A stretch of DNA of 64,000 nucleotides from Microbacterium sp. ET2 (GTDB lineage: Bacteria > Actinomycetota > Actinomycetes > Actinomycetales > Microbacteriaceae): positions 1,674,001 through 1,738,000 of the forward strand of contig NZ_CP128170.1 in assembly GCF_030347395.1 (NCBI RefSeq), written 5' to 3'. The notes under the pieces are model-generated. The model was not told the origin of the DNA and searched no databases. It worked only from the letters and a program-made list of their open reading frames with translations. A program made the translations under genes and the position numbers. Below, piece after piece: positions 1 through 64,000 of this stretch. Position 1 is the stretch's first letter; each line of letters begins with the position of its first letter.

Positions 1-637
1 CCGTCGCGCCCGGGATGATGAGCATCGCCACGACGAGGATCACGCCGACCACCTGGAGAGCGACGACGGCGGTCAGGGCGAGCACCCCGAGAAGGAGAGC
101 GCCGAGCATGCGCGGCGACAGCCCGATTGCGAACGCGTGCGTCGGGTCGAAGGCGTAGAGCGTGAGGTCGCGACGCTTGACGATGAGCACCGCGAAGGCG
201 ACGACCGCGAGGATGAGGATCTGCACGAACTCGGCGTCGGAGATGCCGAGGATGTTGCCGAAGATGATGTGGCTGAGATCGGTCTGGCTGGGTGTGACCG
301 AGATCAGGACCAGGCCGAGGGCGAAGAGCGTGGTGAAGACGATGCCGATCGCGGCATCCTCTTTGACCCGGCTGGTGCCGCGGATGAGTCCGATGAGCGC
401 GACCGCGAGGAGTCCGAACACCAGCGCCCCGAGCGCGAAGGGCGCGCCGAAGACGTAGGCGAGCACCACCCCGGGGAGCACGGCGTGCGAGACCGCGTCA
501 CCCATGAGCGACCAGCCCACGAGCACCAGCCAGCACGACAGCAGCGCGCACACGATCGCGGCGACGACGGTGGTCGCGAGCGCGCGCACCATGAAGTCGT
601 ACTGCAGGGGCTCGAGGAGGATGTCGAGGGGAGTCAC
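1..637 (-). CDS. Metal (Mn/Zn/Fe) ABC transporter permease, 3' end cut by window
   Basis: Membrane permease of a cluster A-1 (SitC/MntB/ZnuB-type) ABC importer that moves a divalent metal across the cytoplasmic membrane. The frame opens with a GTG at 637 and runs off the left edge, so 212 residues are visible and roughly the last quarter of a 280-290 residue protein is missing. The N-terminus carries the family-typical QYDFMVRAL and GDAVSHAVLPG stretches, and successive hydrophobic helices follow. The GTG overlaps the TGA of the ATPase gene by 4 bp (634-637), which suggests translational coupling in a binding protein-ATPase-permease operon. The metal cannot be told from this fragment; manganese or zinc are the usual substrates. 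Confidence 0.9.
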   Translation of the reverse strand, partial: MTPLDILLEPLQYDFMVRALATTVVAAIVCALLSCWLVLVGWSLMGDAVSHAVLPGVVLAYVFGAPFALGALVFGLLAVALIGLIRGTSRVKEDAAIGIVFTTLFALGLVLISVTPSQTDLSHIIFGNILGISDAEFVQILILAVVAFAVLIVKRRDLTLYAFDPTHAFAIGLSPRMLGALLLGVLALTAVVALQVVGVILVVAMLIIPGAT

Positions 638-1395
638 GGCGAGTCCTCCTCCGCGCGGGGCTGCCGCTGGCGGGGCTGGTCCTCGAGACCGAACGCGCGT
701 GCCAGGGTCGCGGGTTCGAGGGCCTCGGCGACGGGTCCGTGGAAGAGGACGCGATTCATCAGCAGCACGGCCTCGTCGGCGAGATCGGGAAGCGCGTGGA
801 GGTCGTGGGTCGAGACGAGGACCGTGCGGCCCGCCGCGGCGAGGTCGCGGAGGAGGCTGACGATCGTCGCCTCGGAGCGCTTGTCGACGCCGGCGAACGG
901 TTCGTCCAGAAGCAGGATGCCGGCATCCTGCGCGATGGCCCGCGCGACGAACGCGCGCTTGCGCTGGCCGCCGGACAGGCGGCCGATCTGCCGGTCGGCG
1001 AGCTGGTCGAGCTCGACCCGGGCGAGGGCGTCGTCGACCGCGCGGCGATCGGCTCCGCCGGCGCGGCGCATCGGACCCAACCGGCCGTAGCGGCCCATCA
1101 TCACGACGTCGCGCACCGACACCGGGAACGACCAGTCGACAGCCTCCGACTGCGGGACGTAGCCGACCAGCCCGCGACGGCGGGCGCGCGCCGGGTCGGC
1201 ACCGTCGATGCGCACCGAGCCGCTGTCGGGGCGAAGGCGCCCCACGATCGCGGCGAAGAGGGTCGACTTGCCTGACCCGTTCATGCCGATCAGTCCGGTG
1301 ACCCGGCCGGCGGCGACCTCGAGCGAGACACCGCGGAGCGCGACGACGTCACCGTAGCGGACGGTGACGTCGGAGACCTCGATAGGATGCGTCAT
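634..1395 (-). CDS. Metal ABC transporter ATP-binding protein
   Basis: Cytoplasmic ATPase (253 aa) that powers the metal importer encoded on both sides of it. Walker A is GMNGSGKS near residue 40, the signature is LSGGQRKRAF, and Walker B is ILLLDEPFAGVD, followed by the switch histidine in STHD. The segment SEAVDWSFPVSVRD after the Q-loop is typical of Mn/Zn/Fe cluster A-1 ATPases. The start is the ATG at 1395, because homology begins at MTHPIEV; the frame stays open further upstream but that part is antisense to the binding-protein gene. The ATG overlaps the TGA of the binding protein (1392-1395), and its own TGA overlaps the permease GTG. Confidence 0.95.
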   Translation of the reverse strand: MTHPIEVSDVTVRYGDVVALRGVSLEVAAGRVTGLIGMNGSGKSTLFAAIVGRLRPDSGSVRIDGADPARARRRGLVGYVPQSEAVDWSFPVSVRDVVMMGRYGRLGPMRRAGGADRRAVDDALARVELDQLADRQIGRLSGGQRKRAFVARAIAQDAGILLLDEPFAGVDKRSEATIVSLLRDLAAAGRTVLVSTHDLHALPDLADEAVLLMNRVLFHGPVAEALEPATLARAFGLEDQPRQRQPRAEEDSP

Positions 1396-2324
1396 CCGCT
1401 TTCCCCTCGCAGACCCGCGGCGACCACCTCGGCGTCGTAACGGAGGAGATCGAGGTAGGTCGGCACGGGCCCGTCGGGTTCGGAGAGCGAATCGACGTAG
1501 AGGGTGCCGCCGAAGGCGGCCCCGGTCGCTTCGACGACCTGCTGCATCGGACGATCGGACACCGTGGATTCGCAGAAGACCGCGGGGAGGCGATCGTCCT
1601 CGACCCGCTCGATGACGGCGGCGATGCGCTGCGGTGTCGCCTGCTGCTCGGCGTTGACCGGCCAGATGTAGGCCTCCTCGAGCCCGGCGTCGCGCGCGAG
1701 GTACGAGAACGCTCCCTCGCAGGTGACGAGCACGCGCTCCGCCGGGGGGACGGCATCGATCTCGTTGACGAGGTCGTCGTAGACCTCCTGCAGCTCGGCC
1801 TTGTACGCCTCGCCGTTCGCGGCGTAGTCGTCGGCGTTCTCGGGATCGAGTTCGCCGAAGGCGACGACCATGTTGTCGACGTAGATCGCAGCGTTCAGCG
1901 GACTCATCCACGCGTGCGGATTCGGCAGGCCCGCGTAGGCGTCACCGGAGATGTCGATCGGCTCGACACCCTCGGAGACGACGACGTGGGGCACGTCGAC
2001 CGACTCGACGAATTGGGCGAACCAGGCCTCCAGGCCCAGCCCGTTGTCGAGGACGAGGTCGGCATCGGCGGCACGGCGGACATCGCCCGGGGTCGGCTCG
2101 TACCCGTGGATCTCGGCGCCGACCTTGGTGAGCGACTCGACGCGGAGGTTGTCGCCGGCGACGTTCTGGGCGATGTCGGAGAGCACCGTGAAGGTCGTGA
2201 GGACGACGGGACGGTCGTCAGCGGGGGTGGTCGCCGCGCCGGAGGCGCATCCCGCGAGCGCGACGGCGAGCGCCAGCATCCCCGTGGGGAGCGCACCGGC
2301 GAGCGCCGCACGATTTTTCGGCAT
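1392..2324 (-). CDS. Metal ABC transporter substrate-binding lipoprotein
   Basis: Extracellular, lipid-anchored metal-binding protein (310 aa) of the SitA/MntC/ZnuA family, first gene of the importer operon. A signal peptide ends in the lipobox LAGC, giving lipidated Cys26. Likely metal ligands are His73 in HGYEPTP and His137 in NPHAWMSP, plus acidic residues near CEGAFSYL and ESTVSDRP, in the usual order for this family. There is no long His-rich loop of the ZnuA kind, which slightly favours manganese or iron; this is inference. The ATG at 2324 lies inside a perfect inverted repeat and has no Shine-Dalgarno sequence, so the mRNA may be leaderless and repressor binding would cover the start codon. 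Confidence 0.92.
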   Translation of the reverse strand: MPKNRAALAGALPTGMLALAVALAGCASGAATTPADDRPVVLTTFTVLSDIAQNVAGDNLRVESLTKVGAEIHGYEPTPGDVRRAADADLVLDNGLGLEAWFAQFVESVDVPHVVVSEGVEPIDISGDAYAGLPNPHAWMSPLNAAIYVDNMVVAFGELDPENADDYAANGEAYKAELQEVYDDLVNEIDAVPPAERVLVTCEGAFSYLARDAGLEEAYIWPVNAEQQATPQRIAAVIERVEDDRLPAVFCESTVSDRPMQQVVEATGAAFGGTLYVDSLSEPDGPVPTYLDLLRYDAEVVAAGLRGESG

Positions 2325-2334
2325 ACCGAAAAAT
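2313..2334 (-). promoter_or_regulatory. Operator palindrome over the metal-operon start codon
   Basis: Perfect 9-bp arms, ATTTTTCGG and CCGAAAAAT, are separated by CATA, which contains the complement of the ATG start codon. The AT-rich palindrome stands out strongly from the surrounding DNA. Its position just before a metal importer suggests a DtxR/MntR- or Fur-family metalloregulator, but no regulator gene is nearby to test this. It overlaps the -10 element at 2332-2337, so bound repressor would block RNA polymerase. Confidence 0.8.
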
Positions 2335-2337
2335 ATA
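2332..2337 (-). promoter_or_regulatory. -10 element TATATT of the metal importer operon
   Basis: TATATT on the minus strand ends 7 nt before the ATG at 2324. This puts the expected transcription start at the A of the start codon. No Shine-Dalgarno sequence is present, so a leaderless transcript is the simplest reading. No clear -35 element is seen. Confidence 0.6.
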
Positions 2338-2456
2338 GCGGCAGCACGTGACGAGCGACATCACGATGAGGATGCGACGGCCTCACGCTGCCGGCCGAGG
2401 CTCGCCCGAGGTACTACGATGCCCTCGGCGCGGGGGCGCAGCGAAGGGGGAGCGCG

Positions 2457-3623
2457 ATGTCGCAGATGGGTCGATCCGGGAGGCGTCGGGCCAGCGCCCG
2501 CGTGCGACGCCGGAGGCGTCTGGTCGCGACCGTTGCGGCCACGGTGCTCGTGGTCATCCTGGTTGCGACCGTCACGATCTCAGCTCTCACCCGGGGTGCG
2601 TCGCCGCCTGCGGCCGGCGGCGGCGCCTCGACTGTTCCCGCGAGCTCGGCCCCGCCGACGCCCGAGCCGACCCCGCTCACACCGGTGGAGACGCTGCTCG
2701 CGACCACCGACGACCCCGCCGCATGCGCGGTGAGCTTCGCCGGAGACAGCGTCGACCAAGCGCCGATCCTGCAGACGCAGGGGACGCTGTACGCGGGTCT
2801 GCCGATCCCCGGCCGCGACGGCGCCGTGTTCGCCGGCTGGTACGCGACACCGGAGGACGCCGACGCCTTCACCATATCCGCGCGGGTCAACGGCTCGGAG
2901 ATGGTCGCCTGCACCGACCGCCAGGTGACGCTGCACGGTGCGTGGAAGACCCCCGAGGACAACGCCGCCGAAGACGCGCGCATCCCGATCCTCATGTACC
3001 ACCAGTTCACCTCGAATCCGGAGGGCGAGAGCGGCTGGCTGCGCGGCAACTACGCCTACATCGGCGATTTCGACGCGCACATGAACCACATCGCCACCGG
3101 CGGGTTCTACCTCCCGACCTGGGATGAGTTGAGCGCCTTCATCGACGGGCGGCTGTGGCTTCCGAACCGGTCGGTGATCGTCACCGACGACGATGCCGAT
3201 CAGACCTGGTTCGATCTCGCCGTGCCGGTGGTGGACAAGTACCAGGTGCTCTCGACGTCGTTCATGATCACCGCCTACCGGCAGGACCCTGCACCCTCGC
3301 CCTACGTGCTCCGTCGCTCGCACACGCACGACATGCATCAGGCCGGGGCGAACGGCGACGGGCGGATCACGAACTACGCCGTTCCCGAGATCGTGGCCGA
3401 CATGGAGGCATCCGCTCAGGTTCTCGGCGTCAAGGAGGTCATGGCCTACCCCTTCGGGCACTACAACGAGACCGCGAAGGAGGGTCTGCGCCAGGCCGGC
3501 TTCGAGATGGCCCGCACCATCGAGCCCGGGTACGTCACCATCGGCACCGACAAGCTCGCCCTCCCCACCATCCGCATCAACTACGGCATGGGGCTGGATG
3601 CGCTGGTGAACCTGATCGGCTGA
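2457..3623 (+). CDS. Membrane-anchored polysaccharide deacetylase with InlB-type repeat
   Basis: Predicted NodB/PgaB-type carbohydrate esterase (388 aa) acting outside the membrane on a cell-wall or extracellular polymer. An Arg-rich N-terminus precedes one transmembrane segment (about residues 22-44) and a Pro/Thr/Ala linker. Residues about 85-165 resemble a Listeria-Bacteroides (InlB B) repeat, with the FAGWY and LHGAW marks. The catalytic domain starts at IPILMYHQF, with the acidic motif TDDDADQTW, the metal-binding SHTHDMH motif, and AYPFGHYNE. The ATG at 2457 has an AAGGGGGAG ribosome site. Substrate is unknown. It is monocistronic and divergent from the metal importer. Confidence 0.85.
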   Translation: MSQMGRSGRRRASARVRRRRRLVATVAATVLVVILVATVTISALTRGASPPAAGGGASTVPASSAPPTPEPTPLTPVETLLATTDDPAACAVSFAGDSVDQAPILQTQGTLYAGLPIPGRDGAVFAGWYATPEDADAFTISARVNGSEMVACTDRQVTLHGAWKTPEDNAAEDARIPILMYHQFTSNPEGESGWLRGNYAYIGDFDAHMNHIATGGFYLPTWDELSAFIDGRLWLPNRSVIVTDDDADQTWFDLAVPVVDKYQVLSTSFMITAYRQDPAPSPYVLRRSHTHDMHQAGANGDGRITNYAVPEIVADMEASAQVLGVKEVMAYPFGHYNETAKEGLRQAGFEMARTIEPGYVTIGTDKLALPTIRINYGMGLDALVNLIG

Positions 3624-3702
3624 GTCGCGCGGTCCTGCGGTGGTCTCGCGGTGCGAGGTTCGGCGCCGGGGAGGGGCCGCGGCCTCGCTGGTTCTCGCGC
3701 TC

Positions 3703-3908
3703 GCGGGGATTTCACCTACACGCGGATGCAGGGGCTCGAGCGATCCGCAGGAGCGAGGATCTCCGCGCGAGCGCGTGCCGGTGCGCCACCGGCCCGGAGC
3801 GGACCCCGATTCGCCGCGTCCCGCTCTTCGCCCTCGCGCGGATATCCGCACTCACGCGGATGAAGACGGCCCGAGCGGTCCGAAGTAGCGCAGATCTCCG
3901 CGCGAGCG
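3703..3908. repeat. Two degenerate copies of a 70-bp intergenic unit
   Basis: The 342-bp gap (3624-3965) between convergent genes holds no credible gene. It contains two related stretches of about 70 bp offset by 133-135 bp. Each runs from a GAT..TC core through ACGCGGATG to a shared ATCTCCGCGCGAGCG end (near 3759-3773 and 3894-3908). A 12-bp palindrome GCGGATATCCGC sits at 3838-3849. Long frames across it on the minus strand are artefacts of high GC. Confidence 0.55.
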
Positions 3909-3965
3909 GAGACGAGAACGGAGGGTGGTGCCGCACAACGCGCCGCACCACGGAGGGGATGCGCG

Positions 3966-5126
3966 TCAGAGCTCGCCCGGCGACATCGCCTGCGCGTCGA
4001 GCTCGTCGACGAACTGCCGCGCGCGACTCGGGGCACCCGCCCGGCGCGGGGCGTAGACGACCAGCGAGTGGAACATGAACCGCACGAGGAAGGCGACGAC
4101 CAGCGTCATCCCGGCGGCGATGACGCTGGAGATGTGCCAGGTCTCCACCAGCAGCGCGATGACGGGGATGCGGATCAGCGCCTCGGCGTTGTTGAAGGCG
4201 AAAGACTTCGCGAAGCGCGTCCAGACCCCGGATGCCTCGTGCTTCATGTCGTAGAAGACGAAGCGCTCCTGCAGCAGGAAGTTGCCGATGATCGTGGCTT
4301 CGGCGGCGATGACCGCCGCGACGATGTAGCCGACGCCGAGCTGGATCAGCACCCACATGATCGCAAGGTTTGCGACCGCCCCGAGCCCGCCGATGAGGGC
4401 GAACAGCGACATCTTGCCGAAGCGCAGCGCCGTCAGCTGGGCGAGGAAGTGAAGACCCTGGCGGAACGACGCCTTCGAACGGCCCGCGTGGCGCTCGGCG
4501 AAATCGAAGGGCACCTCGGCGATGCGGAGCGCCCGACGGGCGAGGATCTCGAGCAGGATCTTGAACCCGCGCGGCATCAGCGTCGCCGGATCGACCGCAC
4601 GACGGTCGATGAGGAAGAACCCCGTCATCGGGTCGGTGACCTCGTGCAGCCGGATGGGGAACATCGCCTTCGTCAGCGCCGTCGACGCGCTCGAGACGAG
4701 CACGCGGGTGCGGTCGGCGAGACCGCCGGAGGTGCCGCCGCCGGCGTAGCGCGAGGCGATGACGACGTCGACGTCGCCCTCGTCGAAGCGCCGGTAGAGC
4801 TCGGGGATCTTCTCGGGCGGATGCTGCAGATCGGCGTCCATCACCAGGCAGGCATCGGCCTCAGCGGCCTTCATGCCCGCCATGACCGCGCCGCCGAGGC
4901 CCCCGGTGCGCTTCGCGCGGTGAATCAGCCGGACCGGGAGCGCCGCGCTCCGCGCGACCTCCTCGACCACGACGGGGGTGTCGTCGGTGCTGTCGTCGAC
5001 CACGATGATCTCGGCGTCGATGCCCTCGACCGCCGCCGAGACGCGCGCGACCAGCTCCGGGATGTTCGGAGCCTCATTGAAGGTCGGGACGATGATCGAG
5101 AGCTGCACTGCCGACCATCGTCGCAT
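3966..5126 (-). CDS. Family 2 glycosyltransferase fused to a GtrA membrane domain
   Basis: Two-domain protein (386 aa). Residues 1 to about 240 form a DPM1-like GT-A glycosyltransferase: SIIVPTFNEAPNI at the start, VVDDSTDD, and the metal-binding MDADLQHPP. Residues about 255-375 form a GtrA domain with four membrane helices. Such proteins transfer a sugar from a nucleotide donor to polyprenyl phosphate and help present it at the outer face for cell-wall glycan decoration; the sugar is unknown. The ATG at 5126 gives a normal N-terminus, while a GTG at 5108 (VQLSIIVP) is an equally plausible start. The frame is open further upstream but without homology. Divergent from the mycoredoxin gene. 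Confidence 0.88.
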   Translation of the reverse strand: MRRWSAVQLSIIVPTFNEAPNIPELVARVSAAVEGIDAEIIVVDDSTDDTPVVVEEVARSAALPVRLIHRAKRTGGLGGAVMAGMKAAEADACLVMDADLQHPPEKIPELYRRFDEGDVDVVIASRYAGGGTSGGLADRTRVLVSSASTALTKAMFPIRLHEVTDPMTGFFLIDRRAVDPATLMPRGFKILLEILARRALRIAEVPFDFAERHAGRSKASFRQGLHFLAQLTALRFGKMSLFALIGGLGAVANLAIMWVLIQLGVGYIVAAVIAAEATIIGNFLLQERFVFYDMKHEASGVWTRFAKSFAFNNAEALIRIPVIALLVETWHISSVIAAGMTLVVAFLVRFMFHSLVVYAPRRAGAPSRARQFVDELDAQAMSPGEL

Positions 5127-5211
5127 GATCGCTCGGGCCTGCGCGCGGCCGTGGGGGAATGCGTCGGGCGTGCTCAGGTGTTGTCCATGCTCGGCACGAA
5201 AGGATTGACCG

Positions 5212-5472
5212 ATGACTGACACCCCCACCCCCATCACCATGTTCGGCGCCGACTGGTGCCGCGACTGCATCCGCACCAAGAAGCAGCTGGATGAGCTGGG
5301 CGTCGCCTACACCTACGTCGACCTCGTCGCGCAGCCCGAAGCCGCCGACGTCGCCCGCGAGATCTCGGGCCGGACGAACATCCCCGTCGTCGTCTACCCC
5401 GACGCGTCGCACCACGTCGAGCCCTCGAACTCCGACGTCGAGGCGAAGCTCCGGGAGCTCGCCCTTCTCTGA
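5212..5472 (+). CDS. Mycoredoxin-like glutaredoxin
   Basis: Small cytoplasmic thiol-disulfide oxidoreductase (86 aa) with a thioredoxin fold. The active site is WCRDC near residue 17, the cis-proline segment is NIPVVVYPD, and the length matches actinobacterial mycoredoxin-1/NrdH relatives. In mycothiol-producing actinobacteria such proteins reduce mixed disulfides. AAGGA 7 nt before the ATG supports the start. The stop codon is embedded in CTGACGCG, a string that recurs in the tandem array immediately downstream. Confidence 0.88.
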   Translation: MTDTPTPITMFGADWCRDCIRTKKQLDELGVAYTYVDLVAQPEAADVAREISGRTNIPVVVYPDASHHVEPSNSDVEAKLRELALL

Positions 5473-5506
5473 CGCGCCGCGCGCACGCCGCGGCGTCCGA
5501 CCGGCA

Positions 5507-5798
5507 CACCTCGCCTGACGCGAACGGCCGCCCCCGAGCGCCAAACGCGCCCACCGAGCCGCGCCCCGACCGGTCGGCACACCTCGCCTGACGCGAACGG
5601 TCGCCCCCGAGCGCCGAACGCGCCGACCGAGTTGCGTGCCGATCGACCGGCACACCTCGCCTGACGCGAACGGCCGCCCCGGGGCACCAAACGCGCCCAC
5701 CGAGCCACGCCCCGACCCACCGACGCACCTCGCCTGACGCGAACGGTCGCCCCGGGGCATCAAACGCGCTCACCGAGCGCCGCGGGCGCGTGGGCCAC
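5507..5798. repeat. Four-copy 73-bp tandem array
   Basis: Four head-to-tail units start at 5507, 5580, 5653 and 5726 with an exact 73-bp period. Each opens with the same 21 bases, including CTGACGCGAACGG, and then drifts. Copies 1 and 3 have C, and copies 2 and 4 have T, at the base after that block; copies 1-2 share CCCGAGCG and copies 3-4 share CGGGGCA, so growth by dimer duplication is likely. The period is not divisible by three and no conserved peptide results, so it is non-coding. It fills most of the 446-bp gap (5473-5918) and starts just after the mycoredoxin stop. Nothing else is recognisable in the gap. Confidence 0.9.
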
Positions 5799-5918
5799 CC
5801 GGCCAGCGCGCAGCGCGCGGCGCAGGGCGCACCCGCGCACCCGCGCACCCGCGCACCATCCGATCCCCCGCCCGCGACGAACAGGTGAGGTCAGGCCGAG
5901 AAGCGGAAGGGGAGCGGG

Positions 5919-7521
5919 ATGACCGTCAAGACGGCACGCCGACCCATCGGGTGGGCCGCGGCATCCGGGATCATCGCCGCCGCCGCCTTCCTCGCCGCGG
6001 CCGAACTCGTCGCGCTGATCGTCGCGCGCAGCGCGAGCCCCATCCTCGCGGTCGGGTCGTTCCTCATCGACATCGTTCCGCAGCCGATCAAGGAGTTCGC
6101 GATCTCGACCTTCGGCGATGCCGACAAGGTCGTGCTGCTGATCGGGATCGGCGTCGGCGTCGTGGTCGCCGCGGCGGTCGCGGGCATCCTGCAGTATCTC
6201 CGTCCTCCGCTCGGTGTTGCCGCCCTCGCGCTCGCCGGCATCCTCTCGGGCGCCGCGACGCTGACGCGCGCCGGCGCGACCCCGCTCAGCGTGCTGCCGC
6301 CGCTCGTGGGCACGGTCGCCGGCATCCTCGCCCTCATCCTGCTCGTCAACCGTCTCCGTCGGTGGCGCGCGCCGCGCGCGAGCGCAGTCGGCGCGACGAC
6401 CACCGCCGAAGACACCGACGCCACGCGATCGACCGCCGAACGGCCATCCGCCGTCGACCGCCGCGCGTTCCTGCGGGCCAGCATCCTCACTGCCGCGGCT
6501 GCGGTCGTCGTCGGCGCGGGCTCGCGCGTCGTCAACGCCGCGACCTCGTCTCTCGCCGCCATCCGCGAAGAGCTCGCCCTCCCCGCACCCGGCACGACGG
6601 TGACCATCCCCGACGGGGCGAGCTTCGACATCCCGGGCCTGTCGCCCCTCATCACCCCGAACGATGAGTTCTACCGCGTCGACACCGCGCTCACCGTGCC
6701 TTCGATCGACCCCGCGACCTGGCGGCTGCGCATCGACGGCATGGTCGACACCCCCGTGGAGCCTGAGCTTCGACGACCTCGTCGCGATGGGGGTCGATGA
6801 GTACGCCGTCACCCTGACGTGCGTCTCGAACGAGGTCGGCGGCGGACTCGTCGGCAACGCCGTCTGGCTGGGTGTGCCGCTCCGCGACGTCTTGCGCATG
6901 GCCGGCCCGCAGGCGGGCGCGGATATGGTGCTCTCGCGCAGCGTCGACGGGTACACCGCCTCCACGCCGCTCAGCGCCGTCACCGATCACGGGATCGACG
7001 CGATCCTCGCCGTCGGGATGAACGGCGAGCCGCTCCCGTTCGAGCACGGCTTCCCCGTGCGGATGGTGGTGCCCGGCCTCTACGGCTACGTCTCGGCGAC
7101 CAAGTGGCTCACCCAGCTGACGGTCACCACCTTCGCGCAGGACGAGGCCTACTGGACCCCGCGCGGATACAGCGCCGAGGCGCCGATCAAGTTCTCCTCG
7201 CGCGTCGACACCCCGCGCGCCGGCACCCCCATCCCCGCCGGACGCACCCCGATCGCCGGCATGGCCTGGGCGCAGACCGTCGGTATCGAGCGGGTCGAGG
7301 TCAGCATCGACGACGGCCCCTGGCAGCAGGCGACGCTGTCGACGCCGATCAACGACGACACCTGGGTGCAGTGGTTCCTCGACTGGGACGCCACTGCCGG
7401 CACCCATTACGTCGCCGTCCGCGCGGTCAACCGCGACGGCGAGACCCAGATCCAGGAGCGCGCGCCGATCGCACCCGACGGATCGACCGGATGGCAGCGG
7501 GTGCTGGTCACGGTCCGGTGA
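5919..7521 (+). pseudogene. Membrane-anchored molybdopterin oxidoreductase, single-base frameshift
   Basis: Sulfite-oxidase/YedY-type molybdopterin enzyme, about 533 aa if corrected. The first frame gives four N-terminal membrane helices (to about residue 150), a Tat-like RRAFLR segment followed by another hydrophobic stretch, and the start of the catalytic domain up to DGMVDTPVE. The second frame continues at LSFDDLVAMGVDEYAV, with the Moco-binding cysteine in LTCVSNEVGG and a C-terminal dimerisation (Mo-co) domain ending at 7521. One extra C at 6762-6763 (GAGCCTGAGC where GAGCTGAGC is expected) separates the frames. Everything else is intact, so this is either a very recent inactivation or a sequencing indel. 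The ATG at 5919 follows GGAAGGGGAGCGGG. Electron acceptor and substrate are unknown. Confidence 0.85.
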
Positions 7522-7553
7522 CCTGCAGCCGCGGCCGGCCCCCCGCGACTCGT

Positions 7554-7559
7554 TAGGCT
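7554..7559 (+). promoter_or_regulatory. -10 element TAGGCT of kynA
   Basis: TAGGCT ends 6 nt before the GTG at 7566, so the transcript probably starts at or within the start codon. No Shine-Dalgarno sequence is present. Confidence 0.55.
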
Positions 7560-7565
7560 GACGGA

Positions 7566-8429
7566 GTGACGGTCGAGCGCAACACCCGACCACTGGAGCC
7601 CACGGTCGAGACCGATTTCTCCGACCGGATGAGCTACGGCGGCTATCTGCAACTTCCCACCCTGCTGTCGGCGCAGCTGCCGCTGAGCGACCCCGAGCAC
7701 CACGACGAGCTGCTGTTCATCGTCCAGCACCAGACCACCGAGCTGTGGCTGAAGCTCGTGCTGCACGAGCTCGCCGAGGCGTGCCGTCTGCTCCGTCAGG
7801 ACGAGCTGGCACCGGCCCTGAAGTGCATCGCGAGGGTGAAGCACATTCAGCGCACCCTGACCGAGCAGTGGTCGGTGCTGGCGACCCTCACCCCCACCGA
7901 GTACGCCCAGTTCCGGAGCGTCCTCGGCAAGGCGAGCGGCTTCCAGTCGGCGCAGTACCGGGCGGTGGAGTTCACGCTCGGCAACAAGAACGCCGCCGTC
8001 CTGCGGGTGTTCGACGCCGACCCGGCCGCGCACGAGCTCGTCCGCACCGCGCTCGAGCAGCCGAGCCTCTACGACGAGTTCCTGCGGCTCCTCGCGCGCA
8101 CCGGCTACGACATCCCGAGCGAGATCCTCGACCGCGACGTCACCCAGGCGTGGACCTTCACGCCCGAGCTGGTGCCGGTCTTCACGGCCATCTACGCCGA
8201 CACCGCGACGCACTGGGCCGCATACGAGACGTGCGAAGAACTCGTCGACCTGGAGGAGAATTTCCAGTTCTGGCGGTTCCGTCACCTGAAGACGGTCGAG
8301 CGCATCATCGGCGGCAAGACCGGAACGGGCGGTTCGAGCGGAGTGCCGTTCCTGCGCCGCGCGCTGGACCTCACGTTCTTCCCCGAGCTCTGGGCGGTCC
8401 GCACCGAGGTGCCCGATGGCGCATCCTGA
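7566..8429 (+). CDS. kynA: Tryptophan 2,3-dioxygenase
   Basis: Haem enzyme (287 aa) that opens the indole ring of L-tryptophan with O2 to give N-formylkynurenine, the first step of the kynurenine pathway. Family marks are MSYGGYLQLP near the start, the substrate-binding FIVQHQTTELWLKL segment, SGFQSAQYR, and the haem-ligand region FQFWRFRHLKTVERIIGGKTGTGGSSG (split here only for reading) near the C-terminus. The GTG at 7566 gives a full-length N-terminus. It heads a kynA-amidohydrolase-kynU cluster, and its 3' end overlaps the next start (8416) by 14 bp. Confidence 0.96.
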   Translation: MTVERNTRPLEPTVETDFSDRMSYGGYLQLPTLLSAQLPLSDPEHHDELLFIVQHQTTELWLKLVLHELAEACRLLRQDELAPALKCIARVKHIQRTLTEQWSVLATLTPTEYAQFRSVLGKASGFQSAQYRAVEFTLGNKNAAVLRVFDADPAAHELVRTALEQPSLYDEFLRLLARTGYDIPSEILDRDVTQAWTFTPELVPVFTAIYADTATHWAAYETCEELVDLEENFQFWRFRHLKTVERIIGGKTGTGGSSGVPFLRRALDLTFFPELWAVRTEVPDGAS

Positions 8430-9449
8430 GTCGCTGCGCGCGCTGCTCGGACCGGATGCCACCCCGGTCCGGCGCGCCCTCACCGACGAGGTGGGAGTTT
8501 CGCTCCCCCGTTCGTCGACCACCACGTGCATCTTCACCTCGTCGACGGCGAGCGCCTGCCGCTCGGCGGCGTCGCCGCGGTGGTCGACCTGGGCGGCGAC
8601 CCCGCGATCCTCGCCGACCGCGCCGCGGGCTCGCTCCCGCACGTGACCTATGCCGGCGCCTTCCTCACGACCCTCGGCGGCTACCCCGCCGGTCGCGAGT
8701 GGGCACCGCCCGCCATCGTCCGTCAGATCACCGACGCCTCTCCGCAGATCGGGCGCCCCGGGGGCGCGGCGACGGCGGTGGACGAGCAACGGCTCGCCGG
8801 AGCATCCGTCATCAAGATCGTCCTGCACCACGAACGCCCTCTTCCCGAGGACGCCCTCGCGACGATCGTCGACACCGCCCACGCTGCCGGGCTTCCGGTC
8901 GTCGCCCACGTCGAAGGAGAGGGGATGACGCGGCGCGCCCTCGACGCCGGGGTCGACGCCCTCGCGCACACACCGTTCAGCGAGCGCCTCGACGCGGCCC
9001 TCATCGCCCGGGCCGCTGCCGCGCAGGTGTGGATCTCGACGCTCGACATCCACCGCGACGACGACCATGGGGCCGGTATCGCCCGCGAGAACCTCCGGGC
9101 GTTCCGCGCGACGGGGGGCCGGGTCGTCTACGGCACAGACCTCGGCAACGGCGACCTCCCGCTCGGGGTGAATCCGCGCGAACTCCGTGCGCTCCTCGCC
9201 GCCGGATGCGACGCCGCCGCCCTCGTCGCGGCCCTGACCGATCCGTGGCCCGGCACCGGATCGCTCCCGGGGGTGCGCACGTTCCTGCGCGGCCGGCCTC
9301 CGCGCCGCTCCGACGGCGCGGTCGACCCCGACGCCCTCGCCGACTGGCTCTCCTCGGCGAGCGTGCTGCCGACCGAGGACCTGCTCCCCACCCTCGACGA
9401 CGAGGGCGACAACGCCGACAGTGAGGACCGCGATGACGGACACCCGTGA
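8416..9449 (+). pseudogene. Imidazolonepropionase-like amidohydrolase in the kyn cluster, apparent frameshift
   Basis: Metal-dependent amidohydrolase of about 344 aa between kynA and kynU. The conserved metal site is visible: FVDHHVHLHL (HxH), Lys in SVIKIVLHH, His in VVAHVEG, His in ALAHTPF, and Asp in VYGTDLGNGD. The ATG at 8416 overlaps the kynA stop but is in another frame from the HxH motif; the frame of the motif has no start before a GTG at 8526, which would cut off the first metal ligand. One missing base near 8485-8498 reconciles them. By position it could supply the N-formylkynurenine hydrolysis step, because no kynB-like cyclase is seen; this is inference. Confidence 0.75.
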
Positions 9450-10737
9450 ACGTGCCGGTACGCAGGACTGGGATGCCGCGGCATCCGCTCTCGACGCCGC
9501 CGACCCGCTCCGCGGCTTCCGCGACCGGTTCGTCGGAGCCGAGACGTCGCTGGTCTACTTCGACGGCAACTCGCTCGGCCGGCCTCCGCGCGCGACCGCC
9601 GAGCGGCTCGCCCGATTCGTCACCGACGAGTGGGGCGGGCGGCTGATCCGCGGGTGGGACGAGTCGTGGATGCGCCTGCCCTACGCCGTCGGCGACGAGA
9701 TCGGCCGGGTGACCCTCGGCGCGGCGGCCGGCCAGACCGTCGTGGGCGACTCGACCACCGTGCTGCTCTACAAGCTCATGCGCGCCGCCGTCGATCATCA
9801 GCGCCGCCGCGACCCCGCCCGGGTCGAGATCGTCATCGACACCGACAACTTCCCGACCGACCGGTTCCTCGTCGAGGGGATCGCCGCCGAGCGGGGCGCG
9901 ACCATCCGCTGGATCGAGGTCGACACCGCCGCCGGCGTCACCCCCGATCAGCTCCGCGCCGTGGTGGGGCCGGCGACCGCTCTCGTCGTCCTGTCGCACG
10001 TGGCCTACCGCTCGGGGCACCTCGCCGACGCCCCCGCGCTCACCGCCGTGGCCCGCGACGCCGGTGCTCTGCTGCTCTGGGATGTCTGCCACTCGGCCGG
10101 ATCCGTTCCCGTCGAGCTCGACGCGTGGGGGGCGGACCTCGCCGTCGGGTGCACGTACAAGTACCTCAACGGCGGCCCGGGGTCGCCGGCTTTCGCCTAC
10201 GTGGCGACGCGGCTGCAGTCGGAGCTCACCCAGCCGATCCAGGGGTGGATGGGCGCCGCCGACGTCTTCTCGATGGGGCCGCGCTACGAGCCCGCCGAAG
10301 GCATGGGCCGATTCCTCTCCGGAACCCCGCCGATCGTCGGGATGCTCGCGATGCAGGACACCCTCGCGATGATCGACGAGGCGGGAATCGGGCCGATCCG
10401 CGAGAAGTCGCGCGCGCTCACCGGCTTCGCCGTCGACCTCGCCGTCGACCTCCTCGAGGGCTACGGCGTCACCCTCGGATCGCCCCGCGATGCGGCCGAT
10501 CGGGGCGGGCACGTGACGCTGCGGCATCCGCAGATGCGCGCCGTCACGGCGCGGCTCTGGGAGAACGACGTCATCCCCGACTACCGCGACCCCGGGGGCC
10601 TGCGCATCGGACTGTCACCGCTGTCGACCAGCTTCGCCGAGACCCTGGCGGGCATGCGTGCCGTCGCCGACGCGCTCGCGGCGCTCGACGGGGATGGGGA
10701 CGGCGGTCGCGGGAAAGCGACCGACACCGCGGCTTAG
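9433..10737 (+). CDS. kynU: Kynureninase
   Basis: PLP-dependent hydrolase (434 aa) that cleaves L-kynurenine to anthranilate and alanine. Seen are FDGNSLGRPP, the WDVCHSAGSVP segment with the cofactor aspartate, and the Schiff-base lysine in CTYKYLNGG (residue 243). The ATG at 9433 is preferred over the in-frame GTG at 9421 because GAGGACC lies just before it. It overlaps the amidohydrolase end by 17 bp. With kynA this gives tryptophan to anthranilate, for catabolism or for feeding anthranilate elsewhere; no anthranilate-degrading genes are in the window. Confidence 0.95.
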   Translation: MTDTRERAGTQDWDAAASALDAADPLRGFRDRFVGAETSLVYFDGNSLGRPPRATAERLARFVTDEWGGRLIRGWDESWMRLPYAVGDEIGRVTLGAAAGQTVVGDSTTVLLYKLMRAAVDHQRRRDPARVEIVIDTDNFPTDRFLVEGIAAERGATIRWIEVDTAAGVTPDQLRAVVGPATALVVLSHVAYRSGHLADAPALTAVARDAGALLLWDVCHSAGSVPVELDAWGADLAVGCTYKYLNGGPGSPAFAYVATRLQSELTQPIQGWMGAADVFSMGPRYEPAEGMGRFLSGTPPIVGMLAMQDTLAMIDEAGIGPIREKSRALTGFAVDLAVDLLEGYGVTLGSPRDAADRGGHVTLRHPQMRAVTARLWENDVIPDYRDPGGLRIGLSPLSTSFAETLAGMRAVADALAALDGDGDGGRGKATDTAA

Positions 10738-10740
10738 GCT
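10735..10740 (+). promoter_or_regulatory. -10-like TAGGCT before the aldehyde dehydrogenase
   Basis: TAGGCT ends 6 nt before the GTG at 10747 and contains part of the kynU stop (TAG). It could give the aldehyde dehydrogenase its own leaderless transcript inside the cluster, though GGGCGG might also serve as a weak ribosome site. Confidence 0.4.
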
Positions 10741-10746
10741 GGGCGG

Positions 10747-12462
10747 GTGCCGGCACCTGACATCGACGTCGCCCTCCACGACCTGCGTGAGGGATCGCGC
10801 GCCTGGGTCGCACTGACCCTGTCGCAGCGGGCTCGCCTCCTCGACCGAGTGCATGCGAGCATCAGCGAAGCCGCTCCCGAGTGGGCTGCGGCGGCGGCGC
10901 GGTCGAAAGGCCTCGATGCCGATCATCCCCTTCGCGGTGAGGAGTGGCTCTCCGGACCGTACGGCGCGATCGAGCTCGTCGACGCCCTGGCGACGACCCT
11001 CCGCCGGCTCGCACGGGGCGGCAATCCGCTCGACGGGGTGCGCGTCACCTCCGCGCCCGGGGGCCGGGTGCGGGTCGACGCCTTCCCGCTCCGCCCGATC
11101 GACTCGCTGCTGCTGTCGGGCTTCACCGGCGAGGTGTGGCTGAAGCCGGGCGTCACCGAGGCCGAGGCTCGGGCGGGGGCGGGCCTCGCGCAGCGCTCCC
11201 CCGGCGCCCCCGGCGGGGTGGGGCTCGTGCTCGGCGCCGGCAACGTCACCTCGATCCCGGTCGCCGACGTGCTGTACGAACTGTTCGCCCACAACCGCGT
11301 GGCGATGCTGAAGCTCAATCCGACGCAGGAGACGCTGCTGCCGGTGTTCACCCGCGCGCTCGCCCCGCTCATCGAGCCGGGGTTCCTGCGCGTGATCGCC
11401 GGCGGGCCCGAGGTGGGTGCCGCTCTCACCTCGCACCCCGGGATCGACCACGTGCACATCACCGGGTCTGCGGCGACGTTCGAGCGGATCGTGTGGGGCG
11501 ACGGGCCGCAGGCCCGCCGCCGCCGGCGCGAGAACCGTCCCGCGCTGAAGAAGCCGATCACCGCCGAACTCGGCGGGGTCTCGCCGATCATCGTCGTCCC
11601 CGGTGAATGGTCGGCCGCCGACATCCGCTATCAGGCCGAGCACATCGCGACGATGCGCCTGCAGAACGCCGGGCACAACTGCATCGCGGGGCAGGTCGTG
11701 CTGATCAGTCGCGACTGGCCGCAGCGCGGTCGGTTCCTGGCGGCGCTCCGGCGCGCGTACGACGAGGCGACCGCGCGGACGCCCTGGTACCCCGGCAGCG
11801 CGGAGCGAATGGATGCCGCTGCGGCGGCGTACCCCGACGCCGCCTGGTGCGCCGACGGCACGCGGCTGCTCGTCGAGGTCGATGCCGGGGCTGCGCCCGG
11901 GCTGCCCGGACCCATCGAGGAGACCGAGTACTTCGCGCCGGTCCTCGGCGTGATCGCGCTCCCGGGTCTCGGCCAGGAGTTCCTCGACGCCGCGGTCGCG
12001 CACGCGAACGAGCGGCTCAGCGGAACGCTCGGCGCCAACATCCTCATCCACCCCGCGACCGAGGCGGCGCTCGGTGCCGGGTTCGAGCGCGCGGTGGCCG
12101 ACCTGCGGTACGGCGCGATCGCGATCAACGCGTGGACGGCCTTCGTCTTCCTCACCCCGACCCTGACGTGGAGCGCGTTCCCCGGGAGCACCCTGCAGGA
12201 CGTCGGCAGCGGCGTCGGCGTCGTGCACAACGCGCTGCTCCTCGACGACGTCGAGCGTTCGATCGCCCGCGGTCCGTTCCGGCCCTTCCCTCGGTCGCTC
12301 ACCGCGCTGGTGCGGGGTGGCCGATTCTCGGTGCTGCCGAAGCCGCCGTGGTTCGTGTCGTCGCGGACGGGCGCGACGGTGAGCGAGGGATTCACACGGT
12401 TCCGGATGCACCGTCGGTGGCCGGCGCTCGCGGTGACGCTCCTGCGGGCGTTTCGGGCGTAG
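10747..12462 (+). CDS. Aldehyde dehydrogenase family protein
   Basis: NAD(P)-dependent dehydrogenase of the ALDH superfamily, 571 aa, longer than the usual 480-500. Catalytic Cys is in NAGHNCIAGQ, the activating Glu in ITAELGGVSP, and the cofactor-loop motif in HITGSAATFE. It lacks the standard LP[FW] opening near the cofactor site and has SGFTGEVWLKPG instead. It starts 9 bp after kynU and could be co-transcribed, but nothing in the sequence ties its substrate to kynurenine. Its stop lies only 3 bp from the end of the convergent MFS gene. Confidence 0.85.
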   Translation: MPAPDIDVALHDLREGSRAWVALTLSQRARLLDRVHASISEAAPEWAAAAARSKGLDADHPLRGEEWLSGPYGAIELVDALATTLRRLARGGNPLDGVRVTSAPGGRVRVDAFPLRPIDSLLLSGFTGEVWLKPGVTEAEARAGAGLAQRSPGAPGGVGLVLGAGNVTSIPVADVLYELFAHNRVAMLKLNPTQETLLPVFTRALAPLIEPGFLRVIAGGPEVGAALTSHPGIDHVHITGSAATFERIVWGDGPQARRRRRENRPALKKPITAELGGVSPIIVVPGEWSAADIRYQAEHIATMRLQNAGHNCIAGQVVLISRDWPQRGRFLAALRRAYDEATARTPWYPGSAERMDAAAAAYPDAAWCADGTRLLVEVDAGAAPGLPGPIEETEYFAPVLGVIALPGLGQEFLDAAVAHANERLSGTLGANILIHPATEAALGAGFERAVADLRYGAIAINAWTAFVFLTPTLTWSAFPGSTLQDVGSGVGVVHNALLLDDVERSIARGPFRPFPRSLTALVRGGRFSVLPKPPWFVSSRTGATVSEGFTRFRMHRRWPALAVTLLRAFRA

Positions 12463-12465
12463 GCG

Positions 12466-13854
12466 TCATGCAGGGGCGGGCCGAGTCGCCATTCGGAAGG
12501 TCGACGCCAGGACGACGACGAACAGACCCGCCAGGCCGACGATCGTCCACGCCAGCACTTCCCAGTCGGCGCTGGAGGTGCCACCCGAGAAGCACAGACC
12601 GACCACGACGCTGGCACCGATGCAGCCGGCACTTCGCGCCGTTTGGAACAAACCCGCTGCCTCCCCCACCTCGTCCGCGGGGGCAGCGATGTACAGCGAC
12701 TGCGTGACCGCCACCAACACGAAGACGTACGGCACGCCGATCCCGGCTGCGGCGAGGAGCACCAGCCACACCGGCGCGCTCGCCCCGAGCAGGGGCATCA
12801 GCAGCGAACCGGCAGCGAGCCCGATCACTCCGACGAGCATGGCCTGTCCGAGCCCTCGCGCGTGGACGAGTTTCTCGGCGGGACGAGCAAGGAGCACGTT
12901 GAATGCGGCAAGCGGGAGGAGAAGGGCACCGACGATGGCGGTGCTGTATCCGACGTGGTCTTCCAGGTACTGGGGCAGCCCGAACAGCGCGCTGTAGAGC
13001 ACGAGGCTTCCGAGGATGATCCGGGAGTAGACCCGCAGGAGCGGGGCGTTCGCGGCCAGGAAGCGGATGTCGATGAAGGGCGTTCGGCATCGTAGCTCCC
13101 GCCACGTGAAGAGGCAGGCCGCCGCCACCGCGATCACGAGGAGCACCCACGGAGCACCGTCCGGCAGATCCAGCAGGAACATCAGCAGGGCGACAACCGT
13201 CACGGTGAAGGCGAGGATGCCGGGAAGGTCTGACTCACGCAGGATCTCGATCAGGGGGCGGGACTGTCGCGGCTCATCGGCGGGAGTCACCGCGCGTGTC
13301 GCGACGATCGCCGCGACGGCGATCGGAATGTTGACCCAGAACACCGCCTGCCAGCCCACGAGCGACAGCAGCACGCCGCCGACGACGGGGCCCACGGCCG
13401 CGGTGCTCGTGTCGATGAGCTGGATGCGGCCGATCATCGTCGGAGCATCGCCGCCGCGGTCGTGCGCGATCGCCCGCAGCATCGAGGCTGCTGCGGGAAA
13501 GGCCGCGGCTGTCCCGATGGCAAGGATCACTCTCGAAAGGCAGACCCACCAGATGTCCGGGGAGAACGGTCCGACGGTGCCGGCGACGATGATCACCGCC
13601 ATCCCCAGCGTGAAGATCCGTCGCGGGCCGAATCTGTCGGCAAGGCGGCCCATCAAGGGCTGCAGCACCGCCGACGCGAGGTAGAAGACCGAAATCACCC
13701 ACGTGACGGTCGCCACGTCGACGGCGAACACACCGCGGAGGGTACTGAGGGCCACCGCGATCATCCCGGAGTTGAGCGCTGAGAGGGCCGTGCCCAGACA
13801 GAGCGCGGCGATGACCTGTCCGGCCCGGGCATCTTTGTGGCGCGCGGTACCCAT
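12466..13854 (-). CDS. MFS drug-exporter-like transporter (DHA2 type)
   Basis: Multi-spanning efflux transporter (462 aa), probably 14 helices. The first helices carry ALCLGTALSALNSGMIAVAL, followed by the loop motif A GRLADRFGPRRIF and the motif-C-like segment AVGPVVGGVLLSLVGW typical of proton/drug antiporters. The ATG at 13854 is chosen because it directly precedes the first helix; the frame is open upstream but Gly/Pro/Arg-rich without homology. No strong ribosome site is visible. Substrate is unknown. The 3' end meets the aldehyde dehydrogenase end. It lies downstream of the heliorhodopsin-like gene on the same strand, separated by 251 bp. Confidence 0.87.
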   Translation of the reverse strand: MGTARHKDARAGQVIAALCLGTALSALNSGMIAVALSTLRGVFAVDVATVTWVISVFYLASAVLQPLMGRLADRFGPRRIFTLGMAVIIVAGTVGPFSPDIWWVCLSRVILAIGTAAAFPAAASMLRAIAHDRGGDAPTMIGRIQLIDTSTAAVGPVVGGVLLSLVGWQAVFWVNIPIAVAAIVATRAVTPADEPRQSRPLIEILRESDLPGILAFTVTVVALLMFLLDLPDGAPWVLLVIAVAAACLFTWRELRCRTPFIDIRFLAANAPLLRVYSRIILGSLVLYSALFGLPQYLEDHVGYSTAIVGALLLPLAAFNVLLARPAEKLVHARGLGQAMLVGVIGLAAGSLLMPLLGASAPVWLVLLAAAGIGVPYVFVLVAVTQSLYIAAPADEVGEAAGLFQTARSAGCIGASVVVGLCFSGGTSSADWEVLAWTIVGLAGLFVVVLASTFRMATRPAPA

Positions 13855-14105
13855 CAGCGGGCGCCTGAGCCGAGCACCACACGCACCACCGCTTCCCGCG
13901 CCGCCCACAACGCCGCCCCCGTCTGCTCCATGCCGGCCATTCTGCCGGGTGGGCCGCGCACACGCGTCCATACACTCGCCCGGGTCCGAACTTCACCGGT
14001 GCGCGGATGGTCATCGCGTTTCGTGCGGCATGTGGCGCTCGTGTGGCGCCCCCCAGCCGGCTCGAATCCATTCGGGCGAGCGTTCGGGACCTCGGCGGGA
14101 GTGGT
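13855..14105. other. Intergenic gap with no recognised feature
   Basis: This 251-bp stretch separates two minus-strand genes and should hold the MFS promoter. I see no repeat, RNA gene or credible small gene. CTCGAATCC at 14061-14069 resembles a tRNA T-loop but lacks a matching stem. Confidence 0.5.
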
Positions 14106-14885
14106 TCAGCCGCCGGCGGCGAGGACCACTCCCCACGCGAGCGCGGTCGTCGCCAGGAGGGGGAGGATGCCGGGAGCGTCGGCGTCCGCCGGCCGGAACC
14201 AGCCGCGGAACCACACCGCGATCGACAGCGCGAGAACGATGAGGGTGACGACGCGCGTCACGAGTCCGACCGGGTCGCCGAGGATGCCCCCGCCGATCTG
14301 TGCGAATGCGATCGATCCCCAGGGCACGATGCCGATGACCGCCGCCGGCGCGGCCGGGCGCCGGAGACCCCGGATGCCGCGGGTCGCGGATGGGGTGGCG
14401 GCAGCGTCGACGGGGGCGGACGTACCGGTCCGGAGCACGGGGCCGTCGCTGCGACGCGTGGCCGAGATCTCGTGGGGCGTGGCACCGTCGTCCAGGCGCG
14501 GAGCGACGAGGGTGCCGTCGAGCGCGAGCAGCATCACCGCGCCCGCGGCAAGGGCGTAGAGCGCGACGAGGGTCGTCAGCTCGGTGATGCCGTTCAGCTG
14601 CGCGATGAGGAAGACCGCGACACCAGACAGCTGCGACCACCCGATCCAGGTGACCAGGCGCGCGCGTGTGGCGAGCGGTTCGATGCGCGCGACGGCGGCG
14701 TCGACGAGCCCGCCGAAGGCGAGCAGCACCACCGCGGCCCATCCGGCGTGGACCGTCGCGATCACGACATCCGCTCCTCCCAGGCGGGCGGTGACCTCAC
14801 CGCTGGCCGGCATGCCGACCAGCGTGATGACGACGCCGACGATGACCGCCTGCACCAGGTACAGCCCTGCGCGAACGAGCCTCAT
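14106..14885 (-). CDS. Heliorhodopsin-like seven-helix protein lacking the retinal lysine
   Basis: Membrane protein of 259 aa with seven hydrophobic segments at about 5-25, 42-65, 78-97, 100-123, 179-199, 206-226 and 239-257. Several stretches follow the heliorhodopsin pattern: LYLVQAV in helix 1, TWIGWSQLSGVAVFLIAQL in helix 3 (family pattern RWxEYSxSxSxMxxxIAxL), GITELTTLVALYA leading into helix 4, GIVPWGSI in helix 5, and LLATTALAW in helix 7 (family pattern LVAKSALAW). On this alignment the Schiff-base lysine is Thr246 and the counterion glutamate is Gly82, so retinal could not bind in the usual way. A 55-residue Thr/Ala/Arg-rich loop separates helices 4 and 5. Family membership is my reading from memory of the motifs. 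Function unknown. Confidence 0.7.
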   Translation of the reverse strand: MRLVRAGLYLVQAVIVGVVITLVGMPASGEVTARLGGADVVIATVHAGWAAVVLLAFGGLVDAAVARIEPLATRARLVTWIGWSQLSGVAVFLIAQLNGITELTTLVALYALAAGAVMLLALDGTLVAPRLDDGATPHEISATRRSDGPVLRTGTSAPVDAAATPSATRGIRGLRRPAAPAAVIGIVPWGSIAFAQIGGGILGDPVGLVTRVVTLIVLALSIAVWFRGWFRPADADAPGILPLLATTALAWGVVLAAGG

Positions 14886-14891
14886 GCCGTC

Positions 14892-14897
14892 ATTCTG
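14892..14897 (-). promoter_or_regulatory. -10-like CAGAAT of the heliorhodopsin-like gene
   Basis: CAGAAT on the minus strand ends 6 nt before the ATG at 14885, with no Shine-Dalgarno sequence between. This matches the leaderless arrangement seen at other genes in the window. Confidence 0.4.
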
Positions 14898-14990
14898 CCC
14901 GGCCCCGGGCACCGCGATGCCGGGGTTGCGCGGGCGGGCGGGTGCTCCGCCTCGTCGGTCGAAGCGCCGCTCCGGGGCATCCGGCTACCG

Positions 14991-15121
14991 ACGAAGGTGA
15001 CGCAGATGGCGACCTTGCGCCCGTCAAGCCCACCATCTGCGCCACTTTCGCGGCGGAGCTCGAGACGAAGGTGGCGCACATTGCGACCTTCACCCGGCCA
15101 AGGTCACCATCTGCGCCACTT
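14991..15121. repeat. Two-copy REP-like hairpin element
   Basis: Two direct copies lie 74 bp apart (14991-15047 and 15065-15121). Each starts with GACGAAGGTGRCGCA and ends with CACCATCTGCGCCACTT. The two ends of a copy are imperfect reverse complements (AAGGTGACGCAGATGG against CCATCTGCGCCACTT), so each unit can fold into a long hairpin, as in REP/BIME elements. They sit in the 418-bp gap 14886-15303, which otherwise holds GC-rich hairpins downstream of the sugar operon and no gene. Confidence 0.8.
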
Positions 15122-15185
15122 CGACGTCGCGCACCCCGAAAAGGCCCCCGACGCGAACGAGCCCACCCGATCCAGCCCGCCAGCG

Positions 15186-15203
15186 CGTCCTCGCGAGAGG
15201 ACG
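15186..15203 (-). terminator. Hairpin downstream of the sugar-transport operon
   Basis: CGTCCTC and GAGGACG form a perfect 7-bp stem around GCGA, about 100 nt after the binding-protein stop. No U-tract follows, as is common in high-GC actinobacteria. Further GC-rich stems lie between it and the stop, so the exact termination point is uncertain. Confidence 0.4.
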
Positions 15204-15303
15204 GGGACGAGGAGGAACGGATGGGCTCGGCCGGCCGAGGCCCCCGGCGAGAGGGGCCCCGGCGACCGGCGCGGATTGGGCCACGCCGGTGTCGTGCGGC
15301 GCG

Positions 15304-16635
15304 TTACTCGGCGACGGGGATCGACTGCGCCTCGAGTGTTGCGATCGTGGCCGCCTGGCCCTCCTCGAGCGCCTCGAGCAGCGTGCCGTTGCCCTGCGCG
15401 GCGGCCTTGAAGCCGTCGGACACGTCACCGTAGGTCTGCGTCATGGTCGGGCCCCACGTGAAGTCGGGATCGACCTGGGTCGCGGCCTGCGCGAAGACGT
15501 CGTAGATCGGCTGGCCGCCGTAGAACTCCACGCCCTCCTTCAGCACCGGCAGCTCCAGGCCCGCGGTGGTGGCGGGGTAGATCTGCGCGGTCTCGTTGAG
15601 CGAGGTGAGCGCCTCTTCCGAGGTGTTCAGCCACAGTGCGAACTTCGCCGCCTCGTAGAGGTGGTCGGTGCCGTTGAAGACCGCGATCGACGATCCGCCC
15701 CAGTTGCCGGCCTTCTCATCACCCGCGTTCCACTGCGGAGCCAGGGCCACCGACCAGTTGCCGGAGGTGTCGGGAGCGCCCGAGAGGATCGAGTTCGCCC
15801 CCCACACGGCCGAGTTCCAGGTCCATACCTCACCCGAGTTGTAGGCGTTGTTCCACTCGTCGGTCCAGGCGGGGTAGGTCGACACGAGGTCGTTCTCGAT
15901 GAGGTCCTGCCAGTAGTCGGCGACCGTCGTCGACTCGTCACCCGTGAGGTTCACCGTCCAGGCGTCGCCGTCGTTCTCGAACCACTGACCGCCTGCCTGC
16001 CAGACGAAGCCTGCGAACTGGTTGATGTCGCTGTCGGAGAAGTTGGTGATGTAGCCACCGGCCTCGCGCACCTGCACCGCAGCCTCGCGGTACTCCTCCC
16101 ACGTCGTCGGAACCTCGATGCCGTTCTGCTCGAACAGGTCGCTGCGGTAGAACAGCGCCATCGGGCCCTGGTCCTGCGGGATGCCGTACACCTCGTCCTC
16201 GGTGCCGAGCGTGACCTGGCCCCACGTCCAGTCGAGGAACTGGTCCTCGGCGGCGAGCACGTCCTCGCACGCGCCGAGGTCGACGAGTCCGTCCTGCACG
16301 CGGAAGTTCGGCAGCGCGTCGTACTCGATCTGGCCGAGGTCGGGGGCGTTGCCCGCCTCGAGCTGGTTGAAGAAGTTCTGGTAGGTGCCGGCGTTGCCCG
16401 ACGGGCCCGTCTGCACCTCGACCTGGATGTCGGGGTTCTCCTCGTTCCACATCGCGACGGCATCCTCGATGCCGGGGATCCACGAGGTGAACGTGAGGGT
16501 GACGTCCTCGCCGGCTGGCTCGCAGGAGGCGGCGTCGCCTCCACTGCCCGACCCTCCGCCGGCCGCACAGCCGGCGACGGCGAGCGCGGACACGGTGAGC
16601 AGGGCTGCGGCGGCCGCTCGTTTCGCTGAACGCAT
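15304..16635 (-). CDS. Carbohydrate ABC transporter substrate-binding lipoprotein
   Basis: Extracytoplasmic sugar-binding lipoprotein (443 aa) of the MalE-like family. The signal peptide ends in the lipobox VAGC near residue 22, followed by a Gly/Ser linker. The mature protein shows FTSWIPGIEDAVAMWNEEN, YDALPNFRVQDGLVD and GIPQDQGPMALFYR, and many Trp and Asn residues as expected of a sugar pocket. GAGAAGGAAACA precedes the ATG at 16635. It is the last gene of an operon with a GH42 beta-galactosidase and two permeases, so the likely ligand is a beta-galactoside or galactan oligosaccharide. Confidence 0.92.
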   Translation of the reverse strand: MRSAKRAAAAALLTVSALAVAGCAAGGGSGSGGDAASCEPAGEDVTLTFTSWIPGIEDAVAMWNEENPDIQVEVQTGPSGNAGTYQNFFNQLEAGNAPDLGQIEYDALPNFRVQDGLVDLGACEDVLAAEDQFLDWTWGQVTLGTEDEVYGIPQDQGPMALFYRSDLFEQNGIEVPTTWEEYREAAVQVREAGGYITNFSDSDINQFAGFVWQAGGQWFENDGDAWTVNLTGDESTTVADYWQDLIENDLVSTYPAWTDEWNNAYNSGEVWTWNSAVWGANSILSGAPDTSGNWSVALAPQWNAGDEKAGNWGGSSIAVFNGTDHLYEAAKFALWLNTSEEALTSLNETAQIYPATTAGLELPVLKEGVEFYGGQPIYDVFAQAATQVDPDFTWGPTMTQTYGDVSDGFKAAAQGNGTLLEALEEGQAATIATLEAQSIPVAE

Positions 16636-16659
16636 TGTTTCCTTCTCTCGGTGGTGGAT

Positions 16660-16679
16660 GCCCGGGTTGCTGCCCGGGC
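16660..16679 (-). promoter_or_regulatory. Intercistronic hairpin before the binding-protein gene
   Basis: GCCCGGG and CCCGGGC pair around a 6-nt loop in the 53-bp gap between the second permease and the binding protein. Such hairpins often set different transcript levels for membrane and binding-protein genes, either by partial termination or by protecting the downstream mRNA. Confidence 0.5.
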
Positions 16680-16688
16680 GGGGGGTCG

Positions 16689-17615
16689 TCACTTCAGCGC
16701 GCCGGTGCCGAGGCCGGTACGCCAGTACCGCTGAAGCAGCAGGAACGTGATGATCAGGGGGACGATCGACAGCAGCGAGCCGACGAGCACGAAGGTGCGC
16801 AGCTCGGGGAACTGGTTGATCGTGGAGTTCCAGGCGTAGAGCCCGTACGTGACCGGGAACAGCTCTTCGCTGCGCAGCATGATCAGCGGCAGGAAGAAGT
16901 TGTTCCAGATGGAGACGAACTGGAAGAGGAACACCGTCACCAGCGCCGGGAACATCAGACGGATCGACACCGTGAAGAAGGTGCGCACCTCCCCCGCGCC
17001 GTCGAGGCGGCTCGCCTCGAGCAGCTCGTCGGGAACGGATGCCTCGGCGAAGACGCGGCTCAGATAGACACCGAACGGGCTGACGATGCTGGGGAGGAAG
17101 ACCGCCCAGAAGGTGTTGGTCAGCTGCACCTGGCTGAAGAGCAGGAACAGCGGCAGCGCGAGCGCAGTGGCGGGCACGAGCACCCCGCCGAGCACGACGT
17201 TGAAGAGTGTCTCGCGGCCCGGGAACCGGTACTTCGCCAGAGCGTATCCGCACATCGACGCCAGCAGGGTCGCCACGACGGCGCCGACCCCGGCGTACAG
17301 CAGGCTGTTCAGCAGCCACCGGAGGTACACCCCGTCGCGGTACGCGACGAGTGCCCCGACGTTCTCGAAGAACCGGAAGTCGGCGAACCACAGCGGGTTG
17401 GTGCTGAACAGGTCGCCGCGGTCCTTCGTGGAGGCGATCAGCAGCCACCAGATCGGCGTCAGGAAGTAGAGGGTGAAGACCCCCATGACGATGAAGGCCG
17501 CGGTGCGGGGGATGACGCCCTCGCGGGGTCCGCGACCCACGGCATCCTGTCCGCCGCCTGTCGGGCGGCGCGCGGCCCTCGGGTTGACGGCCGTCATCGT
17601 GGTCGTCGTGGTCAT
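16689..17615 (-). CDS. Carbohydrate ABC transporter permease (MalG type)
   Basis: Inner-membrane permease (308 aa) of the sugar importer, with six expected helices. The EAA loop reads LLEASRLDGAGEVRTF, the contact site for a shared ATPase. Other family marks are LTPIWWLLIAST near the N-terminus and WNNFFLPLIML. The Thr-rich start MTTTTTMTAVNPR is unusual but the ATG at 17615 overlaps the preceding TGA by 4 bp, which supports it. No ATPase gene is in the operon; sugar importers of this kind in actinobacteria commonly use a shared MsiK-type ATPase. Confidence 0.93.
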   Translation of the reverse strand: MTTTTTMTAVNPRAARRPTGGGQDAVGRGPREGVIPRTAAFIVMGVFTLYFLTPIWWLLIASTKDRGDLFSTNPLWFADFRFFENVGALVAYRDGVYLRWLLNSLLYAGVGAVVATLLASMCGYALAKYRFPGRETLFNVVLGGVLVPATALALPLFLLFSQVQLTNTFWAVFLPSIVSPFGVYLSRVFAEASVPDELLEASRLDGAGEVRTFFTVSIRLMFPALVTVFLFQFVSIWNNFFLPLIMLRSEELFPVTYGLYAWNSTINQFPELRTFVLVGSLLSIVPLIITFLLLQRYWRTGLGTGALK

Positions 17616-18559
17616 GACGCCGCCGCCTTCCGCCGGGTGATGCGCAGGAACGTGAACGACAGCACGAAGGTCGCAAGGGCCAGCACCACCGAGAACGCCG
17701 CCGCGAGCGACACGTTGGGGATGGAGCTCGTGGCGTAGATCGTCATGTTCGGGGTGTAGGTGCTCGTCACCGCCGAGCTGAACGACCGGAAGGTCTGCGG
17801 CTCGGCCAGGAGCTGGAGGGTCCCGATGATCGAGAGCACGCCGGTGAGAACCAGGGCGGGCCGGATGAGCGGGATCTTGATCGACCACGCGATCCGCGCC
17901 TGCCCCGCACCGTCCAGGCGCGCTGCCTCGTAGATGTCGCCGGGGATCGCCAGGAGGGTCGAGTAGATGATCAGCATGTTGTAGCCGACGAACACCCAGG
18001 TCACGACGTTCGCGATCGACCACAGCACCAGGTCGGAGGAGAGGAAGTCCACCTGGCTGGTCACCGCCTCGAAGGGCGACAGGTTCGGGGAGTACAGGAA
18101 GCCCCACATGATCGCGGCGATGACGCCGGGCACCGCGTAGGGCACGAAGAACGCGAGGCGGAAGAACTTCTTGCCCCTCAGCAGCGGCGAGTCCAGCAGC
18201 AGGGCGAAAAGCAGCGCAAGGCCCAGCATGACCGGCACCTGTACGACGCCGAAGAGGAAGACCCGGCCCACGGATGACCAGAACTCGGCGTTCTGGAACA
18301 CCAGCGCGTACTGTGCGAATCCGCCGAAGACTTCCCGGGCCTCGCCGAACGTGCCCTCGCGCTCGACGACGAGCAGCGACTGCCACACGGCGTAGCCGAT
18401 GGGGATCACGTAGAAGAGCGTGAACACCAGCGCGAACGGCGACACGAAGGCGACGATGGCCCCCGGGCTCTGCACGCGCGGACGCTTCCGCTTCTGCACC
18501 GGCGCGTCGGGCGCCGCGACCGCGCCGGCGACGCCGGCGATGGATGGCGAAGTGGTCAT
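17612..18559 (-). CDS. Carbohydrate ABC transporter permease (MalF type)
   Basis: First membrane subunit (315 aa) of the sugar importer. After an Ala/Pro-rich cytoplasmic N-terminus come helices starting at AIVAFVSPFALVFTLFYVIP. The EAA loop is YEAARLDGAGQARIAW, followed by IPLIRPALVL. Start and stop both overlap neighbours by 4 bp (ATGA), so the GH42 gene and both permeases form one tightly coupled transcript. Confidence 0.94.
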   Translation of the reverse strand: MTTSPSIAGVAGAVAAPDAPVQKRKRPRVQSPGAIVAFVSPFALVFTLFYVIPIGYAVWQSLLVVEREGTFGEAREVFGGFAQYALVFQNAEFWSSVGRVFLFGVVQVPVMLGLALLFALLLDSPLLRGKKFFRLAFFVPYAVPGVIAAIMWGFLYSPNLSPFEAVTSQVDFLSSDLVLWSIANVVTWVFVGYNMLIIYSTLLAIPGDIYEAARLDGAGQARIAWSIKIPLIRPALVLTGVLSIIGTLQLLAEPQTFRSFSSAVTSTYTPNMTIYATSSIPNVSLAAAFSVVLALATFVLSFTFLRITRRKAAAS

Positions 18560-20643
18560 GCCGTCTCCTCTGTCGGCTGCTCACGGATGACACGGACGCC
18601 GCCGGCGGGGACGACGAGCGTTCCGGTCACGCGGCTCTGGGTCACGAGGTCATCGCCGACCGCGTCGATCTCGACGGGTCGGTCGGTGTTGTTGATGACG
18701 AAGCGGTAGGCGCGGTCGTCTCCGCGACGGCGGATGACCTCCACCCCGCGTCCGGCACCGGGCTCGGCGGTGACACCTGCCGCCGAGGCGGCGGTCTCGA
18801 GCAGATCGCGCAGCGCCGGTGCCTCCAGGAGCGTCGCGAGGTACCATGCGTCGCCGCTGCCGGCAGATCCGCCGCTGCGCCGGGTGATCGCCGGGAGCCC
18901 CGCCGATGGCCCGTCCGCGAAGCGTGCCACGACCGTGGCGTTGCTCACCGACATCCGCTCGGTCCACATCGTCGCGCGGGCGCCCGTGTCGAGGGTGACG
19001 GTCGTGCCGGGGAGCACGGGGGCGAACTCCTCGACGCGGACGCCGAGCAGGTCGCGCCACGCGCCGGGGTGACCACCGGGGCGGACTCGGTCGTTCTCGT
19101 CGACGATGCCGCTGTAGAAGGTGACCACGACGTGGGTTCCGGTGGCCGCGGCGCCGTCGAGCGCGCGGGCGTCGGCATCGGAGACGAGGTGCAGCCCCGG
19201 AACGACCACGAGGCGGTAGCGCGAGAGGTCGGCCCCCGGACGGACGACGTCGACGGTGTGACCGAGGTCGCGCAGCGCTGCGTACATCGCGTGCACCTGG
19301 TCGAGGTAGCCGAGCGCGTGGTTCGGCCGGTTCTCTGCGTCGGCGGCCCACCACGATTCCCAGCTGAAGAGCATGGCCACGTCGGCGGTCACGGTGGTGC
19401 CCCCGACCTCGTCGAGCCGACCGATCAGCGCGCCGAGCTCGCGCACCTCGCGCCACAGAGCGCTCTCGGTGCCGGCGTGGGGAAGGAGTGCCGAATGGAA
19501 TTTCTCCGAGCCCTGGAGCGAGGCGCGCCACTGGAAGTAGCAGACGGCGTCGGCGCCGCGCGCGACGTGCGACAGCGAGTCGCGCGTCATCTGCCCCGGC
19601 GCCTTGGCGAGGTTCACCGGCTGCCAGTTCACCGCGCCGGTGGAGTGCTCCATCAACAGCCACGGCTCGCCGCCGGCGAGCCCCCGGGTGAGGTCGGCGG
19701 TGAACGCGAGCTCGGCGAGCGGGTCGGCCAGGCGCGAGTCGAGGTAGTGGTCGTTCGCGATGACGTCCATCTCGGGCGCCCAGGTCCAGTAGTCGAGGGC
19801 GTCGATGTGGGCGGTCACCATGAAGTTGGTGGTGACGGGGATGTCGCTGTGGCGACGGATCACGTCGCGCTCGGCCCGGTAGTGGGCGAGCACCTCGTCA
19901 CTGCAGAAGCGGCGGTAATCCAGAACCTGACCGGGGTTGCGGGTGGAGACGGTGCGCATCGGCGTGAGGATCTCGTCGAACTCGCTGTAGCGCTGACTCC
20001 AGAAGCTCGTCCCCCAGGCATGGTTCAGGGCGTCGATGGTGGCGTACTTCGCCCGCAGCCACCGGCGGAAGGCGCGGGTCGACTCGGCGCAGTGGCACTC
20101 GGCGTTGTGACAGCCGAGCTCATTCGAGACGTGCCACAGGGCGACAGCGGGGTGCGCGCCGTAACGCGCGGCGACGGCTTCGACGAGCGCGAGAGCGTAC
20201 CGGCGGAACACCGGGGAGCTCGGGCACCAGGCCTGGCGGCCGCCGGGGTAACGGGTCGTGCCGTCAGCCATCACCGGCAGGATCTCGGGATGCCTCGTCG
20301 TCAGCCATGGCGGCGGAGAGGAGGTGCCGGTGCCGAGATTCACGCGGATGCCGTTCTCGTGCAGCAGCGAGACCACCTCGTCGAGCTCGTCGAAGCGGAA
20401 GACGCCGTCGGGGCCCTGGAGGGCAGACCAGCCGAAGACGTTGATCGCGACCAGGTCGACCCCGGCCTCGCGCATGAGGGCGACGTCTTCGCGCCACACC
20501 TCGGGCCGCCACTGCTCGGGGTTGTAGTCGCAGCCGAAGGCGACACCCTGGTGTGCGAGGCGCGGGTGAGCCGTCGACGCGTCGATCTCGGTGAGAAGCG
20601 CGTCGTCGCTCTGCAGGCGGAGCGTCGTTGCGAGGTGGTCCAC
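18556..20643 (-). CDS. GH42 beta-galactosidase
   Basis: Cytoplasmic glycoside hydrolase of family 42 (695 aa) that hydrolyses terminal beta-galactosides brought in by the adjacent importer. The TIM barrel starts at GVAFGCDYNPEQWRPEVW. The acid/base is Glu175 in HVSNELGCH and the nucleophile Glu332 in LLMEHSTGAV. A Cys cluster CHNAECHCAE after the acid/base matches the structural zinc site of some GH42 enzymes. A trimerisation-like middle domain and a C-terminal beta domain follow. The GTG at 20643 is chosen because a GGAG site precedes it; the open frame upstream crosses the operators and is not coding. Confidence 0.94.
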   Translation of the reverse strand: MDHLATTLRLQSDDALLTEIDASTAHPRLAHQGVAFGCDYNPEQWRPEVWREDVALMREAGVDLVAINVFGWSALQGPDGVFRFDELDEVVSLLHENGIRVNLGTGTSSPPPWLTTRHPEILPVMADGTTRYPGGRQAWCPSSPVFRRYALALVEAVAARYGAHPAVALWHVSNELGCHNAECHCAESTRAFRRWLRAKYATIDALNHAWGTSFWSQRYSEFDEILTPMRTVSTRNPGQVLDYRRFCSDEVLAHYRAERDVIRRHSDIPVTTNFMVTAHIDALDYWTWAPEMDVIANDHYLDSRLADPLAELAFTADLTRGLAGGEPWLLMEHSTGAVNWQPVNLAKAPGQMTRDSLSHVARGADAVCYFQWRASLQGSEKFHSALLPHAGTESALWREVRELGALIGRLDEVGGTTVTADVAMLFSWESWWAADAENRPNHALGYLDQVHAMYAALRDLGHTVDVVRPGADLSRYRLVVVPGLHLVSDADARALDGAAATGTHVVVTFYSGIVDENDRVRPGGHPGAWRDLLGVRVEEFAPVLPGTTVTLDTGARATMWTERMSVSNATVVARFADGPSAGLPAITRRSGGSAGSGDAWYLATLLEAPALRDLLETAASAAGVTAEPGAGRGVEVIRRRGDDRAYRFVINNTDRPVEIDAVGDDLVTQSRVTGTLVVPAGGVRVIREQPTEETA

Positions 20644-20680
20644 GGGTCTCCAGAAGGCGGGGGCTGTCGGACGGCTGCTG

Positions 20681-20694
20681 TGTGAACGTGCACA
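20681..20694. promoter_or_regulatory. LacI-type operator 1
   Basis: TGTGAACGTGCACA, a near-palindrome with the central CG typical of LacI-family sites, lies 38 bp before the GH42 start. It pairs with a second copy centred 46 bp away in the divergent promoter region. Confidence 0.8.
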
Positions 20695-20726
20695 GTTTCC
20701 CGGACGACAACTCCTCGTCGAGAGTC

Positions 20727-20740
20727 TGTGAACGTACACA
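20727..20740. promoter_or_regulatory. LacI-type operator 2
   Basis: TGTGAACGTACACA, 13 of 14 bases identical to operator 1. The pair probably lets the divergently encoded LacI protein control both its own gene and the beta-galactoside operon. Confidence 0.8.
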
Positions 20741-20792
20741 CACTGACATTTCCGCGGGCCCGATGTCAAGCAGAAAGTTCGGTGGCGGGGGC

Positions 20793-20798
20793 TACAGT
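20793..20798 (+). promoter_or_regulatory. -10 element TACAGT of the LacI gene
   Basis: TACAGT ends 6 nt before the GTG at 20805, and no Shine-Dalgarno sequence is present. This supports GTG 20805 and a leaderless transcript rather than the upstream ATG at 20763. Confidence 0.5.
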
Positions 20799-20804
20799 GG
20801 CTCC

Positions 20805-21824
20805 GTGACCTCTCCGCCCGTCCGCCCCAAGCGTGCGACCGTGCACGATGTGGCGCAGGAGGCCGGGGTGTCGCGAGGCACGGTCAGCCGGTACGTCAAC
20901 GGCGACCGTTACGTCTCGACCACGGCGCGCGAGGCGATCGAGGCCGCCATCGCGAAAGTCGGATACGTGCCGAACACGGCGGCGCGCAACCTCGTGATGC
21001 AGCGGAGCCAGGCGGTCGGCTTCATCGTGCACGAACCGCACTCCCTGTTCATCGAGGATCCCAACATCGGCGAGATTCTGCTGGGCGCCAACGCCGCGCT
21101 GTCGGAGGCCGACCATCAGATGGCCGTGCTCATCGCCGACACCGGCCGCGACACCGATCGTGTCGCCCGCTACCTCTCCGGCGGCTTCGTCGACGGCGTC
21201 ATCATCGTCTCGGCCCGCGCGAACGACCCGATCACGCGGGTCGTGGAGCGTCTGCAGCTGCCGGCGGCGTACGTGGGCCACCCTCCCGGCGCATCCTCGG
21301 CCTCATTCGTCGTCATCGACAACCGCGGGTCTGCCCGGGCCATCACCTCGCGCCTGAAGGACACGGGTCGCCGACGCATCGGCATGATCGCCGCCGCCCT
21401 CGACCGCGACTCGGGCTCGGACCGACTCGCCGGTTTCCGCGAGGCGCTCGGCGAGCAATTCGACGAGCGGCTCATCGAACCGGTGCCGCTCTACTCGTAC
21501 TCGGCCGGTAGAGAGGGCATGCAGGCGCTGCTCGCGCGCGCGCCCGACATCGACGGGATCTTCGCGGCATCCGACGCCGTGGCCGCCGGCGCCGTGGAGG
21601 CGCTGCGCACGGCAGGCCGCCGGGTGCCCGAGGATGTCGGCGTGGTCGGCTTCGACGACTCGGCGTGGGCGCGCCGCACCCTGCCCGCGCTGTCGACGGT
21701 GCACCAGCCGGCAGCGCGGCTGGGCGCCGAGGCGGCGCGGCTGGTGCTCGATCGGATCGGCGGCGCCCCCGGCGGCACCGAGGTGATGCTCGAGTGCGAG
21801 ACGGTGTGGCGGGAATCGGCATGA
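20805..21824 (+). CDS. LacI-family transcriptional regulator
   Basis: Sugar-responsive repressor (339 aa). The N-terminal helix-turn-helix reads TVHDVAQEAGVSRGTVSRYVN, shown here in part, followed by the hinge segment YVPNTAARNL. The rest is a periplasmic-binding-protein-like effector domain ending with VGFDDSAWARRTLPAL. It is divergent from the GH42 operon and two matching operators lie between them, so local repression relieved by a galactoside is likely. Its stop overlaps the ATG of a small downstream gene. Confidence 0.93.
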   Translation: MTSPPVRPKRATVHDVAQEAGVSRGTVSRYVNGDRYVSTTAREAIEAAIAKVGYVPNTAARNLVMQRSQAVGFIVHEPHSLFIEDPNIGEILLGANAALSEADHQMAVLIADTGRDTDRVARYLSGGFVDGVIIVSARANDPITRVVERLQLPAAYVGHPPGASSASFVVIDNRGSARAITSRLKDTGRRRIGMIAAALDRDSGSDRLAGFREALGEQFDERLIEPVPLYSYSAGREGMQALLARAPDIDGIFAASDAVAAGAVEALRTAGRRVPEDVGVVGFDDSAWARRTLPALSTVHQPAARLGAEAARLVLDRIGGAPGGTEVMLECETVWRESA

Positions 21825-22132
21825 ACCTCGACGACAGCACGCTCGCGGCACGCGTGCTCGAAGCACGGCTGGAGGTGCGGCATCCCTCGCCGCTCAAGCG
21901 CGCGGCGAAATACGTCGGCGCCTTCGCGCTGGCCGTCATGGGCGGCGGCGACGACCTCGCCGCCCCGACCTTCGATCTCGTGGTGGTGCGCTCCGACAGC
22001 GACGCGCCGGTGCTCCGCGTGAACGCCGGAGCGGATGCCGAGGCGAGCCGTCTGCTCGAGACGGTGCGGCGCGACCTCGGCGAGAAGACGGTGCGCGACT
22101 TCTTCGCCGAGTGGCGGCTCCTCGACGCCTGA
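21821..22132 (+). CDS. Conserved-looking 103-aa protein coupled to the LacI gene
   Basis: I do not recognise this protein. It is 103 aa, acidic, with an amphipathic N-terminal helix (ARVLEARLEVRH), a short hydrophobic stretch (YVGAFALAVMGG), a beta-rich centre (FDLVVVRSDSDAPVLRV) and a C-terminal helix ending KTVRDFFAEWRLLDA. It has no signal peptide and no Cys. Codon use matches true genes here. The ATG overlaps the LacI TGA by 4 bp, so it should be made together with the regulator. Confidence 0.75.
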   Translation: MNLDDSTLAARVLEARLEVRHPSPLKRAAKYVGAFALAVMGGGDDLAAPTFDLVVVRSDSDAPVLRVNAGADAEASRLLETVRRDLGEKTVRDFFAEWRLLDA

Positions 22133-22146
22133 GCGCCGCGTCGTGC

Positions 22147-22953
22147 TCAGCCGGCGAGCCGGCGCCGATAGGCGGCGGGCGGTTCGCCGCAGCGATCGCG
22201 GAACCGTGCGTAGAACTGGCTCTGCGAGCGGAAGCCGGCGGCGAACCCGACCTCGCTGATCGGCAGATCGGTGGTCAGCAGCAGGCGCTGGGCCCGCGCG
22301 ACCCGGCACTGCAGCAGGTATTCGCCGATCGTGATGCCGAGCGAGCGTCGGAACAGCGTCATGACGTACTGCGGGTGCAGGTGGACGTGGCGCGCGACGT
22401 CCTCGACGCGGAGGTCGTCGGCCGAGTGTTCCGAGATGAAGGCCGCCATCTCTCCGGCGGCCCCCTTGACCCCCGGATGCCCCGGGGCGACCTCCGTGCG
22501 ACGCGCGGCGATCCGCCGCAGGAGCGCCTCGACTTCGAGCTCGGCTGCACGCCGCTCGGCGTCGGCGGTTTCGCGTGCGAGCGCCCCGGCCCACAGCGCG
22601 GCACGCTCGGCGAGCGCGAGCCCCGCCCCCTCCGAGACGAGCACGAGGTCACCGGCGAGAAGCGATCCGATGAACCCGCCCGGCAGCGACCAGCCGAGGG
22701 CCACCCCGAGCGGCACGGTGAGCCAGCTGACCTCGTCGACGGCGGTGACCAGTCGATGTGGCCGGGCCGCCCAGAACACCCCCAGGCTCCCCGCCGGGAT
22801 GGTGGTCTGCCTTCCGTCGATGAGGTAGACCAGCGGCGAAGGCGACGCGTTGACCTCGAGGTCATCGTGCCGGTGCGCAGCGAACATCGCCGGCACCGCT
22901 CCGCGGAACGCCGCCAACCCGAACCACTCCGGCCGGCCATCTGGCATGCTCAT
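22147..22953 (-). CDS. AraC-family transcriptional regulator
   Basis: Regulator of 268 aa with an N-terminal cupin-like sensor (HRHDDLEVN, then LVYLIDGRQTTIPAG) and a C-terminal double helix-turn-helix (about 170-265) showing VARHVHLHPQYVMTLFRR and ISEVGFAAGFRSQSQFYARF. The ATG at 22953 (MSMPDG) or the one at 22947 is the likely start. It is divergent from the PhyH-family oxygenase with 65 bp between, so it probably controls that gene in response to its substrate. Confidence 0.9.
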   Translation of the reverse strand: MSMPDGRPEWFGLAAFRGAVPAMFAAHRHDDLEVNASPSPLVYLIDGRQTTIPAGSLGVFWAARPHRLVTAVDEVSWLTVPLGVALGWSLPGGFIGSLLAGDLVLVSEGAGLALAERAALWAGALARETADAERRAAELEVEALLRRIAARRTEVAPGHPGVKGAAGEMAAFISEHSADDLRVEDVARHVHLHPQYVMTLFRRSLGITIGEYLLQCRVARAQRLLLTTDLPISEVGFAAGFRSQSQFYARFRDRCGEPPAAYRRRLAG

Positions 22954-23005
22954 GATCCCGGAATTCTGCCATGCATCTCGGGAAGTACTGCGGCCGACTC
23001 CTCCG

Positions 23006-23011
23006 TAGCGT
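23006..23011 (+). promoter_or_regulatory. -10 element TAGCGT of the PhyH gene
   Basis: TAGCGT ends 7 nt before the ATG at 23019. There is no Shine-Dalgarno sequence, so a leaderless mRNA is expected. Confidence 0.5.
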
Positions 23012-23018
23012 TCCTTGC

Positions 23019-23960
23019 ATGACCGACACCACACTGACCGACGCCCCTCTCGCTCCGACGCGCGCCTGGCACCTCACCCCCGAAGAGATCGCCTTCTTCG
23101 ACGCGAACGGCTATCTGGTCCTCCGCGACCGAATCCCCGCACCTCTGCTGGAGCGCCTCCGCGCGGCATCCGATGCCTGGATGACCCAGGGCCGCGCTCT
23201 GGGTCCCGATCACCCCGACGCGGGGGACTACGCCTGGGCGAACCGGGGCGGGCAGAAGCGCATGTTCCGCGTGGACTACCTGCACAGCAAGGGTCAGTCC
23301 GCGTCGCTGGAGCTGCTCGGCAGCCCCGCTGTCCTGGGGATCGCCGAAAGTCTCGCCGGCGAGAACTTCGTGCCGACCTACGAGTCGCTGGTGTTCAAAG
23401 ACGCCGGCGACGGCGCCGCGATCGACTGGCACCAGGACGCCGTGCACCCCCGCACTCACCGCATCTTCAACATCGACGTCTACCTCGACGCCTCGCGCGC
23501 CGGCGAGGGCGCCCTCCGGGTCGCGCCCGGATCGCACCGCGCACCGGTCGATGTCTGCCAGCTGCAGGAGGAGTACGGCTGGGATGCGCCCGGCGTCATC
23601 CAGGTCGAGCTGAACCCCGGCGACGTGCTCGTGCACGACGTGATGATCGTCCACGGCTCGGAGGCCGTCACCGGCAATCGCCTGCGCCGGACGATCTACT
23701 ACGAGTTCCGCGCCGCAGAGCAGATCCTCAGCGAAGGACCCTGGGACGCCGAATGGGTCGACCGGCGCCTGCGGCTCGTGCCGCTCGGCCTGCGCGAACA
23801 CGCCCGGCAGAATCCCCACACCGAGGCGTTCGACTGGCGGATCTCCCCCGAGCTCGCCCCCGCGGTGGGCGAGGATGACGCCGCCGAGCTGCGCATCGCG
23901 CACGTGGTGCACTCACCGGGGTCGTACTGCAGCGCGGGGAGCGTGCCCTTCACCGAGTGA
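23019..23960 (+). CDS. Phytanoyl-CoA dioxygenase (PhyH) family oxygenase
   Basis: Non-haem Fe(II)/2-oxoglutarate-dependent oxygenase (313 aa). The facial triad is His and Asp in DWHQDAVHP and a distal His in MIVHGSEAVTGN, with the 2-oxoglutarate-binding arginine in RLRRTIYYEF. The N-terminus EIAFFDANGYLVLRD is typical of the family. Substrate is unknown; members hydroxylate lipids, osmolytes such as ectoine, and small metabolites. Divergent AraC regulator suggests inducible single-gene control. It ends 3 bp from the convergent pip gene. Confidence 0.9.
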   Translation: MTDTTLTDAPLAPTRAWHLTPEEIAFFDANGYLVLRDRIPAPLLERLRAASDAWMTQGRALGPDHPDAGDYAWANRGGQKRMFRVDYLHSKGQSASLELLGSPAVLGIAESLAGENFVPTYESLVFKDAGDGAAIDWHQDAVHPRTHRIFNIDVYLDASRAGEGALRVAPGSHRAPVDVCQLQEEYGWDAPGVIQVELNPGDVLVHDVMIVHGSEAVTGNRLRRTIYYEFRAAEQILSEGPWDAEWVDRRLRLVPLGLREHARQNPHTEAFDWRISPELAPAVGEDDAAELRIAHVVHSPGSYCSAGSVPFTE

Positions 23961-23963
23961 GGC

Positions 23964-24977
23964 TCAGTCGGTGACATCCGCCGCCGCGGGTACGTCGTCC
24001 GCCGCGAACCGGTCGGTCGCTGCGCGCAGTGCGGCAGCGATCCCCGGCTCCGACGCGGCGTGCCCCGCGTCGTCGACGATCACGAGCTCCGCCTCCGGCC
24101 ACGCCCGGTGCAGGTCCCACGCCGTCATCACCGGCGTGCAGACGTCGTAGCGGCCCTGGACGATCACACCCGGGATGTCGCGGAGCGCCGTCGCACCACG
24201 GATCAGCTGCTCCTCGGTGAACCACCCGCCGTGCGTGAAGAAGTGGTTCTCGATGCGGGCGAAGGCGGTCGCCGCGACCTCGTCGGTCATCCTGTGGACG
24301 AGGTCGGAATCGGGTCGGAGGGTGAGGGTCGCCGCCTCCCAGCGGGTCCACGCCTTCGCCGCGGGCACGTGGACGGCCGGGTCGGGGTCGGAGAGTCTTC
24401 TGCAGTACGCCTCGATCATGCGGGACCGCTCGAGCACCGGGATCGGGGCCAGGAAGTCCTCCCAGAGGTCGGGGAAGATCGCGGCCGCCCCACCCTCGTA
24501 GAACCACTCCAGCTCGTGCGGGCGCAGGGTGAACACGCCGCGCAGCACCACCTCGGTGACGGCGTCGGGGTGCGTTTCGGCATACGCCAAGGCCAGCGCG
24601 CTCCCCCACGATCCGCCGAAGACCTGCCAGCGCGTGATCCCGAGATTCCGGCGCAGCAGCTCGATGTCGGCGACGAGGTGCCAGGTGGTGTTGAAGCGCA
24701 GGTCGGCCTCGGGCGCCGACGCGTGCGGCGTGCTGCGGCCGCAGCCTCGCTGGTCGAACAGCACGATGCGGTACCGCTCGGGATCGAAGAAGCGGCGGTG
24801 CCACGGCGAGGTTCCCGCCCCCGGGCCGCCGTGCAGGAACACCACGGGCTTGCCGTCGGGGTTGCCGCTCTCCTCCCAGTACACGCGGTTGCCGTCGCCG
24901 ACGAGGAGCTCTCCGGTCGCATACGGCTCGATCGAGGGGTAGAGGATCTCGTCGAGGTGCGCCGGACCGCCGCTCAC
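23964..24977 (-). CDS. pip: Prolyl aminopeptidase (proline iminopeptidase)
   Basis: Alpha/beta-hydrolase peptidase of family S33 (337 aa) that removes N-terminal proline from peptides in the cytoplasm. Oxyanion-hole motif HGGPGAG, nucleophile in GGSWGSALALAYAE, catalytic Asp in VQGRYDVCTP and His in DDAGHAASE are all present, as is FDQRGCGRSTPHAS. The GTG at 24977 overlaps the TGA of the metallopeptidase gene by 4 bp, so the two peptidases are co-expressed. Confidence 0.93.
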   Translation of the reverse strand: MSGGPAHLDEILYPSIEPYATGELLVGDGNRVYWEESGNPDGKPVVFLHGGPGAGTSPWHRRFFDPERYRIVLFDQRGCGRSTPHASAPEADLRFNTTWHLVADIELLRRNLGITRWQVFGGSWGSALALAYAETHPDAVTEVVLRGVFTLRPHELEWFYEGGAAAIFPDLWEDFLAPIPVLERSRMIEAYCRRLSDPDPAVHVPAAKAWTRWEAATLTLRPDSDLVHRMTDEVAATAFARIENHFFTHGGWFTEEQLIRGATALRDIPGVIVQGRYDVCTPVMTAWDLHRAWPEAELVIVDDAGHAASEPGIAAALRAATDRFAADDVPAAADVTD

Positions 24978-25849
24978 AGCTCGCTCCCCGAGACCGAGAA
25001 GGTGTCGCAGGCGCCCACCCCGCCCTGGTAGCCCGCGGCGAACCAGCGCTGCCGCTGCTCGCTCGACCCGTGCGTCCAGCTCTCAGGGTTCACCGGCGCC
25101 CCGGATTCCTGCTGGATGTGATCGTCGCCGACCGTCGCGGCGGCGTTCAGGGCGTCGGTGACCTGGGTGCCGGTGGGCGTCTCGAAGAACGGCACGCCGT
25201 TCTGATCGACCTGCTCGGTCATCGCCGCGACCCACGCCCCGGCGAAGCAGTCGGCCTGCAGTTCGATCCGCACGCCGTTGCTGTCGGGGCCGGTGCCGTT
25301 GTCGGGGTTCTGCTGCGTGATTCCGGTGATGTTCTGCACGTGGTGGCCGTACTCGTGGGCGAGCACGTAGAGCTGGGCGAGCTCGCCGGCGCTCGCATCG
25401 AAGCGCTCGCGCAGGAGCCCGAAGAAGGTGGGGTCGATGTACACCGTCTCCTCGGGCGGACAGTAGAACGGCCCTGTCGCATTCGAGGCGGTGCCGCATG
25501 CAGACGATGTGGACTGGTCGACGATGATCAGCTGCGGCTGCCGGTACCCCTCGACCTGTTCGGCCCAGTACTGGTCGAGCACGAGCGACCCCGCCGCCAG
25601 GCGGCATTCGTCGTTGCGGTTGGCGTCGGCGCCGGTCTCGCACGATGCGATCTCACTGCCCTCGCCACTCGAGACGCCGGGCACCCCGCCACCGCCGAGG
25701 AGCCCGGAGAAGTCTCCGCCCGTGAACAGATTCAGCAGCAGCACGGCGATCGCACCGATACCGGCCACGCCGCCGCCGGCGAGAACGAGTCCTCCGCCGC
25801 GTCGTCGCGCCGTGTTCCCGCCGACCTGTGCGTTCTGATTGAACGTCAT
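24974..25849 (-). CDS. Neutral zinc metallopeptidase (YpfJ/KPN_02809 type)
   Basis: Membrane-anchored putative zinc protease (291 aa). The cytoplasmic start [12 protein letters not shown] and a Gly/Arg-rich stretch precede one membrane helix (about 20-42). The outer domain carries the zinc site [11 protein letters not shown] with a downstream ligand in [11 protein letters not shown]. Several Cys (ASCETG, NDECRL, SACGTA, FYCPPE) may form disulfides outside the cell. The ATG at 25849 is the family start. Biological substrate is unknown. Confidence 0.9.
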
Positions 25850-25903
25850 CTGCTCACGGTACCGCCCCGACCGCCTTCCTCACGGGACGGCGCCGCCCGG
25901 GCC

Positions 25904-25909
25904 TATGCT
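25904..25909 (+). promoter_or_regulatory. -10 element TATGCT of mdh
   Basis: TATGCT ends 7 nt before the ATG at 25917. GGAG is present but only 2 nt from the ATG, too close to act as a ribosome site, so a leaderless mRNA is likely. Confidence 0.5.
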
Positions 25910-25916
25910 CGGAGCC

Positions 25917-26918
25917 ATGCGCGCGACGACGATCACCCTCACCGGCGCCGGGGGGCAGATCGGCTACGCCCTGCTCTTCCGCATCGCCGCCGGCGACATG
26001 CTCGGCCCCGAGCGTCCGGTGCAGCTGCGCCTGCTCGAGATCCCCGCGGGCCTCCGGGCTGCGGAGGGTGCGGCGCTGGAACTGCAGGACTGCGCCTTTC
26101 CGCTCCTGGCGGGGGTGGAGATCTCGGATGACCCGCGCACGGCGTTCGACGGCTGCGAGATCGCTCTGCTCGTCGGCGCCCGCCCCCGCGGTCCAGGCAT
26201 GGAGCGAGCCGACCTGCTCGCCGCGAATGCGGGGATCTTCGGCCCGCAGGGTGCGGCGCTGAACGACGTCGCCGACGACGCGATCCGCGTCGTGACGGTG
26301 GGGAACCCCGCGAACACCAACGCCCTCATCGCGCAGTCGTCGGCCCCCGACATCCCTCCTGAGCGCTTCACCGCCCTCACCCGCCTCGATCACAACCGCG
26401 CCGTCGGTCAGCTCGCCGCCGCCCTCGAGGTGAATCCGCGAGACATCGACGGCGTCATCGTGTGGGGCAATCATTCGGCCACGCAGTATCCCGACGTCTC
26501 GCACGCCACTGTCGCCGGCCGCCCCGTGATCGACGCTCTCGCCGAGCGGCTGGGCGGCACCGATGTCGCCACCGCGTGGCTCGATGCCGAATTCGTCCCC
26601 CGGGTGGCGCGCCGCGGCGCCGAGATCATCGAGGTGCGCGGCTCGTCGTCGATCGCCTCCGCCGCGCACGCGTCGATCGAGCACGTCCGCAGCGACGTGC
26701 TCGGTGGTTTCCGCACGTCGGCGGCCGTCGTCTCCCACGGAGAGTACGGCGTGCCCGAGGGGCTCATCTGCTCGTTCCCCGTCACCTCCGACGGGTCGGG
26801 CTATCGGGTCGTCGCCGATCTGGGCGTCGACGACCGGTCGCGGAAGCTCATCGACGCCTCGGTCGACGAGCTCGTCGCCGAGCGCGACGCCGTGCGGAGC
26901 CTGGGCATCCTGCCGTGA
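25917..26918 (+). CDS. mdh: Malate dehydrogenase
   Basis: NAD-dependent TCA-cycle enzyme (333 aa) that interconverts malate and oxaloacetate. The NAD fold is [17 protein letters not shown], the substrate loop [16 protein letters not shown], followed by [20 protein letters not shown] and the catalytic-histidine segment [13 protein letters not shown]. Length and motif order fit the [12 protein letters not shown] MDH of actinobacteria. The ATG at 25917 begins exactly at the fold. Its stop overlaps the antiporter GTG by 4 bp. Confidence 0.96.
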
Positions 26919-28582
26919 TCGAGGTCATCGTCATCGCCACGGTGACGGTGCTCGTCATCGCCGGCGCGACCGCGCTCGGTCCGCGCCTGCGCCTCGCCGG
27001 ACCCCTGCTGCTCGTGCTTCTCGGGCTCGGGGTCAGCCTCCTGCCGTTCGTCCCGCCGTTCGAACTCGACCCCGAGGTCATCCTCGTCGGAGTCCTTCCA
27101 CCCCTGCTGTATTCGGCGGCGGTGTCGCTTCCCGCCATCGAGTTCCGCCGCGACGTGCGACCGATCTCCGGGCTCGCGGTGCTGCTCGTGGTGGTGAGCG
27201 CCGTCGCGCTCGGCTTCTTCTTCCACGCCGTCATCCCGGGGCTCGATCTGTATCTGGCGATCGCACTGGGGGCCATCCTCAGTCCGACCGACGCGGTGGC
27301 GACCTCCATCGCGAAGCGGCTCGGCATCTCTCGTCGCGTCACCACCTGGCTCGACGGTGAGAGCCTGCTCAACGACGCCACATCGCTCGTGATCCTGCGC
27401 ACCATGGTCGCCGCGGCGGTGACCGGCTCCATACCCGAAGGCGGCATCGTCGGCGCTTTCCTGTGGGGCGTGGTCGTCGCGATCGTCGTGGGCTCGATCA
27501 TCGGCTACATCAACCTGCGGGTGCGCGCGCTCGTGCGCAATCCCGCCGCGAACACCGCCATCGGTTTCGTCGTGCCGTTCGTGGCGTACCTTCCCACCGA
27601 GGCGCTCGGCGGCTCGGGCCTCGTCGCCGCCGTCGTCGCCGGCATCGTCACCGGGCAGGGCGCCGCCCGCCGGTTCACCCCCGAGCAGCGCCTATCGGAC
27701 GAGCTGAACTGGCGCACGGTCGAGCTCGTCCTCGAGGGTGCGGTGTTCCTGGTGATGGGGCTCGAGGTGAAGGACCTCTGGGACTCCGTCTCCGCCGACG
27801 GCGCGGGAGGTCTCGAGCGGGCGGTCTTCCTCGCTGCGACGGCGCTGCTGATCATCCTCGCCGCGCGGGCGGTCTTCGTCTCCGTCCTCGTCTGGGGAGA
27901 GTCTCGGCGCGCGAAACGCGCGGCCACCCACCTCCCACGGGTGCGCACCTGGCCTGACAGGGTGCCCGAACGCGCCCGCCCCCGAGTGCTCCGCTTCATC
28001 GAAGACCTCGAGTACCACCGCACCACCCCGCTCGGGTGGCGCCACGGCACGATCATGGTGTGGGCGGGCATGCGAGGCGTCGTCACCCTCGCGGCAGCGC
28101 AGACCCTTCCCGCCGCGACGCCGTCGCGCGACCTGCTCGTCTTCGTCGCCTTCCTCGTTGCGGTTGGCAGCCTGCTGCTGCAGGGCTCGACCCTCCCGTG
28201 GATCGTGCGCGCGCTCGGCCTCGACGGCGAGGGTGACGAGACCGTCGGCCGTGAGGAGCGACTGCGGCTGGATCAGGAGCTGCGGGATGCCGCGGCCGCG
28301 GCCCTCGCCGACGACAACCTCGCCCGGCGAGACGGCGAGAGCTTCCCGCCGGAGCTCATCGCCCGCGTCGGCGACCGGTACACCAGACCGCCCGACGAGG
28401 ACACCACCATGGTCGTGCGCGACGGGTTGGAGCTGCGCCTCGCTCTCATCCGGGCCATGCGCCGACGCCTGATCGAGCTCTCCTCCGGTGGCGCGTACAG
28501 CACCGCAGTCCTCCGCCACACGCTCGCCGAGCTGGACGCCGATGAGCTGAGCCTCGAGCTCCGCCTCGACGGCGAAGACTGA
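26915..28582 (+). CDS. CPA1-family Na+/H+ antiporter
   Basis: Cation/proton antiporter (555 aa) of the NhaP/NHE type. About 12 hydrophobic segments precede a 140-residue cytoplasmic tail. Ion-binding motifs are [19 protein letters not shown] and [14 protein letters not shown], and the later helix [17 protein letters not shown] is also typical. The tail is acidic and ends with LRLDGED. The GTG at 26915 overlaps the mdh stop, so it is translated from the same transcript. Role is pH and sodium homeostasis. Confidence 0.92.
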
Positions 28583-28634
28583 CAGGGCCTGAAAGAGGTC
28601 GCGGCACCGGTCATCCCGGGTGAGAATGGATGTC

Positions 28635-29081
28635 ATGAGTGCGGGATTCGGCGAGGCGATGGAGACGAGCCCCGTCCCCGTTCCCCATGACGCCGCCGAC
28701 TGTCCGAAGTGCTTCACCGAATTGCAGCGCGATCGCGACTGGTGGGCCGCGCGCCCGTCGGGCGCACGCCTGGTGGGCCTCGTCATCGCCCGCGACGACA
28801 TGCCGTCGGTGGTCGAGCAGCGCGACCTCCTCACCCGCTTCGGGGTGCCCATCGAGGGGTTCCGTCACCCCTCGCCCGAGACCCTCGAGAGCTGGGAGGA
28901 GCGGCTGGTGCGCCTGTTCGGCACGCTCCGCCACGGCGATGTGCTCGTGGTCGCGAACGTCCATGCGCTGGGACGCGACATCGAGGAGGAGACGCGTACC
29001 GTCGCCGCCCTCCGCCGCCGCGGAGTGGTCGTGAAGGTGCTCAGCCACGGCGCTCGGCACCTGTACGACGCCGGCCGGTGA
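28635..29081 (+). CDS. Resolvase-fold protein without the catalytic serine
   Basis: Small protein (148 aa) that follows the serine-recombinase N-terminal domain: LVGLVIARDDMPSVVEQRDLL, where active resolvases have YxRVSTxxQ, then LVRLFGTLRHGDVLVVANVHALGRD and TRTVAALRRRGVVVKVL, matching the GD-L-V--LDRLGR pattern. The nucleophilic serine position holds Ala/Asp and the C-terminal DNA-binding domain is absent. A CPKC pair near the N-terminus may bind metal. Starts at 28626 and 28635 are both possible. It is probably not a recombinase; function unknown. Both neighbours are on the same strand but separated by gaps. Confidence 0.6.
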   Translation: MSAGFGEAMETSPVPVPHDAADCPKCFTELQRDRDWWAARPSGARLVGLVIARDDMPSVVEQRDLLTRFGVPIEGFRHPSPETLESWEERLVRLFGTLRHGDVLVVANVHALGRDIEEETRTVAALRRRGVVVKVLSHGARHLYDAGR

Positions 29082-29179
29082 GCCGTGGGGAATCGTTCGG
29101 GGGCCCGCGCGGTTTCCTCTGTCGTGCCCAGCTCTGAAACATCACGAAACGCGATGACGGCGAACGATCTGTCGCGGGC

Positions 29180-29185
29180 TAGCCT
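29180..29185 (+). promoter_or_regulatory. -10 element TAGCCT of the flavin reductase gene
   Basis: TAGCCT ends 7 nt before the ATG at 29193, with no ribosome site. It supports this start over upstream in-frame candidates. Confidence 0.5.
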
Positions 29186-29192
29186 GCCGCCC

Positions 29193-29750
29193 ATGACTCG
29201 TTCCGCCGCCGGCACCCACCCCGCGTCGTTCCCGACCGCCTCGCTCAGCGCCGAGGAGTTCAAGACCGTCTTCCGCGGACACCCCGGCGGCGTGGCCGTG
29301 ATCACCGCCGACGCCGGCGACGGACCTGTCGCCCTGACGGCGACCTCGGTGTCGTCGGTGAGCGCCGAGCCGCCCCTGCTCATCTTCTCGCTCTCGGCCA
29401 TCTCGTCGGCCGCCCCCACGATCGCCGAGGCCGACACCGTCGTCGTGCACCTGCTCGATGCGCATGACCTCGAGCTGGCCAAGCTCGCCGCCACGAGCGG
29501 CATCGACCGCTTCGCCGACACGTCGCTGTGGGCGCGGCTTCCCACGGGCGAGCCAGTCTTCCCCGGTGCGCGGGCATGGCTGCGCTGCGCGATCATCAAC
29601 CGGATGGATGCCGGCGCCTCGACCGTCATCGCCGCGCAGGCGCTGCAGCACCAGATCACCCGCGATGTCGAGCCGGGCGAGCCCGCCGACGCCCTGGTCT
29701 ATCACAACCGCACCTGGCACCGCCTCGGCGAGCACTCGCAGCTCGGCTGA
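29193..29750 (+). CDS. Flavin reductase family protein
   Basis: FMN-binding oxidoreductase (185 aa) of the flavin-reductase-like fold. It shows FRGHPGGVAVITAD and VALTATSVSSVSAEPPLLIFSLS, the phosphate- and flavin-contacting segments. Members supply reduced flavin to monooxygenases, but no monooxygenase partner lies next to it. The stop TGA sits in CTGACGCG and is followed within 40 bp by the 115-bp tandem array. Confidence 0.88.
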   Translation: MTRSAAGTHPASFPTASLSAEEFKTVFRGHPGGVAVITADAGDGPVALTATSVSSVSAEPPLLIFSLSAISSAAPTIAEADTVVVHLLDAHDLELAKLAATSGIDRFADTSLWARLPTGEPVFPGARAWLRCAIINRMDAGASTVIAAQALQHQITRDVEPGEPADALVYHNRTWHRLGEHSQLG

Positions 29751-29789
29751 CGCGCGCGGAGCCGCCGGCTCGCCGACTACTTCGACGCG

Positions 29790-30490
29790 ACCCGTCAAGA
29801 ACCGTCGCCCGCCCGCACCCCGAGCCGCACTTCCTGACGGGTCGCGCGACAACGGCCGCCGCGACCGCCTGCGCGCCGCGCGGCAGACGCCGCGCCCAGC
29901 CCCGCGGCACGACCCGTCAAGAAACGTCGCCTCCCCGCACTCCGAGCCGCACTTCCTGACGGATCGCGCGAAGAACGCGGCTCGCCGCACGCGCGCGACA
30001 AACGTCGCGACCAGCCCCCCGGCACAACCCGTCAAAAAACGTCGCCCGCCCGCACCCCGAGCCGCACATTCTGACGGATCGCGCGAAGAGCGCAGCTCCC
30101 CGCACGCGCGCGGCCGACGCCGCGCCCAGCCCCGCGGCACGACCCGTCAGAAAACGTCGCCTCCCCGCACTCCGAGCCGCACTTCCTGACGGATCGCGCG
30201 AAGAGTGCAGCTCCTCGCACCCGCGCGGCAGACGCCGCGACCACCCCCTCGGCACAACCCGTCAAAGAACGTCGCCCGCTCGCACTCCGAGCCGCACATT
30301 CTGACGGGTCACGAGAAGAACGCAGCTCCCCGCACGCGCGCGACGGACGCCGCGCCCACCCCCTCGACGCGACCCGTCAATAAACGTCGCCCGCCCGCAC
30401 CCCGAGCCGCACATTCTGCCGGGTCGCGCGAAGAGCGCGGCACACCACACGCCCACGCCGCACGTCCGTGCACAACGCGCCCGACGCGAC
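29790..30490. repeat. Six-copy 115-bp tandem array with internal inverted repeats
   Basis: Units start at 29790, 29912, 30027, 30142, 30257 and 30372. The first is 122 bp, copies 2-5 are exactly 115 bp, and the last decays after about 85 bp. Each unit opens with ACCCGTCA and, about 40 bp later, has TGACGGGT or TGACGGAT, so it can fold into a stem with arms of 8-12 bp. Units alternate between two subtypes (GCCCGCACCCC with GGCACG ends, and TCCCCGCACTCC with GGCACA ends), pointing to duplication of a 230-bp dimer. The period is not a multiple of three and peptide frames rotate. The array fills the 749-bp gap between two convergent genes, which holds nothing else. Confidence 0.93.
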
Positions 30491-30499
30491 GCGACGCGC

Positions 30500-32773
<2,274 letters not shown>

Positions 32774-32803
32774 GCGTTTCCCGTCTGTCGAGGCGCCTAG
32801 AAC

Positions 32804-33421
32804 CTACAGCGTGCCACCTGCTGCGGACAGAGACTGTCCTCGATCGTCAGCCGCCGCGCGCCAGCATCCTTCGAGATGGTCATCGACCATCCCCGAAGAC
32901 TGCATCAGCGCGTACACCGTCGTCGACCCGACGAAGCGGAACCCGCGCTTCTTCAGTTCTCGGCTGAGAGCGTTCGACTCCGGCGTCGTGGCCGGCAGGT
33001 CGGCGAAGGCCTGCGGGCGGGGCCGGCCCGCAGCATCCGGAGCGTACGCCCACATCAGCGCGTCGAGTGCGCCCTCAGGCATCTCGGCGACGATCCGGGC
33101 GTTCCCGATCGTGGCGAGGATCTTCGCGCGATTGCGGACGATACCCGCATCTGCCATGAGTCGCTCGACATCGTCGTCGTCGAACGCCGCGACCTTAACG
33201 GGCTCGAACCCGGCGAAGGCGTCGCGGAACGCGGGGCGCTTGCGGAGGATCGTGATCCACGAAAGCCCGGCCTGAAACCCCTCGAGGCTCATCTTCTCGA
33301 AGAGCGGACCGTCGCCGTGCAGCGGGTGGCCCCACTCCTCGTCGTGGTACCGCCGATACTCGGGGTCGTCACCGACCCACCCGCAGCGGTCGCGTCCGTC
33401 GGGCCCCGTGACCACACTCAT
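32804..33421 (-). CDS. tag: DNA-3-methyladenine glycosylase I
   Basis: Base-excision repair glycosylase (205 aa) that removes 3-methyladenine from alkylated DNA. Family marks are RCGWVGDDPEYRRYHDEEWG near the N-terminus (read in two parts), FEKMSLEGFQAGLSW, and KRGFRFVGSTTVYALMQ with the downstream His/Cys positions VDDHLEGCW that complete the Tag zinc site. The ATG at 33421 begins the family. It follows the UvrA2-like gene by 30 bp on the same strand, so two DNA-repair genes cluster here. Confidence 0.94.
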   Translation of the reverse strand: MSVVTGPDGRDRCGWVGDDPEYRRYHDEEWGHPLHGDGPLFEKMSLEGFQAGLSWITILRKRPAFRDAFAGFEPVKVAAFDDDDVERLMADAGIVRNRAKILATIGNARIVAEMPEGALDALMWAYAPDAAGRPRPQAFADLPATTPESNALSRELKKRGFRFVGSTTVYALMQSSGMVDDHLEGCWRAAADDRGQSLSAAGGTL

Positions 33422-33469
33422 TCGGTCAGTATGCCCGGCTCCGCCGACACCGCGAACCGCACCCGCCCG

Positions 33470-35593
33470 CTACTTCTTCTGCAGCGTTCTGCCCTTCTGC
33501 AGCGACTTCTCCGAGATCGGCTCGTTCCCTGCGGCAGCCTGGGCGCGGTAGTACTCTCGCGCTTCCTCCTGGCGCACGCGCTCCTCGCCCGAGGCGATGG
33601 GGGCGCGCACGTGCTCGGGCGCGAACCCGTAGGCGTCGACGAGGTCCTGGGCGTGGGGCCGCAGCCGCGCGCAGAGCCGATCGATGTAGCGCGACACCGC
33701 CGCGGCGCGCTGCGTCGAGAGGCGCCCGTTGATCAGGTACCACGCGAGGTGCTTCTCGATGAGGTGCAGCCCGAACAGGTCGCGCAGCCACGTCAGCACC
33801 TGACGGGTGCCGGGATCGGCCACGGCCTTGACCCCGTCGGAGAAGGCCTCCCACTGCAGGAGCTCACCGTGAGCGCGGGCCGCTTCGATGAGTTCGGCCT
33901 GGTGGGTGTTGAACAGCGCCGCAGCCTCCGCCTTGTCGAGCTTGGCCGCGGGGCGGAGCGCCCCGGCGAGGTCGGCGACCATCTGCTCCACTCGGCCCGA
34001 CAGAATCTCGTGCTGCTGCTCGGCGCGAAGCCCCAGCTCCACCGAGCGTGCCGTCGACCCGAAGTCGGCGACCGCCTGCCCGAGCTGGCGGAGGCCCGCG
34101 CCGTGGAAGACCTTGCCCGCCGTCTGCGCCGCGGCGAACCGGGCGAGCGAAGCGGCATCCTTGCCCTTGAACTGCTTGGCGTAGTCCGACAGCAGCCGCT
34201 TGCCGACGAGCTGCAGGAGCACGTTGTTGTCGCCCTCGAAGGTCACGTAGACATCGAGGTCGTGGCGGAGCCCCGTCATCCGGTTCTCCGCCAGGAAGCC
34301 CTGGCCACCGCACGCCTCGCGGCTCTCTTGAATGGTGGTCAGCGCATTCCACGTCGACAGCGACTTCAGCGCCGCGGCGAGGGTCTCGAGGTCCTCCCGC
34401 TCCTCGGAGGTGTCGGCACGGCCCGAGAACACCCCGTCGAACTTCCGCAGCAGCTCGTCGTGCGCGAAGAACTGCGCGTAGTTCTGGGCGAGGAGCGGGA
34501 GAAGTCGCCGCTGGTGCTTGCCGTAGTCGAGCAGCGTGACCTCGTCGGTGCCGGCGCCCGAATCGAACTGGCGGCGCTGGTTGCCGTAGGTGGTGGCGAT
34601 GTAGAGAGCCAGAGCGGATGCCGTCGTGGCGGCCCCGTCGAGCGAGACGCGTCCCTGCACCAGGGCGCCGAGCATGGTGAAGAAGCGACGTCCGGGGCTG
34701 TCGATGGGACTCGAATACGAGCCGTCGGGCGCGACGTCGCCGTAGCGGTTGAGGAGGTTCTCGCGCGGGACGCGCACGTGGTCGAAGTGCAGGCGTCCGT
34801 TGTCGATGCCGTTCAGGCCGCCCTTGGGACCGTCGTCCTCACCGCCGATGCCGGGGAGGAAGGTGCCCGCGTCGTCGCGGATCGGAACGAAGAAGCAGTG
34901 CACGCCGTAGTTGACTCCGCCGGTGATCAGCTGCGCGAAAACGGTCGCGGCCCTGCCGTGCAGTGCGGCGTTGCCGAGGTAGTCCTTCCACGCCGCGCGG
35001 AACGGCGTGTGGATCACGAACTCCTCGGTGTCGGGGTCGTACGTGGCGGTGGTGCCGATGGCCGCGACGTCGGATCCGTGACCGGTCTCGGTCATCGCGA
35101 ACGCCCCGGGGAGCTCCATCGACATGACGGGGCGCAGCCACTTGTCCCAGTGCTGCTTGGTGCCGAGCTGGTAGATCGCGGAGGCGAAGAGGCCCCACTG
35201 CACGCCCGACTTGATCTGAAGGCTCGGGTCGGCCAGCACGAGCTCCTCGAAGCCGGCGAGGTTCGCGCCGTTGTCGTCGCTGCCGCCGTACTCGGCGGGG
35301 AACGCGCGGCGCCCGCCGCCGTTGTCGGCGAGGAGGTGCAGCTGTGTGAGGGTCCGCTCGCGGTGCTCGGCGACCGTCAGGTCGTTCACCTGCCAGAACG
35401 CGGAGTCCTTGATGAGTTCGCGCGCCTCGCGACGGGTGTCGGCCCACGTGCCGAGCAGCAGGTTCGTGACGGCATCGATGTCGATGCGGGCCTCGGATGC
35501 CTCTGCCGCCGTGTGGGGCGCGGTGGGCGCTCCACCGGCGGGCGTGCGGGAGTCGGATGCGGGGGTCTCAGGACGAACGGCGGCGTCGGCCAT
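33470..35593 (-). CDS. Acyl-CoA oxidase/dehydrogenase family protein (ACOX type)
   Basis: FAD-dependent acyl-CoA oxidase-like enzyme (707 aa), first step of fatty-acid or acyl-chain beta-oxidation. FAD/substrate segments are FAMTETGHGSDV and RRQFDSGAGTDEVTLLDY, and the catalytic glutamate lies in VYVTFEGDNNVLLQ. The C-terminal ACOX domain (about 500-660) lengthens it beyond the 380-400 aa of ordinary dehydrogenases. GGAGAGGTGAGAA precedes the ATG at 35593. The C-terminus is Lys/Gln-rich (KSLQKGRTLQKK). A possible TetR-type site lies in its promoter. Confidence 0.92.
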   Translation of the reverse strand: MADAAVRPETPASDSRTPAGGAPTAPHTAAEASEARIDIDAVTNLLLGTWADTRREARELIKDSAFWQVNDLTVAEHRERTLTQLHLLADNGGGRRAFPAEYGGSDDNGANLAGFEELVLADPSLQIKSGVQWGLFASAIYQLGTKQHWDKWLRPVMSMELPGAFAMTETGHGSDVAAIGTTATYDPDTEEFVIHTPFRAAWKDYLGNAALHGRAATVFAQLITGGVNYGVHCFFVPIRDDAGTFLPGIGGEDDGPKGGLNGIDNGRLHFDHVRVPRENLLNRYGDVAPDGSYSSPIDSPGRRFFTMLGALVQGRVSLDGAATTASALALYIATTYGNQRRQFDSGAGTDEVTLLDYGKHQRRLLPLLAQNYAQFFAHDELLRKFDGVFSGRADTSEEREDLETLAAALKSLSTWNALTTIQESREACGGQGFLAENRMTGLRHDLDVYVTFEGDNNVLLQLVGKRLLSDYAKQFKGKDAASLARFAAAQTAGKVFHGAGLRQLGQAVADFGSTARSVELGLRAEQQHEILSGRVEQMVADLAGALRPAAKLDKAEAAALFNTHQAELIEAARAHGELLQWEAFSDGVKAVADPGTRQVLTWLRDLFGLHLIEKHLAWYLINGRLSTQRAAAVSRYIDRLCARLRPHAQDLVDAYGFAPEHVRAPIASGEERVRQEEAREYYRAQAAAGNEPISEKSLQKGRTLQKK

Positions 35594-35627
35594 TTCTCAC
35601 CTCTCCAGAAGGAGTCGAAGGGAAGTC

Positions 35628-35642
35628 ACCTAAACGGTAGGT
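35628..35642 (-). promoter_or_regulatory. Possible TetR-type inverted repeat before the acyl-CoA oxidase
   Basis: ACCTAAACGGTAGGT has 5-bp arms (ACCTA/TAGGT) 35 bp before the ATG and overlaps a TACCGT hexamer that could be the -10. The form resembles TetR-family sites of fatty-acid genes. There is no regulator gene beside it, so the assignment is tentative. Confidence 0.35.
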
Positions 35643-35857
35643 CTCCCACAACGCGCCTCCAACTGCGTTGTTCATTCGTCACAAGGAGTCCCAGCCATGT
35701 CGCCGGGACCGATTGTGCCCAAGCGACATCCGACCCGGCGACGGGCGCCCGCGCGTGCACAACCGCGGGCCGCTCGGCCGACGCGCCGCGCCGTCGTCGC
35801 CACGCCCGGCGTGTCATCCGCCGGCCCCGCGGTTATGCACGGCGGGCCCCCGGAAGG
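35643..35857. other. Intergenic stretch downstream of fhs, no supported gene
   Basis: This lies between the fhs stop and the acyl-CoA oxidase promoter. A plus-strand frame from the ATG at 35697 has a good AAGGAG site but runs antisense into fhs, is Arg/Pro-rich, and has weaker third-position GC than true genes here. GC-rich inverted repeats near 35810-35850 could terminate the oxidase promoter region or fhs. Confidence 0.4.
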
Positions 35858-37525
35858 TCAGAAGAGCCCGACGATCCGCCCGTCGTCGGTGATGTCGATC
35901 GTGTTCGCCGCGGGCACCGCCGGCAGGCCGGGCATCGTCATGATGTCGCCGCAGATCATCACGACGAACCGGGCCCCGGCGGCCAGGCGCACTTCACGGA
36001 TGTCGACGACGTGCCCGGTCGGTGCACCCCGCAGCCGCGGGTCGGTTGAGAACGAATACTGCGTCTTCGCCACGCACACGGGGTACCCGCCGTACCCCTC
36101 CTCCTGAAGGCGACGGATCTGTGCGCGCACGGCGCTCGAAGCCGTGACATCGGATGCTCCGTAGATACGTGTGGCGATGGCGCGCATCTTGTCCCACAGG
36201 GTCGCGTCATCGGGATAGGTGAGGGCCGGCTCCGCCGGCTCGCCGCAGAGGCGCACGACTTCGCGCGCCAGCTCCTCGGCGCCCGCCCCGCCCTCGGCGA
36301 AGTGGCGGGCGACCACGGCGGTGACGCCGGCGGCGGCGGCCTCCTCCTGCAGCGCCGCGACCTCGGCACCGGTGTCCTCTGCCCGGTGGTTGATCGCCAC
36401 GACCACGGGCAGACCCAGCACGCCGTGAACGATCTCGATGTGCCGCCGCAGATTGACCGTGCCGCGGCGGAGCGCCGCAACATCCTCGTTCGGGAGGTCT
36501 GCGACCTCGACGCCACCGTGGTACTTCATCGCCCGCACGGTGGCGACGATGACGGCGGCCGAGGGCCGCAGGCCCGTGGAACGGCACAGGATGTCGAGGA
36601 ACTTCTCAGCCCCGAGGTCGGAGCCGAATCCCGCCTCGGTGACGACGTAGTCGGCCAGATGAAGGGCCGTGTCGGTGGCGAGGTAGGAGTTGCACCCGTG
36701 GGCGATGTTCGCGAACGGCCCGCCGTGGACGAAGGCCGGGGTGTGCTCGAGCGTCTGCACGAGATTGGGCGCGAGCGCGTCGCGCAGCAACGCCGCCATG
36801 GCGCCGTGGGCGTCGAGGTCGCGGGCGCGCACGGGCTGCCGTTCGCGGGTGTAGCCGATCACGATCTCGCCGAGACGCGCCTTGAGGTCGGCGAGATCGG
36901 TGGCGAGGCAGAAGATCGCCATCACCTCGCTCGCCACGACGATGTCGAAGCCGCTCTCGCGCGGATAGCCGTTCCCCGGGCCGCCGAGTCCCGTCACCAC
37001 GTCGCGCAGTGCGCGATCGTTGACATCGAGCACCCGCCGCCACGCGACCCGACGGACGTCGATGCCGAGGGCGTTGCCGTGATGGATGTGATTGTCGATG
37101 AGCGCTGCCAGGAGGTTCGTCGCCACACCGATCGCGGCGAAGTCGCCGGTGAAGTGCAGATTGATGTCCTCCATCGGCACGACCTGCGCATACCCGCCGC
37201 CCGCCGCGCCGCCCTTCATGCCGAAGACCGGCCCCAGCGCCGGCTCGCGGAGGCAGATCGCGGCGCGGGCGCCGACCCGGTTCAGCGCGTCGCCGAGGCC
37301 CACCGTCGTCGTGGTCTTCCCCTCGCCCGCCGGCGTCGGGGAGACGGCGGTCACCAGCACGAGGTGGCCGCGAGGGCGATCCCGGATGCTGCGGGCGAAC
37401 GACAGCGCGACTTTCGCCTTGTGTCGACCATAGGGTTCGAGGGCGTCGGCGGGGATGCCGAGCTTTTCGGCGATGACCCCGATGGGCTCGAGCTGCGCCG
37501 CCTGGGCGATGTCGATGTTGCTCAT
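35858..37525 (-). CDS. fhs: Formate-tetrahydrofolate ligase
   Basis: One-carbon enzyme (555 aa) that makes 10-formyl-tetrahydrofolate from formate, THF and ATP. The P-loop is [11 protein letters not shown], followed by [29 protein letters not shown] and NIAHGCNS, all in family order and at full length. Used for purine synthesis and formate recycling. GGAGG lies 12 nt before the ATG at 37525. The transcript appears to begin about 105 nt upstream and to carry four consecutive hairpins, so post-transcriptional control is likely. Confidence 0.96.
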
Positions 37526-37631
37526 TGCTGGGCTGGACCTCCCGGGCCTCTTCGCCCGATATCTCGACGGGCCTCATCGCCCGCCGTCTCACATGGGCAC
37601 CGATGCCCGGTGTCGGGGCGCCGTCGCCCCT
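37526..37631 (-). ncRNA. Structured 5' leader of fhs with a duplicated hairpin
   Basis: On the minus strand four stems precede the ribosome site: GGGGCG/CGCCCC (37615-37630), GGGCA/TGCCC (37595-37608), CGGGC/GCCCG (37568-37583) and CGGGC/GCCCG (37543-37558). The last two have identical stems and loops GATGAG and GAAGAG, 25 nt apart, and the nearer one touches the GGAGG. I cannot match this to the ZTP or THF riboswitch from memory. It is a candidate regulatory leader. Confidence 0.5.
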
Positions 37632-37637
37632 GAGGGG

Positions 37638-37643
37638 AGCCTA
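37638..37643 (-). promoter_or_regulatory. -10 element TAGGCT of fhs
   Basis: TAGGCT on the minus strand would start transcription near 37631 and create a leader of about 105 nt, in contrast to the leaderless genes elsewhere in the window. Confidence 0.5.
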
Positions 37644-37655
37644 GAGGACGCGGGT

Positions 37656-39665
37656 TCAGCCGGCCCGGACCACGTCGAGAACGGCCTCGCCGTACGCCTC
37701 GCGCTTCTTCGCTCCGATTCCGGGGATGCCTTCGAGGTCGGCCGCACTGCCGGGGCGGCGCTCGGCGAGCGCGCGCAGCGTCGCGTCGCCGAACACGATG
37801 TACGCGGGCACGCCCTGCTCCCGTGCGACGCCCGCGCGCCACGCGCGAAGCGCCTCGAACAGCGGCTTGTCCCCGTCATCCAGCGCCTCGCTCGCCGCGG
37901 CTTTGCGGACGCGACCACCGCCGCCCGATCTCCCGAGCACGTCGCGGCGGAGCGGCACCTCACTTGCTCCGCGCAGGACGTCGGGCGCCGCCTCGCCGAG
38001 TGCCAGGGTGCCGTATTCGCCGCGGGCGACGAGGATGCCGCGGGCGAGCAGCTGCCGGATGACGCTGCGCCAGTCCTGATCGGTCAGGTCGGCGCCGATG
38101 CCGAAGGTGGCCAGCTGATCGTGCCGCTGCTGGCGGACCCGCTCGGTGCTGTTGCCCCGGAGGATGTCGATGAGCTGCCCGGCTCCGAAGGACTGGTTCC
38201 GCTCGCGCTGGAGCCGCACGATCGTGGAGAGGAGCTTCTGCGCGGCGACCGTTCCCTCCCACGTCTCGGGAGGCTCGAGGCAGGTGTCGCAGTTGCCGCA
38301 GGGTTCGGAGGGCTGACCGAAGTAGGCGAGGAGGTTCTGCCGGCGGCATCCCACGGTCTCGCACAGCGCCAGCATCGCGTCCAGGTGCTGCCCCAGGCGG
38401 GTCTTGAACTGCCGGTCACCCGGGGAGGCGTCGATGAGGCGACGCTGCTGGACCACGTCGCCCAGCCCGTAGGCCATCCACGCGATGCTCGGCTCGCCGT
38501 CGCGGCCGGCGCGCCCGGTCTCCTGGTAGTACCCCTCGACGGACTTCGGCAGGTCGATGTGCGCGACGAAGCGCACGTCGGGCTTGTCGATGCCCATGCC
38601 GAACGCGATGGTGGCCACCATCACCACGCCGTCCTCGCGAAGGAAGCGGGCCTGGTGGGCGGCGCGCATCTCGGCCGGAAGCCCCGCGTGGTACGGCAGC
38701 GCGTCGATGCGCTGGGCTCGAAGGTACTCGGCGGTCTGCTCGACGGTCTTCCGGCTGAGGGCGTACACGATGCCGACCGAGCCCTCGGGCTGAGCGCGGA
38801 TGAAGGAGACCAGCTGCTTGCGCGGCTCGACCTTGGGCTCGATGCGGTACTGGATGTTGGGCCGATCGAAGCTCGCGACGAAGTGGCGGGCCTCGGGCAG
38901 GCGCAGCCGCTCGGTGAGCTCGCGATGGGTCTCGCGGGTGGCGGTGGCGGTGAGGGCCAGCCGCGGGACGCCGGGGAAGCGCTCCGCCAGGTCGCCGAGG
39001 GCGAGGTAGTCGGGCCGGAAGTCGTGCCCCCACTGCGACACGCAGTGCGCCTCGTCGACGGCGATCACGCTCAGCCGGCCGCGCTGCAGGAGCGCGGTGG
39101 TCGCGGCATGCGAGAGGCGTTCGGGTGCGACGTAGAGCAGGTCGATCTCGCCCGCGAGGTACGCGCGCTCGGTGGCGGCGCGCTCGGGCTGAGACTGCGT
39201 GGAGTTGAGGTACGCCGCACGCACACCGTTGGCCACGAGCGCGTCGACCTGGTCGTGCATGAGGGCGATGAGGGGGGAGATCACCAGGCCCGTGCCCGGT
39301 CGCACCAGGGCGGGCACCTGATAGGTGACGCTCTTCCCGGCGCCGGTCGGCATGAGGACGACCGCATCGCCTCCGGCGATGACGTGCTCGACCACGGCAG
39401 CCTGATCGCCGCGGAACGCGTCGTACCCGTAGACCTCTTTCAGGACCGACCGCGGGTCGCCGCCGGTGAAGTCGCGGCGCGCGACCCCCGGCGCTGCGGT
39501 CGACGCCACCGGGACGTCGTCCGGGGGCGGCCAGGCGTCCTCCGGCGGGTACCACTCGTCGTCGTCCGGCGGGATGAGGTCGGACGGGGCGAGATCGGAG
39601 GGCGGGAGGTCGGACGGGGGCGCTTCATCGAGGGGGTATCGGTTCGCGTGCGCCACGGCGGCCAT
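37656..39665 (-). CDS. recQ: ATP-dependent DNA helicase RecQ
   Basis: 3'-5' DNA helicase (669 aa) for recombination and repair. An N-terminal acidic, Pro-rich tail of about 65 residues contains three PPSDL/APSDL copies. The core has Walker A MPTGAGKSVTYQ, DExH motif VDEAHCVSQWGHDFRP, motif VI QETGRAGRDGEPS, and the zinc cluster CRRQNLLAYFG with CGNCDTC. A winged-helix region and a C-terminal HRDC domain with GIPGIGAKKREAYGE finish the protein. The ATG at 39665 is chosen as the first Met of the tail; homology alone begins later. Confidence 0.93.
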   Translation of the reverse strand: MAAVAHANRYPLDEAPPSDLPPSDLAPSDLIPPDDDEWYPPEDAWPPPDDVPVASTAAPGVARRDFTGGDPRSVLKEVYGYDAFRGDQAAVVEHVIAGGDAVVLMPTGAGKSVTYQVPALVRPGTGLVISPLIALMHDQVDALVANGVRAAYLNSTQSQPERAATERAYLAGEIDLLYVAPERLSHAATTALLQRGRLSVIAVDEAHCVSQWGHDFRPDYLALGDLAERFPGVPRLALTATATRETHRELTERLRLPEARHFVASFDRPNIQYRIEPKVEPRKQLVSFIRAQPEGSVGIVYALSRKTVEQTAEYLRAQRIDALPYHAGLPAEMRAAHQARFLREDGVVMVATIAFGMGIDKPDVRFVAHIDLPKSVEGYYQETGRAGRDGEPSIAWMAYGLGDVVQQRRLIDASPGDRQFKTRLGQHLDAMLALCETVGCRRQNLLAYFGQPSEPCGNCDTCLEPPETWEGTVAAQKLLSTIVRLQRERNQSFGAGQLIDILRGNSTERVRQQRHDQLATFGIGADLTDQDWRSVIRQLLARGILVARGEYGTLALGEAAPDVLRGASEVPLRRDVLGRSGGGGRVRKAAASEALDDGDKPLFEALRAWRAGVAREQGVPAYIVFGDATLRALAERRPGSAADLEGIPGIGAKKREAYGEAVLDVVRAG

Positions 39666-39699
39666 GCTACGCGGTGGCACCGACACCGGCCTCCCGCTG

Positions 39700-40236
39700 T
39701 CAACACCACCGCTCGGCGAGGCCGGTGACGACGGTGCGCGTGCGGTTGGTCGCGATCCCCAGCAGCTTCGCCGCGGCGAGCGGGTCGACCTGGCCCGCCT
39801 CGTAGCCGTCGCCGAGCAGGGCGTGGGCCGCGCGCCCGCGGACCACCATCCGCCCCTTGTCGCCGGAAGTCGCCTCGACGGCCGCTGCCTGAGGGGGCGT
39901 CGGGCTGCTCTTGAGCAGGTAGACGTAGTGGCGCGCGAGGCCCGGGTGCGCGGCGGAGAGCTCCGCGACATCCGCCGCCACCCGGCGGAACTCGTCCTGC
40001 GAGAACACGATCGTCGGAACATCGAAGCCCCGATCGGCGGCGAAGGCGGTCTCGAGGGCCGTCTCGATGCGGGTCTGCGACCGCATCGCCGTTGCGAATC
40101 GGACATTGCCGGTATTGATGTACGTCTCCACGCGGGTGAAGCCGAGGCTTTCCACGACGCGGCGGATGTCATCCTTCGGGAACACCCGCTTCGCACCGAG
40201 GTTGACGGCGCGAAGGAAGGCGAGATAGGTCGGCAC
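39700..40236 (-). CDS. DUF1697 family protein
   Basis: Small soluble protein (178 aa) of the DUF1697 family, recognised by YLAFLRAVNLGAKRVFPKDD, the TYINTGNVRFAT segment and a C-terminal NRTRTVVTGLAERW. Function in the cell is not established. The GTG at 40236 is preceded by TAGAAC with a 6-nt gap and no ribosome site, so the transcript is probably leaderless. It ends 34 bp upstream of recQ on the same strand and may be co-transcribed with it. Confidence 0.87.
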   Translation of the reverse strand: MPTYLAFLRAVNLGAKRVFPKDDIRRVVESLGFTRVETYINTGNVRFATAMRSQTRIETALETAFAADRGFDVPTIVFSQDEFRRVAADVAELSAAHPGLARHYVYLLKSSPTPPQAAAVEATSGDKGRMVVRGRAAHALLGDGYEAGQVDPLAAAKLLGIATNRTRTVVTGLAERWC

Positions 40237-40425
40237 GTTCTCGTTCTACCCGATGTCGCCGTCCGGGTCACCCGGTTCAGGTGGCGCGATCGGTGAACGT
40301 CGGAGCACCGAGGCCGCCAACCGCGCCACCTCGATGCGGGGTTTCCGCTGGGTGCGGGGCGATGTCCGACGCCCGGCCTAATCTCGAACAAACATACGCA
40401 TCTGCGATCGAAGGAGTGGGAATCC

Positions 40426-40946
40426 ATGTACGAAGAGACGCCTCTCGCCATATCCGCTTGGCTCGACCAGGAAGACGCGCACGTGGCCGACACCATCCGC
40501 CGCTTCGGGGTGCACATCACCTATGTCGGCGGCGAGTGCGGAGCGCCGGGCTGCTCCTGCGAAGACAGCGGCGAGGGGCCGTCCTTCGCCTACACGACGG
40601 GCCTTTTCGGAATCGGTCATCCGGAACTCGCGATCACGGGCGTGAAGTCCGGCACGGCGCAGGCGGTCCTCAACGACGTAGCCGGTCGCGTCCGAGAGGG
40701 GGAACGCCTCCTTCCTGGGATGCTGCTGACCTTCGGCGATACGTGGGCTCACCGTGTGACCGTCGAGACCATTCCCAACCCCGGCGAGATCGCGTTCGAC
40801 GCCACCGGCATTACCAGCGCCCTGATGTCGTCTCGGTGCCGCTGCTGCAACTCACCTACGACGACAAGAGCGGCAGATTCCCGTGGGAGAAGGGCTACGC
40901 GAACACCCCCGGGATGCAGCCGCGACCCGGGCAGTGGCATGCGTAA
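40426..40946 (+). pseudogene. DUF4262 family protein, single-base frameshift
   Basis: Short protein, about 173 aa when corrected. The first frame (ATG 40426, AAGGAG upstream) gives HVADTIRRFGVHITYVGG, SFAYTTGLFGIGHPELAI and VETIPNPGEIAFDA. The second frame continues RHYQRPDVVSVPLLQLTYDD and ends in FPWEKGY and QPRPGQWHA, the usual DUF4262 C-terminus. One base is missing at 40803-40806 (GCCACCGG where GCCAACCGG would fit). Without the correction the first frame reads on antisense through the helicase gene. No biochemical function is known to me for this family. Confidence 0.8.
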
Positions 40947-40956
40947 GTCCGGCGGA

Positions 40957-43518
40957 TCAGAGGCGCACGGCTTCGGTCACGCGAACCACCGCGGTGCCTT
41001 CGGCGACGGATGCCTCGAGGTCGACCTCGGCGCGGATGCGCCAGTCATGGTGTCCGGCCGGATCGTCGATCGTCTGCTCGACCGCCCAGCGACCCTCGGC
41101 AGCGTCGGTCTCGTCGATCGTCACCAGCGCGGACGAACGGGCGGAGCCCCCGGTGAGGATCTCGTCGTGCTCGTCGAAGTACTCGTCGAGCACGGTCGGC
41201 CAGTCGACGTCGGGGTCGAGCGCGACGAGTTCGTCGTCTCGCTGCAGCGCGGCCAGCTGAACGCGGCGGAACAGCTCGTTGCGCACCAGAACGACGAACG
41301 CCCGCCGATTGGTGAGGATCGACGGGGGCGCCGGCGGAACGACGGGCGCGTCGGGGTCGGCGGCCGGATTGATCAGCGCCTCCCACTCGTCGACGAGACT
41401 CGAGTCCACCTGACGCACCAGCTCGCCGAGCCAGGCGATGAGATCGAGCAGATCCGGGGTCTGTGCTTCCGCGGGAACGGTCTGACGGATCGCCCGATAG
41501 GCGTCGCTGAGGTAGCGGAGGACGAGGCCCTCGCTGCGACCGAGCTGGTAGAAGGTGACGAACTCGGCGAAGGACAGGGCGCGCTCGAACATGTCGCGGA
41601 CGACCGATTTGGGCGACAGGGCGAAGTCGCGCACCCACGGTTGGCTCGAGGCGAACACCTCGAAGGTCTGCTCCAGCAGCTCGGCGAGGGGCTTCGGGTA
41701 GGTGATCTCCTCGAGCGCGGCCATGCGGTCGTCGTACTCGACGCCCTCCCGTTTCATCGCCGCGACCGCCTCGCCGCGCGCCCGGAACTCCTGCTGCGAG
41801 AGGATCGGCCGCGGATCGTCGAGGGTGGCCTCGATCACGCTCACCACGTCGAGGGCGTAGTGGCCGGTCCCCGCGGTGTGCGCAGCGTCACCCTTGTCGG
41901 CGGCCTCGGCGCTCGGGCGGGGGGCTCGACCCTGCTCGACAGAAGGATCGAGCACCTCGATCGCTGCGAGCGCGAACGGGGACAGGGGCTGATTGAGGGC
42001 GAAGTTCGGCTGCAGGTCGACCGTGAGACGAATGGCACCGCCCGGGCGCTCCACCACGACGATGCCGGCGACGACGAGCGTGCGGAAGATCGCCAGCGCG
42101 CGACGTGCGAGCGCGAGCTGACGAACGCGCGGCTCGTGATTGTCGAAGACGAGGCTGCGCACATGCGCGAAGACGTCGCCGCCGCGGGCGACGACGTTGA
42201 TGAGCATCGCCGCGGTCAGCTGCAGGTGCGGGACGAGGGGCTCGGGTTCGGCGGCGACGAGCCGCTCGAACGACGCCTCTCCCCAGTTGACGAACCCCTG
42301 CGGAGCCTTCTTGCGGACGACCTTCCGCTGCTTCTTGGGATCGGACCCCGCCTTGGCGACAGCCGCTGCGTTCTCGATCTCATGCTCGGGCGCCATCACC
42401 ACCACGGTGCCCGCGGTGTCGAATCCGGCCCGGCCCGCCCGACCCGCGATCTGGTGGAACTCGCGGGCGCTGAGGTGTCGCATCCGCTGCCCGTCGTACT
42501 TGGTCAGCGCCGTGAGCACCACCGTGCGGATCGGCACGTTGATGCCGACACCGAGGGTGTCGGTGCCGCAGATGACCCGCAGCAGCCCACGCTGGGCGAG
42601 GGTCTCGACCAGTCGCCGGTATCGCGGCAGCATCCCGGCGTGGTGCACGCCGATGCCTGCGCGCACGAGGCGCGAAAGAGTCTTTCCGAACCCGGTCGTG
42701 AATCGGAACCCGCCTATCGCCTCTGCGATCTCGTCGCGACGTTCCCGCGAGACGATCCGGACGCTCGACAGCGCCTGGGCTCGCTCCATCGCCGCCGCCT
42801 GCGAGAAATGCACGATGTAGATCGGCGCCTTCTGGTCGGACAGCAGCTCTTCGACGATCTCGTGCGCCGGCGATCGCGAGTAGGAGTAGTCGAGAGGGAC
42901 CGGCCGGTCGACCCCGGTGATCTCGGCCACCTCGCGTCCGGTGCGTCGGCGCAGGTCAGTGGAGATCTCGGAGGTGTCGCCGAGGGTGGCCGACATGAGG
43001 ACGAACTGTGCGCGTGGCAGCAGCAGCAGGGGCACCTGCCATGCCCAGCCCCGATCGGGATCGCCGTAGTAGTGGAACTCGTCCATCACGACCTGGTCCA
43101 CCGCGGCATCCGACCCCTGCCGCAGGGCGAGGTTGGCCAGGATCTCGGCTGTGCAGCACACGATCGGGGCGTCGGGATTCACCGAGGAGTCACCGGTGAC
43201 CATGCCGACCTTCTCCGCGCCGAAGATGTCCACCAGGGCGAAGAACTTCTCGCTCACGAGGGCTTTGATCGGGGCGGTGTAATACGTCCGGCCGCCGCGG
43301 GCGAGCGCGATCGCGTGGGCTGCGACGGCGACGAGCGACTTCCCTGTGCCCGTCGGAGTGGACAGGATCACGTGGGCACCCGACACCAGCTCGATGACCG
43401 CCTCGTCCTGGGCGGGGTAAAGGGCCAGCCCGCGCTCGGCCGCCCACGCGGCGAATCCCTCGTACGCCGCATCCGGATCGGCGCCGGGCGGGACGGCTTC
43501 GAGCAGCGAAAGGGGCAT
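40957..43518 (-). CDS. DEAD/DEAH-box helicase of the DUF3516 (Ski2-like) type
   Basis: Large superfamily 2 helicase (853 aa) restricted mostly to actinobacteria, with a C-terminal DUF3516 region. Walker A is STPTGTGKSLVAVAA, the DExH motif VVMDEFHYYGDPDRG, motif III LMSATLGD, and motif VI HQIAGRAGRAGFD. Its Ski2-like architecture points to RNA processing, but the substrate is not established. The ATG at 43518 (MPLSLLEAV) follows CAGACT with a 6-nt gap and has no ribosome site. It ends 10 bp from the DUF4262 gene, convergently. Confidence 0.9.
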   Translation of the reverse strand: MPLSLLEAVPPGADPDAAYEGFAAWAAERGLALYPAQDEAVIELVSGAHVILSTPTGTGKSLVAVAAHAIALARGGRTYYTAPIKALVSEKFFALVDIFGAEKVGMVTGDSSVNPDAPIVCCTAEILANLALRQGSDAAVDQVVMDEFHYYGDPDRGWAWQVPLLLLPRAQFVLMSATLGDTSEISTDLRRRTGREVAEITGVDRPVPLDYSYSRSPAHEIVEELLSDQKAPIYIVHFSQAAAMERAQALSSVRIVSRERRDEIAEAIGGFRFTTGFGKTLSRLVRAGIGVHHAGMLPRYRRLVETLAQRGLLRVICGTDTLGVGINVPIRTVVLTALTKYDGQRMRHLSAREFHQIAGRAGRAGFDTAGTVVVMAPEHEIENAAAVAKAGSDPKKQRKVVRKKAPQGFVNWGEASFERLVAAEPEPLVPHLQLTAAMLINVVARGGDVFAHVRSLVFDNHEPRVRQLALARRALAIFRTLVVAGIVVVERPGGAIRLTVDLQPNFALNQPLSPFALAAIEVLDPSVEQGRAPRPSAEAADKGDAAHTAGTGHYALDVVSVIEATLDDPRPILSQQEFRARGEAVAAMKREGVEYDDRMAALEEITYPKPLAELLEQTFEVFASSQPWVRDFALSPKSVVRDMFERALSFAEFVTFYQLGRSEGLVLRYLSDAYRAIRQTVPAEAQTPDLLDLIAWLGELVRQVDSSLVDEWEALINPAADPDAPVVPPAPPSILTNRRAFVVLVRNELFRRVQLAALQRDDELVALDPDVDWPTVLDEYFDEHDEILTGGSARSSALVTIDETDAAEGRWAVEQTIDDPAGHHDWRIRAEVDLEASVAEGTAVVRVTEAVRL

Positions 43519-43628
43519 CCAGCGAGTCTGCCTGATGCGCGCGCCGTGTGGCGCCCCGCGGCGCGACGTCGTCCTCGCGGAATGCCCACGACGCGGCATA
43601 GGTTGAGAGGCACGACGGAAGGACACCC

Positions 43629-43949
43629 GTGGGCAACGAGACCGACACCGACAGCATCAGCGTCACCCGCAACGATGAGGCGGGCCGCTACGAGATACAC
43701 GTCGGCGACGCGCTCGGCGGATTCTCGCAGTTCGTCACCGACTCCCGCGGTCGCGAGCTGTTCATCCACACCGAGATCGACGAGGCCTTCGCCGGGCGCG
43801 GGCTGGGTGGCACCCTCGTCGGACAGGCGATGGCGGATGCCGCGGCGCGCGGTGTCACGGTCGTGCCCCGCTGCCCATTCGTCGCCCGTTGGCTCGGCAA
43901 GCATGAGGTTGCCGACCTCCAGGTCGACTGGCCGGAACCCCGGCCATGA
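43629..43949 (+). CDS. YjdJ/NATD1-type N-acetyltransferase
   Basis: Short GCN5-related acetyltransferase (106 aa) of the YjdJ/GTLF3B group. It shows ELFIHTEIDEAFAGRGLGG, the acetyl-CoA-binding RGLGGTLV loop, and VVPRCPFVARWLGKH, in the family's usual length. Substrate is unknown. The GTG at 43629 has a GGAAGGAC ribosome site. Its stop overlaps the pirin ATG by 4 bp. Confidence 0.9.
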   Translation: MGNETDTDSISVTRNDEAGRYEIHVGDALGGFSQFVTDSRGRELFIHTEIDEAFAGRGLGGTLVGQAMADAAARGVTVVPRCPFVARWLGKHEVADLQVDWPEPRP

Positions 43950-44974
43950 CACGCCTCGACGCATCGGCGCCGGGGACAGCGGGCGGCCTCGATGCTTCCG
44001 CCGAACTGTCCGCGTCGGTGGAGTGCGACGGCCCCAGGGCGCTGCTGCTCGAGTCGCGCGAGGTGCCGCTCGGCGGCGTACGAGGGATGGAGGTCCACCG
44101 GGCCCTCCCCCAGCGCGATCTGCCCCTCGTCGGGGCGTGGTGCTTCCTGGACCGGTTCGGTCCGCAGGAGACCATGATGCGGGTGGAACCCCACCCGCAC
44201 ATCGGGCTGCAGACGGTGACGTGGCCCCTCGTCGGCGAGGTGCGCCACCGCGACTCGGTCGGCAGCGACGTCGTGGTCCGCCGCGGCGCGTTGAACCTCA
44301 TGACGAGCGGTGCGGGGATCTCTCACTCGGAGTACTCCCTCGGCGACGGTCCGACCGCACTGGACGCCCTTCAGCTGTGGGTCGCCCTTCCCGAGTCGCG
44401 CCGGCACGGCGCCCCCGACTTCGAGCGGCACGAGTCGCTGCCGACCCTCCGCTTGGAAGCCACGACGGGCACCGACGGTGAAGCGACCGTCGTGATGGGG
44501 AGCCTCGGCGGGGTGGCATCACCGGCGAGCGCCTTCACCCCGATCGTCGGCGCCGAGATCCGCATCCCCGCGGGGTCGCGGGTCCGCGTGCCCCTGCGCG
44601 AGGAATGGGAGCACGCCGTCCTCGGTCTTGAGGGAGAGGTCGAGGTGTTCGACGTCGTCGACGAGCCCGAGCGTCGCGCCGCGGCATCCGTCGACGATCG
44701 CCACCTGCTGTACCTCGGAACCCACCGGCGCGAGATCGAGCTTTCCAGCACGGTCGACGCCACTGTCTTCCTCCTCGGTGGCGAGCCGTTCGAGGACGAG
44801 ATCGTCATGTGGTGGAACTTCGTCGGTCGCTCGCACGAGGAGATCGTGGATGCGCGCGAGGCCTGGCAGGCACGCGGCGACCGCTTCGGTCGGGTGATCG
44901 ATCACGGCGACGAGTGGATCCCCGCCCCACCGCTCCCCGCCGTACGCCTGACCCGCCGGCACCGTCGGGTGTAG
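43946..44974 (+). CDS. Pirin family protein
   Basis: Bicupin protein (342 aa) of the pirin family, metal-dependent with reported quercetinase-like activity in some members. The N-terminal cupin carries PHPHIGLQTVTW and SGAGISHSEYS, which supply the metal-binding histidines and glutamate, followed by LQLWVALPESRRH. The C-terminal cupin ends with the catalytically silent FLLGGEPFEDEIVMWWNFVG. Coupled to the acetyltransferase gene. A strong terminator hairpin follows. Confidence 0.92.
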   Translation: MTRLDASAPGTAGGLDASAELSASVECDGPRALLLESREVPLGGVRGMEVHRALPQRDLPLVGAWCFLDRFGPQETMMRVEPHPHIGLQTVTWPLVGEVRHRDSVGSDVVVRRGALNLMTSGAGISHSEYSLGDGPTALDALQLWVALPESRRHGAPDFERHESLPTLRLEATTGTDGEATVVMGSLGGVASPASAFTPIVGAEIRIPAGSRVRVPLREEWEHAVLGLEGEVEVFDVVDEPERRAAASVDDRHLLYLGTHRREIELSSTVDATVFLLGGEPFEDEIVMWWNFVGRSHEEIVDAREAWQARGDRFGRVIDHGDEWIPAPPLPAVRLTRRHRRV

Positions 44975-45011
44975 CGCGGGGACGCACCTGTCCCCCTGAT
45001 CCTGGAACGCC

Positions 45012-45050
45012 GACGGCGCCCGGACCGAAGCCCGGGCGCCGTCGTCTTTC
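45012..45050 (+). terminator. Rho-independent terminator after the pirin gene
   Basis: GACGGCGCCCGG and CCGGGCGCCGTC form a perfect 12-bp stem around an 8-nt loop, followed by GTCTTT. It sits between two convergent genes and could also stop the subtilase transcript. Confidence 0.85.
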
Positions 45051-45072
45051 AGAGCGTCGTCACACCCCCGCG

Positions 45073-48000
45073 TCAGCGGAGCACGAGGAACCCGGAGAGT
45101 CCCGTCGAGGTCTCGACCGTGTCACTGCCGCCGTACTGCGCGACCACGACATGCACGCCGCGGTTCTGCTTGGGAAGCGGGAAGGCGACCTGGCCGTCCA
45201 CAAGGGTGCCGGTGTACTTCTTCGCGTCCACGAAGAGGGTCACGTCGCCCTCGGGTACGACGCCGTTCCGGGCCGAAACCGTCACGGTGGCGACGAACTC
45301 CTGGGAGCTCGATCCGACGTAGCGGTTCAGGCTCACCCGCGTGTCGGAGGCCACCTTGACGAACACCTCGGCGCTCGTCGCGGTACCGGGGTTGATGTTC
45401 CCCTCGGCGGTGGCGGTGACGCGCACCGAGAGGGCCGCCCCCTGATCATCGCGGGTCACGCGGTAGCGGTCGGAGGTCGCCCCCTCGATCGGCTCACCAT
45501 TGCGCAGCCACTGGTAGGCGACGGTCACCTCGGCCGGGTCCCATGTGCCCGGGTCGGCGGTCAGGGTGCGTCCGATCTTCGGGGTCCCGCTGATCGAGGG
45601 AGCCTCGACCGCGACCGGAGCCGCGGCCCCCGGGTCGACCTCGACGACCGTCCGCACCGCCGAGTCGCCGTAGCCGACGACACCGAGGTAGCGCGTGCCG
45701 GGCTCCAGGCCCGACCACGAGACGGTGTACGTGGCGGCCACGCCCTGCTGCACGGGCAGCGGGTTGGGCGTCGCGGTGAACGAACCGGCGCCACCGGGGG
45801 TGACGACCGCCGAGGTGAGGTCCCACGTCAGCGGCTGGGTGATCGAGTACATGTTCGCGATGACGAGGTACGTGCCCGCCTCGGGGTCGTCCAGGCTCAC
45901 CTGCTCATCGGCCGAGGCCGTCGCCGACGTCCACGACTCGTAGTAGCGGAGGTCATCCGGCGCGACCACGCGGTACACGAACAGGTCGAGGTCGCTGCCC
46001 TCGTCATCCGACGAGTCCAGCTTCCACTGCGCGAGCGTCGCTCCCTCGGCCACGTCGACGATCCACGCGATGTCGCCGTTCTCGTCGCCGGAGTTCTCGT
46101 CTCCGGTGTGCCCCTCGACGGGGTTCGCGGGGTCGGTGAGCAGGCTCACCGGCGCGAGGCCCGAGAGGTTCAGCGCGAGGTCGCCGGTCACACCGGGCGT
46201 GATGGTCACGTCGGCGCTGCCGGTGATCCCCTCGCCCGACACGGTCGCCGGAGCATCCGCCGTCACGGGCTGCACCGCGAGCGGCGAGCGCGCGGTGGTG
46301 CCGTCGCCGCCGGTCCAGGTGAGGAAGCCCGTCGCCCACTGCTCGACCGGAGCCGAGGCGTTGGAGATCGTCACCGAGAACGACTGGCTCTCGCCTGCCG
46401 CCCCGAAGGTGAGGGTCGACGGCTCGACCGAGACATCGACGCCGGGAACCGACGCATCCATCGTGTACGTGCCTGGGCGCGTCGCGGTGAGGGTGCGGGT
46501 CACGGTCTGCTCGCTGGAGAGCGTGCCGATCGCGATCGAGGCGAGGTTCAGGTCGCTCGGGTCGATCGGCTCGACGCCGTCGAAGTCGCCGTTGCCGGTT
46601 CCCTCGATGAACGCCGCCCAGTCGGCCGGACCGTTGAGGTAGAGCACACCCGGGTCGAGGAACCGGCGCGCGTCGACCTGCCCGGCGCCCTGCGCGAACG
46701 GATCGGTGTTGGCCGAGCCGTCGGCGTTCACGGTGTTGTAGGCGGTGGTCATCATCGCCGACTTGACCTCGTCGGGCGTGGCCAGCGGGTTCTCGCTGAG
46801 GTACAGCGCGCCGAGGCCGGCGATGTGCGGCGCCGACATCGAGGTGCCGGAGAGCACGCCGTAGTCGGGGTTGCCGTCCGCGTCGTTCTGCACTGCGGCG
46901 AGAATCGCCACGCCGGGGGCGGCGATGTCGGGCTTCAGCACATCGCTGCCGTCAGCCAGCATCGGGCCACGGCTCGAGAAGCCCGCGACCTGCGGTACGG
47001 GAGTCTCGGTGCCGGTGATGTTGCCGCCGATGAGCGTCGCCGTCGGGTCGACGGTGCTCTGGACGTACTCCAGCAGCGCGGGGCGCGCGGCGGCGTCCAG
47101 GTGCACGGTCGGCACCGAGTGGAAGTCGTTGTCCAGCGACCCGGGGGTGACGTTGACCAGGATCATGCCGATCCCGCCTGCGGCGGCGACCTCCTGCGAC
47201 TTCTCCACACGCGCGTTCACACCGCGGTCGCAGACGACGATCTTGCCCGCGGCCTGCGCGGGGTCGACGGTGTCGAGGAAGCACAGCGCGGCATCGGCGG
47301 CGTTCACACCCTCGGCGGGGATGTCGCCGGCGTACACGACCGGACCGGTGACCTCCTCGCCCTCCTGCACGGTGACCGATGCTCCGGCTTCCAGGTAGCC
47401 GTTCGGCAGCTGGACGCTGCCCTCCCACGTGGGGATCGTCGAAGCGGCGACCGTGGCGTACCAGGGTGCTGCGTGGTCGGCGGTCGACGCGTCGGGGCCG
47501 CTGTTGCCGGCGCTGACCGACACGAACACACCCGCGATGGCCGCGTTGAAGAACGAGATGTCGTCGGGCTGCAGGGTGGAGGATGCCGCGCCGCCGCCGA
47601 TCGAGTAGTTGATGACGTCCACGCCGTCGGCCACCGCGGTGTCGATCGCGTCGAGCAGGTCGCTCAGGGCGCAGATGTCGTCGTCGGTGACGAGCGGGTC
47701 GGGTCCTGCCCAGCACGCCTTGTACGCCGAGACCTTCGCAGCGGGGGCGACACCGGAGATCGCGCCGAGGTCGATGCCCTCGATCGACGCGGCCACCTGG
47801 TCGTTGCCCGCAGCGGTCCCGGCGGTGTGCGAGCCGTGCCCGTCGTTGTCGCGCGGCGAGAGGTCCTCGGCCTCGAACGTGAAGCCGGCGGCGGCGGCGC
47901 CGTCGCCGAAGTAGCGCGCACCGATGAGCTTGGTCGAGTACGCCGACTCGTCCCAGGCCTCGCCGGTCACACGCTCCGCGCGGAACTGCGTGCCGTCGGC

Positions 48001-48657
48001 CTTGTCGAACACGACCTCGTTGCCCTCGAGGTATGGCTCTCCGGTACCCGGGGTCGTGCCCAGCGGGTCGCCGGCGAAGGAGGGGTTCTCGGGCGCGATG
48101 CCGGTGTCGATGACGCCGACGACGACACCCTCACCCGCGGCATCCACACCGCCGGTCTGCTCCCATACGCCGCCGGGCCCTTCGAGGCCGAGGAACTCGG
48201 TCGAGGGGACGGCGTCGGGGTGGTGGATCTCGTCGGGGTAGACGCCGATGACACCGTCGGTCCCGGCGACCTTCGCCGCCTGCTCGGGAGACATCTTCGC
48301 GCTGAAGCCGTTCAGGGTCAGCTGGTAGGTGGCCGCAGGGTCGACGCCGGTCTCGGCCGCGACATCCTGCTGCCGTTCGGCGAGGAATGTGGCGTACTCA
48401 TCGACCGCCTGCGACTGGGTGTCGAGCTTCTCGCCCTCTTCGGGCTTGGTGGGCGCGAGGCCCGCCTCGCCGCCTTCATAGCTTGCGACCGGCTCCTCCT
48501 CGAGGAGCACGATGTACGAGCCTGTGGGGGAATCGATGGGAGTGGGGGGTGTCACCTCCTCCACGGGTGTCGCGGCATAGGCGCCGGTTGCTGCGGACCC
48601 GGTGAACAGGGCGGCGAGTGTGACGACCGCGGCTGCTCGCACGGAGGATCGACCCAT
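45073..48657 (-). CDS. Secreted S8 subtilisin-like serine protease with Ig-like tail
   Basis: Extracellular multidomain protease (1194 aa). A signal peptide ends near AYA-AT (about residue 29). An I9 propeptide (about 45-145) is followed by the S8 domain with Asp184 in VIDTGIAPEN, His274 in DGHGSHTAG and Ser606 in GTSMSAPHIAG. A PA insert lies between His and Ser (ITLV-type region containing CFLD and CDRG). Beyond 700 come a fibronectin-like domain, a PPC-like stretch, an SISGTPKIGRTLTAD Ig-type repeat and a Big-type domain, but no sortase signal. The ATG at 48657 has GGGAG upstream. Role is probably protein degradation for nutrition. Confidence 0.93.
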   Translation of the reverse strand: MGRSSVRAAAVVTLAALFTGSAATGAYAATPVEEVTPPTPIDSPTGSYIVLLEEEPVASYEGGEAGLAPTKPEEGEKLDTQSQAVDEYATFLAERQQDVAAETGVDPAATYQLTLNGFSAKMSPEQAAKVAGTDGVIGVYPDEIHHPDAVPSTEFLGLEGPGGVWEQTGGVDAAGEGVVVGVIDTGIAPENPSFAGDPLGTTPGTGEPYLEGNEVVFDKADGTQFRAERVTGEAWDESAYSTKLIGARYFGDGAAAAGFTFEAEDLSPRDNDGHGSHTAGTAAGNDQVAASIEGIDLGAISGVAPAAKVSAYKACWAGPDPLVTDDDICALSDLLDAIDTAVADGVDVINYSIGGGAASSTLQPDDISFFNAAIAGVFVSVSAGNSGPDASTADHAAPWYATVAASTIPTWEGSVQLPNGYLEAGASVTVQEGEEVTGPVVYAGDIPAEGVNAADAALCFLDTVDPAQAAGKIVVCDRGVNARVEKSQEVAAAGGIGMILVNVTPGSLDNDFHSVPTVHLDAAARPALLEYVQSTVDPTATLIGGNITGTETPVPQVAGFSSRGPMLADGSDVLKPDIAAPGVAILAAVQNDADGNPDYGVLSGTSMSAPHIAGLGALYLSENPLATPDEVKSAMMTTAYNTVNADGSANTDPFAQGAGQVDARRFLDPGVLYLNGPADWAAFIEGTGNGDFDGVEPIDPSDLNLASIAIGTLSSEQTVTRTLTATRPGTYTMDASVPGVDVSVEPSTLTFGAAGESQSFSVTISNASAPVEQWATGFLTWTGGDGTTARSPLAVQPVTADAPATVSGEGITGSADVTITPGVTGDLALNLSGLAPVSLLTDPANPVEGHTGDENSGDENGDIAWIVDVAEGATLAQWKLDSSDDEGSDLDLFVYRVVAPDDLRYYESWTSATASADEQVSLDDPEAGTYLVIANMYSITQPLTWDLTSAVVTPGGAGSFTATPNPLPVQQGVAATYTVSWSGLEPGTRYLGVVGYGDSAVRTVVEVDPGAAAPVAVEAPSISGTPKIGRTLTADPGTWDPAEVTVAYQWLRNGEPIEGATSDRYRVTRDDQGAALSVRVTATAEGNINPGTATSAEVFVKVASDTRVSLNRYVGSSSQEFVATVTVSARNGVVPEGDVTLFVDAKKYTGTLVDGQVAFPLPKQNRGVHVVVAQYGGSDTVETSTGLSGFLVLR

Positions 48658-48786
48658 AGAGGCTCCCAACGAGGATGGTGTAGAGCGAGGCGTACGCGGC
48701 GTCTTCGGCGCGCACGTCGGGCTAACGTAACTCACAGGTGAAACTCAGAGAACGTATTCCAGATGAGAACTCGATGAGATCCGCCC

Positions 48787-48792
48787 TACGCT
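48787..48792 (+). promoter_or_regulatory. -10 element TACGCT of the ECF S-component candidate
   Basis: TACGCT ends 6 nt before the GTG at 48799. GGAGAG lies in the gap but touches the start codon, so a leaderless transcript is more likely. Confidence 0.45.
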
Positions 48793-48798
48793 GGAGAG

Positions 48799-49368
48799 GT
48801 GGCCCGAACCGCGCCTCTGACGACCCGCGTGCTGCTGACGTGCGCGGCGATCGGCGTGGCGACGGGTGTGCTGCAGGCCGGAGCCGGCGCGCTCAGCGGC
48901 GTGATCGTCGCGACCTGGCCGATCCTCTACGGCCTCGTCCTCGGCATCCATGTCCTTCCCGGAGTGATCGCGCAGGAGCTGCTGCGCCAGCCCTGGGTCG
49001 CCCTGCTGACGCATCTCATCGCCGCGCTCGTCGCAAGCGCCGTCGTGCCGGTGTGGATCGGACGATACGTCGGGACGGCGATCCTCATCGGCCTGCTCCA
49101 GGAGGGCGTGGCCGCCCTCACGCGTTATCGCCGATGGGAGCCGTGGCGCTTCTTCGTGTCGGCGGTCGTCGTGGGGGTCGTGATCGGCGCGGCGATCTGG
49201 TTCGCCGCCGATGTGACGCAGTTCCGCGAGTGGCAGCAGGTCGTCTACGTCACGCTCTTCGTCGCCGGTCCGATCGCCTGGACCGCGGTCGGGCTCGGAA
49301 TCGGTCGCGCACTGCGCCGGGCCGGCGTGCGCCCGCGGGTTCCTCAGCCGCCGAGCTCGGAGGGGTGA
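48799..49368 (+). CDS. Candidate ECF transporter S component (YkoE-like)
   Basis: Integral membrane protein (189 aa) with five to six hydrophobic segments, no soluble domain and a short polar tail. Size, the LLTCAAIGVATGVLQAGAGAL first helix (read in part) and the helix order resemble YkoE-type substrate-binding subunits of energy-coupling-factor importers, whose best-known ligands are thiamine precursors. The ATPase pair and T component needed to run it lie 1.6 kb downstream on the same strand, beyond a gene on the other strand. Ligand not determinable here. Its last 25 bp overlap the end of the carboxypeptidase gene. Confidence 0.65.
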   Translation: MARTAPLTTRVLLTCAAIGVATGVLQAGAGALSGVIVATWPILYGLVLGIHVLPGVIAQELLRQPWVALLTHLIAALVASAVVPVWIGRYVGTAILIGLLQEGVAALTRYRRWEPWRFFVSAVVVGVVIGAAIWFAADVTQFREWQQVVYVTLFVAGPIAWTAVGLGIGRALRRAGVRPRVPQPPSSEG

Positions 49369-50699
49369 GTCAGCCGCCACCACTCGGTGGGCGATTCGAT
49401 CTCGCCCTCGATCACGACGTCGACGGTCGCCGTCCGAGGCCCAGCCGTCCAGGTGATCGTTCCGACGACCCCGCCGTCGGCGTAGGTCTCGGGGGTGCGG
49501 ATGTCGGAGGTCACGGTGATCGGCGTGTCCGACCAGGTGCGGATGTCGACGCGCGACGCGGTCACCATCCGCGCCGCCCCACCCCACGGGGTCGTGACTT
49601 CTCCGAGTTCCTGACCGGCGCTGACCAGGGGTACGTCGCTAAAGCCCGCCTGGATGCTGCCGAGCAGCCGCAGCACGTCGCCGTTGACCGCGTCGCGGGA
49701 TTCGCCTCCGAGCATCACGCCGACGACCGAAAGCGGCGTGCCCACGCCGACGTCGAGACGGGACGTGTAGAGGAAGGCGAACGTGCCGGCGCCGAGGTTG
49801 CCGGTCTTGAGCCCGGTGATGCCAGCCGTGCCGAGCAGGCCGTTGGTGTTGTTGACGTTGCCGGCGCTGCCGATCGTCGCCGACCGGGTGCCGACGATGC
49901 CCGCGATGTCGGAGTGCGCCGCGGCGATGCGCCCGAGCGCGATGAGGTCGGCGGGGGTGCTGGTGTTGCGCGGGCTGATGCCGGTCGGGTCGACCACGGT
50001 GGTCTGGGCGAGGCCGTGGTCGTCGAGCCAGGCGCGGGCGGCCGCGACGAAGCCGGCCCGTGACCCGAAGGCCCACGTCGAGACCACGTCGGCGTAGTTG
50101 CTGGCCGACGGGATGAGCATCGTCGCGAGCGCGCCGCGGAGGGTCATCGAACTGCCCGCGAGCATCGGCGCGATGGTGACGTTCTGCACGTAGTAGGCGT
50201 CGTAGAGGTCTTCGTCGGCGCCGTCGAACCACAGGGTCGGTCCCTGGTCATCGGGGCTCGCGAGCGGGTGGGCGTCGAGCACGACGAGCGCCGTGATGAG
50301 CTTGGTGATGCTCGCCATGGCCGCCGGCTCCTGCGGCCCCGAGGTCGCCCAGATGCCTGCCGCCTCCGCGCCGAGATACTCGTCCACGCCGGTGACGCTC
50401 ACCGCCGATGACCCCTGTGCGGGGAGCGACAGCGACGCGGCGGCGGTGAGCGGGACGGCCGGTTCGGTGAACGTCGCCTCGGGAGCGGGCAGCGGAGCGG
50501 TCAGCGCCCAGGTCACGTACGCCGATGGCGCACCGATCACCAGGGCGAGGATCACCGCCGCGACCGTCCAGCCGATCCATCGTCGCCGCCCGCGGCGATC
50601 GGGATCGACGTCGGACAGTCCCTCGGGCGCCCGCGCCGCGTCGCGCATGAGCGCGTCGAAGTCGGCGAAGTCGCCTCGTTCGCCCAGTTCCGCCGTCAC
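49344..50699 (-). CDS. D-alanyl-D-alanine carboxypeptidase (PBP5/DacA type)
   Basis: Membrane-anchored penicillin-binding protein (451 aa) that trims peptidoglycan stem peptides. A cytoplasmic N-terminus of about 40 residues precedes one membrane helix (about 42-66). The S11 catalytic motifs are SxxK in ASITKLITAL, SxN in IPSASNYADV and KTG in TGLKTGNLGAG. The GTG at 50699 has GGGGGAGC upstream. It lies between the S-component candidate and the rest of the ECF system, in opposite orientation. Confidence 0.92.
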   Translation of the reverse strand: MTAELGERGDFADFDALMRDAARAPEGLSDVDPDRRGRRRWIGWTVAAVILALVIGAPSAYVTWALTAPLPAPEATFTEPAVPLTAAASLSLPAQGSSAVSVTGVDEYLGAEAAGIWATSGPQEPAAMASITKLITALVVLDAHPLASPDDQGPTLWFDGADEDLYDAYYVQNVTIAPMLAGSSMTLRGALATMLIPSASNYADVVSTWAFGSRAGFVAAARAWLDDHGLAQTTVVDPTGISPRNTSTPADLIALGRIAAAHSDIAGIVGTRSATIGSAGNVNNTNGLLGTAGITGLKTGNLGAGTFAFLYTSRLDVGVGTPLSVVGVMLGGESRDAVNGDVLRLLGSIQAGFSDVPLVSAGQELGEVTTPWGGAARMVTASRVDIRTWSDTPITVTSDIRTPETYADGGVVGTITWTAGPRTATVDVVIEGEIESPTEWWRLTHPSELGG

Positions 50700-50777
50700 C
50701 GCTCCCCCTTCGGCTCCTCATGCTTACCCGCTCGCGCGGGAAAGCGCGAGTCCCGAGTTGTGGTCCGGCGGCCGCGT

Positions 50778-50863
50778 GTCCCCAACTCCTGCAATTTCGG
50801 CGCGGGGCGCCGGAAACAGGCGGTTTCAGCGGTGCTGCCTGCGAAAGTGCAGGAGTTCGGGAC
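50778..50863. repeat. Long inverted repeat, REP/MITE-like element
   Basis: Arms of 23 bp at 50778-50800 and 50841-50863 are reverse complements with two mismatches; the shared core is AACTCCTGCA. A smaller GGAAAC/GTTTC stem lies in the loop. A partial copy (TCCCGAGTTG) lies at 50751. It is non-coding and sits between divergent promoters in the 275-bp gap 50700-50974. Confidence 0.8.
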
Positions 50864-50931
50864 GATGCCGAGCGGAGCCGGCGTGATGGTCGCGCTGGTC
50901 GCAGCGTCGAGAGACCGCCGGTCGGACGAGG

Positions 50932-50950
50932 TTAGGGCAGGCTAAGTTGG
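50932..50950 (+). promoter_or_regulatory. DtxR/IdeR-like iron box before the ECF ATPase gene
   Basis: TTAGGGCAGGCTAAGTTGG matches 13 of 19 positions of the DtxR/IdeR consensus (TTAGGTTAGGCTAACCTAA from memory) and overlaps a possible -10 (TAAGTT, 50943-50948). Repression by iron, or by another DtxR-family metal sensor, is an inference. Confidence 0.45.
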
Positions 50951-50974
50951 GGGGTACCGAGCCAACGAGGACCC

Positions 50975-52981
50975 ATGCCCGCCCACCCCTCCGACCACGC
51001 CGCCCCGCGCACCGCTCGGGACGACGCCCCGCGCCTCGTTCGCGCGCGGCATGTCGCGATCACGCACGAGGGGGCGCAGGCCGCAACCCCCGCCGCCGCG
51101 ACGCTCGACGTCGCGCCGGGCGAGGTGGTGCTGCTTCTGGGGCCGAGCGGCTCGGGCAAGTCGAGCTTCACCCTGGCGCTGAACGGCCTGATCCCGCAGG
51201 CGATCCCCGCCGCGGTCGTCGGCGACCTCGAGGTCGGCGGACTCGACGTCCGCAGCACGCCGGTATCGACGCTGAGCACGCGTGTGGGGATGGTCTTCCA
51301 GGACCCCGACGCCCAGCTCGTCACCGGCACGCTTCTCGACGAGGTCGCTTTCGGCCCCGAGAACCTGCGCCTGTCGGTCGACGAGGTCCTCGACCGCGCC
51401 GAGGCGGCGCTTCGCCGCGTCGGACTCTGGGAACGGCGCCACGAGAACCCTGATCGGCTCTCCGGTGGCGGCCGGCAGCGCCTGGCGATCGCCTGCGCCC
51501 TGGCTCTGGGCTCGGCGCTCGTCGTCCTCGACGAGCCGACCGCCAACCTCGACCCGCGCGGGATCGACGAGGTCTACGCCGCGCTCGCCGACGTCGTCGC
51601 GGCGGGCGACCGCGCGATCCTGCTCGTCGAGCACAACCTCGACGCCGCCGTCGGCCTCGTCGACCGGGTCGTCGTCCTGGACGCCGAAGGGCGGCTGTTC
51701 GCCGAGGGCGCGACCGACGACGTGCTGCGCGCCCGCGCGGACGCGCTCCACGCGATGGGCGTCTGGCTTCCGGTCTCGACGCTCGCCGCACTGCGGCTGC
51801 GCTCCGCGGGGTATGCGCTGGACCCCCTTCCGCTGACGCCCGCCGAGCTGACCGCCGCGCTCGACGCGGCACCCTCCCCCCGCTCCGCGAGCGTTGCGCC
51901 CCCCACCAGCTCCCCGCTCCCCACCGCCTCCCCCCTCCCCACCACCTCCGCCTTCCCCACCGCCTCCCCCCTCCCCACCGCCTCCGCCTTCCCCACCGCC
52001 TCCCCGCTCCCGACCTCCTCCCCCCTCCACACGCGGACGATCGGTCCAACCGCGGACGATTCCGGGCGAAACGTCCGCCTCTCGGCCGAATCTCCTCGCC
52101 TCGACCGAGCGCTCGGCACAGCCGCCGCGGGCGCCGCACGCCCCCCGACCGGCCACCCCGCGACCCGGCCCGCCGCCACCCCGGCCGTCACGGTGCGCGA
52201 CCTGACCATCCGACGTGGGGGCAGCGAAATCCTGCACGCCGTCGACCTCGACATCGCCGCGGGCGAGTTCGTCGCGATCGTCGGCGCCAACGGCGCCGGC
52301 AAGACCACACTGCTGCAGGCGATTGCGGGCGTCGTCCGTCCGCCGAAGGGAAGCGTCACCGTGGGCGGAACGGATGTCGCACGCGCCGACATCCGCACCC
52401 TCGCGCGCCGCGTGGGCTTCGTCTTCCAGAACCCCGAGCACCAGTTCATCACCCACACCGTGTTCGACGAGGTGGCGCACGGACTGCGTCTGCAGCGACT
52501 CCCTGACGACCAGGTCCGCGCACGGACGGCGGAGATCCTCGCCCGTTTCGGCCTGACCGACAAAGCCGCCACCCACCCGTTCCTCCTCTCGGGCGGGCAG
52601 AAGCGTCGCCTCTCGGTCGGCACGGCGCTCGTGACCGGCGCACCGGTGCTCGCCCTCGACGAGCCGACCTTCGGGCAGGATCGCGCCCGCGCCGACGAGC
52701 TGCTCGGCCTCCTCGGCGACCTGAACGCCAGCGGCACCACGGTCGTCGTCGTCTCGCACGACATGCAGCTCGTCGGCGAGCACGCCGACCGGGTCGTGGT
52801 GCTCGACGACGGACGCATCCGCGCCGCCGGGAGCCCCGCCGACATCCTCTCCGACCTCGCCCTGCTCGAGTCCACGGGTCTCGCCGCGCCGCCGCTCGCC
52901 CGCGCGATGACGGCGCTTCAGCGGCATCCGTCCCTTCGCCGGGTCACCCGCCTCGCCGACCTCCCCAGCGGTGCGTCGTGA
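50975..52981 (+). CDS. ECF transporter fused ATPase pair (EcfA-EcfA')
   Basis: Two ABC ATPase domains in one chain (668 aa). Domain 1 (about 25-260) has Walker A LLGPSGSGKSS, signature DRLSGGGRQRLA and Walker B VVLDEPTANLD. Domain 2 (about 400-640) has VGANGAGKTTLLQ, LLSGGQKRRLS and LALDEPTFGQD. The linker (about 295-400) contains seven copies of a six-residue repeat P-T-x-S-[PA]-[LF]. Q-loop segments VFQDPDAQL and VFQNPEHQF are typical of ECF ATPases. The ATG at 50975 follows ACGAGGACC. It drives the T component next door and one or more S components. Confidence 0.93.
   Translation: MPAHPSDHAAPRTARDDAPRLVRARHVAITHEGAQAATPAAATLDVAPGEVVLLLGPSGSGKSSFTLALNGLIPQAIPAAVVGDLEVGGLDVRSTPVSTLSTRVGMVFQDPDAQLVTGTLLDEVAFGPENLRLSVDEVLDRAEAALRRVGLWERRHENPDRLSGGGRQRLAIACALALGSALVVLDEPTANLDPRGIDEVYAALADVVAAGDRAILLVEHNLDAAVGLVDRVVVLDAEGRLFAEGATDDVLRARADALHAMGVWLPVSTLAALRLRSAGYALDPLPLTPAELTAALDAAPSPRSASVAPPTSSPLPTASPLPTTSAFPTASPLPTASAFPTASPLPTSSPLHTRTIGPTADDSGRNVRLSAESPRLDRALGTAAAGAARPPTGHPATRPAATPAVTVRDLTIRRGGSEILHAVDLDIAAGEFVAIVGANGAGKTTLLQAIAGVVRPPKGSVTVGGTDVARADIRTLARRVGFVFQNPEHQFITHTVFDEVAHGLRLQRLPDDQVRARTAEILARFGLTDKAATHPFLLSGGQKRRLSVGTALVTGAPVLALDEPTFGQDRARADELLGLLGDLNASGTTVVVVSHDMQLVGEHADRVVVLDDGRIRAAGSPADILSDLALLESTGLAAPPLARAMTALQRHPSLRRVTRLADLPSGAS
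51902..52027 (+). repeat. In-frame 18-bp minisatellite in the ATPase linker
   Basis: Seven head-to-tail 18-bp units encode PTSSPL, PTASPL, PTTSAF, PTASPL, PTASAF, PTASPL and PTSSPL (residues 310-351). Copy number can change by slippage without breaking the frame, altering the distance between the two ATPase domains. Confidence 0.9.
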
Positions 52982-53808
52982 CGGTCACCGGCCCCGTCAC
53001 CGCAGCGCAGGCGACCCGAGGGCGGTTCGACCCGTACGCCGAGCGCGTCCAGGCGTCACCGCTGCGCTTCCTGTACCGCATCAACCCGCTCGCGACGCTG
53101 CTCGCACCGGCACCGGCCATGCTGGGGCTGGTCTTCGTGCGGGATGCCGCGACGCCGGCCGCATTCGTTGCGCTGGCGTATGCGGTGCTGCTCGTCGGGG
53201 TGCGCTTCACGCCGCGTCTCGTCGGCTTCCTGCTCGCCATCCCGGCCTTCGCCGCGGTGCTGGCGCTGAGCTTCGCCCTCTGGACCGACCCCGACCGCGT
53301 CGACCAGAGCGTCGCCGTCTGGCGGATCGGCGACTGGACCCTGTACGGCGGTGCCCTCGAGGTGGGGGCGGCCACCGGCATCCGGATCGCCGCCATCGTC
53401 TCGCTCGCCCTCATCGCGGGGATGTCGGTCACCGGGCCCGACCTCGTCCGCGCGATGGTGCAGCAGCTGCGCGTGCCGTACCGCATCGGGTACACCGCGC
53501 TCGCGGCGTTCCGGTTCGTGCCGCGCTTTGGGTACGAACTCGAGGTGATCCGCCAGGCGCACCGGGTCCGCGGATCGCACGGCGGGCGGGGGCCGTTCGC
53601 CGCAGCACGCCGGTGGATCGGATACATCGTGCCGCTCCTGGCCGGCGCGATCCGGCACGCCGAGCGGGTGGCGCTGGCGATGGACTCCCGCGCCTTCGGC
53701 GCCTACCCCGACCGCACCGAGCGGCACCTCGTGCCCTGGCGCGCGCGCGACACGGTCTTCACGCTGGCGTTCTGGGCGGTCAGCGCTGCGCTCTTCGCGC
53801 TGCTGTGA
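52978..53808 (+). CDS. ecfT: ECF transporter T component
   Basis: Membrane scaffold protein (276 aa) that couples the ATPase pair to S components. It opens with a short cytoplasmic part, then helices from LATLLAPAPAMLGLVFV. The two coupling-helix motifs contain the conserved ARG-type pattern in QAHRVRGSHGG and a later AMDSRAFGAYPDRT. The GTG at 52978 overlaps the ATPase stop (GTGA). Confidence 0.9.
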   Translation: MTVTGPVTAAQATRGRFDPYAERVQASPLRFLYRINPLATLLAPAPAMLGLVFVRDAATPAAFVALAYAVLLVGVRFTPRLVGFLLAIPAFAAVLALSFALWTDPDRVDQSVAVWRIGDWTLYGGALEVGAATGIRIAAIVSLALIAGMSVTGPDLVRAMVQQLRVPYRIGYTALAAFRFVPRFGYELEVIRQAHRVRGSHGGRGPFAAARRWIGYIVPLLAGAIRHAERVALAMDSRAFGAYPDRTERHLVPWRARDTVFTLAFWAVSAALFALL

Positions 53809-53847
53809 CGCCGCGCCTGCCGAGGCCGCGCGGCCGGCGGTGCGGCG
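53809..53847. terminator. GC-rich hairpin between convergent ecfT and acyl-CoA dehydrogenase
   Basis: CGCCGC and GCGGCG enclose an inner GGCCG/CGGCC stem directly after the ecfT stop. No U-tract follows. It is the only fold seen in the 130-bp gap and probably ends both transcripts. Confidence 0.4.
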
Positions 53848-53938
53848 CATCACACGACCACGCGGGAATCACACGTGCGCGCCCCTTTCCTGTGACATTG
53901 GTCGAATTCTGTGACCGAAGACAGGCGGATGCCGCGCC

Positions 53939-55102
53939 TCAGCGCTTCCCGGCGAGCTGGCGCCCGACGATCTCGCGCATGATCTCGTTCGTGCCGCCGT
54001 AGATGCGGTGCACGCGCGCGTCGAGGAACGCCCGGGCGATGGGGTACTCGGTGACGTAGCCGTAGCCCCCGTGGAGCTGCACGCAGGCGTCGAGCACCTC
54101 CCACTCGCGCTCGGTCGCCCAGAACTTCACTTTCGCGGCCTCTTCGGCGCTGAGCGTGCCGTCGCGGTATGCCAGGAGGGCTCGGTCGATGTAGGCCCAC
54201 AGCGCGTCGACGGTCGTGGCGACATCCGCCATCTGGAACCGGGAGTTCTGGAAGTCGATGATCCGCTGCCCGAACGCCTCGCGGCTGCGGGTGTAGTCGA
54301 GGGTCCAGTCGAGCGCCGCCTGCGCGGCCGCCGCCCCGGCGACGCCGATCGACAGGCGCTCGAGCGGCAGGTTCATCATCAGCTGGATGAAGCCCTGCCC
54401 CTCGGTGCCACTGATGAGGTTCTCCTCGGGCACGAACACGTCGGTGAACGACAGCTCGGCGGTGTCGTGGCCGTGGAATCCCATCTTCTGCAGCTTCTTG
54501 CCGTGGTCGAAGCCCTCCGACGAGGTCTCGATGAGCAGCAGGCTGAACGCCTCGGGGCGGTTGCCCTCCCCCGTCTTGACGAACGTGACGACGACATCGG
54601 CGCTCGCACCGCTGGAGATGAACGTCTTCGCGCCGTTGACGACGTATCCGCCGTCGACCTTCTTCGCAGTGGTGGAGATGCCGCGCAGGTCGCTGCCGGC
54701 ACCCGGTTCGCTCATGGCGAGGGCGCCGATGGTCTCGCCCGTGGCCATGCCGGGCAGCCACTTCTGCTTCTGCGCGTCGGTGCCCATGTGCACGAGGTAG
54801 GGCACGGCGAGGTCGTCCTGGATGCCCAGCGCTCCCGCGAGCGACCCGGCTCCCGCGGCGATGACCTCTTCGTTGACGATGGCGCGGAACCGGTAGTCCT
54901 GCAGCATCCCCGCGCCGCCGTACTCCTCGGGGACCGACAGACCCATGACACCGGCGTCACCCGCGGCACGGAGCGTCTCGCGGTCGATCTGGCCGTCGGC
55001 ATCCCACTTCTCGCGCGCGGCGTTGGTGACGTAGCGCTTGCAGAACTCCCTGACGACGTGGCGGAACGCCTCGTGGTCCTCGTCGTAGATGTCGCGCTCC
55101 AT
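53939..55102 (-). CDS. Acyl-CoA dehydrogenase
   Basis: FAD-dependent acyl-CoA dehydrogenase (387 aa), the normal length. FAD and substrate motifs are ALAMSEPGAGSDLRGI and TRSREAFGQRIIDFQ; the catalytic base is the glutamate in IYGGTNEIMREIVGRQL. It oxidises acyl-CoA to enoyl-CoA in fatty-acid or branched-chain amino-acid breakdown; chain specificity is not visible. A GAGGGAGG site precedes the ATG at 55102. Monocistronic as far as the window shows. Confidence 0.95.
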   Translation of the reverse strand: MERDIYDEDHEAFRHVVREFCKRYVTNAAREKWDADGQIDRETLRAAGDAGVMGLSVPEEYGGAGMLQDYRFRAIVNEEVIAAGAGSLAGALGIQDDLAVPYLVHMGTDAQKQKWLPGMATGETIGALAMSEPGAGSDLRGISTTAKKVDGGYVVNGAKTFISSGASADVVVTFVKTGEGNRPEAFSLLLIETSSEGFDHGKKLQKMGFHGHDTAELSFTDVFVPEENLISGTEGQGFIQLMMNLPLERLSIGVAGAAAAQAALDWTLDYTRSREAFGQRIIDFQNSRFQMADVATTVDALWAYIDRALLAYRDGTLSAEEAAKVKFWATEREWEVLDACVQLHGGYGYVTEYPIARAFLDARVHRIYGGTNEIMREIVGRQLAGKR

Positions 55103-55224
55103 GAGCGGCCTCCCTCTCTCGTCTTCGAGTGCGGGTCGCGCCGACCCTCAGTGTCACGAGCAAGGGTACTCAGTTTCATACCAGAGCGGATGCCGCGGCC
55201 CGGCCGGGCACGGATGGTGCGACC

Positions 55225-56439
55225 TCAGCCCGCGGGTGCGTAGGCCGGTGCTGCCGGGAGGCCGAAGAACTCCTCGAGCGTGGTGTACCCGCCCTCGCGC
55301 ATCGCCGTAGCGATCTCGGGGCCGACGTAGCGGAGGTGCCAGGGTTCCGGGGCGTAGCCCGTGACATCCGTCCGCCCCTCCTGGTAGCGGACGATCCACC
55401 CGAACTGCCACGCGTTGTCGGCGACCCACGCGCCCTGCGAGGTCGCTGCGAGGTCGTCCAGGGTTCCGCACGATCCGTTCGCACACGGGACGACGTCGGC
55501 GGCGAGACCCGACTGGTGCTCGCTGTGACCGGGCCGGGCGCTGACGAGGTCGGCGCCCTCCACACCACGATCGGCGACCTGCACGCCGTACGAGGTCTGC
55601 TGCGTCGTGTACGACCGGTAGGCGCTCTGCAGCCCGATCTCGCCGGCGCCCGCGGCTGCGGCCGCCGACACCATCGCCGTGAGCGCCGCGGCCGCCTCGG
55701 GGGCGAGGGCGCCTTCGCCGATGTTGCGGACCCCGTCGGGGAAGACGACCGACCCGGGGGCCCAATCGATCGGAGCGAAGGGACGGATCTTGTTGACCAC
55801 CACCCAGCTGAGGTTCGGGTCGTCGAGGCGGAGGCATGGCGCAGTACCGGCGACGACCGCCTCGCGGAAGAGCTGGGCTCCACCGACGGCGGCGATCGCC
55901 GCAGCCTCGTCCTGCGCGGCGAGCGCGGCGGTCACCGCGGGGTCGGTGCAGACATCCTGACCCGCGACCTGCTGCTGTTCCACGACGGGCAGATCGGTGG
56001 CGGGCACCGGCGCGAGGGGCGGTGGGGTGGCGGCCGCGGCGGTCGCCGGGGCGATGAGCGCGCTGAGCGGCGCAGGAGGCGTGGTCTCCGCAGGCGCCGC
56101 GACTGCCGGGGGCGGCTCCTCCGGAGCGAGGCGGGTGACGGCGGCGGTGACGCTCGCGCTGGAGCCGAGGACGAACACCGCGACGAGGGCGGCGGCGACC
56201 GGCACCGACGGCCAGCGGCGACGCCGCCTTCGCACATGCTGGGCCAGCGGAACACCCGGGCCGCCGAGTGCGGAGACACGCCTGGCCGGCACGGCCTCGT
56301 TCGCTCGCGTGGATACCGTCTCATCTGCCCGCGCCGGCGCAGCTTCCTTCCCCCACGGGCGCGCCGCATCGTTCACCCGCGCGCGCTCTCTGGCTTCGCG
56401 ACGGGTGAGGGGAGGAGTGTGAGGAGGGGGCGCCTGCAC
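55225..56439 (-). CDS. M15-family D,D-carboxypeptidase (VanY/DacB-like), membrane-anchored
   Basis: Cell-wall peptidase (404 aa). The cytoplasmic N-terminus of about 70 residues is Arg-rich and contains PLTRREARERA; one membrane helix follows (about 78-100), then a long Ala/Pro linker. The zinc domain shows QSAYRSYTTQ, SARPGHSEHQSGLAADV and EPWHLRYVG, the full M15B set. Two Cys near VPCANGSCG may pair. The GTG at 56439 lacks a ribosome site. It likely trims D-Ala from peptidoglycan. Confidence 0.9.
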   Translation of the reverse strand: MQAPPPHTPPLTRREARERARVNDAARPWGKEAAPARADETVSTRANEAVPARRVSALGGPGVPLAQHVRRRRRRWPSVPVAAALVAVFVLGSSASVTAAVTRLAPEEPPPAVAAPAETTPPAPLSALIAPATAAAATPPPLAPVPATDLPVVEQQQVAGQDVCTDPAVTAALAAQDEAAAIAAVGGAQLFREAVVAGTAPCLRLDDPNLSWVVVNKIRPFAPIDWAPGSVVFPDGVRNIGEGALAPEAAAALTAMVSAAAAAGAGEIGLQSAYRSYTTQQTSYGVQVADRGVEGADLVSARPGHSEHQSGLAADVVPCANGSCGTLDDLAATSQGAWVADNAWQFGWIVRYQEGRTDVTGYAPEPWHLRYVGPEIATAMREGGYTTLEEFFGLPAAPAYAPAG

Positions 56440-56513
56440 CCGTTCATTCTTCCCTCATGAGCGCCGGCTGGCCAGCCCGCCCGGCGCGCTTTCGATGATC
56501 GATGCGCAGGAGC

Positions 56514-56519
56514 TTGACA
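56514..56519 (+). promoter_or_regulatory. -35 element TTGACA of the radical SAM gene
   Basis: Perfect TTGACA. The hexamer 17 nt downstream is TCACCT (56537-56542), a weak -10, which would start transcription almost at the ATG at 56549. Confidence 0.45.
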
Positions 56520-56548
56520 GAGTTTCGAAGACGTGTTCACCTGGATGC

Positions 56549-57685
56549 ATGCGTTGGCAGGGACAGCAGTTGGGCGTGGCGGATGCCGCGGCCCTGCCCG
56601 GCCTCGAGTATCTGAACGGCCTGGTGCGGTCGGTGACCACACCCGAGTTCGCGGGGATCACCTTCCACGAGGTGATGGCGAAGTCGGCACTGAACCGCGT
56701 GCCGGGGTCGTCGGCGATGCCCTTCGACTGGACGATCAACCCGTACCGCGGCTGCTCTCATGCGTGCTCCTATTGCTTCGCCCGGGGAACCCACGAGTAC
56801 CTCGAGCTCGACGCGGGGAAGGACTTCGACTCGCAGATCGTCGTCAAGATCAACGCCGTCGAGGTGGTGCGCAGGGAGCTCGCAAAACCGACCTGGCTGC
56901 GCGACCCGGTGCAGCTCGGCACGAACACCGATCCATATCAGCGCGCCGAGGGCCGCTACCGGCTGATGCCCGGCATCATCGACGCCCTCACCGCGTCGGG
57001 GACGCCGTTCTCGATCCTGACGAAGGGCACGCTGCTTCGACGTGATCTGCCGCTGCTGGCCGACGCCGCGGCATCCGTCCCTGTCACCCTCGCGATGTCG
57101 ATCGCCGTCTTCGACGACGCGCTGCAGGCAGCGCTCGAGCCGGGGACGCCGAGCGCCGCCGCGCGGCTCGACACCGTACGGGCGGCGGTGGACGCCGGAT
57201 TCGCGGTGACGGTCTTCCTCATGCCGATCCTGCCGCACCTGACCGACTCGGTGGCGGCGATCGACGAGGCGCTTCGGCGCATCCGCGACGCGGGCGCGAC
57301 GAGGGTCGTCTACGGCGCCCTGCACCTGCGCCCGGGGGCGAAGGAGTGGTTCCTGCAGTGGCTCGCGCGCGAGCGCCCGGAACTGGTCTCGTCGTACCGG
57401 GGGCTGTACCCGGGAGTCTCGGCGACCGCCCCGAAGGCCTACCGCACGTGGCTCGCGCGCCGGGTGCGCCCGCTGCTGCGCGCCTACGGACTGGAGGGCG
57501 GAGCGGAGGATGACGCGCACCCGCGCGCGACTCGGTATGCGGGGCTGGCGGGCGGCCCGGGCGCGGGGGGCACGCCGCTCTCGCATGAGGCCGCCGATCG
57601 CGCGCGGCTTGCCGCCACGGTGATGACGACGTCGCGCGGTCGGCGTGCCGCGTCTGCGCCTCCGGCGCAGCCGTCCCTCTTCTGA
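56549..57685 (+). CDS. Rv2578c-family radical SAM protein
   Basis: Radical SAM enzyme (378 aa) of a family conserved in mycobacteria and relatives, named after Rv2578c and related to spore photoproduct lyase-like proteins. The 4Fe-4S site is CSHACSYCFARGTHEY, preceded by MPFDWTINPYRG. Other conserved segments are LGTNTDPYQRAE and ILTKGTLLRRDLPLL. The start is ATG 56549 because the family begins MRWQGQQL; the frame is open further upstream. Reaction unknown. Confidence 0.9.
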   Translation: MRWQGQQLGVADAAALPGLEYLNGLVRSVTTPEFAGITFHEVMAKSALNRVPGSSAMPFDWTINPYRGCSHACSYCFARGTHEYLELDAGKDFDSQIVVKINAVEVVRRELAKPTWLRDPVQLGTNTDPYQRAEGRYRLMPGIIDALTASGTPFSILTKGTLLRRDLPLLADAAASVPVTLAMSIAVFDDALQAALEPGTPSAAARLDTVRAAVDAGFAVTVFLMPILPHLTDSVAAIDEALRRIRDAGATRVVYGALHLRPGAKEWFLQWLARERPELVSSYRGLYPGVSATAPKAYRTWLARRVRPLLRAYGLEGGAEDDAHPRATRYAGLAGGPGAGGTPLSHEAADRARLAATVMTTSRGRRAASAPPAQPSLF

Positions 57686-57720
57686 GCCTGCCGTCCCCCA
57701 CCACGCCGCCGCGGATCAGG

Positions 57721-57808
57721 TCGCCGCCGCGCGCGCCGCCCCGGTCGCGCCGCCGCGCGCGCCGCCCCGGTCGCGCCGCCCCGGTCGCGCCGCCGCGCGC
57801 GCCGAACC
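57721..57808. repeat. GC-only short tandem repeat
   Basis: Four head-to-tail blocks beginning TCGC (at 57721, 57745, 57771 and 57785) share CGCGCGCGCC and GCCCCGG parts. It is low-complexity G/C sequence in the 230-bp gap between convergent genes and probably a slippage product. No gene is supported here. Confidence 0.7.
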
Positions 57809-57818
57809 ACCCGAAACG

Positions 57819-57853
57819 CGACGAGCCACCCCGGGATGCGGGGTGGCTCGTCG
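57819..57853. terminator. Bidirectional hairpin terminator
   Basis: CGACGAGCCACCCCG and its exact complement form a 15-bp stem around GGATG between two convergent genes. No U-tract on either side, but stem strength suggests termination for both. Confidence 0.75.
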
Positions 57854-57915
57854 TGAAGGCGGTGGCTCGACGCCCCGCGGGGCCGGACGAGGACTCGCCG
57901 GCGCGGACCCGGACC

Positions 57916-60000
57916 TCAGGAGGTGAGGTCGGCGACCGTCGGACGACCGGCGAGGGCCTCGACGACCTCGTCGCCGGGACGCGCGTCTTCGAAGGGCGCG
58001 TCGATCTCGGCACGGCTGAGCAGCTCCGCCATGCGGCGACGACGCTGACGCGTGACCAGGGTCACGACGGTGCCCGCACGACCCGCGCGGCCGGTGCGGC
58101 CCGAGCGGTGCAGATACGTCTTGTACTCATCGGGCGCATCGGCCTGGACGACGAGATCGATGTCGTCGACGTGGATGCCGCGCGCGGCGACATCGGTGGC
58201 GACGAGCACCCGCACCCGGCCCGAGGTCAGGCGCTCGAGGTTGCGCGTGCGCTTGCCCTGGTTCAGGTCGCCGTGCAGCGCCAGTGCCGGGATTCCGGCG
58301 TCGTCGAGCTGCTCGGCGAGCATCTCGGCGTAAGCGCGGGTGCGGGCGAAGACGAGGGTCTTGCCGTCGCGGTCGGCGAGGGAGGTGACGATCTCCGCCT
58401 TGTCGCGATGGTCGATCACGAGCACGCGGTGCTCGATGGTGCTGGAGTCCTGGTCTTCGCCGGCGACCTCGTAGACGGCCGGCTCGACGAGGAACTCCTC
58501 GACGAGGGCGGCGACCTCGCGGTCGAGGGTCGCGGAGAAGAGGAGCTTCTGCGATCCCTCGGCGGTCAGGCGGAGGATCCGCTGCACCGGCTCGAGGAAG
58601 CCCAGTTCGCACATGTGGTCGGCCTCGTCGAGGACGGCGATCTTCACCTGCGAGAGGTCGAGCTTGCCCTGCTCGACGAGGTCTTCGATGCGACCGGGTG
58701 TGCCGACGATGATGTCGACGCCCTTGCGCAGGGCCCCTACCTGGCGAGCCTGCGGCACGCCGCCGTAGATCTGGGTGGTGAAGAGGCCGACGCTGCGCGC
58801 CAGCGCCTGTACCGTGCGGTCGATCTGAAGGGCGAGCTCGCGGGTCGGAGCGAGGATCAGAGCCTGCGGTGCGCGGCCCTGCTGGCGACGCTGGCCCGCC
58901 TGTGCACGCAGGATCGCCTCGACGAGCGGGGCGCCGAAGGCGATGGTCTTGCCGGAACCGGTGCGACCGCGCGCAAGCACGTCGCGTCCCTCGATGATCG
59001 GGGGGATGGTCGCCGCCTGGATCGGGAACGGCGACGAGGCGCCGAGTTCGTCGAGACGGTTCACGAGGTTCTCGCCGAGACCGAGGTCGCCGAAGCCGAT
59101 GTTGTCGACCTCGTGCGCCTCGACGGCTTCGGCCTGCAGGCGCTCGTGGACGACATCGAGCTGCGCCTCGGCGTGCGCCGAGCGCGCCGGACGGTCGTCG
59201 GTGCGACGCGCCGGACGGTCCTCGTCGAAGCGACGGGCCGGACGGTCGTCGGTGCGGCGCTGGGGTCGGTCGTCGTAGCGGCGCTGCGGACGGTCCTCGT
59301 CGAAGCGACGGGCCGGACGGTCGTCGGTGCGGCGCTGGGGTCGGGCATCGTACCGACGCACCGGACGGTCGTCGCCGGAGCGCGAAGGTCGGTCGTCGTA
59401 CCGGCGCACCGGACGGTCGTCGAAGCGACGCGCGGGACGATCGTCACCCCGACGAGGCGCGCGATCCTCGAAGCGACGCTGCGGGCGGTCATCCTCGAAC
59501 CGGCGCTGCGGACGCTCGCCACCTTCGAAGCGCCGGGCGGGACGGTCGTCACCCCGACGAGGCGCGCGATCCTCGAAGCGACGCTGCGGGCGGTCATCCT
59601 CGAACCGGCGCTGCGGACGCTCGCCACCCTCAAAGCGACGGGCGGGGCGGTCGTCGCCCTGGCGGGCGTACGACCCGCGGTCGCCGCGTGCCTGCGAACG
59701 GATCGCGCGTGCCTCGTCACGGCCGGCCTTCTCCTGCGCGCTCCAGCGGCGCTTCGGCTCGCTCGCTTCGCGGGCCACCCACTCCCGTGAGGCGCCTGCG
59801 CGGCTGTCGGCCGCACCGTCGTTCGCGCGGTAGCCGCGGTGTCCGGGGCTGCGGCTTCCGGCTTTCGCACCGGCACCGCCGGCACCCGCTCCGTCGGCGG
59901 GGCGTCGCTTGCGGTCCTGATAGCTGGAGCCCGCGGCGTAGCGCGGGTCGTAGTTGCGTGCCGGACGTCCGCCGGCAGGCTTCTTGTTCTTCGGGCTCAT
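57916..60000 (-). CDS. DEAD-box RNA helicase with a charged Arg/Asp repeat N-terminus
   Basis: Superfamily 2 RNA helicase (694 aa). The core (about 300-680) has the Q motif region FPIQAATIPPIIEG, Walker A ARGRTGSGKT, DEAD box VLDEADHMCELGF, FSATLDRE and HRSGRTGRAG. The first 280 residues are a disordered basic/acidic tail of DDRPxRRF-type repeats, including a 35-residue unit present twice almost perfectly and encoded by a 105-bp tandem duplication near 59430-59650. Such tails promote RNA binding and condensate formation, by analogy with RGG helicases. GAAGGACC precedes the ATG at 60000. Likely role is ribosome assembly or cold adaptation. Confidence 0.92.
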   Translation of the reverse strand: MSPKNKKPAGGRPARNYDPRYAAGSSYQDRKRRPADGAGAGGAGAKAGSRSPGHRGYRANDGAADSRAGASREWVAREASEPKRRWSAQEKAGRDEARAIRSQARGDRGSYARQGDDRPARRFEGGERPQRRFEDDRPQRRFEDRAPRRGDDRPARRFEGGERPQRRFEDDRPQRRFEDRAPRRGDDRPARRFDDRPVRRYDDRPSRSGDDRPVRRYDARPQRRTDDRPARRFDEDRPQRRYDDRPQRRTDDRPARRFDEDRPARRTDDRPARSAHAEAQLDVVHERLQAEAVEAHEVDNIGFGDLGLGENLVNRLDELGASSPFPIQAATIPPIIEGRDVLARGRTGSGKTIAFGAPLVEAILRAQAGQRRQQGRAPQALILAPTRELALQIDRTVQALARSVGLFTTQIYGGVPQARQVGALRKGVDIIVGTPGRIEDLVEQGKLDLSQVKIAVLDEADHMCELGFLEPVQRILRLTAEGSQKLLFSATLDREVAALVEEFLVEPAVYEVAGEDQDSSTIEHRVLVIDHRDKAEIVTSLADRDGKTLVFARTRAYAEMLAEQLDDAGIPALALHGDLNQGKRTRNLERLTSGRVRVLVATDVAARGIHVDDIDLVVQADAPDEYKTYLHRSGRTGRAGRAGTVVTLVTRQRRRRMAELLSRAEIDAPFEDARPGDEVVEALAGRPTVADLTS

Positions 60001-60386
60001 GATGAGGTCCTTCGTGCTCGCACGAGAACAGCGCTCGAGGTCATGCTCGAGCAACCCGGGCAATCGCCGGCCGGGGCCATTCCTGTGATGTGAAGCGCCG
60101 GCTCGCGATGGCAGAGGGCGCGGGAATCGGCCTTGAGAACTCACAGAAGCCGTCACAACCTGGCGGTGTCCTCAGCCCGACGCCCCCACCGTATCGTCCC
60201 AGCCTGTGAGAGGCCCGATCGGCGGCGTGTCCGCTTGTCATCCGTACGCGCTACCATTCACACCAACGGGCTGGAACCGCTTGGCCCGGGGGATCCTCCT
60301 TTCCTTACTCGCGTCGACCTCCCGGAGGAGCGGTTGGGCACAACCGACCATCGGAACTCGTCGCCGCCCGACCGATCGTGAGCAGC
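60001..60386. other. Divergent promoter region of the DEAD-box helicase
   Basis: No credible gene in 386 bp. The helicase probably has a long 5' leader here: the nearest promoter-like string on its strand is ATACGGT at 60190-60197, more than 180 nt from its ATG, as in cold-shock-regulated helicase genes. TTGTCA at 60236-60241 may serve the DUF998 gene. The leader itself is not resolved. Confidence 0.4.
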
Positions 60387-61343
60387 ATGACCACCGCGAC
60401 CCTTCCGGCCACGGCTCCCTCCCCGTCTGCGCTCACGACCGCGCCCCCGACGTCTCCCGTCGCTCATCCGCGCGTGCACCGCCTCGGCACCATCGCGATC
60501 TCGTCGCTGCCGATCGGCGTGCTCCTGGCGATCCTCACCACCACCGATCCCGACTGGTGGCACCTGCACTTCTCCCAGCTCGGCACCTTCAGCACGGTAT
60601 CGAGCAAGCTGTTCAACTCCACCGTGCTCTTCTCCGGCTTCTTCCTCGCCGCCTACGGCGTGCTCCTCGCCGTCGCCCTCCCCCAGGGAGTGGGCCGCCG
60701 CACGCGCCGGATCTTCCGCGGATCCATCGTGTCAGCGGGGCTGCACCTCACCGTCGTCGGAATGATTCCGATCCCCGTCAGCGTCGTCCTCCACGACCTC
60801 GCCGCGTCGGGCCTCGGGCTGTCGTTCCTCACGATGGTCGCGTCGAGCCTCGGCATCCGCGGACGCCACCTCGCGTTCCGTCGATTCACCCTCTTCTGCG
60901 TGGTGATCCTCGCGAGCGGCATGGTGATCCTCACCGCCGGGTTCATCACGCTCGCCCTGTTCGAGATCGTTGCCTTCTCGCTGATGCTCGTGTGGCTCGG
61001 CCTGCTCCCGCGGGCGCTCGCCTACCGCGCACCCGTCGACGCACGCGGTGACGTCACGGCGAGGACGCCCCGGACGACGGATGCTGCTGCCGCACCTCGC
61101 ACCGAGATCGCCGCGTCCGGTCCGACCCGCCTCCCGGCTCCGGTCATGACCCGCCGACCCGGCCGACCGGCCCTCGTCACCGCGGGTCGCGCTCCTCGGC
61201 GTCGGATTCCTCGTCGGGCGACGCGCCTTCCGGCGATGCACCTTCTGACGTCGACTCCGCCTCGGCCGCCTCGGCAGCCGGCACGCCTGCGTCCGGTTCA
61301 GGTCCGTCAGCACCTGAACCGTCGTCGGCTGACCCGCCCGTAG
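60387..61343 (+). CDS. DUF998 family membrane protein
   Basis: Integral membrane protein with about six helices between residues 40 and 215, matching the DUF998 pattern (ISSLPIGVLLAI, WWHLHFSQLGTF, ALFEIVAFSLMLVWLGLLP). Function is not known. The last 95 residues are Arg/Pro/Thr-rich without homology and their final 167 bp lie antisense to the RND exporter gene, so the true C-terminus may be shorter or a frameshift may hide an earlier stop. Starts at 60378 (GTG) and 60387 (ATG) are both possible; neither has a ribosome site. Confidence 0.75.
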   Translation: MTTATLPATAPSPSALTTAPPTSPVAHPRVHRLGTIAISSLPIGVLLAILTTTDPDWWHLHFSQLGTFSTVSSKLFNSTVLFSGFFLAAYGVLLAVALPQGVGRRTRRIFRGSIVSAGLHLTVVGMIPIPVSVVLHDLAASGLGLSFLTMVASSLGIRGRHLAFRRFTLFCVVILASGMVILTAGFITLALFEIVAFSLMLVWLGLLPRALAYRAPVDARGDVTARTPRTTDAAAAPRTEIAASGPTRLPAPVMTRRPGRPALVTAGRAPRRRIPRRATRLPAMHLLTSTPPRPPRQPARLRPVQVRQHLNRRRLTRP

Positions 61344-64000
61344 GCGTCGACTCCTCCGGAGGCATCGACGTCTCGATGTCGGGGTCCTGCTCGATCACCG
61401 GCAGATCGTCGGGCACCGTGGTCTCTTCCAGGACGACGTCGCCCTCGGCGGCATCCTCCTCGTCCGGTGTCGGCATCTCGACATCGGGAGCCTCCTCGAT
61501 GAGGGGCACAGCCACCGCGATCGCGCCGGTCGCGACGCCGGCCTGCTCACGCAGCTGACGACGGGTGAGACCGGACGACCCGAGAGGTGCACCCCCGGCA
61601 GGGGCGAGTGCGCCCTCGACCGGGGCGGGCGCACCCTCGCCGTCGCGGAGACGACGACGGGCCTCCCGGCGCTCCTTGGCGCCCTCGATGAGGTTGTACA
61701 GCGTCGGGAGGACGAGGAGCGTCAGCACCGTCGAGGAGATGAGGCCGCCGATCACCACCACCGCGAGAGGCTGCGAGATGAATCCGCCGCTGCCGGTGAT
61801 GCCGAGCGCCATCGGAGTGAGCGCGAAGATGGTCGCGAGCGCGGTCATGAGAATCGGTCGGAGCCTGCGCGACCCGCCCGCGATCGTGGCGTCGTGCGAG
61901 GTGAGCCCCTTCTCGCGGTACTGGTTCACGAGGTCGATGAGCACGATCGCGTTCGTCACCACGATGCCGATGAGCATCAGCACGCCGATCAGCGAGGGGA
62001 CTCCGAGCGGGATGCCGGTGACGACGAGCAGCAGGATGGCGCCGGTCGCGGCGAAGGGCACCGAGATCAGCAGCTCCAGCGGCTGGCGCAGCGACTTGAA
62101 GGTCGCGACCATGACGATGTAGACGATGAGGATCGCGGCGAGGAGCGCCAGGCCCAGCTGGGTGAAGGCGTCCTGCTGCTCCGAGACGACGCCGCCGAGC
62201 TCGGCGTCGGCGCCGGTGGGCAGATCGACATCGGCGAGCGCCTCGGTGACGGCGGCCGAGGCGACGTTGAGGTCGTCGGTCGAGGGGGTCACGGTGACCG
62301 TGGCGGTGCGCTGCCCCCGCTCGGTGGTGATCGACGCCGGACCCGCCGACTCCTCGACGGTGGCGATCTGCTCGAGCGGGATCGGGCCCGTGGCGGCGGG
62401 GACCTCCAGCTGCCGGAGCTCGTCGATGGTGAGCGGAGTGTCGGCGGCGGTGAGGTACACCGTCAGCGAGGTGCCGTCGATCTCGACCGTGCCCACCGAC
62501 TGCGGCTGCATCGCCGCCGAGACGATGCCTCCGACCGCGACCTCCGAGAGGCCGAGGCCGGCAGCGGCGTCGCGGTCGACCGTCACGGCGATGAACGGCA
62601 GCGACGAGGAGAGGTTGTTGGACACCTGACCGATGCCCTCCCGGCCGTCGAGCCCGGCGACGACGGCGTCGGTCGCTTCCTGGAGCGTCGGCGAATCGGG
62701 CGCGGTGACATCGATCTCGATATCGGTCGAGCCGAAGCCGCCCTGCGCGGCCGAGACGGTGATCTCGCCCGCATCCTCGAGCTCGGAGACCTGCTGCTGC
62801 ACCTCTTCGCGCAGGGCCACCTGATCGACGTCATCGGCGGTGGTGATCGAATAGGTGATGCCTGTGCCGCCGCCGGCGAAGGCATCCTGCAGCGGCGATC
62901 CGCTCGAGCCGATCGAGACCTGCACGGTCTCGATGCCCTCGATGTCGGTGAGGATCGCCTCGACCTCCTCGGCCGCCGCGCTCTCGGCCTCGAGGCTGGG
63001 AGCGGGCCCGATGCTCTGGGTCATCGTGAAGGTGTTCTGCCCCGAATCGCCCAGGAAGTTCGTCTTCATGAACGGGATCGCCGCGACCGTGCCGCCGAGC
63101 ACCAGCACGGCGATGAGAAGGGTCGCCCACGAGTGACGGAGCGTCCAGCGGAGGATCGGCAGGTACGCCTTCTGCAGCCGGCTCGGAGGTGCCGCCGGGT
63201 CTTCCGGGTCGATCGCGCGACCACCCTCGTCGAGGATGGGCTTGCCGGGCCTCAAGAACCAGTACGCCAGCACCGGCACGATGGTGAGGGCGACGAACAG
63301 CGAGGCCAGCAGTGCGATGGCCGTCGTCAGCGCGAACGGCCGGAAGAGCTCACCGGTGACGTCGCCGACGAAGGCGATGGGGAGGAAGACCGCCACGGTC
63401 GTGATCGTCGACGCGGTGATCGCCGTCGAGACCTCGCGGACGCCGAGGAGGATCGCGGCCCTCTTGTCGGCGTCGCCCACGTAATGGCGCTTGATGTTCT
63501 CGATCACGACGATCGAGTCGTCGACGACGCGTCCGATCGCGATCGTGAGCGCGCCGAGGGTCAGGATGTTCAGCGAGTACCCGAACCCCTGCAGGCCGAT
63601 GAACGTGAGGAGGACGCTCGTGGGGATCGAGATCGCCGTGACGAGCGTCGCACGCACCGACAGCAGGAAGACCAGGATGACGAGGACGGCGAAGACGAGG
63701 CCGAGGGTGCCCTCGACGGCGAGGGTCTCGATCGATTTCTGGATGTAGGGCGCCTGATCGAAGACGACGGTGAATTCCGCCCCGTCGATGGCGTCTTCGA
63801 GGTCGGGGAGGGCGGCGAGCACGCCCTGCGACACCTCCACGGTGTTGGCGGCGGGGAGCTTCGTCACGGCGATGGTGAGCGCCGGCTCGCCGCCCACCCG
63901 CGAGATGCTCGTGACCGGATCCTCGGCCTGCTCCACCGTCGCGACGTCGCCGATCGTGACCGTCTCGGCGCCGAACTGCTCGGCGTCGGTCGGGACGAGG
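61177..64000 (-). CDS. RND-superfamily (HAE1/AcrB-like) efflux transporter, 5' end cut by window
   Basis: Proton-driven exporter of the AcrB/MdtB-like type; 940 residues are visible and the N-terminal few hundred lie beyond the right edge. The proton-relay helix reads IGRVVDDSIVVIENI, and the second half repeats the fold with VLMLIGIVVTNAIVLIDLV. Two porter domains and twelve helices are expected. After the last helix comes an unusual acidic tail of about 170 residues rich in Glu, Asp, Pro and Ser, containing SGLTRRQLREQAG. Such transporters also occur in actinobacteria, where no outer-membrane partner is needed. Substrate unknown. Confidence 0.9.
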   Translation of the reverse strand, partial: LVPTDAEQFGAETVTIGDVATVEQAEDPVTSISRVGGEPALTIAVTKLPAANTVEVSQGVLAALPDLEDAIDGAEFTVVFDQAPYIQKSIETLAVEGTLGLVFAVLVILVFLLSVRATLVTAISIPTSVLLTFIGLQGFGYSLNILTLGALTIAIGRVVDDSIVVIENIKRHYVGDADKRAAILLGVREVSTAITASTITTVAVFLPIAFVGDVTGELFRPFALTTAIALLASLFVALTIVPVLAYWFLRPGKPILDEGGRAIDPEDPAAPPSRLQKAYLPILRWTLRHSWATLLIAVLVLGGTVAAIPFMKTNFLGDSGQNTFTMTQSIGPAPSLEAESAAAEEVEAILTDIEGIETVQVSIGSSGSPLQDAFAGGGTGITYSITTADDVDQVALREEVQQQVSELEDAGEITVSAAQGGFGSTDIEIDVTAPDSPTLQEATDAVVAGLDGREGIGQVSNNLSSSLPFIAVTVDRDAAAGLGLSEVAVGGIVSAAMQPQSVGTVEIDGTSLTVYLTAADTPLTIDELRQLEVPAATGPIPLEQIATVEESAGPASITTERGQRTATVTVTPSTDDLNVASAAVTEALADVDLPTGADAELGGVVSEQQDAFTQLGLALLAAILIVYIVMVATFKSLRQPLELLISVPFAATGAILLLVVTGIPLGVPSLIGVLMLIGIVVTNAIVLIDLVNQYREKGLTSHDATIAGGSRRLRPILMTALATIFALTPMALGITGSGGFISQPLAVVVIGGLISSTVLTLLVLPTLYNLIEGAKERREARRRLRDGEGAPAPVEGALAPAGGAPLGSSGLTRRQLREQAGVATGAIAVAVPLIEEAPDVEMPTPDEEDAAEGDVVLEETTVPDDLPVIEQDPDIETSMPPEESTPTGGSADDGSGADGPEPDAGVPAAEAAEAESTSEGASPEGASPDEESDAEERDPR

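Follow-up and report, generated by a model that had tools for sequence, protein, structure and literature searches.

The 64,000-nucleotide stretch of the Microbacterium sp. ET2 genome analysed here (the window) carries a gene whose product resembles heliorhodopsins (HeRs) but has neither the retinal lysine nor the counterion, which raises the question of whether it is still a heliorhodopsin and what it may do without its pigment. The gene, its key sites and the features discussed below are collected in Table 1. Besides the ATG given there, the reading frame offers a GTG at 14912 as another possible start. The absence of both light-chemistry residues, claimed in an earlier sequence-only reading, was confirmed: Thr246 occupies the lysine site and Gly82 the counterion site, and both are kept in the four close Microbacterium orthologues that were aligned. 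A retinal lysine displaced to another position was ruled out, since the number of lysines in the whole 259-aa protein is zero.

Table 1. Positions of the lysine-less heliorhodopsin gene, its sites and its neighbours in the window, with neighbour genes of other loci.
Feature	Position	Strand	Basis or remark
Lysine-less heliorhodopsin gene	14106..14885	-	259 aa, ATG at 14885
Gly82 codon (counterion site)	14640..14642	-	Glu in 84/84 canonical rows
Thr246 codon (retinal-lysine site)	14148..14150	-	Lys in 30/30 HeR loci elsewhere in the phylum
A-B loop beta-hairpin, residues 28-46	14748..14804	-	DSSP on predicted model
Tyr110 codon	14556..14558	-	56/57 lysine-less rows, 0/84 canonical
Helix-5 signature W189-G190-x-x-A193-x-x-Q196	14298..14321	-	Column counts
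Thr214 codon	14244..14246	-	57/57 lysine-less rows, 0/84 canonical
Helix 4-5 loop, residues 127-177	14355..14507	-	Low-confidence part of model
Tryptophan 2,3-dioxygenase, amidohydrolase-like ORF (weak Pfam match), kynureninase, aldehyde dehydrogenase	7566-12462	+	
MFS transporter	12466-13971	-	Between HeR gene and aldehyde dehydrogenase
DUF1684 directly downstream of HeR			L072, L075, L141, L152, L165 and others
DPRP upstream of HeR			L076, L083, L085, L093, L098, L099, L100

The NF038020 profile matched the window protein with E=1.2e-5, which is below the curated cut-off of this profile. PF18761 gave a non-significant E=0.63, and the best phmmer match in the PDB reached only E=0.04. The type-1 rhodopsin profile PF01036 was not matched in a Pfam scan to E=10, which returned PF18761 only. 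The relatives P0011 and P0012 exceeded the PF18761 cut-off. Profile similarity to heliorhodopsins is thus significant for the protein itself with NF038020, and with PF18761 for its relatives. A chain of intermediate sequences above the Pfam cut-off joins the window protein to HeRs, and the protein groups with HeRs in a continuous tree, in which Actinomycetota HeRs were the widest sampling. The predicted model, made with the lysine-less alignment A2 as its only input, has the HeR fold including the HeR-type A-B beta-hairpin, a heliorhodopsin hallmark (PMC9385722), and HeR ranked top in the fold search with this model. The claim of a heliorhodopsin scaffold is borne out by the intermediates, the hairpin and the fold search, and the protein was placed in the heliorhodopsin superfamily, although it does not satisfy the definition of a retinal-binding member. 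That it is instead an unrelated seven-helix protein with motifs by chance, as its own PF18761 and PDB values would favour, is refuted by the Pfam-passing intermediates, the hairpin and the fold and keeps hardly any probability. With regard to the inverted topology of HeRs (N-terminus inside), lysine plus arginine residues number 2 in the N-terminus and, by loop, 3 in BC, 8 in DE and 2 in FG; on the opposite side the counts are 1 in AB and 0 in CD, EF and the C-terminus. The helix 4-5 loop, which differs in length among Microbacterium copies, would be cytoplasmic by the inferred topology.

Homologues were collected by sequence search (53) and by profile (83), 97 together, and none of the 97 has lysine at the site, all of them having been retrieved with lysine-less queries. 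Among the listed homologues with a source name, most are "hypothetical protein", P0013 and P0015 being named Heliorhodopsin by one source, and most of the homologues among the matches listed carry a precomputed Pfam HeR tag. When 398 Microbacteriaceae genomes were searched, 84 gave a match. By locus motif, 32 of these have the lysine-less gene and 52 have canonical HeR only; canonical HeR is also present in 10 of the 32. The named carriers are Microbacterium, Cryobacterium, Agromyces, Salinibacterium, Labedella, Microcella, Subtercola, Curtobacterium, Frigoribacterium and Frondihabitans. With the canonical profile PF18761, 22 HeR genomes were found among 297 drawn from the order, all with Glu and Lys, and 66 among 236 drawn from the phylum, where the 30 loci read all had Glu and Lys. 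Because this profile misses the window genome's own gene, divergent lysine-less genes outside the family were possibly missed in both draws. The loci found in a wider scan with the lysine-less alignment bear the titles Microbacteriaceae, unclassified Actinomycetota or Micrococcales, and in two cases Acidobacteria. The latter two (L081 and L088, contigs of metagenome-assembled genomes) carry lysine-less HeR domains identical to those of the family-f1 genomes G214 and G355, and their titles are probably wrong.

In the tree of 142 rows, a single branch (SH-aLRT 93) separates all 57 rows without lysine from the others. Since the residue at site 246 served to divide the rows into lysine-less and canonical, "no lysine" there is no result in itself; the results are this single branch, the other columns and the empty helix-7 window. 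Seven of the 149 rows, all fragments shorter than 180 aa and including L065, L097, L099 and L103, were excluded from the trees and column counts. The branch of lysine-less HeRs is so far known from Microbacteriaceae. Within the genus Microbacterium, 5 of 149 genomes gave a match, 3 of them clear, and the weak matches in G141 and G014 gave no HeR match when their loci were re-examined. Two loci titled Microbacterium (L070 and L071) hold a distant copy with E and P at the counterion and lysine sites. A divergent lysine-bearing HeR type was also seen on a long separate branch in two small-genome Microbacteriaceae (L147 and L148, from G229 and G243), and G243 carries the family's usual HeR besides it.

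The sequence-only reading held that both residues had changed together, which is not supported. Nor is the pair of changes unique to the window protein. The counterion site, which is Glu in every canonical row, is occupied in the 57 lysine-less rows by Glu (33), Asp (10), Ala (7), Gly (6) and Ser (1). The lysine site of the same rows holds Thr (18), Ala (8), Gly (6), Pro (5), Val (4), Ser (4), Phe (4), Leu (3), Met (2), Ile (1), Arg (1) and a gap (1). Because Glu or Asp still stands at the counterion site in so many of these rows, loss of the lysine preceded that of the acid. Both residues are likewise missing from the proteins of Labedella (G/V) and of the Microcella alkaliphila type (A/A). 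Judged from these counts, the double loss is a late state; the groups that show it are Microbacterium with Labedella, the Microcella alkaliphila type, and the genus to which L033, L035 and L036 belong. Labedella and Microbacterium are joined at 99/93 in one tree, which is possibly a long-branch artefact.

The lysine-less rows share a set of other residues. Gly190, Ala193, Thr214 and Leu218 are present in 57 of 57 and Tyr110 in 56, and site 196 is Gln in 53 and Glu in 4. Among the 84 canonical rows, Tyr110, Gly190, Gln196, Thr214 and Leu218 do not occur, Ala193 occurs in 15 and Asn98 in 35. The protein L102 of Cryobacterium algoritolerans retains Glu82, Phe221, Phe224, Ser242 and Lys246 and already has Asn98, Tyr110, Gly190, Ala193, Thr214 and Leu218. 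A search with L102 gave 298 matches, and from the best 120 of them those with at least 52% identity, P0086 among them, were read as 24 intermediates. All 24 have the same six residues together with Val196, and their lysine site holds Lys in 18, Arg in 2, Gln in 1 and Pro in 3. Among the rows read, Gln or Glu at site 196 is confined to the main lysine-less group, L027 (Arg) included. These lysine-bearing relatives suggest that the protein was remodelled first and became light-blind later. In a tree of 85 rows, containing 18 of the 24 intermediates and L102 with 9 lysine-less loci left out, the lysine label requires 3 changes, which are forced by well-supported forks (bootstrap range 3). Rhodopsins in general carry the retinal lysine, and the root was therefore placed among lysine-bearing HeRs. 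Given this root, which is inferred in a tree without an outgroup, the ancestral state would have had the lysine, and at least 3 losses followed.

The retinal pocket is altered beyond the lysine. The aromatic residues at sites 221 and 224 are mostly lost in the lysine-less rows, and the aromatic residue at site 83 is also replaced. By our own mapping, sites 221 and 224 would correspond to Phe204 and Phe207 of AbHeR, which pack retinal (PMC9529153). With these aromatic sites mostly lost, the protein is unlikely to bind retinal in the ordinary way, quite apart from the missing lysine. Tyr110, Gln196 and Thr214 are 6-7 residues from the presumed extracellular helix ends in the model; by helix periodicity, Gln196 and Trp189 are on a common helix face, as are Thr214 and site 221. 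Helix numbering and depth, rather than coordinates, point to these three residues as a putative polar site. The extracellular half of TaHeR is described as highly hydrophobic (PMC9385722).

The reading we favour, with moderate confidence, is that of a heliorhodopsin descendant without retinal binding, which is light-blind and is kept as a working membrane protein with a non-light role. It is based on the HeR ancestry, the lysine-free branch, the loss of the aromatic pocket, the new invariant set and the purifying selection described below, and the sister group, mostly lysine-bearing, already has part of the new residue set. The retinal-free protein proposed in the sequence-only reading is supported as the most likely one. 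Such a protein would keep the inverted seven-helix form of HeRs and probably the dimer too. On helices 4, 5 and 6, Tyr110, Gln196 and Thr214 are at about equal depth in the extracellular half, and would form a polar site at a depth which is hydrophobic in canonical HeRs. A non-light input at this site, such as a small ligand, a lipid, an ion or a stress state, or else simply constitutive binding, might set the action of the cytoplasmic face on a partner protein, by analogy with photoactivated HeRs, which are reported to act on glutamine synthetase, photolyase and an ABC transporter. More tentatively, a photoreceptor may have turned into a chemoreceptor in steps: in Microbacteriaceae, a second, polar binding site in the extracellular half was gained while retinal was held, light became dispensable, and the lysine was lost at least three times, leaving a family of retinal-free seven-helix receptors. 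If true, these bacterial receptors would be comparable in logic to non-opsin GPCRs.

HeR, type-1 rhodopsin (PF01036) and retinal-making Blh (PF15461) were each searched over the 398 Microbacteriaceae genomes, and the labels agree among the listed ones. Type-1 rhodopsin was found in 26 of 32 lysine-less HeR genomes versus 86 of 366 others (Fisher p 9e-11), and Blh in 20 of 32 versus 20 of 366 (Fisher p 7e-15); genomes of one genus are not independent in these counts, from which G197 and G229 (PF01036 below cut-off), and likewise the weak genus g50, were dropped. By genus, the values are 11/13 versus 16/72 for type-1 rhodopsin and 10/13 versus 5/72 for Blh. For canonical HeR genomes, type-1 rhodopsin was present in 51/62 versus 61/336 and Blh in 13/62 versus 27/336, the latter a weaker tie. 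Blh is scarcer where the lysine-less HeR has no Glu (5/14 versus 15/20 with Glu, p 0.035, Asp being counted as no Glu). The co-occurrence counts against a purely light-independent origin, and suggests a tie of the whole branch to light or retinal, which a sensor entirely free of retinal leaves unexplained. It is also the main support for a different role, that of a light-blind partner subunit which pairs with or tunes a co-resident type-1 pump, sensory rhodopsin or canonical HeR, the last being co-resident in 10 of the 32; a partner-subunit role has been proposed for Rh-noK and FArhodopsins (PMC10308929). However, genome searches found no type-1 rhodopsin, Blh or canonical HeR in the window genome, all three are also absent in five more of the 32 (G255, G426, G460, which is 81% complete, G300 and G152), and the lysine-less HeR and the other rhodopsin gene are at least 40 kb apart where compared on one contig. 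The same counts could also arise if the genomes have a sunlit lifestyle in common. We regard a partner subunit as possible but doubtful. Among the congeners, G051 has neither type-1 rhodopsin nor Blh, and G086 has type-1 rhodopsin without Blh. Since the branch goes with type-1 rhodopsin and Blh, yet the tested Microbacterium genomes are without Blh, it probably originated in cells that used retinal and persisted in Microbacterium after retinal was gone.

A non-covalent binder or carrier of retinal or a carotenoid, with the pocket kept in another form and the lysine dispensable, is unlikely. The branch sits mostly in Blh-bearing genomes, Gly190 and Ala193 are small residues beside the invariant Trp189 on helix 5, and HeRs are open to the membrane above the retinal ring (PMC9385722), but the canonical retinal-packing aromatics are replaced at sites 83, 221 and 224, and the window genome and the two congeners are without Blh. 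Of the 34 known lysine-less genomes, 18 were tested for phytoene synthase (PF00494) and all 18 have it, the window genome included; this presence gives no specific support, the comparison being with control genomes only (7 of 14).

Six pairs of four Microbacterium genes gave dN/dS values of 0.07-0.22 by YN00 and 0.16-0.41 by NG86. Among 16 columns examined, 7 are invariant in the 57 lysine-less rows, and no internal stops occur in the matches listed from the 398-genome search. Comparison of the coding sequences shows that the lysine-less HeR is under purifying selection and indicates that its function is kept; a pseudogene reading of the window gene is opposed by dN/dS. Two broken copies were seen elsewhere, one with an in-frame stop (L065, Salinibacterium xinjiangense) and one with a frame change (L103, Cryobacterium breve ERMR7:08). 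These copies, the long branches of lysine-less rows and the few matches within the genus would fit a relaxed remnant that drifts toward loss without retinal, but the YN00 values, the invariant columns and the lack of internal stops among the matches listed make such a remnant quite improbable.

The window protein differs from the known systems in several respects. Compared with heliorhodopsins (type-3; 48C12, TaHeR; PF18761/NF038020), the window protein has lost the retinal lysine, the counterion and the F/F aromatic pair on helix 6, and adds Tyr110, Gly190, Ala193, Gln196, Thr214 and Leu218. Lysine-less opsins are known as haloarchaeal and fungal ORPs (PMC4915679) and as Rh-noK and freshwater FArhodopsins (PMC10308929). 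In these the retinal lysine was likewise lost on a rhodopsin scaffold, several with a working rhodopsin in the genome, but they are type-1, whereas the window protein is of heliorhodopsin type and comes from a genome without a PF01036 match. Alt-rhodopsins likewise have atypical key-site residues and some are near HeRs, but they are defined by a helix-3 arginine change, and HeRs are described with the lysine kept in the available text of that paper (PMC9601134). CryoRhodopsins are likewise described only from Microbacteriaceae and proposed as sensors, but they are retinal-binding type-1 proteins with a cytoplasmic arginine and a neighbouring transducer gene (PMC12227055). A lysine-less HeR was not found in the available text of the open-licence PubMed Central literature on HeRs (including PMC8612252, PMC9601134, PMC11109279, PMC12422013 and PMC12227055; subscription papers were outside the search). 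Heliorhodopsins thus join the rhodopsin groups with known lysine loss, a loss linked here to retinal-making genomes. HeR function is still largely open, and a family-wide retinal-free branch under selection would show that the job of the scaffold is separable from light; the mostly lysine-bearing sister group offers matched pairs for testing this role.

Conservation of neighbour genes does not extend beyond the genus, so none of them stands out as a universal partner. DUF1684 lies immediately downstream, without an intervening gene, in 13 of 60 lysine-less loci (Microcella-type) versus 3 of 56 canonical loci, the three being from one other genus with gaps of 6-10 bp; DUF1684 is possibly an HeR partner whatever the pigment. 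A photolyase-related DPRP gene lies upstream in 7 of 8 Curtobacterium loci with long flanks, one of the seven being only a 133-aa piece and one representative having been checked with Pfam. Both adjacencies were called by our own rough gene caller and are only suggestive as partner evidence. HeR-photolyase and HeR-ABC links have been published for canonical HeRs (PMC9769723, PMC11109279). In L102, a DPRP gene is nearby on the opposite strand.

In Microbacterium, the HeR gene is preceded by a beta-galactosidase, two ABC permeases (Pfam) and an ORF without Pfam match, which by its sequence looks like a lipoprotein solute-binding protein. A single operon with these sugar-transport genes was rejected: the order is kept, but the gap to the HeR gene varies from about 240 bp (L159) to about 420 bp in the window, about 610 bp (L059) and about 850 bp (L175). 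On the other side, the tryptophan-degradation ORFs and the aldehyde dehydrogenase are found in the same order beside the HeR gene in other Microbacterium loci. The MFS gene is not a conserved partner, being absent in L059, L175 and L159, where the HeR gene faces the convergent aldehyde dehydrogenase ORF directly. No promoter or terminator consensus and no Rfam match were found in the gap of about 420 bp upstream of the window gene. The same gap contains a 58-nt direct repeat in two copies (14990-15121), 83% alike and 74 bp apart, with imperfect inverted arms, and elsewhere the genome has one further, similar pair of its 15-base core, with the same 74-bp spacing, near 2975480.
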